Both the position numbers and the translations under genes were made by a program. Of a stretch of DNA of 38,644 nucleotides, positions 1 through 38,644 are shown one piece after another. Source of the DNA: a virus; the IMG/VR virus record IMGVR_UViG_3300010296_000020, positions 1 through 38,644 of that record. One strand, 5' to 3'. Positions within the stretch are counted from its first letter, which is position 1. Each line of letters starts with the position of its first letter. The notes beneath the pieces were generated by a model that saw nothing but the letters and a program-made list of their open reading frames with translations, searched no databases and was not told the DNA's origin.

Positions 1-3000
1 ATTGGCAAAAGTTCTAGCAGCCGATTCGTCTAGTATACATTGAGTTGGATTTTCCTCCAACATCTCGGAGCAGTAATAAAATCCAGAAGTATATAATTGA
101 TCAGGGATACCATCGCCGTTGGTGTCTCTAGACATTCTAAGTAAGTCTGGGAACGTGCCGCTTGTAATGTTATTCCCCGCACCATCATCAATAAATATCG
201 CTGAGAGTGGTGCGGAGCAATTATACCCTTGAGCAAACAACTGATAAGCAGGACCGACCGTCCCACTAAAGGCTCCAGTGTGAGGATATCCTCCCTTGAA
301 ATAACCACTAAGATCTGTTTGCAACACCCGCGCACTTGATTTGGGTGTCCAATAGATTCTAAATGGACCCTGGTTTTTACTAGCATGTGGTCCTGCGCCA
401 ATCATGTAGTTGTCTACAGAGCCACTAACAATTACTCCAGCAGCAGCCAACTTCTCTTTTGCATCTTGAGTAGTATTAGCCTCTAGAGGGAAGAATCTAT
501 GGAAAGTAGAATTCAGGTCTGTTCCCTGAGCAGGAACCCAAACAGAGCTTCCTGCTCCGAACACATCAAACACACTAAGCGGTCCCGTTCCTGGGGTCCC
601 TGAAGGTGCCCCATAGGCAGGAATGTCATAAGCATTCCCCGCATTGGTTTCGTCCACGGAAGAAGCCCAGATGGCACTAGGACCATGATACTGAGTGCTT
701 GCAGGGTGCATACCACTTACAGATAAGTAAGAAGCGTTAAGTCTGGAGGTGTCCGCTATGTTCCAGATCATGAACTTATCACAATCTGTTCCACTAGTAG
801 TATAATAAAATCCGTCTAAAGGACTATCATTAGTGCCTAGTGGGAAGTGAACATTTTTAACATTTACCACGCTGCCCTCTGTGGCTCGCAACGCTACCCC
901 ACCCTGAGTTATTTGAGCGCGACCAGACCAGTTAGGTGTGCCTAGAATAGGAGTGTCCGCAACAAAGAAACCGTTTGTCGCTCCCGTATCATTAAACCTA
1001 GGGAAGGAAGGTATAGCAAACCCAAGCCCCGCAGCCAAGTTATCTAAGTTGTAGAAGTTTATAGCCGAAGAGTCTTGAGGGTTGGCGTAAAACTGCAAGG
1101 AGCCTGAGGAAGTATATGCACTTGTTTCAAAATCACCTATCAGATAATCTGAGCCAGCCTCTAGAAGACCTGCTCCCAAGGAGGTTCTTCCCCAATTCGC
1201 TGGGAAAGAGCCCATGTCTTTTAAGTTTATGGTGGAATTCCTATTAGCAACCAAGCACGCCCTGGTAGCATGAAGCTCCACAGAGGTATGGTTTAGCTTA
1301 GAACTAAGATCAAAGCCGCTAACCTCAAGCCCAAACTCGTCTCGCGCTCTGGCTGGTTCGATGTTCAAGACCGAGTTATCCTCAACTAGAACATCTACAC
1401 CAAACTGTCCCATGGCAGTAGGTCCATGAAGATTAATAGTAGAATTATTTCCCGCGTAAATTCCAGCCATACGCTGTTGATATGAAATTCCCGCTGGACC
1501 ATAAACGAAGTTGCACCCAGTATTACTACCGAATAGGGATACTTTTGAGGAGTTTACAGCTTTAATAGCACTTCCGTAATTTGGTCTAGAAGCAACACCA
1601 CTAACTTGTATGTTGGGGTGAATTAGATCTAGCATAGAACCATCATTTACTGAGATGGCTGGTAGCGGAGCATTCACATTACCGTCCCAAAGAATAGCAC
1701 CATGCTCTTCTAAGAACTTAGAGTTACCGTAGGTCGTAGGCATGTTGTTCTTTCTTCTGAAAGAAAATACACTATTGCCTCTAAGGTCAATATGCTGTCC
1801 ATTTGCCGACATATCTAGCTGATGTCTATCAGCCTGCCCCGCATCGGTTGGAGCGGTCAGGGAATCAAAGATAAACTCCGAGTTTCTAGATCTAATAGCT
1901 TGGCTGCTATGAGCGTCAAGGCAAAGGTTTTCGTAAACGAATTTAGAAGAATCCGCTTGCACTCCTTGATCATTTCCATAAAAATCAATTAGGCCCTTTA
2001 CATTCACCTCAGAGTTATTGATAATCATTCCATAACCCGTGTTGAGTTCGGATCCTAAAATACTCCCTCTTAAGGGCTCAGTAGCGACTGACCTTCGAAC
2101 TCCTCCAAAAAGCTTAGAGTTATCTAATACAAACCCCGCATAATTTCTAGAGGAAATTACCTTGCAGTCAGAACCAGAGGCACCATTATCTCCAACGGAG
2201 TCGAAGTCCAAACCAAGAGGAAGGGAGCTTACAAGAACCTCACTATTAACCGCATGGAACCCGTAGCCTTTTTCAGCCACTCGGGTAGTGATGCTGTCTA
2301 AGTGATAGTTTCTATACGCAAACGCCGACCTGGAGAGAGTGACACCGGAGTTAAGGAATTTCCAGCCAGAGTCTTTAGCTCTCATACCCACACAATTCTC
2401 AAGAACAACCTTGGAATTTACGATCTCAATAGCATAATCATTAACGGCTGCTGTATTCTTGGCCGCATCTACAAAAAAGTTTCTAATGTAGATGGGTCCA
2501 TCACAATTCTTAACGGTAATTTTTCCTAACTTATTAAGGTAAGTGTTGCCACCAACCCCAACATCACCACCAGCAATGGTGTCTCGGTATATGTTTGCGG
2601 AAGTTCTTTGATTTTGAGCACTAATATCTAGTGACTGTAAGGTATTGTCAAAGCTAGTGTTTACCGTGTTTTCGTAAGGACCCAAATCAAACAAATTAGC
2701 GTCGCCATTTTGAAATAAATTTCTATCTACAGCCACTGCAAGCGGTGCTTTCCTTAGGGTGTGTCTAGGATAAATTACTCTGTGAGTGTTATTATTAACA
2801 TCAGTATTCGAAACACCATCCAAGACAGGCGTGCTAAGAGAAAGGCACGAAGCATCAGAAATTGCATTACTCAGATCTATAGAACTAAGTCGGAAGCACA
2901 TTTTGTGAGATGAGTTTTGTGCTGGTATATTTAGACCGTCGCACTCGGAAGAAGCATCATAAGCTCTACCAAAAGCTCGGTTGATGATCTCTATAGAACC

Positions 3001-3387
3001 CCCCTCCTCAATTCGGAAGTTATGTAGTTCTAAATCACCTAAGTCTCCAATTGTCCCAACCTCAACCAGAACAGGGAATCTAACCACTTTGGGGATAGCT
3101 GCGATACAGGAGCTAAGTTCAGTGAATACTGTTCTATCCGCTGCTAAGACTGCTGGGTCGGCGTTGGCGGAAACAGATAATGCGAACCCAGGAACTCCTG
3201 CGGAGGTTGCGAACCCCTGCTGTTCCCAAAGAGCGTATGTCCTCTCCTCTAGGTCGTAGAGAGGAAGGTTATCCTGCTCCCAGTTGTAGAAAGAGCTAGT
3301 GTCGAACTTCGACACATAAGGCGTCCACGCATTAAATAGCTGGACTGTGCCGCTACTGGTGTAGATGTCGTTTTGATTAAATGGCAT
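1..3387 (-). CDS. Giant beta-helix virion protein, probably fibre or baseplate-attached (C-terminus beyond window)
   Basis: The minus frame is open from an ATG at 3387 to the window edge, giving at least 1129 codons without a stop. The 3' end is missing. The N-terminal ~60 residues (aromatic-rich, with WEQDNLPLYDLEERTY at about 28-43) look like a separate attachment domain. From about residue 200 the protein consists of short repeated rungs such as NSEVLV, NSKLFG, NSEVNVKG, NSKVSLFG, NSTINL and NSVLNIE. This is the spacing and composition of a right-handed parallel beta-helix. Near residue 1088 the loop DTNGDGIPD has the acidic spacing of an EF-hand or thrombospondin-type calcium site. It is the last visible gene of the tail run and starts 1 base after the stop of the preceding gene. 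A role as tail fibre, tailspike or baseplate appendage is inferred from fold and position. No catalytic residues can be assigned, and the exact family is not recognised. Confidence 0.8.
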   Translation of the reverse strand, partial: MPFNQNDIYTSSGTVQLFNAWTPYVSKFDTSSFYNWEQDNLPLYDLEERTYALWEQQGFATSAGVPGFALSVSANADPAVLAADRTVFTELSSCIAAIPKVVRFPVLVEVGTIGDLGDLELHNFRIEEGGSIEIINRAFGRAYDASSECDGLNIPAQNSSHKMCFRLSSIDLSNAISDASCLSLSTPVLDGVSNTDVNNNTHRVIYPRHTLRKAPLAVAVDRNLFQNGDANLFDLGPYENTVNTSFDNTLQSLDISAQNQRTSANIYRDTIAGGDVGVGGNTYLNKLGKITVKNCDGPIYIRNFFVDAAKNTAAVNDYAIEIVNSKVVLENCVGMRAKDSGWKFLNSGVTLSRSAFAYRNYHLDSITTRVAEKGYGFHAVNSEVLVSSLPLGLDFDSVGDNGASGSDCKVISSRNYAGFVLDNSKLFGGVRRSVATEPLRGSILGSELNTGYGMIINNSEVNVKGLIDFYGNDQGVQADSSKFVYENLCLDAHSSQAIRSRNSEFIFDSLTAPTDAGQADRHQLDMSANGQHIDLRGNSVFSFRRKNNMPTTYGNSKFLEEHGAILWDGNVNAPLPAISVNDGSMLDLIHPNIQVSGVASRPNYGSAIKAVNSSKVSLFGSNTGCNFVYGPAGISYQQRMAGIYAGNNSTINLHGPTAMGQFGVDVLVEDNSVLNIEPARARDEFGLEVSGFDLSSKLNHTSVELHATRACLVANRNSTINLKDMGSFPANWGRTSLGAGLLEAGSDYLIGDFETSAYTSSGSLQFYANPQDSSAINFYNLDNLAAGLGFAIPSFPRFNDTGATNGFFVADTPILGTPNWSGRAQITQGGVALRATEGSVVNVKNVHFPLGTNDSPLDGFYYTTSGTDCDKFMIWNIADTSRLNASYLSVSGMHPASTQYHGPSAIWASSVDETNAGNAYDIPAYGAPSGTPGTGPLSVFDVFGAGSSVWVPAQGTDLNSTFHRFFPLEANTTQDAKEKLAAAGVIVSGSVDNYMIGAGPHASKNQGPFRIYWTPKSSARVLQTDLSGYFKGGYPHTGAFSGTVGPAYQLFAQGYNCSAPLSAIFIDDGAGNNITSGTFPDLLRMSRDTNGDGIPDQLYTSGFYYCSEMLEENPTQCILDESAARTFAN

Positions 3388-3388
3388 T

Positions 3389-3997
3389 TTAGAAGTTCAA
3401 GGTCCATCTGAAGATGAGACTAAAATCGCTAGTCTTTCTTATATTACTAAAGGTTCTGTAGCAAACTAACAAGGATTTGTCGTCGGTAGCTCCCGTTGGG
3501 TTTTTCATGAACATACCCACCTCATTTATGTTAGCTGGCGAGCTATCTCGTTCAAGTCCATTGCACGCTTCCTCATCTAGAACCAAGGTGTACCTCACGG
3601 AGGAATCGGATATCCTTGTGATTTTGTTTTTGGGAATCAAGGGGAAGGCTTGGTTAAGGATGTCAGCACCATTCTCTATTTGAGTTGCCTCTTTGATGAA
3701 TAGGTTGCTTCCACCACCATACTCGGCCTTAGTTAGGTCTCCTGACAATGCAAAAATAGAGCTAGGGACAGTTGAATAGGCTTCATGAGGCCCAGATACC
3801 CCAACTTGGAATCTTTCAATCTGATAATCTAAGATCTCATTCGAGCCAGACCCAGTGAAAAGGTAGGAAAGGCCCACGCCCATCCCCGATACGATGACGT
3901 TGCTGTCATCTAAAACCACTTCCTCCTGACCATCAGAGTATCTTTTGATGATGGTCAGGTGTCCGTTAATGCCTAATTCGTCAGTAAAGTTTTTCAT
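3389..3997 (-). CDS. Beta-rich tail/baseplate protein, shorter of a paralogous pair
   Basis: The protein has 202 residues from the ATG at 3997. A longer reading from a GTG at 4015 is possible but has no ribosome site. The ATG overlaps the upstream stop (ATGA) and has GGAGG 11 bases upstream, so it is preferred. The protein looks beta-rich. It shares its plan with the next gene upstream: an N-terminal strand pair followed by a conserved Asn-x-hydrophobic-Val turn (SNVIVSG here, PNMLVDG there), a middle Q/I...FG-G segment, and a C-terminal strand ending in an aromatic W-x-L-x-F (FRWTLNF here, KWRLHFL there). This suggests duplication and a shared structural role, perhaps in the baseplate periphery or as a fibre adaptor. 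That role is an inference from position between the wedge genes and the giant beta-helix protein. The family is not recognised by name. Confidence 0.75.
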   Translation of the reverse strand: MKNFTDELGINGHLTIIKRYSDGQEEVVLDDSNVIVSGMGVGLSYLFTGSGSNEILDYQIERFQVGVSGPHEAYSTVPSSIFALSGDLTKAEYGGGSNLFIKEATQIENGADILNQAFPLIPKNKITRISDSSVRYTLVLDEEACNGLERDSSPANINEVGMFMKNPTGATDDKSLLVCYRTFSNIRKTSDFSLIFRWTLNF

Positions 3998-5073
3998 AGG
4001 AAGTGGAGCCTCCACTTGATTGTTAAGTCGGCGTACTGATTATAATCAGTAATATATGTCAAGTCTTTTGACACAGTTTTTCTACAGAACAGTTTATACT
4101 TTCTAGGATTATCTAGTACCCTAAACTCAAAAGGTGGTGTATTTCCATTTAGAAGAGACTGTTTCATATCTATTGTCCACAAACCCATCTGGTAAATACC
4201 ACCAAAGACATTCAGGGAGTGAACATCATCCTTAGATAATTTAGTAGAATACTCAACAGTTCCGTTAGTAGCAAATGCTGAGTTAGCTGATATGCAAAGC
4301 CCGTTTTGAGTGTTAGCAAAAGGATATCCAGGATTAGGGACGGAACTCATTATCATGGTTATAAATCCACTAATATCCATTGAGCTTGCGTCATTCGGAT
4401 AGCTGCCTGTGGTCAGAGTTTTGACAGCCTGGGGACCTCCAGGCTCAAGGTAATATAGTGCTCCCCGCGCGGTGGAACCTGTCTCGCTGGCACCCGCTGG
4501 ATAGCTACCCATTAAGTTTCCTACGAATTCGGCAGAAGTATCGAAGTCCGTTCCTTGCGTAATATGATTCCTAATAGCTGAGGGCATAAAGTTGACATGT
4601 TGCCCGTTTCCTGGGTACAAAGAACTGATCGCAACGTCTATGGAGTCTATCTCTATAGCAGAAGATACATCAGAATTTTCAGACAACACTCTACCTGCGG
4701 GATTGGGAGCTTCTACAAGAAACCCCTGATTAGGTTGATAAACATTATCCTTATCGTCTACAGTCTTCCATCCGGCAGTATTAAGGACCCCAGTAACCTG
4801 TAAGTTAATAACAGTCCTGATTTTGTTGAACTTCTGCTCATAAATATCTCTACCAACTTTTTGAAACGCCTCTGATCCTGTTCCGAAAGAAATGGCCTGA
4901 ATCGTATAGTTCGATGCATCAACAATTGAGGATGTGGCAAAATCCTCCACACCCGATAGAGAGGGGGATACCGTCATAATATCAGCTAATAACTCTCCAG
5001 CCCCATCAACTAACATGTTGGGTTCTTGAAGAACTAACTTATCTCCACTCCAAACTTCTACTTCGCCTCTCAT
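3994..5073 (-). CDS. Beta-rich tail/baseplate protein, longer of a paralogous pair
   Basis: The protein has 359 residues. Its ATG at 5073 shares one base with the stop of the upstream gp7-like gene (TGATG), a sign of coupled translation. The N-terminus (GEVEVWSGDKLVLQEPNMLV, roughly residues 3-22) and the C-terminus (ITDYNQYADLTIKWRLHFL) match the pattern of the shorter neighbour. The central ~150 residues are an insertion rich in Ser, Gly, Asn and Pro that the neighbour lacks. No signal peptide, membrane span or catalytic motif is visible. By position after the baseplate wedge operon it is probably a virion component at the baseplate rim, such as a fibre connector. This placement is inferred; sequence alone supports only a structural beta protein. 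Confidence 0.75.
   Translation of the reverse strand: MRGEVEVWSGDKLVLQEPNMLVDGAGELLADIMTVSPSLSGVEDFATSSIVDASNYTIQAISFGTGSEAFQKVGRDIYEQKFNKIRTVINLQVTGVLNTAGWKTVDDKDNVYQPNQGFLVEAPNPAGRVLSENSDVSSAIEIDSIDVAISSLYPGNGQHVNFMPSAIRNHITQGTDFDTSAEFVGNLMGSYPAGASETGSTARGALYYLEPGGPQAVKTLTTGSYPNDASSMDISGFITMIMSSVPNPGYPFANTQNGLCISANSAFATNGTVEYSTKLSKDDVHSLNVFGGIYQMGLWTIDMKQSLLNGNTPPFEFRVLDNPRKYKLFCRKTVSKDLTYITDYNQYADLTIKWRLHFL
4003..4015 (-). promoter_or_regulatory. Ribosome site within a small palindrome
   Basis: On the minus strand GTGGA-GGC-TCCAC is a 5-bp inverted repeat with a 3-base loop, and it contains the GGAGG that lies 11 bases before the ATG at 3997. If it folds, it would hide the ribosome site of the shorter paralog, leaving translation to coupling with the upstream gene. 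The stem is short, so this is a weak call. Confidence 0.35.
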
Positions 5074-8000
5074 CAGTTGTCGAACTCCACTAGTGTATAA
5101 TTTTGATAGGTTCCGTCTTTAGTGTGTTGCACCCAATCCGGTTGAACTTTATAGTTGAGTCTGCTACCTCCACTAAGCTCTAGAGAATCCTCAGTTATAG
5201 TTGCATCCCTAGATGCTAGGTTGGTCGCGTACTGTCCTATACCTTGTCCCATCAATCCATTATAGAACTTTAATACATCACGAAGCTGATCTTTTGATAG
5301 CTCCAAACGATCCTCTTTTACGAACGGAGTGAATGGAATACCCTTAGTCTCTACCCCATGCCCTGTGCCAATAGAAGCTCTATCCCTAAGGGTCTTATCT
5401 TGAAGCTCAATCGAGTCTAACAACCAATACTTTTTATCATTTAAGGTAGGAACAAAGAATATTTCTACAATATAGTTGGTGTCATCTCTATTTACTTGTT
5501 CAGTAATCTTATACTGCTCTTCTTCAATAGGAATAATATCAAGATACTCGTAGTTATTATGTATGGTAAAGTTCCTGGTGTCAAAGTCTATCGAGAAAGT
5601 TTCGAAGTAAGAATCCTTAATATTGTTAAGAGAAACATTGTTAATGACAGAATCCGTTTGCGACACATTTGCAAGGCAGTTGACACGCTCTGACGGATCA
5701 GGAAGCTTTATATCAAAGTTATACTTATGAGAAAGAGTATTTAGAACTAACTCTTTGGAGATCCTACTCTCATTGACTGGTTGCCACTTATTTAATGGCG
5801 TCCATACCCACATCAGATCATCTACGGGCTCAGTATGAATCCACACACCAAGCTGACCGCCACCCAGAATCTCGGAAAACTCCTCAGCTACTAAAGATTT
5901 TATCTTTAGGTTGAATGTGTGATCCTTGATGAAGTAGTTTCTCCTCTCTCCATAGGAGGATAGGTCAAACCTCATTCTAGGAAGACCCCCAAGAGACTTA
6001 CACTTTATAACGCGATTGGCTATGAGATCATTCTCCTCTCCAGGAACTGCGAAAGAGTTATCTATATCAAAGATAGAGAATTGATTAGCTGAGGGAGCCC
6101 CAGAGATATCACAAAACTCAATACCGCTAAGAATTTTAGCATTCCTAAACTCCGCATTATAAACATTGCCAGGGATAAAAGTTCCAGACAAGGGGATTAC
6201 ACTCTGCCCAGCGGCATCAGCAACAAATGTTCCATCAGCAGACTCGTTCCACACGGATACGGTGTTTATCGGCTCTGCGGATCTAACACTTGATGCCACA
6301 AAGTCTCCAACAAACTCACCATCAAGCTCTAAATCACAATTGAAAAGTCCGAGACCAAATACTTGACCGAATATATTACCTCCAGACTCTTCTAGGGAGT
6401 TTCCGCCCAATGCGTGCTTGGCAAAATACTTAGAATATTCACGGTGCAGTACATGCAGCCCTTTACCGAACGCAAAGTTCTCGTAATCAGCAAAAGAGTT
6501 GAGGACATAACCACTAGCGATAGCCTCGTTTGCTAGACTCTGAGCATTGTTTTTCCAATAAGCATCTGAATCATATGCGCTTGTAGAGAGTAGAATTTGC
6601 TCCCCATTGTCGAGCGCCTTCGATTCGAAAAGCTCATGCATCGTGTTGTATAGCTCGGGCAACTGACCTCGATCAACGTACCTAGCTGTAGCTGCTAATT
6701 TCTCTGGCATCTTGGCGTTTGATCCTAGTGCAGACAAACCTCTATATGGGAAAGTGGTGCTAGTATCTATGCCTGAGAATGTTCTGGTTGACATTAGGCC
6801 CTCACATTCGTCCCAGATCCCAGAAGGATTAATGGGGTCAACCACTGGGTGAAACTTGCCAGCAGAAGCAACGTACCCAAGCGTAAGCTCACCTAATGAG
6901 GATGCTAAGGAGTGCTCCAATGTGGAGGGGTCGTAGCTCACAGGTCCATTAAAGCCAGTCCTATCGTAGTACCCCTCTAAAGGCAGTAGGTACTTAAGAT
7001 TTCTTCTCCTAATAGCTCGTCTAGGAACACTATCGAGCGGTGTGATAACTGCCGTTCCTGAAAGCAGAGGATCAGTAACGTCATCTACTGCGGCTCTTTT
7101 GAATGTATTTAATCCGCCTCTTCCCGCATCAGAGTCTAGGTTCGAGTCACCTCCTCCTGTAGCAAAGGACATAGCGGCTCCACTATACTCAAAGTTTCCT
7201 AGTACGGAGCCAGATGTGTATCCCACCCTATTATCGTCGTGATCCAACCCAAGATACTCGAAAGCTGTGGAAGACATTTCAAAATCATCTTGAGCACTTG
7301 CGGTTAGGTTAACTCGGGTGATGGCATGTGCGGGAGAAAACTCCCTAGATACGCGAGCAGCCTCATATAGTGCGTACCTGCCATCCCCCTCTAAAGTAGA
7401 TTTTGAGAAATCAAAATCTGTCTCATCGAAGTTAACAAACAGGTGAGAAGATTTACCATTCCAAAGGCTCAGAGCATTCTTCTCATAGTCAGAAATGCTC
7501 AACATCACGCTATCAAAGTTGGAAGGTGTTTGCGTTGAACTAAAGAACATTAAGAACTCATTCAAAGCTCCGAGATCAGACTCATCAGTTACTGCGCTAC
7601 TGACTATAAAATTACCTGTCTCTTCCGCAAAGCTCTCTGTGACCTTGAAGCACTTAAGTCTCTCCACTAAAAAATCTACCATAGGCTTTGTCACAGAACA
7701 ATCTCTATAGTATTTTACCTCCTCAAAGGGAGGCAGTGGGAAGTTTCTTCTTCCCCTATAATTAAACAAGAACTCTAAGTCGCCTTTAAACTTTAGGTAG
7801 GTTGGACGCTGCCCCGTTGTAGGATGCTCAACTCCAGCCATATAGACTCCCTCACCAAGAGGTCCGAACCCGTAAGCAGCGTCCCAAGCTTTACTCTCTC
7901 CAAATAGTTTAGCGTCCTGCTTATACGCCTGGAAACCTGGGTCGGTGATCTTATGAATATGAAAGCCTCGCATAGAGGGCTCTCCTATTGTTGTGTACCT

Positions 8001-9482
8001 CTTAGTCTCACAACCCTCTGAGTCTAACTCCCAGAACTGAGGAACAGGGAAAGGGCTGCCATGGAATAAGAAGTTCTCTGGGAACCTCTTATACATATCC
8101 AGTAGGATACTATCTGTCACTAGCTGTAGATTCTCTTCTAGACTGCTTGTGCTATAGTTGTAAACTCCACCCTCGACAGCAAGAGCCCTCGTCCAGGTCT
8201 CTAGATTTTTGAACAAGGGAGATTCGGTCACTAAAGCATACCAGATAAGGTTTGGTAAGTAAGATTCCCAAAGCTCCTGAACCTGACCAGAAACATCAAA
8301 GACAGAATCAATAATTAAGGCATTTAGAGCCGACTGTATGGCCTCCAAAGTTCCTGATTTCTTGTAAAGATCTATGGCTAATCTAAGTTGATGTCTCCAC
8401 TTGGTGGGAGAGTTCCCTCTTAGCTTAAAGCCAATAAGATCCGCAATGTACTGAATCTGCTCGTCTCTACAATTTTCTATATCGTAGATCAGAGATATGT
8501 TTTCAATCTGATCAGAGATGTCAGCAAAATGATACCCCAGAATATTAGAAAACTTCCTATGAGGCCCTTTTGACACCAAGTCCTGCAACTCTAGTTGAGA
8601 GTCGATATAACTATTAAAAGCATCCTTAACTCTATAGTCTCTCTCATCTATGTAGAGAGGAGAGTAAGCAATGTCAACCAGCGTCTTTAGGTTATCCAGC
8701 TTCTGAGTCCCGCTCGTATAAGTGGCTACTACTCCAGCACTAGAATCCACAATAGCGTCTGCCGCTCCAGAAACAAAACTAGTGGGTAGATACTGTCCGA
8801 AGGAACAGGTCTCATTATTTCTCCACAAATACTCAGTTAATCCTTTCACTCCATCAACGGTAGTTAGGGACTTTCCAACGTACAGGGAATTAAGAGAGTC
8901 TAGTACATAGCTAGATGGAGAGTATGTCAGACCACCATCGGCTGAGGTGTTTAGGAAATAAAACCAGCCCAGAGAATCAACCAGATAATTGTGAACTGAA
9001 CTGGCGTCTTCGTTTCCTGTGAGCGCAGAAAGAGTTGTTATATTCTCTTCAAGGGATCCTGTCTCTGTCTGGGTTGCAGGGACTAGTATTGGTAAAAGAA
9101 CAGAAGATAAGTATGAAGAAAACGATGAAGAAGTTGAGAAGTCTATGAAGCTTTTGCCTAGTGGCTGAAGGATCTTCGTTTCGAACGTAAACGGATTTAT
9201 CTTCGTAAGCTCATTTTGTTTTACAAAGTATTGAGAGATGCCACTAATGTTCTCCAAGGAGCTAGTCTGAGTGTTCTCTACTCCCGAAATAGATAGAGTT
9301 GTGGCTACATTATCCGCGAACTGAACGTGCCTGTTTATTAGATCAGAAATAGGATCTAACTCTGTACCACTAAGCTCCAGATCCTTTTGTTGATACACCT
9401 CAGGCGTAATTAACTCAACCAACTCTACGAAGTTAGTTTTTGTATAATTTCTTTTCTTCGGTGTATTCTTGTTGACGCCCAT
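5073..9482 (-). CDS. Giant baseplate wedge protein with a tail-protein-I (P2 gpI / T4 gp7-like) segment
   Basis: The protein has 1469 residues and is the largest gene in the window. Residues ~300-390 carry the signature of phage tail protein I: an N-terminal helical stretch, then ENCRDEQIQYIADLIG, a WRHQLRLAIDLYKKSGT helix and a following ALNALI segment. In contractile tails this protein pairs with the gp6/gpJ protein in the wedge. The gp6-like gene lies immediately upstream and overlaps by one base (TGATG), supporting this role. T4 gp7 has about 1030 residues, so this version is about 440 longer. The remainder (about 400-1469) is acidic, beta-rich and without recognisable enzymatic motifs, and probably forms extra peripheral domains. 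The gpI segment is clear to me. Equation with gp7 rests on synteny and size. Confidence 0.8.
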   Translation of the reverse strand: MGVNKNTPKKRNYTKTNFVELVELITPEVYQQKDLELSGTELDPISDLINRHVQFADNVATTLSISGVENTQTSSLENISGISQYFVKQNELTKINPFTFETKILQPLGKSFIDFSTSSSFSSYLSSVLLPILVPATQTETGSLEENITTLSALTGNEDASSVHNYLVDSLGWFYFLNTSADGGLTYSPSSYVLDSLNSLYVGKSLTTVDGVKGLTEYLWRNNETCSFGQYLPTSFVSGAADAIVDSSAGVVATYTSGTQKLDNLKTLVDIAYSPLYIDERDYRVKDAFNSYIDSQLELQDLVSKGPHRKFSNILGYHFADISDQIENISLIYDIENCRDEQIQYIADLIGFKLRGNSPTKWRHQLRLAIDLYKKSGTLEAIQSALNALIIDSVFDVSGQVQELWESYLPNLIWYALVTESPLFKNLETWTRALAVEGGVYNYSTSSLEENLQLVTDSILLDMYKRFPENFLFHGSPFPVPQFWELDSEGCETKRYTTIGEPSMRGFHIHKITDPGFQAYKQDAKLFGESKAWDAAYGFGPLGEGVYMAGVEHPTTGQRPTYLKFKGDLEFLFNYRGRRNFPLPPFEEVKYYRDCSVTKPMVDFLVERLKCFKVTESFAEETGNFIVSSAVTDESDLGALNEFLMFFSSTQTPSNFDSVMLSISDYEKNALSLWNGKSSHLFVNFDETDFDFSKSTLEGDGRYALYEAARVSREFSPAHAITRVNLTASAQDDFEMSSTAFEYLGLDHDDNRVGYTSGSVLGNFEYSGAAMSFATGGGDSNLDSDAGRGGLNTFKRAAVDDVTDPLLSGTAVITPLDSVPRRAIRRRNLKYLLPLEGYYDRTGFNGPVSYDPSTLEHSLASSLGELTLGYVASAGKFHPVVDPINPSGIWDECEGLMSTRTFSGIDTSTTFPYRGLSALGSNAKMPEKLAATARYVDRGQLPELYNTMHELFESKALDNGEQILLSTSAYDSDAYWKNNAQSLANEAIASGYVLNSFADYENFAFGKGLHVLHREYSKYFAKHALGGNSLEESGGNIFGQVFGLGLFNCDLELDGEFVGDFVASSVRSAEPINTVSVWNESADGTFVADAAGQSVIPLSGTFIPGNVYNAEFRNAKILSGIEFCDISGAPSANQFSIFDIDNSFAVPGEENDLIANRVIKCKSLGGLPRMRFDLSSYGERRNYFIKDHTFNLKIKSLVAEEFSEILGGGQLGVWIHTEPVDDLMWVWTPLNKWQPVNESRISKELVLNTLSHKYNFDIKLPDPSERVNCLANVSQTDSVINNVSLNNIKDSYFETFSIDFDTRNFTIHNNYEYLDIIPIEEEQYKITEQVNRDDTNYIVEIFFVPTLNDKKYWLLDSIELQDKTLRDRASIGTGHGVETKGIPFTPFVKEDRLELSKDQLRDVLKFYNGLMGQGIGQYATNLASRDATITEDSLELSGGSRLNYKVQPDWVQHTKDGTYQNYTLVEFDN

Positions 9483-11065
9483 CAGTCTAGTAGAACTACG
9501 TTAATTGTAAGATTGTTTAGTTGTGCAATCTCATTGAAGTCTAGCGTCACATCCTGATCGAGGTTATCTATGCTAGAGTATCTAACCTCCTCCACCTCAA
9601 AAATCTGTCGGTTTAGCTCCGCTATATTAAGGTCTTCTCCAAAATCCCTATTGTCTGCATTCATGTAGTTAAGAAGCTTACCCCTCACCTTATTCTTGAT
9701 TGAGTCTTGATTCTCTTCCTCCTCTCTATCAATTCTGATAGTGACTCCTAGATCTAGAGTCCTGATAAGCCCATCTACAATAACTACATCATCAGTAGCC
9801 ATCCTCTTGGGATTAATGGCTGCTAGTAACTGAGTCTTAAAATTGGTTGTAGCCCTTTGTAGCTGTAGCTCTGAAGCCTTCTCTAGTACATAAATGTCGA
9901 TCACGTTTGCCGAAGCGTAGGCTTTTCTCGTAGCCGCTTTTGCTTTGCCTACAGTTCCAAAATTGCTGATAAAAGTGTTGGCAAAGACTGTATAATCCTC
10001 AAGGGTAACAAGGCGATCCTGTCTTCTAAAGTTAAGCGGAGCATATTTCTTTGCGTGCTCTATAGTTTCTGCGTTAGAGCCCCCCGTTGCTTTACTAGTA
10101 TTAGTCAGCGTGCCGCTTTTACGTTCTGTGGTAGTTACATTGGTGTTTATAACATCCTTCCCTATGTTTCCTCGGGTTCCTCCACCAACTCGATATTCTA
10201 CTCTGAAGGATGCCGTATCCTCTGGAGATATACCCGCAGTGCCATCACCAAATACTACGGTAGCGTTATAATCGTCATCATAAACCACCTCAAAGATTTT
10301 GTCAGAAGAGCCCGACGCATAATATACGTTAGGCACTTCTACGAAAGCTCCTTGAGTGTCCGCATTAGGAGAATTCACCCACACACCAACACTACCTTCC
10401 ACTACAGGTCCTTGAGTCAATGGAATTGTTTTTATTCCGTCTGTCGCGGCAAACTCGCCTGATTCAGAAACTAGAGCACCCTCTTGAATAACTAAGTTAC
10501 TCCACACAGACCCCGCTGATCCAGTATCGTCATCAGATTCTTCATGATCTAAGGGCAATTCTCCAGAAGAATTTACAATATCCACCAAACCGTTTACTAC
10601 TTTATATAAAGTAAAACTAAGACTACCTCCATCCTCTGGAGAGTTAATCGTAATAACTCTATCCGCAGCATTAATCACATGACTCTCTGCGGCAGCATTA
10701 AATGTTATTTTAGCATCAGCCGCTGAAGACAAGGGGCCTTTCATACTGATTCCAATTAGTTCTAGTAGCTTTTTAACACTAGACCTTTGTTGTGCCGTAG
10801 CCAAGAAGTTCTCATTAGCAAGCATGTCAGCCTTCATGGACATTACTGCGCCCATGTATGCTGCTAATTCCAGGAACATCATCCCCAAATCAGACTCCAC
10901 AAAATACTTGTAATCGTCGGGATATACCACCTTGGCATAATCTATGAGCGACTGCCTCAGTGTTAAGAAATCTGTGGCTGCGAAGTTTATAAGCGTAGGT
11001 CTTTTAGATACTGGTATATTAGCCAGCTTCATAAAGTCCGAGGATATTGTTCCAGAAAAATTCAT
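9482..11065 (-). CDS. Baseplate wedge protein, gp6 / Baseplate J-like
   Basis: The protein has 527 residues from the ATG at 11065, which overlaps the stop of the gp25-like gene (ATGA). Residues 58-81 (SDLGMMFLELAAYMGAVMSM) and the following NENFLATA...V.KLLELIG stretch are typical of the N-terminal half of gp6/gpJ-family proteins. Around 340-356 the sequence APLNFRRQDRLVTLEDY is the family's characteristic mid-protein motif. The C-terminal ~130 residues include an NxKRM..D.V.V.DG..R.LDLGV.I pattern, as in many J proteins. The protein should form the iris-like ring of wedge dimers that surrounds the hub and triggers sheath contraction. T4 gp6 has about 660 residues, so this is a compact version. 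Order gp25, gp6, gp7-like matches the common wedge gene order in contractile phages. Confidence 0.92.
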   Translation of the reverse strand: MNFSGTISSDFMKLANIPVSKRPTLINFAATDFLTLRQSLIDYAKVVYPDDYKYFVESDLGMMFLELAAYMGAVMSMKADMLANENFLATAQQRSSVKKLLELIGISMKGPLSSAADAKITFNAAAESHVINAADRVITINSPEDGGSLSFTLYKVVNGLVDIVNSSGELPLDHEESDDDTGSAGSVWSNLVIQEGALVSESGEFAATDGIKTIPLTQGPVVEGSVGVWVNSPNADTQGAFVEVPNVYYASGSSDKIFEVVYDDDYNATVVFGDGTAGISPEDTASFRVEYRVGGGTRGNIGKDVINTNVTTTERKSGTLTNTSKATGGSNAETIEHAKKYAPLNFRRQDRLVTLEDYTVFANTFISNFGTVGKAKAATRKAYASANVIDIYVLEKASELQLQRATTNFKTQLLAAINPKRMATDDVVIVDGLIRTLDLGVTIRIDREEEENQDSIKNKVRGKLLNYMNADNRDFGEDLNIAELNRQIFEVEEVRYSSIDNLDQDVTLDFNEIAQLNNLTINVVLLD

Positions 11066-11526
11066 GATATAGTTACTCCGACATCAAAGACTTCTAAGTC
11101 AGCAGTGTCTAACTTTAGTGTTAATATAACTCTCAAAGAGTTTCCTCCAGCGGGTCCTGAATCTCCCGTAGGAAATACCCCTATTTTTTGTATCGTAGCT
11201 CCAACTATATAATTTCTAAACGAAGTTTGTATTTCTCTCTTAATGCTGGAGAAGGTAGTCTGGTCCAGAGGTTGGAATAGGTAACGTCTAAGGTTACATC
11301 CGTAGTTAGGGAGCATCAGACGCTCACCGCGCTCAGTTAGTAGAAGCTGCTCTACGGCATCTTTAATCATGTTGATGCCAGAAGATTTAGAGAAAAATCC
11401 CCCAGCTTTTCTAGAGCCCAACGGAAAGGTCAGCCCAAAAATCTCTTTTCTTTGAGACTTTGGAGCTTGCATATTGTATCGGCCCTGAATGGATCCGTAC
11501 ACGTTGGTTTCTAGATTAGCAGCCAT
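11062..11526 (-). CDS. Baseplate wedge protein, gp25-like
   Basis: The protein has 154 residues. Residues 64-79 (TERGERLMLPNYGCNL) hold the family core E-R (here ERGER) followed by P-x-Y-G, which is diagnostic for the GPW/gp25 family shared by T4, P2 gpW and type VI secretion TssE. In contractile systems this small protein sits at the inner wedge and primes sheath polymerisation. The N-terminal 40 residues are a basic, flexible extension longer than in T4 gp25 (about 132 residues). Start and stop overlap the flanking genes (TAATG upstream, ATGA downstream), so it is likely translated in a coupled run with the gp6-like protein. Confidence 0.95.
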   Translation of the reverse strand: MAANLETNVYGSIQGRYNMQAPKSQRKEIFGLTFPLGSRKAGGFFSKSSGINMIKDAVEQLLLTERGERLMLPNYGCNLRRYLFQPLDQTTFSSIKREIQTSFRNYIVGATIQKIGVFPTGDSGPAGGNSLRVILTLKLDTADLEVFDVGVTIS

Positions 11527-14243
11527 TATATCTTAATGTTTTTGAAGAAGCCTCTCTGAGCATCGTAGTTCTTTTTAACTTCTAGATTATCTAGGGGCCT
11601 TGAATAAAACTTTAGACTTCCTACATGCCCGCGAAGACCACTTATTGTACCTCCTCTATCACCTCCCATGAAGTTGCCGTACTCATGCATTCCGTCCGTA
11701 TATCCGCCCCCAACGAGCCAAGGAGTGTAGAACGGGTTGAGTAAGGGTCCTTGCTTGATAGTCGTTGGACCATCAACCGTGGTGGAAGAATATTGAAAGC
11801 TGTTATCTTTCTTGAATGAGGGCAGGGATACTGTTTTATTTACGTCAACACCAAATACCTGACTAATAGATGACGTAGCCACCTCCTCACCGTCAGCGAA
11901 CATTTTAATGGTGTCTGTTCGTGGGTTACATGTAATGTCTATCAGAACAAACTGCGAAGATACATTACCAAAATCGCTTGCAGACAGGTCCACTTTCATC
12001 TTGTAGAATGTTTCGTAGTCCTGACACTCATCATTATTAACAAATGACATAGAGGAGAAGTCTCTAGCTTGTGTGGGCGCTATGAAGAAGCTCAGAGAAG
12101 AAACGGGGTCGTTCAGAGCTTGCTCGTTACTATATCCTGCGCTCGCCTGGGTGATTCTTCTATCTCTTGTGAAGCCGCAAAGCATCCCTCGAACAAACTC
12201 CCCACCACGTTCAGGTCTTAGGAAGTCTAGGTCTCTGTAAGCCCCTGTGTGGTCAATGGCAGAGGCATTGGGGTTGTGTCCCACATTCTCCGATCCAAAG
12301 AGAACCTTGGTCAACGAGGACGCCGCAGGACCCCCATCGCCACTAAGCCACCCAATCTCTCCATCCGTAATATTAGGAACATGAGCCCAGCACTCAATAG
12401 TAAACCCATTTGACGAATAAGTTAGATCTCGGAATTCAGCCGTATCGGGGAGCCGTACAAAAGACCCCATGGCGGACGCTGCCTCTGGGTCAGTGCTCTT
12501 GTTCTTAGTTATACCTTCTAGGTACGGAATGGCTATCCCAGAAAAGAAGACCGACTGCCTGTTAGTACCTAGTAACTGTGCGTTGTTATACATATTATCA
12601 GTCGCACAATTTGTGACATTAAAGTTAGTTGACGAAGGCAACTCTAATCCTGTGTCTAAGAAGTTATAAATTGCGAACAGGTCTTCATAAACAATCTGAT
12701 CAGTTAGGGACAGAACAGTTCCCGAAGTCTCTCCTGATGGGCTATACAAAATACTCCCCTTTCCTACTGTGGGCACCGCAAGCTGATCGAACGATATTGA
12801 GGCCACCTTAGGTCTTGCTGGGCGAACGAACTTTGTTTCTAGAGGAAGGACAATACCATCGACATCTGCTTGTTTGAATACGAGCGCCTTCTGTTTTTCC
12901 AAGTCCACCGACAAGTTGTACTTCTCAAGGAAGGAAAAATCATTTATAGGAATATCTCCAGGCCCGAACTCAGGCCCACTAAGATCACCGTAGACTTGCC
13001 CAGCCTTAACAGCAACCTCGATCTGCTTCTTCCTTCTGTTGATCTTGCTGTTATGATTTGCAATCTCAGACATGATAAGATTTCGCTGATTAGTTACAAT
13101 TGCAGTGCCGTCGCCGTACTCGTCAATAAAGCCTCGAAGGTCTGAAGACAAATCGTATACATGCTTATCTCTCTGCTGCTTGATTACGGCAAGAAAGTGA
13201 TCTTGGTTGTAGTAGTGCTGAAGTCCCGCACTATCGTCTATCCTATTCGGATCAAAGATGTTATCCGTAAACTTATTTAAAGATTCTATAGAGATCGCTT
13301 GACCCTTTCCACCCAGGTTAGGGTCATAATCATATTTCCAAGCATCACCAACAGGAACCATTCCCGAAATAGCTAGGTATACGGGATCGAGTCCGCCGCC
13401 ATAAGAGTCGTAATATAAACCATCGTTCGTTAGAACGTAGGAACCCTCAGTAGTTATTGGAGGTCCGTAGGTTAATCTGAATACAGGATCATCGTCCACT
13501 AGCCCTGGATCATCCTGAGCGACTCTCTCAAAATCGGTTCCAGAAAGGAAGGGATCCAACTCCCCTGAGTCTAAGAACTTAGGCTCTAAAGAAGGGTCAT
13601 TGGCTCGGGCAAGAAGTATTGTGTCTATGTCCTTGATCTTTTGGTCAGCTTGCTTTATAAAAGAAGCGGCTTTATCTAGACGGGCCTTATCCCCAGCGTA
13701 CATCGTTTCAAAAGCTTCATTTATTTCTTGTTGAGACAGCGTGGCTCTTTGAGTGGAGGAGTTTCCTGACTGATATGATTGTAGAGTGCTAAACTTATCC
13801 AAGCAGTCGGTGATAGCGTTTATCTCGTTCATTACGTTGTTGTAGTTTTGATAAAGCTGTGCTCCGAAAGAGGCCGCATACTGAAAAGCGCCCAAAGCTC
13901 CTGCTAAGTTATTTTTAGTCTGATTGTCGTCGTTGTCGATCCCCATCCAAGCGGAGTCTGATCTAAATTTAAACGTGCCCGTTTCTGTGTTAAATTCAAT
14001 AATGCCCGTGTTTAGCATCATCTTCTTGAACACTTCTTTAGTTACCTCGTTAGCCTTAGCTTTGCCTGAAGAGATTTGTGACCTAATGTCTGTGAGTATG
14101 GAGCTAGGTAATAGACCCAAGGCTTGATTAGCTAGATTTAGCATACAACTAGGCATACCAAAAGACATGCCTAAAGCCTGAATAGCTCCTGTTCCGGTTT
14201 GTCCCTGTACCTTTAGGAACGTATCTAAATCGAATGACGCCAT
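11526..14243 (-). CDS. Large baseplate-cluster virion protein with C-terminal LamG/concanavalin-like domain
   Basis: The protein has 905 residues between spike and gp25-like genes. Residues ~1-220 are helical, with coiled-coil-like stretches around 120-215. A second basic helical stretch lies near 385-420. From about residue 590 there is a jelly-roll of the LamG/concanavalin A-like type: VRLPDTAEF, FTIECWAHVP near 615, a QFVLIDITCNPRTDTIKMFADGE strand pair, and the closing GLRGHVGSLKFYSRPLDNLEV near 880. Such domains usually bind sugars or other surface ligands. I do not recognise a T4 counterpart; position suggests a baseplate component. The domain call is by motif, while its function as a cell-surface contact or structural module is inference. 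Confidence 0.8.
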   Translation of the reverse strand: MASFDLDTFLKVQGQTGTGAIQALGMSFGMPSCMLNLANQALGLLPSSILTDIRSQISSGKAKANEVTKEVFKKMMLNTGIIEFNTETGTFKFRSDSAWMGIDNDDNQTKNNLAGALGAFQYAASFGAQLYQNYNNVMNEINAITDCLDKFSTLQSYQSGNSSTQRATLSQQEINEAFETMYAGDKARLDKAASFIKQADQKIKDIDTILLARANDPSLEPKFLDSGELDPFLSGTDFERVAQDDPGLVDDDPVFRLTYGPPITTEGSYVLTNDGLYYDSYGGGLDPVYLAISGMVPVGDAWKYDYDPNLGGKGQAISIESLNKFTDNIFDPNRIDDSAGLQHYYNQDHFLAVIKQQRDKHVYDLSSDLRGFIDEYGDGTAIVTNQRNLIMSEIANHNSKINRRKKQIEVAVKAGQVYGDLSGPEFGPGDIPINDFSFLEKYNLSVDLEKQKALVFKQADVDGIVLPLETKFVRPARPKVASISFDQLAVPTVGKGSILYSPSGETSGTVLSLTDQIVYEDLFAIYNFLDTGLELPSSTNFNVTNCATDNMYNNAQLLGTNRQSVFFSGIAIPYLEGITKNKSTDPEAASAMGSFVRLPDTAEFRDLTYSSNGFTIECWAHVPNITDGEIGWLSGDGGPAASSLTKVLFGSENVGHNPNASAIDHTGAYRDLDFLRPERGGEFVRGMLCGFTRDRRITQASAGYSNEQALNDPVSSLSFFIAPTQARDFSSMSFVNNDECQDYETFYKMKVDLSASDFGNVSSQFVLIDITCNPRTDTIKMFADGEEVATSSISQVFGVDVNKTVSLPSFKKDNSFQYSSTTVDGPTTIKQGPLLNPFYTPWLVGGGYTDGMHEYGNFMGGDRGGTISGLRGHVGSLKFYSRPLDNLEVKKNYDAQRGFFKNIKI

Positions 14244-14244
14244 C

Positions 14245-15357
14245 TTAGTATGTGGTTACTCCTGTATTGTCGTAAGTGCTCTGAGGGTTCGGAATGTTGG
14301 GAGCAGTGGGTGAGGCAGTCTCACTTGCTAGGTAAATCTTCGACCCATCTATATCTACCTGTCCAGAGCTTTCTATATCAACTTTTGAGCAATTAACGCT
14401 ATATTTTTGGCACTGAAGGTTCATGTTCCCACCTGCTCGCATATTTATGTCTCTATCCGCAGAGATATTTACGCTGCCTGTGGTCTTAATTGTAATACCA
14501 TCTGTCCCATCACCGTTCGTCTCTATAACTATTTGCTGGTTTCTCCCCGACTCATTCAGGCACTCAATAAATATCCTACCCTCCTCCGCTTGAGTGAATA
14601 CGTTCACATCCTTCCACTTGCTTTGAATATTTACATTTCCAGCATTGATCTCTTCATCGCTCTCAAAGGGAACTCCGTTAGCTAGGTTAAGTAGCTGAAG
14701 CTCTCTGCCCGCCTCATGAACCACGATGTCGGTCTGAGACTCGGTGTTGATATACTTTTGAGGTCCTACAGTCTCGACCTGAATGGCTCTAGCGGGGATG
14801 CCTTGAGCCTGCGGATCGTCAGTCAGCGTTATTCTACTTCCATTACCCGTGTCTAAGATAATGGAATCAATGGTAGGAGCATCATGAAGCTCTACTTTCT
14901 TACTTCTAGACGAGTGTAGCCTAACATATCTGTTGAAGAACCCAGGATTGTACTCATCAGAAATAGTTAGTCCTGCGTTCTGAGGGCTCTTGAACAGATA
15001 CTTTAAAGGAGCACCCCTAGCCTTGTATATCTCAGGGTCTACGCGCTCTAAAGGCATGATCTCAGAATCTTTTAGAGGGGATCCTGTAGTCTCTCTAGGC
15101 TCTGGAGCGAACGTAGTTCCCATGTAATACCAACTAACTCCTCCTGTAGGGCGACAAACTAGAATCTCAGTACCCACTTCAGGTACGGCAACAAATGCAC
15201 CAGAATCGTTAGATCCATAAGGGCTAACATAGTATACTTCTTGTTCTGTATTTCCCTCAGCAGCGACATTTGCCAGAAAAGTTCCGCCCCGCCCAGGGTC
15301 TACCCTACTTCTAACTTCCGCTAAGGATATGGCTCCTTGATTATTGCTCTCTTGCAT
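14245..15357 (-). CDS. Tail spike / central puncturing protein, gp5- and VgrG-like, without lysozyme domain
   Basis: The protein has 370 residues. The N-terminal ~110 residues form an OB-fold-like region ending in PEVGTEILVCRPTGGVSWYYMG, the usual signature of gp5/gpV-type spike proteins. The C-terminal half from ~210 has regular rungs (NVNIQS, GITIKTTGSVNIS, ADRDINMRAGGNMNLQC, KVDIESSGQVDIDGSKIYL) expected of the triple-stranded beta-helix needle. T4 gp5 (about 575 residues) has a lysozyme between these parts. Here no such insertion is present, as in P2 gpV and VgrG. It lies directly after the hub gene with a 1-base gap, and hub and spike should form the trimeric complex at the tail tip. Four cysteines in the C-terminal third are unusual but unassigned. 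Confidence 0.9.
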   Translation of the reverse strand: MQESNNQGAISLAEVRSRVDPGRGGTFLANVAAEGNTEQEVYYVSPYGSNDSGAFVAVPEVGTEILVCRPTGGVSWYYMGTTFAPEPRETTGSPLKDSEIMPLERVDPEIYKARGAPLKYLFKSPQNAGLTISDEYNPGFFNRYVRLHSSRSKKVELHDAPTIDSIILDTGNGSRITLTDDPQAQGIPARAIQVETVGPQKYINTESQTDIVVHEAGRELQLLNLANGVPFESDEEINAGNVNIQSKWKDVNVFTQAEEGRIFIECLNESGRNQQIVIETNGDGTDGITIKTTGSVNISADRDINMRAGGNMNLQCQKYSVNCSKVDIESSGQVDIDGSKIYLASETASPTAPNIPNPQSTYDNTGVTTY

Positions 15358-15358
15358 C

Positions 15359-17857
15359 TTAACTTTCCTCTTTATACTTGGGAGCGTTCTTTACCAATCT
15401 AAACTCCGATGTAGCTGATTTGCTATCTATGACATGCTTAAACCCTATGATCTTATACAAACCGCTAAAGAACTTATTGAGCAGGTCTGTGCGGGGGATT
15501 TGGGTTTGTGTTATAGGTTGATCCTGAGCGAAAACTATACAAGCAGTATTTATAGAAGCTATTTTAGATAAATGAAATGTGGGAAGGGTAGTTATGCTCA
15601 TCTGCAAGCCATCTCTAAACATTCTTTCAGATAGATCGGCTATAATGTCGTTAGGATTTCCTGGGAGATGTTGATCAAATAGAATCAATCCCTTCTTGTT
15701 ATCTAGCTCTGCGGTTTTTATAACAGCCGCTAAGGCATCTGCTGCACGATCTGGAGAGGACTCCTTTAGATCCTCCACCAGGGTAGGCGACAACTTCGCA
15801 GCCAAGTCTTTTAAGATCTCCTTCTGCTCGTCATCTCCCATTCCAGAAGAATATTGTTTCATTCGTAGGTACTCGATGGCCCTTTCTCTGGTAGTGATTG
15901 GGAACGTTCCTATGCCTGTAGGAAGGGATCCATTAGCTACTGCGGAAGCCAGCTTAGATATTTCTTTTTGATATCCAGTCTTCAGTGCGGCAAAATACAC
16001 TGCTCCGAATTTGAATTTCATGTCCAAAACATTTGGATTCTGTGTATTGTATCTGAACACAGGGATGTTTTTTTCCTTTACAAGATTGGCCGCATCAGGC
16101 GACAACTCCGAATCTCTGTAAGAAAACTCATCAGGGATATATGAAATATCTCCAAACCCTGCGTCTGCGTCGATGTTCGGTTGAGTTATCTCTTTTACTC
16201 TCTTACTGTAATTTATCGCGGTTAATATAGGCAAATCTAGTGGGTGAAGCGGGTGCTGCATGTCAGCCGAGAATCTTAAGTTATTATACTCATCACTACC
16301 TTTCTCAAACTGCTTAGATTTAGTTCTTAGAGACTTAGCATTCCTATCAACAGCCTTAACGTCTATATTAGCATATAGATAGTCTTTTATCATGGCTGAA
16401 TCTCCAACTATGATGGCTTCTCTATCGGGGTGAAATGTATCATACCCAGCAAACGTGTAAGAAAATTCTTTGTCCGAATACTCTTTCCAAATTTTAAGTA
16501 TGTTAATATCTGTTTCTGTGAACGCAGAAACTCTAGAGAATACATACGACCCCTTGCACATTTTTTTTATTCTATCTAAAACAGAATTAATAACTTGCAT
16601 GTGGTCTGGAATCTTTTTGTCGGTCTTATCTATGACCCCAGTAAAAACTCTACTATCTATGAACTTATCAACTGCCTGTTCAGGATCGTTAGCTCGTTCA
16701 TTTTCTGAAAACTTAGAAATCTCAGAAGAGGGTATTACCTCTCTATTCAGAGGAATATCTTTTTTCTCCGTATGAACTCTAATGCCAAAAGCTTTCAAAG
16801 TTGAATCAACGAAATTTTTCTCCCTCCCTAAGTTTGTTTGAGTAGCATTGAAAAGATCTTTTATCCTAGACAGCCTACCTCCAGGAGGGGCAAAAGTTAC
16901 AATTTCCTGTCCTGTTAAGATCTTATACTTTCTAGCCTCGTCATTGATAGCCTGTCTACAAATTATATTTAAGTTTGGCAGAAGAACAATAACATTAGGA
17001 TTGTTTGTAGCTTTTTGTATGTAACTTCTCAAGGCGTCTACCACAATGCAGTGAAAATCGTACTTCTCTATCTTCTTAGAGAGGTCTTCGTATCCAATCT
17101 GGCTCAGTGCTCTGCTTTGTTTTTTTCTTTCGTACCTAACGTCACTGGCTCCGTCACCTAATTGAAGATACTCAGTAGGATCATACCCAGGAACTTCCTT
17201 GTATTTTATTTCTTGAGATTCTCCCGCGAAACGCATAGTCAAACCCATAAGGTTTATGTTCGCTGGTTCGTTGTAAGCGCCCTTTCTTTGAGTCATATCA
17301 ATGTCTTGTGCGGTAGGCACTAGATCCAAAGAAATCTTTCTAGAACCCTTTACATCAACATTAGCATTGGTTAAAATGGTTCTATGAGGCCCCGACCACA
17401 AATCTAGGTTATTACCCAGTCCATACGCAACATAAATGACTCGCTCTCCTATGTTCTTGGATAGCTGCTCGGTGAACTCGGAGATGTACTCTTTCTCGTA
17501 CTCAGACTGACTCTGCTTCACATCATCAGGTTTAGTAGTTGTAAATCCCTTTGATTCTCCCGTGGGGGTATAAGAAAAACCTTCGATCAGTCTGGAGGGG
17601 TTTGCTGTAAAGAAGCGGCGCTCAAACTCCTTCTTTGGATCTATGAAGGATAGCTTCATCTTCATGGAGCTTCCTGCTCCAAGAGTATGTTCGAAAGAAA
17701 TAAAATTTGGGTTAGCTACATTATCAAACAGCAAAGCATTCTCTTCTCCATCAGCTAGGCTGGCTACTAAACTTTTGTAAGTAGCTCCTGCTGAGAATAG
17801 CCTCTCCATGACAGCTTTATCAAAAGCCACCAGTACGTTTGCTGTTGGGATCTTCAT
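15359..17857 (-). CDS. Baseplate hub protein, gp27-like, enlarged
   Basis: The protein has 832 residues, about twice the length of T4 gp27 (391). Position between the gp53-like gene and the spike is that expected of the hub trimer that links tube to spike. The N-terminal part (~30-200) is beta-rich, with FISFEHTLGAGSSMKMKLSFIDP and a KISLDLVPTAQDI strand typical of hub tube domains. The C-terminus has FFSGLYKIIGFKHVID near 795-810 followed by SEFRLVKN, as in many hub proteins. The middle ~230-700 is mixed alpha/beta, without a peptidase or lysozyme motif I can recognise. The ATG overlaps the upstream stop (ATGA). Hub identity rests on position plus general pattern, so it is less certain than the wedge calls. 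Confidence 0.75.
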   Translation of the reverse strand: MKIPTANVLVAFDKAVMERLFSAGATYKSLVASLADGEENALLFDNVANPNFISFEHTLGAGSSMKMKLSFIDPKKEFERRFFTANPSRLIEGFSYTPTGESKGFTTTKPDDVKQSQSEYEKEYISEFTEQLSKNIGERVIYVAYGLGNNLDLWSGPHRTILTNANVDVKGSRKISLDLVPTAQDIDMTQRKGAYNEPANINLMGLTMRFAGESQEIKYKEVPGYDPTEYLQLGDGASDVRYERKKQSRALSQIGYEDLSKKIEKYDFHCIVVDALRSYIQKATNNPNVIVLLPNLNIICRQAINDEARKYKILTGQEIVTFAPPGGRLSRIKDLFNATQTNLGREKNFVDSTLKAFGIRVHTEKKDIPLNREVIPSSEISKFSENERANDPEQAVDKFIDSRVFTGVIDKTDKKIPDHMQVINSVLDRIKKMCKGSYVFSRVSAFTETDINILKIWKEYSDKEFSYTFAGYDTFHPDREAIIVGDSAMIKDYLYANIDVKAVDRNAKSLRTKSKQFEKGSDEYNNLRFSADMQHPLHPLDLPILTAINYSKRVKEITQPNIDADAGFGDISYIPDEFSYRDSELSPDAANLVKEKNIPVFRYNTQNPNVLDMKFKFGAVYFAALKTGYQKEISKLASAVANGSLPTGIGTFPITTRERAIEYLRMKQYSSGMGDDEQKEILKDLAAKLSPTLVEDLKESSPDRAADALAAVIKTAELDNKKGLILFDQHLPGNPNDIIADLSERMFRDGLQMSITTLPTFHLSKIASINTACIVFAQDQPITQTQIPRTDLLNKFFSGLYKIIGFKHVIDSKSATSEFRLVKNAPKYKEES

Positions 17858-18156
17858 TTGATTTTGGGAATAAGTATTCTATCCTGAGTATTAAAGCCCT
17901 CGAAAGGATCGTCAATGTTATTAACCAACATCAAAAGCCACCAATTTTTTGGAGTTCCGTAAAATACATTAGAGATTAAGTCTGGACGGTGCTCATACCC
18001 AGCGGGAACATACCCCACTTCGTAATCAAAAGAATTATCCAAATCTTCCAGCATAGAATCAAAACGAGAGGTGTTTACTATAGTGTTAGTAGTTACCTGT
18101 CTGTGTGCCACCCTTAGCTCGTCTAGGCTGTAAGGTCCTTTGTCTGTGTTAGCCAT
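17854..18156 (-). CDS. Baseplate wedge protein, gp53-like
   Basis: The protein has 100 residues from the ATG at 18156. A longer reading from a TTG at 18198 would overlap the upstream gene by 41 bases and has no ribosome site. The ATG lies one base after the upstream stop and has AGGA 7 bases before it. The core at residues ~55-87 (YEHRPDLISNVFYG, NWWLLMLVNNIDDPFEGF) is the conserved heart of gp53: an RPDLIS turn, a Trp pair, a VNNI.DPF segment, and a terminal IxIP. T4 gp53 has about 196 residues, so this is close to the minimal domain. In T4, gp53 locks neighbouring wedges together around the hub. Confidence 0.9.
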   Translation of the reverse strand: MANTDKGPYSLDELRVAHRQVTTNTIVNTSRFDSMLEDLDNSFDYEVGYVPAGYEHRPDLISNVFYGTPKNWWLLMLVNNIDDPFEGFNTQDRILIPKIK

Positions 18157-18157
18157 A

Positions 18158-19153
18158 TCAGTATCCTGGGTCCATGCTGTTAGTCTCTCCAAGAACAACC
18201 GCTTCCCATCCAGCTAGGTTGTCTCTTTTTATGGGATTGCCTTTTGGCTCAAACTCACCAAAGTCTCCAGTACGCATCTCCTCAAGCTTCAGAGATACTT
18301 TTATCTTTCTAGGTAGCAAAGTGTCCATGTCATATCCTGCTTGCTCCTCGTACTGTATGGAGTAGTCAGTGCAGATGCACGGAATATCTTGATACAGTAT
18401 GCCGTGATTTAGTCTAATTACGGGAGGACCATATATTGGGTTCTTGGAATAATTCACCACGCTAGATCTGATTATATTTGTCCAGTAAATAATCAGATCT
18501 ATTATTCTATATTTCAGTTGATTCGCTTCGTTGTTTTCTATAAACTGTTGATTGGAAACAGTTTGAGCGGCGAGCTTTGTAAAAAAATTCTGCTGTGTCA
18601 GGGAATCTATGTTCTGCTGTAAAGCCTTGTCTTGAAGACCATACCTTGCACCTAGGTAAGCCTTCTCGTCAGGGTTGAACATTCCAGACAGAGTAGACTC
18701 TAAGCTGATGAGAACTTGGTTGGCTGAGTCCTGAGCTAATTCCTTAGTGTATTCTGTTCCCAACTTAAAGGCCATACCATCTGGTACTGATTGTGTTCTG
18801 TAGGGTTCAGTGAACTTTTTTCTTTCTAGATCCATGTTATCTTTGTCCATCTGATAACTAACGTATTTATCTAGATTTATCTCTGGGTGCTCCTCTAGAA
18901 GGTGAGGTAGCGTTAAGCTAAATTGAACATTTAGAGTTCTAGAGTCCGCACCCAAGTAGCTATAAAGATTACTCGATCTGGATATTAGAGAATACTTATG
19001 ATACCTAGCTTTCTTATTTTCACTTATTGCTACGTTCTCAAAGAAGGGTAGCTCAACGACATAGTAGTCACCTCCTGGGGAAGGCATGGGAAAATAGAAC
19101 TTTAGATTAGTCCTCTCTGGAAGCGCCCTGTCTACAATGTGTCTGTTTGTCAT
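18158..19153 (-). CDS. Tail tube initiator / baseplate tube cap, gp48/gp54-like
   Basis: The protein has 331 residues, near T4 gp48 (364) and gp54 (320). The N-terminal half is a beta region (NLKFYFPMPSPGGDYYVVELPF; TLNVQFSLTLPHLLEEHP at about 75-92). After a helical linker (~140-230) the C-terminal part reads GPPVIRLNHGILYQDIPCIC, then a strand, then YDMDTLLPRKIKVSLKLEE. This two-half beta arrangement with a final KVSLKLEE strand is what I would expect of proteins that cap the hub and nucleate the tail tube. Placement directly after the tape-measure gene, with a one-base stop/start overlap, agrees. I cannot tell whether it matches gp48 or gp54; only one such gene is present here. Confidence 0.72.
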   Translation of the reverse strand: MTNRHIVDRALPERTNLKFYFPMPSPGGDYYVVELPFFENVAISENKKARYHKYSLISRSSNLYSYLGADSRTLNVQFSLTLPHLLEEHPEINLDKYVSYQMDKDNMDLERKKFTEPYRTQSVPDGMAFKLGTEYTKELAQDSANQVLISLESTLSGMFNPDEKAYLGARYGLQDKALQQNIDSLTQQNFFTKLAAQTVSNQQFIENNEANQLKYRIIDLIIYWTNIIRSSVVNYSKNPIYGPPVIRLNHGILYQDIPCICTDYSIQYEEQAGYDMDTLLPRKIKVSLKLEEMRTGDFGEFEPKGNPIKRDNLAGWEAVVLGETNSMDPGY

Positions 19154-20937
19154 TAGTCTAACCCTCCTCTTTGGTAAGCCAGTGCCCCGCCTGTTTCCTG
19201 TTGTGCTCGCTGCATATTAGCAACTCTAAGCTCCTCTAACATCTCCTCAGCAGTCGTATTCTGACCCACACCTAACATAGTCTCTAGGGCTTGGCTGAGG
19301 ATTATCGTGGACTCATCGACAAAAGCTGATTTAGTCTCAGGCTCTGGAGTTTTTTCATCTACACTAGCTACGCTCTTACTGGTTTTTCTTTGTAGCTCCT
19401 CTCCTTTTAACAAGCTATCCTTAATATCAGAAAGATACTTATTGCCAAGTAAATTAGGATCCTCATTTATCTCTCTAAGTTTTTCAGAAAATTGTCTTGC
19501 CGATTCAGCAGGGTCCTGCGTTATGGTGGAAATACTTTTTTTCACATCTTCTGCACGGTCGAGCATTCTTTGTCCGACCCCCTCTAACTGATCATTAACG
19601 AAGTCCATCTCATCCGTAAAAGTGAGGGCTCCAAATGTCAGTTTTTCTGTTGCGATGTAGAATCCTTTTATCAAAAGAAGGACTGCTCCATACGCTGTAT
19701 CTAAACCATTCACAAAAGAAGTAAAAGTTATCTTAACTAGTTCTAGTGGAATAATTATTGCATAATGAAAAGCCTCTTTGGCAGACATCAAGGACTCTGT
19801 AAGTTTAGGCCAAACATCTTCAACTACCAACAGCACTCGCTTTCTTAATTTATCAAAAGCGTTCAGTCCTGTGATAGCAAATTCAACTAGCTTTAAGGTA
19901 ACCATCTGAAACACTTTATCCGCTTTGGGTAGAGTGCCTTCAAGAAAGACTGAAAACCTTTCTACCACCCGTCTAGCAACTAAAGACAAGGCGTCAAAAG
20001 ACTTCAATATAATTGGATAAAACTTAGCTAGAGCCTCCGTTAAGGGTGTTAGAATCTCATTTTTTAAGTTTGCTAGTGTATTCCCAAAATCAACGGAATC
20101 ATCTATCTCTTGCTTTACTCTCTTCCCTAAATTGTCTGCTACGGTGGTTAGTTGAATCGTCTGCTCTCCAAAGATCTCAGATGCAACCCCTATTTTGAAG
20201 AATCCATCGCTGGCGTCACCTGCCACGCTTTTAAACCTATCCGAAGCAGTGACAAAAGCATCCTTAAGTATTTGTTGTGCCTCAGCAGCGTCCTTTGCTG
20301 CGGATAATCTTTCTCTAACATCCGAGATCCCAAGCTTGGTCAACCTTTCGTAGCCTTCCATGCTTGTATCCATAACCATCTTCATGACGTTGTTTAGAGG
20401 TCCTGCCAACTGAGGGCCTAGCTCCCCCTGTAGCATCGTCACGGCTCCCATAACCTTATCACCCATTCCAGCTAACGCCTGTGCTGGGAACGTAGATTTT
20501 AGGGCATCTATGGCGTCTACCAGCTTGTCTGTGCTTATCTGGTACTCAGCGCCTGTCTGAATTAAGCTTTCTGAAAGCTCATTAGTCTGTTGTCTGGAGG
20601 TTCCTAAAGAAGCCTCTAAACCCGCAAAAGCAGCCGCAGTCTTAGCCGAGTTAGTGTTGGTGAGTTGCTGCTGGTTTATTAACTTGGCTACGCCAGCAGT
20701 ATTACCTTGTAAACCCGCTTCCATCCCCGCAATAGCTGCTCCAAACTTTTGCGTAATATCTCCACGAAGACCCTCCATGGTCCCACCAAGTTGTGAGTTG
20801 GTGCTTTCAAAGGTCGTACCTAGAGCTAATGACGCTCTCTGAGCATTTTCTGCAAAGCCCATAGCCTCCCTAAGCTGGCTGGTGAGCGTATCCATAGCCT
20901 TGGTTAGCCCACCTATTGCAACATCAGTTAATACCAT
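19153..20937 (-). CDS. Tail tape measure protein, gp29-like
   Basis: The protein has 594 residues, almost the length of T4 gp29 (590). It is Ala-, Gln- and Leu-rich and mostly helical, with heptad-like stretches in the first 240 residues (NAQRASLALGTTFESTNSQL and following). Hydrophobic stretches lie around 385-440 (FHYAIIIPLELVKITF; AYGAVLLLIKGFYIAT), typical of tape measures that insert into the host inner membrane during DNA delivery. The C-terminal 120 residues are charged and probably disordered. It lies upstream of the tube initiator and shares one base with it. In this family length sets tail length, so a T4-sized tail would be predicted, an inference that assumes T4-like packing. Confidence 0.8.
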   Translation of the reverse strand: MVLTDVAIGGLTKAMDTLTSQLREAMGFAENAQRASLALGTTFESTNSQLGGTMEGLRGDITQKFGAAIAGMEAGLQGNTAGVAKLINQQQLTNTNSAKTAAAFAGLEASLGTSRQQTNELSESLIQTGAEYQISTDKLVDAIDALKSTFPAQALAGMGDKVMGAVTMLQGELGPQLAGPLNNVMKMVMDTSMEGYERLTKLGISDVRERLSAAKDAAEAQQILKDAFVTASDRFKSVAGDASDGFFKIGVASEIFGEQTIQLTTVADNLGKRVKQEIDDSVDFGNTLANLKNEILTPLTEALAKFYPIILKSFDALSLVARRVVERFSVFLEGTLPKADKVFQMVTLKLVEFAITGLNAFDKLRKRVLLVVEDVWPKLTESLMSAKEAFHYAIIIPLELVKITFTSFVNGLDTAYGAVLLLIKGFYIATEKLTFGALTFTDEMDFVNDQLEGVGQRMLDRAEDVKKSISTITQDPAESARQFSEKLREINEDPNLLGNKYLSDIKDSLLKGEELQRKTSKSVASVDEKTPEPETKSAFVDESTIILSQALETMLGVGQNTTAEEMLEELRVANMQRAQQETGGALAYQRGGLD

Positions 20938-21323
20938 TATTCTTGATCCTTGGAGTCTAATTTAACTACCTTATACAGAGATCCAAAAATATTAGACATT
21001 ATGTATGTTCTGAACTCTGGCTCAGGAAGTTCTTTATTGTTATATAGAGTTTCTAAAGAATCTGGGGTATATTCGCCATCCTCAGGGACCTTGAATCCAG
21101 TTAACAATTTGTTACCCGTTTTAGCGTCTCTGGTGATAGGCTCTGTCATTAGAACTATCCTGAATGATCTGCTGCCCTTACCTGTTCCTAACTTGTACCT
21201 GAAGAACACGACTTCACCAACCTTCGCACAAGAGTCGCTCTTAGGAACCTTAGACACACTTCTGTTCTCGTCTGCTCCGACTTGAGCTAAAAAATTCTGA
21301 ATTCCTTTTGAAAATTGTCCCAT
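20937..21323 (-). CDS. Small conserved-looking protein of unknown function at head of tail operon
   Basis: The protein has 128 residues and begins the long minus-strand tail run. Its ATG at 21323 directly follows the AT-rich divergent spacer and has no good Shine-Dalgarno site. Residues ~30-75 (VGEVVFFRYKLGTGKGSRSFRIVLM, then KLLTGFKV) look like a small beta barrel with basic loops, reminiscent of nucleic-acid-binding or SH3-like folds. The C-terminal part is mixed. There is no signal peptide or membrane span. It overlaps the tape-measure start by one base, so co-translation is likely, and a tail-assembly role is possible. I do not recognise the family. Confidence 0.65.
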   Translation of the reverse strand: MGQFSKGIQNFLAQVGADENRSVSKVPKSDSCAKVGEVVFFRYKLGTGKGSRSFRIVLMTEPITRDAKTGNKLLTGFKVPEDGEYTPDSLETLYNNKELPEPEFRTYIMSNIFGSLYKVVKLDSKDQE

Positions 21324-21403
21324 CGCTTATTATTATATATTAACTAATATATATTAAATAATATACTAAATTAAATAATATGTATTATATATTTACTATT
21401 TAA
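21324..21403. promoter_or_regulatory. Divergent, extremely AT-rich promoter region
   Basis: Eighty bases separate the start of the minus tail operon (21323) and the start of a plus-strand gene (21404). The spacer is more than 90 percent A/T and made of repeated TATAT, TAAATA and TTAAATAAT words. On the minus strand TATATAATA occurs twice, once just before the tail-operon ATG. These resemble -10 elements and, loosely, the T4 late promoter word TATAAATA, but an exact match is absent. No -35 TTGACA-like element is evident. It must hold the promoter for the tail run unless readthrough from upstream crosses the plus-strand genes. The role is inferred from position and composition. Confidence 0.6.
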
Positions 21404-21703
21404 ATGAGTTATAACCTAGATATAGAGATTATTGATTTTCTTGATTTAATAAATGATACTTTAAGTTACTCCTTTGTGGAGAAATGGCGGCACAAGTACA
21501 GCGAAAAGTTCATCAAGCATTTCCAGTTCAAGGTTCTGGATGCAATGAACAAGCAGAAGCCTATTAAGCTGGAGATGCTGTTTAACTATCTAACCAAGAA
21601 ATGCAAATACTCACCAGAGCAGGTACATAACTTCTTTGTCTCTATACAAATAGATATCTATGCTCCGTTCATTCACGGAACGTATCCTAGGATTTCTTCC
21701 TAG
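21404..21703 (+). CDS. Small helical protein of unknown function
   Basis: The protein has 99 residues on the plus strand, from the ATG that ends the AT-rich spacer. No clear Shine-Dalgarno precedes it. The sequence is lysine- and aromatic-rich and mostly helical (VEKWRHKYSEKFIKHFQFKV; LEMLFNYLTKKCKYSPEQV). The pattern of a short helix, Y-SPEQV turn and second helix could be a small DNA- or protein-binding domain, but no family is recognised. Its stop lies inside a terminator-like hairpin and it overlaps the end of the convergent nuclease gene by 17 bases. Small T4-like regulators (for example gp33) were considered, but no motif supports that. Confidence 0.6.
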   Translation: MSYNLDIEIIDFLDLINDTLSYSFVEKWRHKYSEKFIKHFQFKVLDAMNKQKPIKLEMLFNYLTKKCKYSPEQVHNFFVSIQIDIYAPFIHGTYPRISS

Positions 21704-21713
21704 GTTTCTTTTT
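21686..21713 (+). terminator. Rho-independent terminator-like hairpin
   Basis: CCTAGG (21686-21691), a 7-base loop and CCTAGG (21699-21704) can form a 6-bp stem, followed on the plus strand by TTTCTTTTT. This lies exactly at the stop codon of the 99-aa plus-strand gene and inside the 3' end of the convergent nuclease gene. There is no U-rich tract on the minus side, so it would act on plus-strand transcripts. The stem is short, which limits confidence. Confidence 0.5.
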
Positions 21714-22472
21714 AGACTTTAGCTCTTCTATCTTGTTCTGCACTTCATGCATGGTACAGAACTCAGGACAGGCAGTCTTGTAGGCACACCAGTTACAGAA
21801 ATCATTTCTGCTGGGCCTCATATCGTCCTTCTTGCTCTTACGAATCTTCCAGACCTCATCGACAATCTTTCTCGCATGAGCCGTGATCTGAGGAACCGAG
21901 TAGGTAACGTGGACAAAGTTATTCGTCAGAGGGTAGTAATGAGCCGCCACAATGTTCTTAATAGGAACATCGTACAGCTTACTAATCGCGTAGACGTATC
22001 CCTTCAACTGAGTGTCCTGGTATAGGTCCACTTTGGTCTTCTCTCTTTTTGAAGTCTTATAGTCAATGATGAGGAATCCACCATCCTTACCCTTGATCAC
22101 ACGGTCGATGATTCCGTTTAGTGTGATATCGTCTTTTACGGGAACCTCAAATACAAGCTCTGTTGCTATTGTTCCTGAAAGGTTGGAGTTGAAGTCTAGA
22201 AAATTTTGAATGCATTTTAAATCCTTGCCGTTATACTTCTCTGATATCTTGTATGTGCCCTTCACCTCTTCAGCGATCTGAACTAGCTCACCCTCTGTGG
22301 TGCAGTTTACTCCGTCCTCAAGGATCTTGTGGATATATGATCCAAAGTGTAGAGCCTCAGTATTCGATTCTTCGGGTTCAGGGAGTCGGTCAACATAGCG
22401 ATAACGATACTTCAGCTTACACTGCTTAAACGTCTGGTATTTAGATTCGGAAATAGTTTTTATGTACATCAT
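21687..22472 (-). CDS. PD-(D/E)XK nuclease, Cas4/RecB-like with iron-sulfur cysteines
   Basis: The protein has 261 residues. Motifs in order are SESKYQTFKQC with Cys18, FGSYIHKILE (His48), GIIDRVI (Asp123), LIIDYKTSK (Asp137, Lys139), the RecB-type QLKGYVYAI helix (Gln155, Tyr159), and the cysteine set 226, 229, 235 and 239 (FCNWCAYKTACPEFC). Cys18 with three C-terminal Cys is the AddB/Cas4-type 4Fe-4S arrangement. Such enzymes are single-strand exonucleases used in recombination or DNA degradation. No cas1/cas2 or repeat array accompanies it, so a CRISPR role is unlikely. The start could be the second ATG at 22469, since GAGG lies 7 bases before that and only 4 before the first. The C-terminus is a basic Lys-rich tail. 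It is divergent from and overlaps the primase start. Confidence 0.88.
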   Translation of the reverse strand: MMYIKTISESKYQTFKQCKLKYRYRYVDRLPEPEESNTEALHFGSYIHKILEDGVNCTTEGELVQIAEEVKGTYKISEKYNGKDLKCIQNFLDFNSNLSGTIATELVFEVPVKDDITLNGIIDRVIKGKDGGFLIIDYKTSKREKTKVDLYQDTQLKGYVYAISKLYDVPIKNIVAAHYYPLTNNFVHVTYSVPQITAHARKIVDEVWKIRKSKKDDMRPSRNDFCNWCAYKTACPEFCTMHEVQNKIEELKSKKKPRKKS

Positions 22473-23457
22473 AGCACCTCAATTTATTAAAGAGTATATA
22501 ACCAGGAACTTTGGAGATAAAGGCCGCTTATCTTCTAATGGGGAAGAATTCATCATGGAGTCCGTCTTTGTGAAGAATGATTGGAAGAAGCATATGAGCG
22601 TCAATATATTTAGTGGACTGTGGCAGTGCTTTAAGACAGGAAGGACAGGTAACTTCACGCGCCTGTACTCAGAGGTGGAGGAGCTTCCGTACTTTCGCGC
22701 TCAACGTGACCTGATGATTAAGAACTTTGAGTTCCTTGGACAGGAGCCACCTCAAGAGTTTAAAAAGGTTCAGCAGCTTGAGCTAGACACCAGCAAGCTA
22801 CTTCCTATCAATATTGAGACAGGTTACTCTGATGACCCTAAGCTACTAAATGCGTGGAAGCAGCTTTGGGATAGGCATCTACTGACTGAGGATGAAGACT
22901 ACCCAGAGGCTGAATACTACCTGTGTGTTGAGGGTAAGTTCGCTAATCGGATCATCATCCCTTTTGAGAAGGATGGTGTTGTTTATTACTTCCAGGGTAG
23001 GGCTCTTGGAGATCAGCAGCCTAAGTATCTAAACCCGTCCATCGAGATTGCGCCTCCGTCATCAGATGTGCTGTACCCTTACGATGAGGAGGCTGAATAT
23101 GTTGTCGTCTGCGAAGGACCTCTAGATGCTAAGTCTCTTCAGCTTCAGGGCGTAAATGCAACAGCTACCATGAAGAATATCATCAGCCCAAGACAAGCGG
23201 ATATTCTATCCACATTTCAGGGAAGGATCATTCTAGGGTTTGATAATGATGCAGCGGGTGAGCGTGGCTGCGAAGCCTTTGACAGGCTGCGAAGGGAACG
23301 CCTTATGGATGAGTTTTATGTCTGCTCACCTCCCGATCCCTACAAGGATTGGAACGAGTGCCATATAAAGGGAGTGAGCCTCCCCGACTGGATTGATCAG
23401 GAAAGCTCACTGTACAATTTTGAATATAAAATGTTTAACGAAGTTAGCTTATTGTGA
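22462..23457 (+). CDS. DNA primase, DnaG/gp61-type with TOPRIM domain
   Basis: The protein has 331 residues, similar to T4 gp61 (342). The TOPRIM fold is clear: VVVCEGPLDAKS at 213-225 (Glu218), IILGFDNDAAGERG at 256-269 (Asp261, Asp263) and a third acidic/polar site in KDWNE near 295-299. Residues 29-70 (EEFIMESVF, then NIFSGLWQCFKTGRTGNFTRLY) follow the layout of the primase zinc-ribbon domain but retain only Cys56, so metal binding there is probably lost. The enzyme should make RNA primers for lagging-strand synthesis; its helicase partner is not in the window. The start overlaps the divergent nuclease start, and the end overlaps the convergent structural gene by 14 bases. The Shine-Dalgarno is weak. 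Confidence 0.88.
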   Translation: MYIIAPQFIKEYITRNFGDKGRLSSNGEEFIMESVFVKNDWKKHMSVNIFSGLWQCFKTGRTGNFTRLYSEVEELPYFRAQRDLMIKNFEFLGQEPPQEFKKVQQLELDTSKLLPINIETGYSDDPKLLNAWKQLWDRHLLTEDEDYPEAEYYLCVEGKFANRIIIPFEKDGVVYYFQGRALGDQQPKYLNPSIEIAPPSSDVLYPYDEEAEYVVVCEGPLDAKSLQLQGVNATATMKNIISPRQADILSTFQGRIILGFDNDAAGERGCEAFDRLRRERLMDEFYVCSPPDPYKDWNECHIKGVSLPDWIDQESSLYNFEYKMFNEVSLL

Positions 23458-24397
23458 AATAGTAAGGGGGCGATATGATGCTCTCGTTGAGCAGGTTATA
23501 CTTTACGGTTGCCCTGTAAGTTCCAGTAAGTCCTCCAAAGTCTGCGACTCTGGGATGTGTTGCCAAGGTTGTCGTGTCGAATCTAAATAATATTGTATTG
23601 TCTGAAGTTATGTCCATAACGGACTGAGTATCAGCGAAGCTGGAAACTACCACTGTGGCTGGAAGTGTGGTGGAATCCTCGTTGACCTTCTCTATTTGCA
23701 TCATTGCACTAGTGATAGCGGAGTCCTTAAAAATGTTCTTCACGCTGCTATCTATGTCTTTGTTTTGAATGGTGATCTCAGTGGTGACGGTCATGTTCTC
23801 TATAGAACTTAGGGTAACATGTTTGTTCAGTAACTTGTTCCTTGTCTTGAGAAGTAGTGGCTGAGTTATCGTGAAGAACGTGTCATCGTACAGGTGGAAA
23901 TCACTGATTAACGTCTGATAGTCTGAGCCTTCTGCAAATTTAATGGTCCAGCAGTCGATGTAATCGTTTACCGCGCTCGCCGCATTTTCCACAACTAGCG
24001 AGGATCCATAGAAGTTATAGATTCCTGCGGTGTTTTGAGTCCCATCAAGAACAACCATATACTCTCCTTGTTGTACTCGGTAGACGCCGCTGGTTGATCT
24101 AATGTCAGTCCCTGGGTTATAGCCACTAGGATCCTGAGCAGGTGTACCTCCATCGTTTCCTGACGGAGTGAAATGCATTTGAATGATGTCCCCAGGTATA
24201 CTAGAAACTAGTACGTTATCAGTTGCTAGAAGGCTACTCGGAGTAAAGTTAGAAGCCTTTTGAAAAATAGTTACACCACTGATGTCATAAGGGTCGTAAT
24301 ACTGACCGTCATTGATGAAGAACGCCCTCAGGGCGACCTTCTGAATCACAGTGGGTCTGTTATGCCTATCAACTACCTGAGTTCCGTTTAATTGCAT
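23444..24397 (-). CDS. Beta-rich structural protein of unknown function
   Basis: The protein has 317 residues from the ATG at 24397, which lies inside the 3' end of the chaperone -1 frame (29-base overlap). GGAG lies about 10 bases upstream. The composition (Thr/Ser/Val-rich, few charged clusters) and strand-like pattern suggest a beta-sandwich virion protein. The final segment TYRATVKYNLLNESIISPPYYFTIS resembles the last strands of an Ig-like or tail-tube-like fold. There is no catalytic motif, membrane span or signal peptide. Proximity to the gp26/gp51-type chaperone suggests a tail or baseplate role, but this is inference and no family is recognised. Confidence 0.7.
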   Translation of the reverse strand: MQLNGTQVVDRHNRPTVIQKVALRAFFINDGQYYDPYDISGVTIFQKASNFTPSSLLATDNVLVSSIPGDIIQMHFTPSGNDGGTPAQDPSGYNPGTDIRSTSGVYRVQQGEYMVVLDGTQNTAGIYNFYGSSLVVENAASAVNDYIDCWTIKFAEGSDYQTLISDFHLYDDTFFTITQPLLLKTRNKLLNKHVTLSSIENMTVTTEITIQNKDIDSSVKNIFKDSAITSAMMQIEKVNEDSTTLPATVVVSSFADTQSVMDITSDNTILFRFDTTTLATHPRVADFGGLTGTYRATVKYNLLNESIISPPYYFTIS

Positions 24398-24560
24398 CGC
24401 TTTCTCTCTCCAAGTCCTCTTTAAGAAGTTTTATGAATATGGTCCTCTCCATGCGAGTCATACCCTTTACATCCGCATAAGTGAACCTAGCTCGTTTTAC
24501 AAGTATATAGGCTTCTAGAAGAAGATTGTCTACATCAATTACTTCTTCTAGTTCACATCG
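24369..24560 (-). CDS. -1 frame extension of the tail chaperone gene (63 codons), reached by ribosomal frameshifting
   Basis: The -1 frame is open from the slippery run to a stop at 24369-24371 and adds 63 residues: RCELEEVIDVDNLLLEAY onward, then LVKRARFTYADVKG, MTRMERTIFIKLLKED and an Arg/Ser-rich end. There is no ATG, GTG or TTG in this frame between the slippery site and an internal Met only 30 codons from the end. Starts in the same frame upstream (GTG 24617, ATG 24608) lack a ribosome site and lie deep in the zero-frame gene. The helix with LVK, a Y-x-D-V step, then M..ER..F resembles the C-terminal segment that, as I recall, ends T4 gp51-type and other chaperone proteins. The frameshifted fusion would have about 307 residues. 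Confidence 0.75.
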   Translation of the reverse strand, partial: RCELEEVIDVDNLLLEAYILVKRARFTYADVKGMTRMERTIFIKLLKEDLERESDAIKRNSGS

Positions 24561-24569
24561 AAAAAATTT
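24515..24569 (-). promoter_or_regulatory. Programmed -1 ribosomal frameshift signal
   Basis: Reading the minus strand, the zero frame is GCA AAT TTT TTC. It contains two overlapping canonical slippery heptamers, A AAT TTT (24569-24563) and T TTT TTC (24566-24560). Eight bases later begins CTAGAAGAAG (24551-24542), which pairs perfectly with CTTCTTCTAG (24524-24515) across a 17-base loop. Inside the loop ATTG and CAAT can add four more pairs. The zero-frame stop TAG (24550-24548) lies within the 5' arm. Slippery site, 8-base spacer and stable stem match known -1 frameshift elements of tail-assembly chaperone genes. Confidence 0.8.
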
Positions 24570-25291
24570 GCATCTATTGGTAGGTCTACAATAGACACCC
24601 CTCCACATTCGTTGCACTGGAACTTGACCTTAGTATCAACGCCGTAGTCGCTCTTAATAGCGTTTAGGATAGTTCTGACATCCTTTAGAGGTAACTTGTC
24701 TATTACAGGGGCAATGATGGACTTGTCAGTATGACCAGCAAGCTCGACCACGAATCTCCATAGCTGATCTAGGGCAGTCTGGGTATCCGACATCATTCTC
24801 TCATCTCTAACCCTAGGCAATCTCACCTTTGCTTCCTTCTTTAGAGTGGGCAACATGACAGTTACTGGGTCTGCAAAATCATCAGGAACTGGGTTTATGT
24901 TGAGCGTGGAGAGTTTTACCGTCGTGGGGTTTTCCGCCTTGCAATGGGTGCAGACTAGCAGAGTGTTGTAGTCATCTCCGTAGGAGATTTCTCTAAGCTT
25001 CATGATCATGTAGAGCTTATCCATTGAGAGGAGGTCTGGAATTTTTATATTAGTGGCACACCTCTGTAAAATCATGTTGACGGGATCCTCAGTCTTCTTA
25101 GCACTCACTAAAGCTTTTTCATCCTCGAAGGTCATGGGCCTTAGGGTTATAGGTGCCCCTGGATCTTCCAAAGCGTACACTCTGTTTTCTGAGGGAAGCT
25201 CCAACTCTATAGCGGTATCTGAAGGAAGATCTTTTAAAAGGTCTTCGATAACCTCCTGCTTGGCAGGATCATTTACTTGATTGTTCAGCAT
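24548..25291 (-). CDS. Tail/baseplate hub assembly chaperone, gp26/gp51-like, zero-frame product
   Basis: The protein has 247 residues. The ATG at 25291 is preceded by AGGAG with a 7-base gap, one of the best ribosome sites in the window. Two Cys pairs, C114-x2-C117 (VCTHC) and C226-x2-C229 (FQCNEC), form a probable zinc ribbon. The N-terminal part has a PITLRPMTFEDEKAL pattern common in T4-like baseplate assembly proteins. T4 gp51 (249 residues) and gp26 (208) are the likely relatives; I cannot decide between them. These proteins help hub assembly and are not, or only scarcely, found in the virion. The gene ends in a frameshift signal, so two products are expected, as for lambda gpG/gpGT. 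It is divergent from the UvsW-like gene. Confidence 0.75.
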   Translation of the reverse strand: MLNNQVNDPAKQEVIEDLLKDLPSDTAIELELPSENRVYALEDPGAPITLRPMTFEDEKALVSAKKTEDPVNMILQRCATNIKIPDLLSMDKLYMIMKLREISYGDDYNTLLVCTHCKAENPTTVKLSTLNINPVPDDFADPVTVMLPTLKKEAKVRLPRVRDERMMSDTQTALDQLWRFVVELAGHTDKSIIAPVIDKLPLKDVRTILNAIKSDYGVDTKVKFQCNECGGVSIVDLPIDANFFDVN

Positions 25292-25334
25292 AAATAGACT
25301 CCTAGTAGAGTATTATATACTCTATAATAGTTTG
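25292..25334. promoter_or_regulatory. Divergent intergenic region with 8-bp palindrome and -10-like boxes
   Basis: This 43-base gap separates the minus chaperone ATG from the plus helicase ATG. TAGAGTAT and ATACTCTA (25306-25324) form a perfect 8-bp inverted repeat around a 3-base centre. On the minus strand TATAAT (25317-25312) lies 20 bases before the ATG, leaving room for a start site and the AGGAG at 25303-25299. On the plus strand TATAAT (25323-25328) is only 6 bases before the ATG, so it would give a leaderless transcript or be unused. The palindrome overlaps both boxes and could be an operator. No -35 boxes are evident. Confidence 0.5.
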
Positions 25335-26708
25335 ATGAAGATTCATGTAGATAATATAAATTCACGAATCGAGACGGACAATCCCGAACTCTTGAAAGCC
25401 TTGTACGACATGTACTCGTTTAAGGTTCCAGGTGCTGCATACTCTGCCGTTTACAAGAGGAGGCAGTGGGATGGCAAAATTCACTTCATTACAAAGGGAG
25501 GCGTTTTAAAGACTGGCTTATTATCTAGGCTGCTAGAAGATCTCAAGAAAATTAACTGTACGCCAGAGATCGTGTACAACCTCCCTCCAGTAGAGAACAA
25601 GCCTCTAAACACTAAGCAAATTCATGGCTTTAAGTATTATGACTATCAAGAGGAACTAATCTCACAAGGGCTACATAATAAGAGAGGGATAATCAAGTCC
25701 CCCACGGGTTCGGGAAAAACATTGATTATGGCGGGGCTAATCAAAGCTTTAGAGGGTAGGAAAATGGTAATCCTATTCAACGCCAAACAACTACTAACTC
25801 AGTCTTATGATTTCCTCACTGAAGCTTGCGGCTTTGATAATGTTGGTCTTTGTTACGGTGAGGGTTTTGTTCAGGGTGATATCATGTTATGTACTGTTCA
25901 AAGTATTGAACGAATACTTGACACACACCTCGACGAAGCAGAAGTCCTCATGGTGGATGAGTGTCATGAGTTTTCTAACGGCAAGACGACCTTAGCTGCC
26001 ATCAGAAGCTTCCCTAAGGCTCAGTATCGCTTCGGATTCACCGCTACGCCTCCCAACGAGGATATTCCTAGATATAACCTTGAGGGCGCTCTGGGCGGGG
26101 TTATACAACAGGTGGACACCGCATCCTTGGTAGAGGGGGGTAAGTTAACCAAACCAATCATTCAGCTTATAGATAGACCTTATGATGCTAGTGGCTTGGA
26201 TGAGGATCAAGGCTATCTAACTGTGTACGAAAATTACATAGTAAATAACAAATCTAGAAACAATATTATAAAAGGTGTAGTAGATGCTATCAGAGAAGAC
26301 AATGAAAAAGCCCGCATACTTATTCTTACCCAATCACTTGATCATGGAAGATCCTTGGAGAAGCTGGTTGGAGGATCCGTCGAGTTCCTGGAAGGGGCTA
26401 ATTCCATCACAGAACGGTATGACTGTATTTCTAGATTCCGAGGATGTGAAGAATCTAGCGTGCTTATTGGAACCAAAATATTGCAAACAGGAGTGAACAT
26501 TGAAGAGATCACTCACTTCATTAATGCCAGGGGGATGAAGTCCGAGATTGCTACACTACAAGCACTTGGTCGAGCATTAAGAAGGCATGAAAGCAAAAGC
26601 GTAGTATATATTTATGATTTCCTAGACAAGGAGAAATACTTGATCGAGCATTCTTCTAATAGGAAGCGCCACTACGAAAGAGAGGGCCATACGGTCAACA
26701 TTCTGTGA
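25335..26708 (+). CDS. uvsW: UvsW-like superfamily 2 DNA helicase
   Basis: The protein has 457 residues from the ATG at 25335. A TTG at 25281 would extend it by 18 residues through the palindromic promoter gap and into the divergent gene, so it is rejected. The N-terminal ~75 residues (SFKVPGAAYSAVYKRRQWDGKIHFI and following) match the small UvsW N-terminal domain. Helicase motifs are SPTGSGKT (122-129, Walker A), VDECHEF (DECH box at 208-211), GFTATPP, then in lobe two ILTQS, an ILQTGVNIEEITHFI segment and QALGRALRR (motif VI). UvsW remodels branched DNA and R-loops and helps switch from origin- to recombination-dependent replication in T4. T4 UvsW has about 500 residues. The end overlaps the next gene by four bases (GTGA). 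Confidence 0.92.
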   Translation: MKIHVDNINSRIETDNPELLKALYDMYSFKVPGAAYSAVYKRRQWDGKIHFITKGGVLKTGLLSRLLEDLKKINCTPEIVYNLPPVENKPLNTKQIHGFKYYDYQEELISQGLHNKRGIIKSPTGSGKTLIMAGLIKALEGRKMVILFNAKQLLTQSYDFLTEACGFDNVGLCYGEGFVQGDIMLCTVQSIERILDTHLDEAEVLMVDECHEFSNGKTTLAAIRSFPKAQYRFGFTATPPNEDIPRYNLEGALGGVIQQVDTASLVEGGKLTKPIIQLIDRPYDASGLDEDQGYLTVYENYIVNNKSRNNIIKGVVDAIREDNEKARILILTQSLDHGRSLEKLVGGSVEFLEGANSITERYDCISRFRGCEESSVLIGTKILQTGVNIEEITHFINARGMKSEIATLQALGRALRRHESKSVVYIYDFLDKEKYLIEHSSNRKRHYEREGHTVNIL

Positions 26709-27298
26709 TTAAGATAATAGATGATTTCCTTTCCGAAGATAACATATTAGAAGAACTTTATAGGTTCTTTCACTACGCTGGCTCCTGGCAGTTTGATTTT
26801 TTCACTAGCAAGTACGTTTGGGGGAACAAACATAAGGATCATACAGAAAAATATATATGCAAAATAATTAGAGCTTTGCCTACTATTGATCCCGCCTTCA
26901 ATAGCAATGGATTTGAAGTATGGGTTAACTCCTTAGACAAAGAAGTGAACCACCTAAGCCATCATGTGGATTGTGATGAAGCAGCAGAAGATATAGAGAC
27001 AGCTAAAAAGACTGCCGTTATATTCTTGGGGGGTGATGATGGTATGGAAGGCGGCGAGCTTGTGATGGACACAAACGGTTATCACCCAGGCTACAAGTTT
27101 GAGACAAACATTTACGATCTAAAAGATAGATCGGAAGCCGAGGACTGGCTCAAGATACCATACAAACCTAACAGACTGGTTATCTTCGAAGGGAATATGG
27201 CTCACGGTGTTTTACCCATAAAGCATCTGCAACAAGGAACATCCAGAATAAGCTTAATGATTAGCTGCTGGGACAAGAAGATTGAGATAATGCGATGA
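26705..27298 (+). CDS. 2-oxoglutarate/Fe(II)-dependent oxygenase, prolyl-hydroxylase-like
   Basis: The protein has 197 residues from a GTG at 26705 that overlaps the helicase stop. The iron triad is visible as His87-x-Asp89 (SHHVDCDE) and His167 (NMAHGVLP), with Arg181 (TSRISLMI) placed to bind 2-oxoglutarate. MEGGELVM near 114-121 is the usual strand before the core turn. The length is that of a single double-stranded beta-helix domain with a helical N-terminus. Such oxygenases are frequent in T4-like phages of marine bacteria, but substrates are generally unknown; hydroxylation of a virion or host protein, or of a base, are all possible. It is co-directional with helicase and the next small gene in an overlapping three-gene set. 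Confidence 0.85.
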   Translation: MIKIIDDFLSEDNILEELYRFFHYAGSWQFDFFTSKYVWGNKHKDHTEKYICKIIRALPTIDPAFNSNGFEVWVNSLDKEVNHLSHHVDCDEAAEDIETAKKTAVIFLGGDDGMEGGELVMDTNGYHPGYKFETNIYDLKDRSEAEDWLKIPYKPNRLVIFEGNMAHGVLPIKHLQQGTSRISLMISCWDKKIEIMR

Positions 27299-27522
27299 AA
27301 GCTAAACAGACAATTGAAAAAGAGATATTTCAAATATCGGAGGCTGACAAAAGAAACTTGTTAGAGGTAGTAGAGGATATTAAAAAGGTCCTTACTACTC
27401 CCACAATTTCTGAGGATGAAATCCGTAGATTGGAAAATTCTATCACTACTATAACCTCCATAAAAGACAATCATTTATGGAGGTTATTGCGAGCAGCGAA
27501 GCAGAATCACATGCTAAATTAA
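27295..27522 (+). CDS. Small helical protein of unknown function
   Basis: The protein has 75 residues, with the ATG overlapping the oxygenase stop (ATGA). It is charged and predicted helical throughout (EKEIFQISEADKRNLLEVVEDI; SEDEIRRLENSITTI), with no cysteines, membrane span or known motif. It is the last gene of the plus-strand trio and its stop overlaps the stop of the convergent membrane-protein gene by four bases. A perfect 14-bp inverted repeat sits within its last 24 codons. It could be a small regulator or adaptor; nothing in the sequence decides. Confidence 0.65.
   Translation: MKAKQTIEKEIFQISEADKRNLLEVVEDIKKVLTTPTISEDEIRRLENSITTITSIKDNHLWRLLRAAKQNHMLN
27451..27487. repeat. Perfect 14-bp inverted repeat at convergent gene ends
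   Basis: ATAACCTCCATAAA (27451-27464) and TTTATGGAGGTTAT (27474-27487) are exact reverse complements around a 9-base loop. The hairpin lies within the last codons of the 75-aa plus-strand gene. On the minus strand it lies 32 bases past the stop of the membrane-protein gene. No U-tract follows on either strand, so it is not a standard terminator. It could stabilise 3' ends, help bidirectional termination or be a processing site. Confidence 0.65.
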
Positions 27523-27749
27523 TCGTCCATTGGAGGTATGATGATCTCTGGATTCTCCATTCGTAACCGAAGCCCCCAGTTCTCCATGTCTCGTTTGGTC
27601 CACTGATCTTCCAACTTGCCTTCAAGTATATCTAGTTTGTAGTTTATATGATTTAGCTCTGTGCTGATCCACACAACGCCAGCACAAATTGATATAACCA
27701 TACCCAAGGGTAACATGGTATCTTTATTTATAAGATTTCTTCTATCCAT
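27519..27749 (-). CDS. Small one-pass membrane protein, candidate holin or spanin component
   Basis: The protein has 76 residues from the ATG at 27749, which has GGAG with a 9-base gap. A TTG at 27764 is possible but lies only a few bases from the previous gene and has no site. Residues ~12-30 (MLPLGMVISICAGVVWIST) form one membrane span. A short coiled-coil-like stretch (INYKLDILEGKLEDQW) follows, then a polar tail with W-T-K-R-D-M-E-N-W and a Pro-rich end. The order TM, coiled coil, polar tail would fit a holin of the single-span type or an inner-membrane lysis accessory protein. No endolysin is in the window to support this. It is the last gene of the fibre run. Confidence 0.6.
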   Translation of the reverse strand: MDRRNLINKDTMLPLGMVISICAGVVWISTELNHINYKLDILEGKLEDQWTKRDMENWGLRLRMENPEIIIPPMDD

Positions 27750-27775
27750 ATCGTTAGTCTCCAATAGTTACCCCG

Positions 27776-30700
27776 CTAAATTGAGTCATCCTCTCTATAT
27801 GGATACAATCCCCAACCCATATAATCTAAAACAAATAAATCATCTACAGCCGTCCCTGAACTTTTTGCGATTGCACCCGCACCAAATCTGCGCGCAGTTC
27901 CAGAGGGGAGATTAGTAGAAATTGTCCAGGTTTGATGAACAGTAGACTCGTCCATATTTGTTAATTTAAATATTGCCGTGGTGCTAGTGCTCCACCAAAT
28001 TTGAGCTTTATACACAGTGTCCACGGATAAGGCATAAGTAGCCCCTGTTGTTCGAGTGCTATTATTTGCTGTTTCTGGTGTTATATTTCCGCTATTGTCG
28101 ATTAGGAAATAAGTTCCATCCACCGCCGCTGTGGCATTTGTTACATCATCGTAAAACCCTAACTTAGCTGTTTTATTTGTGAAATCATCGGGAATAGCGA
28201 AGATGCACTCAAAGAATAAGTTTTTTCTGGGGGCTATCCTGTCCATAGCTTGTGAATCCCAACGATACCCTGAATCTGCTGTGGTGCTTGATCTAAGAAG
28301 TACAGCACCCATCATTTCAGTATACAGAGCCGCTACCGGACCTCCTCCGGTTGTGCCAGAGTTAATAGCAGCCCCAAGCCAAGGTCCATTAATTCTAACA
28401 TCTGCTGAGTGGAAATCACTCTCATACCACCTGAGCTTCTTCTTGTTACCCCAAGTAACCGCCGTAGAGGATCCTCTACTTTGAAGGACCTGACCTCCCG
28501 CTGTGGGGTGAGAAGATCCCTTACCGCCATTAGCCTCTATAGTATTGTTGGTGGCTATTGGAGAATCGAATATGGCCTCAGAAGTCGCGTCAGCACTTAG
28601 GTCCGCAGACTGCAGGTGAACCTGACTGATACTTGGAGAATCCTCAGCCTTAGTTCCCTTAATTAGTACAAACGCACCATCAGTTCCATCATCTTCAAGC
28701 CTTACGTCAGCCTCACCATTAGCACTAATCTCTAGTGGGACTGAGTTTCTTCCTAGTGCGACACGGCTCTTGTCATCAAACTCCAGGAGGCTTTTTGTAT
28801 TTCCTGAAGTTGTGAAACTTGCTGAGAAATCTAGAGAATTACCACCACCAATATTGACATCGCCAAGATTAAATGTAATGGGTCCAGGTTCTATCTCTAA
28901 TGAAGTTCCGTCGTAGGTGAAGGGTTCACCAAGTTGGCCTTTTCTAAACTCAAACGCAGTGACTGTATTATTATATCTAAGAACTGCGTTATTTACAGGA
29001 AGCCCTGTGCCATCGGATACAATTGGGATGTCTGTAGTTGAGTTGTAATGTATGGCACTTGCAATACTTGTAGCCCCTCCTCCACCAATGTCACCTGCCT
29101 CATACGCATCGTACACCTCACTCCAATTATCAGCAGAAGCTTTGAAATCATTCGTTACAAAGGCCGTCTCCACGCCTTGTTTACCGATTCTAAGTTCACC
29201 ATCACCAACATTATTTAGGACTAAATCTGCGTCACTATCGCCTCTGATAACAAGATCAATGGATGGTCTAGAACGAATAAGCCGAACTCCACTAAGTGCA
29301 GCCGCTCCAGCAGGGTCAACAAAGTTTACTTCAGCCGCAGTAACATTCAGACCATAGGCTCCTGACTCTGATGTAACATCCAGTACCGATTTTAATCCTG
29401 TAACAGAGAAAAGAGCATTAGAGGTATCTCTAATATCCCCCGAAGCACTGTCAACGTAGTCATAACTAGCATTCCAATTACCGGAAGAATCCGAAGTTTT
29501 TACGAATAAGTCTCGGAGAGAACTCGTTACAGTCCCAGTACCCTGCGCTTCAAAAGACATCCAAATGTCTCCATCTGGGGGAGCCATTAGCCCCGCACCC
29601 CCCGTCCCCGACAAGTAAGCTACTCCACCAAGACTATTCTGTAACTTTAGTACCGCAATTTCTTGATTTCCAGCCCCATAAGTGAGGTCAGTAACGGTAG
29701 TGCCCGCCCTGGTTGTTATTCTACTAGCACCAGAAAGGTATATTGTTTGACCGTCAGGAGAGTCCTCTGCTGTAATCGTATCAACGACTCGAAGCCTATT
29801 CGCTAGTGCCGATAAGGCACTGTAAACAGCAACGTCTGGTCCATTATTATTTCCCACCAAAGTCGAAGAAAGCCCAGAAAGAACACTAGATCCATCAACA
29901 AGGATATCTGTAAGCGTTCCTGTAGTTTCATTGATGCCTGTAATATCATGAAAGTTAAGACCAGTTTGATCAAACAAAGTGTTGATATTTGCTGTAGCAT
30001 CTAAAAGCTCATCTACAATCCCTGGGCCAGTTAGGGGGAGAACTGACGTAAGAGGGTCCAGTGTTCCTGTAGCTTCAGCAATCCCCGTGATATCATTATA
30101 GTTAAGACCAGTTTGATCAAACAAAGTGTTGATATTTGCTGTAGCATCTAAAAGATCATCTACAATCCCTGGGCCAGTTAAAGGAAGGACTCCTGTTAGG
30201 ACCCCCGTGGCCTCCACACCATCCTTAAGATCAGCGAGAACCGTCAGCGGCCCTCCACCCCTAGCAGTGTTATAATCGTCATGAATATGAACTAAACCGC
30301 CCGTCTCACTGGTAATGCCAGTTAGAGGTCCTAATTGGGTGGCGGTGGCGTTAAGATCCTGAAAAAGAGTTCCATCTCCACCAGCGTCATCATAATCCTG
30401 AGCAATATTAGCTAGATCATCTGATCTAGTGACAAGACCTTCTAACTTAACAACATCACCAGCATTTGCGAGTGTATCTAAAGGGCCTGTAGCGTCAACA
30501 ATAAGTCCCGTTGCTAGGTAAAGAGCCGTTACATCGCCTTCTAATCCTCCTGTAGCATCAGTAAGACCTGTGATACTGAAGTAATTAAGGCCCGTAGCCT
30601 CTTGCAAAGCAGTTACATCACCTTCCAAGTCTAAGAGGCCGTCTACAATTCCAGGACCAGTTAATGGAAGAACTGACGTAAGAGGGTCTAGACTACCTGT

Positions 30701-31069
30701 AGCATCAGCAATACTTCCCGTTGCGGCATACAGATCATCAATATCATCAAGAACTCCTCCAGGCCCAGTCACTATTCCATCTAATGCCGTAAGAGTTCCA
30801 GTGATCGGAAGGAGTGGAGATAGTGTGCCTGTGGCAGCATTGATCGCAGTTAGATCTCCCTCTAATCCTAGTAAATCACCAGTAATAGGAAGAAGGGGCT
30901 GTAATGCTCCCGTGGAGTCAGAGATAGCCGTAACATCTCCAGGAAGGCTTTGTATATCAGGAGGGAGAACACCTTTTGCAAGAGTGTCCTGATCCCCTAA
31001 AGCCAACAGGTTAGTAGGTTGCCCAGCCTCATTTGACTGGACAACTATTACTGCACTATACTCAGTCAT
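27776..31069 (-). CDS. Tail fibre protein with repeat-rich N-terminal half and jelly-roll-like tip
   Basis: The protein has 1097 residues. The first ~390 residues are a run of degenerate repeats built on ATG-x-L, LPLTGPGIVD, LEGDVTAL and LNYNDITGI, low in charge and free of cysteine, typical of an extended fibre shaft. Two copies are almost identical at DNA level (80 bases, period 147). Residues ~400-870 are mixed beta segments with Gly/Ser/Asp-rich turns. From ~876 (LRWYESDF) to the end is a compact beta domain with FFECIFAIPDD, AKLGFYDD, GTYFLIDNSG, YKAQIWWST and a closing DYMGWGLYPY. I read this as a jelly-roll/concanavalin-like receptor-binding tip. It lies 5 bases after the beta-helix protein gene. 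The host receptor is unknown. Confidence 0.82.
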   Translation of the reverse strand: MTEYSAVIVVQSNEAGQPTNLLALGDQDTLAKGVLPPDIQSLPGDVTAISDSTGALQPLLPITGDLLGLEGDLTAINAATGTLSPLLPITGTLTALDGIVTGPGGVLDDIDDLYAATGSIADATGSLDPLTSVLPLTGPGIVDGLLDLEGDVTALQEATGLNYFSITGLTDATGGLEGDVTALYLATGLIVDATGPLDTLANAGDVVKLEGLVTRSDDLANIAQDYDDAGGDGTLFQDLNATATQLGPLTGITSETGGLVHIHDDYNTARGGGPLTVLADLKDGVEATGVLTGVLPLTGPGIVDDLLDATANINTLFDQTGLNYNDITGIAEATGTLDPLTSVLPLTGPGIVDELLDATANINTLFDQTGLNFHDITGINETTGTLTDILVDGSSVLSGLSSTLVGNNNGPDVAVYSALSALANRLRVVDTITAEDSPDGQTIYLSGASRITTRAGTTVTDLTYGAGNQEIAVLKLQNSLGGVAYLSGTGGAGLMAPPDGDIWMSFEAQGTGTVTSSLRDLFVKTSDSSGNWNASYDYVDSASGDIRDTSNALFSVTGLKSVLDVTSESGAYGLNVTAAEVNFVDPAGAAALSGVRLIRSRPSIDLVIRGDSDADLVLNNVGDGELRIGKQGVETAFVTNDFKASADNWSEVYDAYEAGDIGGGGATSIASAIHYNSTTDIPIVSDGTGLPVNNAVLRYNNTVTAFEFRKGQLGEPFTYDGTSLEIEPGPITFNLGDVNIGGGNSLDFSASFTTSGNTKSLLEFDDKSRVALGRNSVPLEISANGEADVRLEDDGTDGAFVLIKGTKAEDSPSISQVHLQSADLSADATSEAIFDSPIATNNTIEANGGKGSSHPTAGGQVLQSRGSSTAVTWGNKKKLRWYESDFHSADVRINGPWLGAAINSGTTGGGPVAALYTEMMGAVLLRSSTTADSGYRWDSQAMDRIAPRKNLFFECIFAIPDDFTNKTAKLGFYDDVTNATAAVDGTYFLIDNSGNITPETANNSTRTTGATYALSVDTVYKAQIWWSTSTTAIFKLTNMDESTVHQTWTISTNLPSGTARRFGAGAIAKSSGTAVDDLFVLDYMGWGLYPYREDDSI
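29954..30180. repeat. Near-identical 80-base direct repeat within the fibre gene
   Basis: Copy one is 29954-30033 and copy two 30101-30180, with one mismatch (C versus A at the eleventh-last codon region) and a period of 147 bases (49 codons). A third, weaker relative of the adjacent segment lies near 30650-30720. Frame is kept, so gain or loss of one unit would change the shaft by 49 residues without breaking the gene. The near-identity contrasts with the other, diverged repeats in the same protein and suggests recent duplication or gene conversion. Confidence 0.85.
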
Positions 31070-31074
31070 ACGGT

Positions 31075-33702
31075 TTAACTACCTCTTTCTATTTGTAGAT
31101 AGTCTACTGGTAACTTAACCCAATTATTTCCATCGCTAACAAGGACTACTGATTCCCCCTCAGTGGTGAGAGATATGGACTCTTGATCATGCACCGTGTC
31201 TCCCGCAGCCGCAAGGATACCTACGGGGGAGGCTCCTGTAGATTTTGTTACAGTTACGGCTCGCATGGACTGAGCGGACGCCTCAGGCAGTGTCGCAGAG
31301 ACCGCGCTCCCATCTGCGAATACAATATAGTGATCAGTAGCCATTCCACTAGCGTCATCAGCAAACACGGTGAAGGATTCGGTTTTTCTCTTGACAGCCA
31401 CTTGCTTATACTCTACTACTTCAGAGGTGAGTCCAGCAAGAGGGTCAGGCGTGTTTGTAGAGATAGTTCGTGCGGGCTCAGTAGTGAAGAAGTAGTCGGC
31501 TGTTCCTACGGGACCGCCTTTTGTCTTAGCCATTATGAACCAAGAGAAGTTTGTGTCCGAAGGTAGAATCGTGGGGGTGCCATCCGATCCACCATGATCA
31601 AGCTTACCGAAGTCTAGCTTAAATTTCTCTTTTTGAGTAAAGCTATCATCTCTAAGATGAATATGATCCACAGTCATAGCTACCCCAGAGTCTAGATCAG
31701 AGTTTTGAACTTGCGCCAGGAATGACCCTAGTTGCTGAAACAGCCCCCCATTATCCATGCTGAATCCAGATTCACTTTCAGGCACCAGATCTGAAATCAG
31801 TAAGTTAGTGTCCGCTGCCTCAGTAAGAGATCTAACAGGAGTCTTGTTTTCATTTGGAACCATGTATAGAATGGTCGTAGCAATATCACTTTCAAAACCT
31901 CTGGGCTTGTTAGTGCATCCAAGGGTGTAGTAGAAATTACGATTGGTTCTACTCTTAGTCCCATTATTGGCAGGATAAGAGCTATTAATGGTCAACTGAA
32001 GAGGCTCTGCCCAAACAGACATTGTTTGAATAGGACCTGGGAGAACATCCTTTGATCGGGTTGTTCCAAATATATCTTTTTCTGCTCCAGTGATTACATT
32101 TCTGTCTCGGTATCCAGCAGGGTTATCCCAGCTATTCCAAGTTTGTCTGGCTAAATCATTCTCTGGATGGTCGGTGAATCTGACAGTCTCAACGCTCGGT
32201 GAGTATGGAGCGTTGATGCGAATAGGCTCCTCTCCCCGAGAGACATGAAGGGGTCCAACATTTGCGGGCTGGTGCTGTTGATCTGAGTAATAGTTTCTTG
32301 GATTATAGAACATTCCTCGTTGAGTATTTCCCATCTGGAACTTTTCAAAAGTTCCAGAGTTCGTATCAAACTGATTATCGTCAAGAGCATATCTTGTTTG
32401 CAGGTTTCCCTCTCCACCGATATCCCAAGCAAAACGAGCTTGCCATTCGGGGTCTGGGCTCAAAAAGAAGTTTCCGGGGTATTCCCAAGTGGCGGCTTTT
32501 GCTCTGTCTAGAGAATTTGAATTACTGAACCCTGCAATCGCGGTGGTTAACCAAGAATTACCCCCGTTAAAAGACTGAGGACTTCCGCCGTTACCTCCAA
32601 AACAATTTATAACTCTCAGCTTGAAAAGACCACCCTCCTCTTCATCAGTTGCAAAATCTTTATACGACGGAAGTAGGCCAAGACCATTTGAGTCGGCTTG
32701 GTAAAAATACTCAATGTAGGCATTACTGTGAGACTGAATCTCATCAATCATCTCATCTTCGGCAGCAATTTGTAAGAAACTCTTAGTGCTTCCCAGGTCT
32801 CGTCCTTTTCCCGCTATAGAAATTAAGGAATTGTCATTAGTTTTGGCACTTGCATTCGAGTAGCTAGTATAACCATTACCGAGATCACAATGTATAAATT
32901 TTACATTGAAAGACGGCCATATATCCGCTGATGAAGTTTCTCCCAGACTAGTATCCGCCAGCCCCATACGCATATCCCGCCCAGGCTCGTACACAAATGC
33001 TGCCACATTTGGTGTACTAGTATCGTTTCTGAAAATGCAATTAACAAATTCTACGGGACCTACATACATTCTTTCCCCCATGAAGCCGCCCCCACTAAAT
33101 CTATTTCCTCCGACAATAATGCACTTATCTGATCCTCTCGCCCTTAGTTCCGCAGTATTCCATATAGAATCTGCGAGGAGGAGCTCGGATGCGTATGCGT
33201 TCCAATACTGCACAGGGATCGAGGAAATCCCCGCAATTCCTGCTTTAACGCCATCCACAATAACACAATTCTTAAATTTTATAGAATGGCACCTGTCTCC
33301 AGCGTTCCAATCCCCAGGCATTTTAATGCTTTTGAAGGTAAAGCCCTCAAAAACTCCTGGCGACGAAAAGGTTTTATTATTGAACTGTTTACTTTGATTT
33401 GAGTCCGCTGTTACGAAGATGTTGTTATCTCCATAGCAGTGAAAATTATGTTTCCAATCCCAATTGTCGTGATAAGATTGGTTGAAAGTGTTCGACTTCC
33501 ATTCAACATTAATTCTGACATCTGACTCTAAAAGGCTTTTGGATCCAATCAATCTTTCCCATGATCTAGAATCAGTCTCTTGTCCATAATCATCGGTTAC
33601 TGGGTCAGCATTTAAGTCCTCTAAGAACTCACGAATACTCGCATAGTTTGTGAATTTTATAGTTTCCCTGCTAGGATCAATTGTTACATTATATACTTTC
33701 AT
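31075..33702 (-). CDS. Beta-helix fibre or tailspike protein with phage C-terminal trimer domain
   Basis: The protein has 875 residues. AGAGG lies 8 bases before the ATG at 33702. Residues ~90-330 have beta-helix-like rungs (GFTFKSIKMPG, SIKFKNCVIVDG, PVEFVNCIFRND, NVKFIHCDLGNG) with stacked F-x-N-C / F-I-H-C steps. This recalls pectate-lyase-fold tailspikes, but I cannot place catalytic acids. The C-terminal ~105 residues (from AVKRKTESFTVFADD) follow the widespread phage fibre end domain: a DHYIVFADGSAVSATLP strand set, then GILAAAGDTV, SISLTTEGESVVLVSDGNNWVKL. This domain usually trimerises the fibre. It lies between the small beta-rich gene and the second fibre gene, so both are probably distal tail appendages. 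Confidence 0.8.
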   Translation of the reverse strand: MKVYNVTIDPSRETIKFTNYASIREFLEDLNADPVTDDYGQETDSRSWERLIGSKSLLESDVRINVEWKSNTFNQSYHDNWDWKHNFHCYGDNNIFVTADSNQSKQFNNKTFSSPGVFEGFTFKSIKMPGDWNAGDRCHSIKFKNCVIVDGVKAGIAGISSIPVQYWNAYASELLLADSIWNTAELRARGSDKCIIVGGNRFSGGGFMGERMYVGPVEFVNCIFRNDTSTPNVAAFVYEPGRDMRMGLADTSLGETSSADIWPSFNVKFIHCDLGNGYTSYSNASAKTNDNSLISIAGKGRDLGSTKSFLQIAAEDEMIDEIQSHSNAYIEYFYQADSNGLGLLPSYKDFATDEEEGGLFKLRVINCFGGNGGSPQSFNGGNSWLTTAIAGFSNSNSLDRAKAATWEYPGNFFLSPDPEWQARFAWDIGGEGNLQTRYALDDNQFDTNSGTFEKFQMGNTQRGMFYNPRNYYSDQQHQPANVGPLHVSRGEEPIRINAPYSPSVETVRFTDHPENDLARQTWNSWDNPAGYRDRNVITGAEKDIFGTTRSKDVLPGPIQTMSVWAEPLQLTINSSYPANNGTKSRTNRNFYYTLGCTNKPRGFESDIATTILYMVPNENKTPVRSLTEAADTNLLISDLVPESESGFSMDNGGLFQQLGSFLAQVQNSDLDSGVAMTVDHIHLRDDSFTQKEKFKLDFGKLDHGGSDGTPTILPSDTNFSWFIMAKTKGGPVGTADYFFTTEPARTISTNTPDPLAGLTSEVVEYKQVAVKRKTESFTVFADDASGMATDHYIVFADGSAVSATLPEASAQSMRAVTVTKSTGASPVGILAAAGDTVHDQESISLTTEGESVVLVSDGNNWVKLPVDYLQIERGS

Positions 33703-33703
33703 A

Positions 33704-34147
33704 TCATAAACCTCTACTAGGAACCTTTAGTATATCCAAAGGATTTGCGGTGTAAACAACCCCGTAATTTATAACAACTTCGACATCTGCTGTAGTGCGA
33801 TTTTCTACTTGAATAATATCAAAAAACTCAGAACCGCTAGTGCGAATCACTTGAGGATTGGGTGAAAATTGTCCAACTGTACATAATGCACCTCCTGCAC
33901 CATCACTGCCCACGAGCGCGACAGGATCTGTCCCTTGATCATACGCATAAGTAGTTGAGCTTGGAACTAAATGAACTACTCCAGAGGCGTTTCCTAAACA
34001 TGCTACTTCCGCGTAGTTGCATTTTATTTTAGTGTCTCCTTGAGTGTCTTTAAGCTCTATTGCCGAGAGTCCGTCCCCAAAGGACCCGGTAGGTGCCACT
34101 GAGACGACTTTACAAAAAGATTTTATGGCTTGACTAGTATCTATCAT
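33704..34147 (-). CDS. Small beta-rich virion protein of unknown function
   Basis: The protein has 147 residues. The ATG overlaps the previous stop (ATGA). Its sequence is Val/Gly/Thr-rich with strand-like alternation (FGDGLSAIELKDTQGD; SGVVHLVPSST; FFDIIQVENRTTADVEVVINYG). The pattern of a compact beta-sandwich ending in ..VEVVINYGVVY is seen in small phage decoration or adaptor proteins. Position between the head genes and the fibre genes allows either a capsid decoration or a fibre-attachment role. No family is recognised and no catalytic residues are seen. Confidence 0.65.
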   Translation of the reverse strand: MIDTSQAIKSFCKVVSVAPTGSFGDGLSAIELKDTQGDTKIKCNYAEVACLGNASGVVHLVPSSTTYAYDQGTDPVALVGSDGAGGALCTVGQFSPNPQVIRTSGSEFFDIIQVENRTTADVEVVINYGVVYTANPLDILKVPSRGL

Positions 34148-35757
34148 TTTTCATCCTCTTGGTCCATACCCATCTCGGCGGCAATATCAGCAACCAGGTT
34201 TTCCATATTGGCTAGATCATCAATCGCATCCTGCTTAGTTACAGGCTCTGGAAGAGGCTCTCCTTCAGGCTGAGGCTGCTCAGGGGCGGATTCTTCTGGC
34301 GAGGGCACTTCCTCTTGAGCTTCCTCTGGCGCGGCCTCAGGAGCGGGCTCAGGCTTTGGAGCAGGGGCCTCCGCTTTAGGAGCTTCTTCTTTTTCCTTTT
34401 GAGGAGCTAGGTTCTCGTCACTAGCGTACTCTTGATCCTGAACCTTAGACTTGAGAGTCATCATCAGATCCTGGATGTCTACGAGGTCCTTGCTAACTCT
34501 TTTGAAGTTAACCTTTGGAAGAGAGCCCGCTTCAGCCTCTTCGATAAGCTGGTCGAAGCCTACCGAAACAAATGTTTCCATGAGGAAATCATTCACATCA
34601 ATGCACTCAACACCCGATTTCCCTTTAAGGCAAGAGGCCATTTCCGAGAGCACGCCTTTGAGGACACTGCCTTTCGGAGCAAGTCTCGATAATGCTTCGA
34701 AGATTACTACTTGAGTGTTAGCTAGGCTCTTGAAGGTAGCAGGATCCTGAAGGTTCTGGACGTTAACTCCGTAACGCTCGTTAATTGTTTCAATGAAAAC
34801 CTCCTTAACTTCTTTCTTGTACTCAAAGATACGAGAAGCGAAGTTCTGAATATCCTTCTCCGAAACACCGATGCCGTCTGAGTGAGCTAGGCAATTAGTG
34901 AAGGTGTTGTGTAGGGTCTTCTTAGAGGCTAGTGAGAGATAGGGAACCTCTTTGAGGGCCTCAGAAAGAGCACCAACCACAGCCTCATCACTTTCGAAGA
35001 TCATGCTAGATAGTTTTCTGATCGCCGCATTATCAGCCCATACGGTGTCAAAGCTTTTCTTGGACTCGATAAGCTCGCGCTTCACTAGTTCTTGTCGGCA
35101 GATCATCTCGTAGATGGACTCATTGACACCGTTTTTAAGAGAGTAGCTTCTGCCCTTCTCAAGCTCTTCCAGGGTCAGCTTAGGGAAGTTAAATGCGGTG
35201 GATACAGCGTTTGAAAGGTTTACTGCATTCCTAACTTCGGGCACACTAGTAACTCGATCAATGTTCTCTTTGAGGAAGTCCTTTAGTTGTGGAGACACTT
35301 CCTGTAGATTACGGAACTCGTTGGAGTTTAGGATGTCTTCTATGCGGCTAAGGCGCTCACTCTGCTCGTAAAGTCTGCTCTGTATCGAACCAAGCTTGAG
35401 CCTGTTCTCCCAGAGAGAAAGCACATCTTCAAAAGAGCTATCAGCCGTAGCATACTCCCCATAATGAATACTTTCTACGAAAGAGTTGATCTTCTCGTTA
35501 ACAAACTCATCGAAGTGCTCACCGTCTTCGAAAATAGAAGAATCTTGAACCTTGATGTTCTCTAATGAAATCGACTCAGAAATGCTGTATTTTCCGCTAA
35601 TAACTTTGTCGGTTTTGGTAAGATAGGAAACCTGTGAGTTTTCACTATCAATCGAGAATAGACTAACATTCTCGCGTAAGGATCTGCCAATGCAGTCACC
35701 TAATTTTACAAGGTGGGTAATTGTTTTATCTCTCTCTTCGAATAAATTAGAAAACAT
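34144..35757 (-). CDS. Long helical protein with Glu/Pro/Ala tail, candidate head scaffold or internal protein
   Basis: The protein has 537 residues, preceded by GGAG 6 bases before the ATG. Residues ~1-430 are mostly helical (for example LWENRLKLGSIQSRLYEQSERLSRIEDIL near 115-145). Residues ~440-510 are a low-complexity stretch of Glu, Pro, Ala and Lys (EAPKAEAPAPKPEPAPEAAP and following), probably disordered. The end is an acidic helix (LVADIAAEMGMDQEDEK). The gene directly follows the portal, where T4 has small core proteins and then the protease (21) and scaffold (22). No protease motif is visible. A scaffold or internal head protein would fit the helical, acidic composition; this is inference from place and composition and the family is not recognised. 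Confidence 0.65.
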   Translation of the reverse strand: MFSNLFEERDKTITHLVKLGDCIGRSLRENVSLFSIDSENSQVSYLTKTDKVISGKYSISESISLENIKVQDSSIFEDGEHFDEFVNEKINSFVESIHYGEYATADSSFEDVLSLWENRLKLGSIQSRLYEQSERLSRIEDILNSNEFRNLQEVSPQLKDFLKENIDRVTSVPEVRNAVNLSNAVSTAFNFPKLTLEELEKGRSYSLKNGVNESIYEMICRQELVKRELIESKKSFDTVWADNAAIRKLSSMIFESDEAVVGALSEALKEVPYLSLASKKTLHNTFTNCLAHSDGIGVSEKDIQNFASRIFEYKKEVKEVFIETINERYGVNVQNLQDPATFKSLANTQVVIFEALSRLAPKGSVLKGVLSEMASCLKGKSGVECIDVNDFLMETFVSVGFDQLIEEAEAGSLPKVNFKRVSKDLVDIQDLMMTLKSKVQDQEYASDENLAPQKEKEEAPKAEAPAPKPEPAPEAAPEEAQEEVPSPEESAPEQPQPEGEPLPEPVTKQDAIDDLANMENLVADIAAEMGMDQEDEK

Positions 35758-35798
35758 ATTTTTCTCCGTAAGGCTATGTCTAAGTTATATAGACTTTT

Positions 35799-37556
35799 TT
35801 ATTTCTCTGTATTTGATTTTTGCTTTTGTTTTTCTAGAATCCTAGCTAAAACTTGTCTAGTCTCTTCGTCCTGAGTCCCTTCCATGACAAACTTTATACC
35901 ATAGTCGGTGCTCTCGTTAGCTGTGGGAGGAGTGTTTTCCGCAGGTTCTTGACCCGAAGCGCCTGTAGGCTCTGTCCCCCCTCCTTCAGCTTGAGCTTGC
36001 TGTTGAGCCGCATCATCTGCCTGTTCTTTCTCAACTTCAGCCTTCATTCTACGAATCTCTTCGTCGTTCATATCGTAGAACTCTTTGTAGATACTTTCCT
36101 TCGAGAACAATCCAAGGTTCATGAAATCACTGACAGCTTTGGTCTTTTGCTCATCAATGTCTAGCTTGCGCTTCTCAGAAATCTCAGAGGGCTCAGGAAG
36201 TTTAATTCTTAGTTCTTTAATAACTCCAGCAGGGAATCCCCTAAGCTGAAGGTGTCTTTTAGCCATGTTCTCAAGCCCAGTCTCAACATCAACTTGAACT
36301 CGCTGAATGGTTCTTGCAAATTTTACATCAAGCTGGGAAAGGTTGGCTTTTCTCTCTGGAGACTGTTCTTTTTCAACAATATAATCCTTAGGAATCTTAA
36401 GGCCCGCTAGAAGCTTATCTCGGTAGTATCTAACGTCTTCAATCTCACCTAGATTCATAGCCCCTGGGAGTGTGTCAATTTTTGTTCCTCGGCCATTCTT
36501 GGTTGGAACAAAAAAGTCCTCATCCATTGACATTGGGTTATATCTAGAATCCACAGTACCCTTTGGACTATTGTAGAACTTCTCTTTCTTGAACTTTTGT
36601 TTGATACGCTCGATGAACATTTCAGCCTTGCTTGTAGGCAGGTTTCCTGTGTCAATGTAGAAAATTCTACGCTCAGGTGCCCTAGACAGGCGATAGATCA
36701 TCATGGCGTCTTCCATCATCTTGAGGGATCTAAAGACTCTATGGCAAAGAGCCGCGATGCTTTTTCCGTAAGGATAGAAGATAGGATCTGACGTATGAAG
36801 TCTGAAGTGGACAATCTGATTCTTGTCAAGCTCAATATACTTGACAGGTCTATTTTGATTGGACTGACCGACTTCCGCATATGAGAGTGATTCTGAATTA
36901 GGTATTTCTTGCAAGAACTTTTTCAAGTATCCAAACTCATTCTCAACTCTTAGGATCCAGTTCGGGTTCAAGATCTTAATTTTCTTAATACCTTCTACAG
37001 GCTTATTAACATCTAGAATAAGTTCAGTAAAGCAGTCGCCATACTTCACGGTGTTCCGAACAATGTCCCAAATATACTTGTCCAGACGTATTTGAGTGAA
37101 GAACGACTCTACCTCATCGACAACCATCTCATTGTCGGATTTAACTTGCCAACGCTGTCCGCGTAAGCCTCTTTGAGTTGAGTCGTCAGCGTAGATATCG
37201 AAAGCAGCACCAATCTCTGGATACTCATCCATCTCCTCGTACTCTTTGTATCTACGGCGTCTGTTTAGCTCTAGTTGTGGAAGGATTGGGTTTCTGCTAA
37301 CTCCACCAACTGCTGGCCCGCCATCAACAGAAAGATCCTTAATAACCTCTGTGGATATTACCGTATCACCAGTCTCTGGAGTGACGTTACCGTCTATCGC
37401 CGCAGCGGCAGGGATCTGAGCTTTTGTTGCAAAGAATTTTGCAAAAAATCTACCGATTGGGCCTGAAGGAGTGTAGTAGGACCCCGCCCTATTTTGTGTA
37501 CCACCAAAATTGGTGTACCCGCTCTCATCTATTTGTTCTTTTACTTTATCAGCCAT
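35799..37556 (-). CDS. Portal protein, T4 gp20-like
   Basis: The protein has 585 residues (T4 gp20 has 524). The diagnostic segment lies in the middle: YRLSRAPERRIFYIDTGNLP, then MSMDEDFFVPTKNGRGTKI, then DTLPGAMNLGEIEDVRYY. This is the clip/stem-to-wing region of gp20 proteins. Earlier, YPEIGAAFDIYADDST and KYGDCFTELI are also family-typical. The C-terminal ~130 residues include a Gln/Ala/Glu-rich disordered stretch. The portal is the dodecameric ring at one capsid vertex through which TerL packages DNA and to which the neck attaches. It overlaps the TerL stop by 16 bases. In T4, sheath and tube genes lie between TerL and portal; here they are absent. Confidence 0.96.
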   Translation of the reverse strand: MADKVKEQIDESGYTNFGGTQNRAGSYYTPSGPIGRFFAKFFATKAQIPAAAAIDGNVTPETGDTVISTEVIKDLSVDGGPAVGGVSRNPILPQLELNRRRRYKEYEEMDEYPEIGAAFDIYADDSTQRGLRGQRWQVKSDNEMVVDEVESFFTQIRLDKYIWDIVRNTVKYGDCFTELILDVNKPVEGIKKIKILNPNWILRVENEFGYLKKFLQEIPNSESLSYAEVGQSNQNRPVKYIELDKNQIVHFRLHTSDPIFYPYGKSIAALCHRVFRSLKMMEDAMMIYRLSRAPERRIFYIDTGNLPTSKAEMFIERIKQKFKKEKFYNSPKGTVDSRYNPMSMDEDFFVPTKNGRGTKIDTLPGAMNLGEIEDVRYYRDKLLAGLKIPKDYIVEKEQSPERKANLSQLDVKFARTIQRVQVDVETGLENMAKRHLQLRGFPAGVIKELRIKLPEPSEISEKRKLDIDEQKTKAVSDFMNLGLFSKESIYKEFYDMNDEEIRRMKAEVEKEQADDAAQQQAQAEGGGTEPTGASGQEPAENTPPTANESTDYGIKFVMEGTQDEETRQVLARILEKQKQKSNTEK

Positions 37557-38644
37557 CTGTAATCTTCCTCGGCTATATGACCCGCAGGAGTCTTGAATCT
37601 ATGTTTATACATCTTCGAGGGAAGAGGCATTCTCTCATTTTTATCTAGCCTTGTCACAAACTCCATAGGAGTCGAATCAAGTAAGTTTTTGTAGACATGC
37701 ACCGCAATAGCCAAACTCATGACCAGATCGTCGTGATGATTTTTCTCAGCTTGAGCCTTTCCATTCTCTGAAATGATAAAGGTCATCAGCTCATCACAGG
37801 TCCTGGTAGAGTTTACTTTTATAGCGTCAGTCCTCAAAGCTTCTTCTAGCTCTGCTAGAACACTTTCCCTGTTCTTAGCCGTTACCTGAAATCCAAGTTC
37901 GTCCCTATCGTCAGACCACAAGTTCTCATACTCGTAGTTATTATACAGCCAGTCGATAAGGTTGTTTCCGATAGTGTTTCTCTCAGCTACAACAGTCGCC
38001 ACGTTGTATGCCATACCTTCGTTAAATATGATCTTTGCAAAATCATTGATAGAAGTTTTATTTGAGTAGAACTCAGCCACCTGCTGACCGTTATACATGT
38101 TGATTACATGGAACGCAGAGTAGTCTCGATCTCTACCCAACGATGTATCACAGGATATTAAGTACGAATAATGAGGCTCAGGGTCTTGCCATACTCGCAT
38201 TCGGTTGTTATACTTAGTGTAATACTCCTCGCTGGTTTGGGCTGAGATATTCTTGAGAACTTCACCTTCTACGAAGGTATCACCTGTGCCTAGGAAACTA
38301 CACTCGTACTCTTGCAACCATTGTTTCGTGGGCATGTTGGCCCTAGTAGTTTCTTCCCACTTATGAATGTCTAGATCCTTCTCGGCCATCTGCTCATACA
38401 GATGCTCAAACCCAGGAGTAAAGTTATACTCTGGGTGTTCTTGCCAACGAATGTCTATGGGGTGGAAGGAGTTTTCCCCGTCCAGAGCTTTTTGATAAAC
38501 TTCATGATACCAGTTACCGATACCGTTGACAGTAGAAAGCACGAAAGCACGACCACCTGTAGAAATAATCGGATAAACAGCAGCCCAAATAGTATCAATA
38601 TTTTCAATGAATGCAGCCTCATCAATGATTAGTAGGGATCCAGC
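37541..38644 (-). CDS. Terminase large subunit, gp17-like (N-terminus beyond window)
   Basis: The minus frame is open from the right window edge to a stop at 37541, giving 367 visible residues. The fragment starts just before the Walker B motif (LLIIDEAAF, fragment residues 4-12) and the coupling motif STVNG (37-41), so the Walker A part is missing beyond the edge. The nuclease domain shows the metal-binding acids: SCDTSLG (Asp166), VVAERNTIG (Glu221) and NHHDDLVMSLAIA (Asp305/306). This two-domain layout is the packaging motor that cuts concatemers and pumps DNA into the head. The visible length agrees with what follows Walker B in T4 gp17. The internal GTG at 38542 is not the true start, since the frame and motifs continue upstream. 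Confidence 0.96.
   Translation of the reverse strand, partial: AGSLLIIDEAAFIENIDTIWAAVYPIISTGGRAFVLSTVNGIGNWYHEVYQKALDGENSFHPIDIRWQEHPEYNFTPGFEHLYEQMAEKDLDIHKWEETTRANMPTKQWLQEYECSFLGTGDTFVEGEVLKNISAQTSEEYYTKYNNRMRVWQDPEPHYSYLISCDTSLGRDRDYSAFHVINMYNGQQVAEFYSNKTSINDFAKIIFNEGMAYNVATVVAERNTIGNNLIDWLYNNYEYENLWSDDRDELGFQVTAKNRESVLAELEEALRTDAIKVNSTRTCDELMTFIISENGKAQAEKNHHDDLVMSLAIAVHVYKNLLDSTPMEFVTRLDKNERMPLPSKMYKHRFKTPAGHIAEEDYRWLIK

Follow-up and report, generated by a model that had tools for sequence, protein, structure and literature searches.

Lambda is a siphovirus in which the slippery site of the chaperone (TAC) gene is G GGA AAG, and amongst the T4-like phages frameshifting was reportedly found by Vladimirov et al. 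in 2022 to be conserved in several groups, with T4 using genes 26 and 51. In the portions of the published sources considered here, lambda is described as making a short form, gpG, and a rare −1 extended form, gpGT, the shift lying near the 3′ end of the gene (PMC5009743), and the same 2016 paper describes TAC frameshifting as widely conserved 'except T4'. Within the equivalent portions of two later papers, Vladimirov, Gautam and Davidson (Virology 2022) are credited with poly-T −1 slippery sequences in T4-like TAC-N genes (PMC12846349), and Vladimirov et al. with some T4-like phages that have one short and one long gene and no frameshifting (PMC10885494). For T4 itself, the hub assembly chaperones listed include gp26 and gp51, the latter being needed for assembly and not present in the finished particle (PMC3004832, in excerpt). 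In phage Adele and the Vandenendeviridae a −1 shift has been proposed at a T-rich site at the TAC-N 3′ end, with the downstream part annotated separately (PMC12846349, in excerpt).

Here we analysed a 38,644-nucleotide stretch of viral DNA (positions 1 to 38,644 of IMG/VR record IMGVR_UViG_3300010296_000020, hereafter the window). The reading that we favour, at a probability of roughly 0.93, is that it carries the TAC gene of an uncultivated T4-supergroup phage, in which a minority −1 slip on T TTT TTC would give a 247-aa TAC-N and a 307-aa TAC-NC with a role like that of lambda G/GT. The heptamer differs from the G GGA AAG of lambda, and the Adele and Vandenendeviridae TAC, from another phage family, differs in having a GTTTTT motif (PMC12846349, in excerpt). 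With the T4-like TACs credited to Vladimirov et al., as summarised in the same excerpt, the window shares short and long chaperone forms and poly-T −1 sites, and it differs from them in belonging to an uncultivated group that is <60% identical to all 15 matching phage records. The initial annotation had proposed that such a frameshift might be new for the gp26/gp51 class. This proposal fails, since the excerpt of PMC12846349 already credits Vladimirov et al. with poly-T −1 sites in T4-like TAC-N genes and the class has therefore been described. What appears to be new here is a clean, deeply conserved uncultivated group within that class. In the open literature surveyed, frameshifting in gp26/gp51 genes was described only by citation of Vladimirov et al., and a search of the literature for 'baseplate hub assembly catalyst' together with frameshifting found no paper.

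Layout and identity of the chaperone gene

The zero-frame gene, TAC-N, occupies positions 25291-24548 on the minus strand, encodes a 247-aa protein of the T4 gp26/gp51 type (PF12322) and ends in GCA AAT TTT TTC GAT GTG AAC TAG. As first described, two overlapping in-phase slippery heptamers lie at this end (24569-24560, minus strand): T TTT TTC (24566-24560), which we regard as the main shift site, and A AAT TTT (24569-24563), which would be accessory at most. The −1-frame extension, TAC-C, spans 24560-24372 on the minus strand with its stop at 24371-24369, and translation bore out both its 63 open codons and the 307-residue joined product, in which a −1 slip at T TTT TTC joins the zero frame to those 63 residues and the stop ends at 24369. 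The next gene on this strand (24397-23444, 317 aa), whose ATG overlaps the TAC-C end, had no convincing family match amongst Pfam and PHROG profiles.

Relatives of the zero-frame protein were retrieved from 65 viral contigs, at 99% to 36% identity. These gave 57 distinct sequences, the window included, and 44 after thinning at 90% protein identity. The chaperone gene is a marine-type phage gene and its surroundings are consistent with a phage of T4 type, with a portal (phrog_213), a DNA helicase (phrog_16), a terminase and a gp53-like protein. Upstream of it, at the divergent helicase gene, lies the nearly palindromic CTATTATAG (25330-25322, minus strand), which is possibly a shared promoter: 35 of the 43 thinned sequences for which upstream DNA is available carry it no more than 120 nt upstream. 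Elsewhere in the window, a gap between divergent genes at 21324-21403 is 91% A+T and contains three TATATA sites.

The zero-frame protein matched Pfam PF12322 (T4_baseplate) over residues 37-244 with 61.8 bits, the cut-off being 24.5, and phrog_150 (baseplate hub) at E 6.5e-23. The segment 24372-24563 matched phrog_634 ('baseplate hub assembly catalyst') at E 0.001, whilst the −1 part itself gave a weak match to the C-terminal end of phrog_150 (E 0.15) and nothing credible in Pfam. An AlphaFold2 model of the zero-frame protein, made from 39 sequences, had a mean pLDDT of 87.8, and the best two of 313 PDB chains compared with it, both matching over residues 24-104, were YqbN, which we take to be a TAC relative (Z 6.3, 76 residues aligned, rmsd 3.4), and the TAC of HK97 (72 residues aligned with an rmsd of 3.2, Z 6.0), followed by a PICI-element protein (Z 3.8) and zinc-ribbon proteins (Z at most 2.9). 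The modelled N-terminal domain would thus resemble the TAC fold with moderate confidence, a Z of about 6 being moderate and a likeness of fold being silent on function. Searched with Foldseek, the model had no match in the PDB at E up to 0.001, and amongst predicted structures it had strong matches to viral proteins, many of them named baseplate hub, with SP-15 first. Four cysteines arranged as two CxxC pairs (C114 and C117, C226 and C229) are invariant in the 39 sequences and, together with the zinc-ribbon matches, suggest a predicted metal-binding knuckle. Separately, a search of PDB sequences with the TAC-N profile returned six matches, all to glutamate receptor delta-2 and with E values of at least 0.023, which we judged to be due to chance. 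The gp26/gp51-type identity originally assigned to the gene is borne out by PF12322, phrog_150, conservation and the fold.

Conservation of the slippery site and the −1 extension

Every one of the 65 relatives has T TTT TTY in phase together with a homologous extension in the −1 frame, the heptamer being TTTTTTC in 51 and TTTTTTT in 14. It starts 10-25 nt ahead of the zero-frame stop, most often 16 nt (60 of the 65), and the −1 continuation past that stop is 52-62 codons long. We take T TTT TTY to be the conserved signal because A AAT TTT is present in just 51 of the 65. Since the relatives share kinship, we assign no probability to the conservation of the site, and the argument is one of synonymous positions, scored in the 44 thinned sequences. 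Synonymous identity was 1.00 at both the first slippery Phe codon (946 pairs) and the preceding Asn codon (616 pairs) and 0.62 at the second slippery Phe codon, with a background mean of 0.45 over 237 scored columns. Two further columns reached at least 0.9, a Gly lying twelve columns before the first Phe (0.95) and the Val just ahead of the stop (1.00), the latter presumably because the overlapping −1 frame fixes the same bases. Other canonical in-phase heptamers occurred in the same genes at 86 per about 10,000 codon positions.

The freezing of the slippery codons at synonymous positions argues against a sequencing indel or a decayed gene, an explanation that would draw on the general knowledge that homopolymer runs are error-prone. 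The frame relation is also identical in 65 of 65 relatives, none of which has one continuous frame without a slippery run, it is kept in two contigs that come from other samples and encode a 99% identical protein, and the −1 part is under constraint; the probability that we attach to an indel or decay is negligible. Slippage of RNA polymerase on the T run would produce mixed mRNAs, some encoding the fusion, and the run is indeed 6 to 8 T long, with 7 in nine and 8 in five of the 65 relatives. The remaining 51 have T6 only, which is short for transcriptional slippage, and slippage of this kind requires neither a fixed codon phase nor a T at the third position of differing codons. The codon ahead of the two Phe codons ends in T in all 44 thinned sequences and encodes N in 35, D in 7, S in 1 and G in 1; ribosomal slippage would account both for this T and for the fixed phase, and we consider polymerase slippage extremely unlikely.

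TAC-C could be aligned in all 57 distinct sequences, with 0.37, 0.24 and 0.51 differences per site at codon positions 1, 2 and 3, and stops close both alternative frames within it in 44 of 44 thinned sequences. Its last codons are constrained at synonymous sites too, probably because they overlap the start of the next gene. TAC-C might instead be a separate protein, made from its own start or by translational coupling, and public records annotate it in this way: in those of S-H9-2, C48C1, Mosig and S-SSM5 the −1 continuation is a small gene by itself ('baseplate hub assembly catalyst', gp51) and not part of a joined CDS. The open −1 frame of the window does contain two start codons, the ATG of 24608 and the GTG of 24617, but neither has an SD-like match, and the claim that the frame has no usable start is correct in effect. 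Amongst the 57 distinct sequences the window shares this ATG only with the near-identical L002 and L003, and no independent −1-frame start is conserved: 38 of the 57 have no ATG, GTG or TTG ahead of TAC-C codon 18, and of the −1-frame starts listed only that of L063 has an SD-like match. A separate protein would, in addition, leave the frozen in-phase heptamer unexplained, and we regard this alternative as very unlikely.

The −1 frameshift is supported, then, by the conservation of the slippery site, the synonymous freeze and the −1 extension in every relative. Under this frameshift reading the majority of ribosomes would halt at the TAG and release the 247-aa TAC-N, whilst a minority would slip one base back on T TTT TTC, the Phe tRNAs re-pairing on TTT TTT, and would so bypass the stop and add 63 residues to give the 307-aa TAC-NC. 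If lambda G/GT is a guide, abundant TAC-N and scarce TAC-NC would then coat the tape measure protein, with the TAC-C domain recruiting tail tube subunits; production of the fusion, the TAC-N/TAC-NC ratio and this role are inferred. A TAC gene typically lies just ahead of the tape measure gene. Here the likely tape measure gene would, as a guess, be the ORF at 20937-19153, which had no significant family match amongst Pfam and PHROG profiles; it starts 3.4 kb beyond the TAC-C end of that strand, separated from it by further genes and not adjacent, a point against the favoured reading.

Sequence 3′ of the shift site

The initial annotation had also placed a stem behind the heptamer, and its geometry was described correctly. 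A perfect 10-bp stem with a 17-nt loop follows an 8-nt spacer (24559-24552), its 5′ arm CTAGAAGAAG (24551-24542, minus strand) holding the zero-frame TAG and its 3′ arm being CTTCTTCTAG (24524-24515, minus strand); with four additional loop pairs the fold has an energy of −13.3 kcal/mol. The evidence for the stem is weaker than had been implied, since a fold as good was reached by 3 of 200 dinucleotide shuffles when the piece was 56 nt long, by 32 at 76 nt and by 11 at 111 nt, and comparison of the window hairpin energy with peptide-preserving recodings gave p = 0.21. When the peptide-preserving null was applied to the site in all 44 thinned sequences, p was ≤0.05 in 10 and z was below 0 in 32, with a mean of −0.80 (Wilcoxon p 0.0002). 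An upstream control stretch was near neutral (mean −0.28, z < 0 in 22 of 44), and a control stretch later in TAC-C had an equal or stronger bias (mean −1.02, z < 0 in 38 of 44); the folding bias is therefore not specific to the site. RNAalifold returned no consensus structure in 27 sequences, and the pair counts gave no covariation support for either arm (82.6% paired vs 82.4% in shuffles), sliding the stem arms lowering the paired fraction to 45-57%. On the grounds of the absent consensus, the absent covariation and the equal control bias we rejected the hairpin as a conserved stimulator, and its conservation amongst the relatives was not upheld. It does occur in close relatives, the tests giving no support for conservation beyond the encoded peptide, and lineage-specific stems are possible.

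A frozen stretch within TAC-C, GAAGCCTATATA (24515-24504, minus strand), comprises codons 16-19 (GAA GCC TAT ATA); its first base is the last base of the stem and it lies about 45 nt 3′ of the slippery site. Over the 44 thinned sequences GAA was used for 37 of 37 Glu, GCC for 39 of 42 Ala, TAT for 42 of 44 Tyr and ATA for 41 of 41 Ile, and the codons flanking the element had synonymous identities of 0.62 and 0.28. Counted from the heptamer start, GCCTATATA begins at 54 nt in 37 of the 44 thinned sequences and in 57 of the 65 loci. In the window, no opposite-strand reading frame of at least 60 aa covers GAAGCCTATATA. As regards the idea of a late promoter, the counts do not suggest a motif that recurs widely: the window contains a single GCCTATATA (0.31 expected), and CCTATATA occurs 54 times vs 30 expected over the sequences counted, a large share of these being the element itself. 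The 44 sequences contain no exact reverse complement of GCCTATATA, and hence no exact long-range pairing partner was seen.

Relatives in phages and cyanophages

Amongst 50,697 phage records the zero-frame protein matched the 15 referred to above (E up to 0.01, all <60% identity), and gp26 of the cyanophage S-H9-2 matched 707. We examined 18 records, comprising 11 of the 15 window matches, 6 of the 707 S-H9-2 matches and T4, and placed their continuations in the TAC-C family by eye. Of the 18, 11 combine a canonical T TTT TTY and a −1 continuation (S-H9-2, XacN1, LR756511, RAS14, C48C1, AG-345-E15, Mosig, V09, PhiW-14, S-SSM5 and OC). In seven of these the heptamer lies 7-10 nt ahead of the stop, and in the other four (Mosig, XacN1, RAS14 and LR756511) 31-70 nt ahead of it. 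The continuation of phiMAM1 is likewise in the −1 frame, but no canonical heptamer goes with it. The continuation lies in the +1 frame in five of the 18 (LIS04, SP-15, GXN1, Slickus01 and LR756508), and a homologous C-terminal part in that frame is also found in four contigs (the set being L068, L069, L072, L073, L075 and L166-L169), implying that these groups may shift by +1 or −2. Scans of viral contigs found one locus with the SP-15 query (the SP-15 copy, 100%) and four with the Slickus01 query, and the +1-frame groups are thus thinly sampled. No joined-CDS flag was found at the chaperone gene in the annotated records inspected, three inspected records being without annotation.

The −1 part had originally been likened to the C-terminus of T4 gp51, a likeness that is supported only through cyanophage intermediates and is weak in direct comparison. 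In searches of 17 T4 proteins, with E-values set for 300, the window-family −1 profile reached gp51 at E 1.7, whilst the cyanophage −1-part profile reached gp51 at E 9.4e-6, with its best stretch at residues 211-243, and did not hit gp26 (E 16); L142, whose −1 part is 16 residues only as the stored locus ends there, was excluded from the cyanophage profile. Of the 56 distinct cyanophage −1 parts, the window-family profile in turn listed 46 with E values no higher than 10, the best being 6e-8, and hhalign of the two profiles gave a probability of 89% and E 2.3e-6, in a one-target comparison. T4 gp51 resembles the window in consisting of PF12322 (residues 1-201) and a C-terminal TAC-C piece, and T4 differs in having two separate, divergently transcribed genes, with gp51 holding both parts in a single frame. 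Most probably, therefore, gp51 is the long form of the chaperone in T4 and gp26 the short one.

In the cyanophage-type loci, T TTT TTC stands 10 nt before the stop in 80 of 80 amongst the matches listed (80 of 597 confirmed). Just 5′ of this heptamer, an SD-like element of the GAGGG/GGAGG type is seen in the cyanophage set (L086-L165). Of 71 distinct cyanophage-type genes, 26 have an SD-like 5-mer in the 21 nt or so that precede the heptamer, as against 51 of 1865 control windows, and GGG accounts for 28/71 Gly codons in that stretch vs 8% elsewhere; in the window's group such a 5-mer precedes the heptamer in 1 of 44. The frameshift stimulator of dnaX is likewise SD-like, and the cyanophage element, a possible stimulator of the shift, resembles it.

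A broader and rather unlikely reading, offered tentatively, is that all of these belong to one family in which recoding has been rewired several times, many members shifting −1 on T TTT TTY, the SP-15-like and Slickus01-like groups and a few others shifting +1 or −2, and T4 using two genes. Stimulators would then differ as well, part of the cyanophage-type genes having the SD-like 5′ element and the window's group the frozen GAAGCCTATATA on the 3′ side, perhaps a frameshift signal of a new type. The favoured reading, a minority −1 slip in the TAC gene of the window, would add an uncultivated, deeply conserved group to the frameshifted chaperones of T4-type phages. It also suggests that the short 'baseplate hub assembly catalyst' genes of cyanophage records are the second half of a fusion and not separate genes. 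With −1, +1-frame and split-gene members, the family would be a good system in which to study how phages set a fixed chaperone ratio and evolve it anew.
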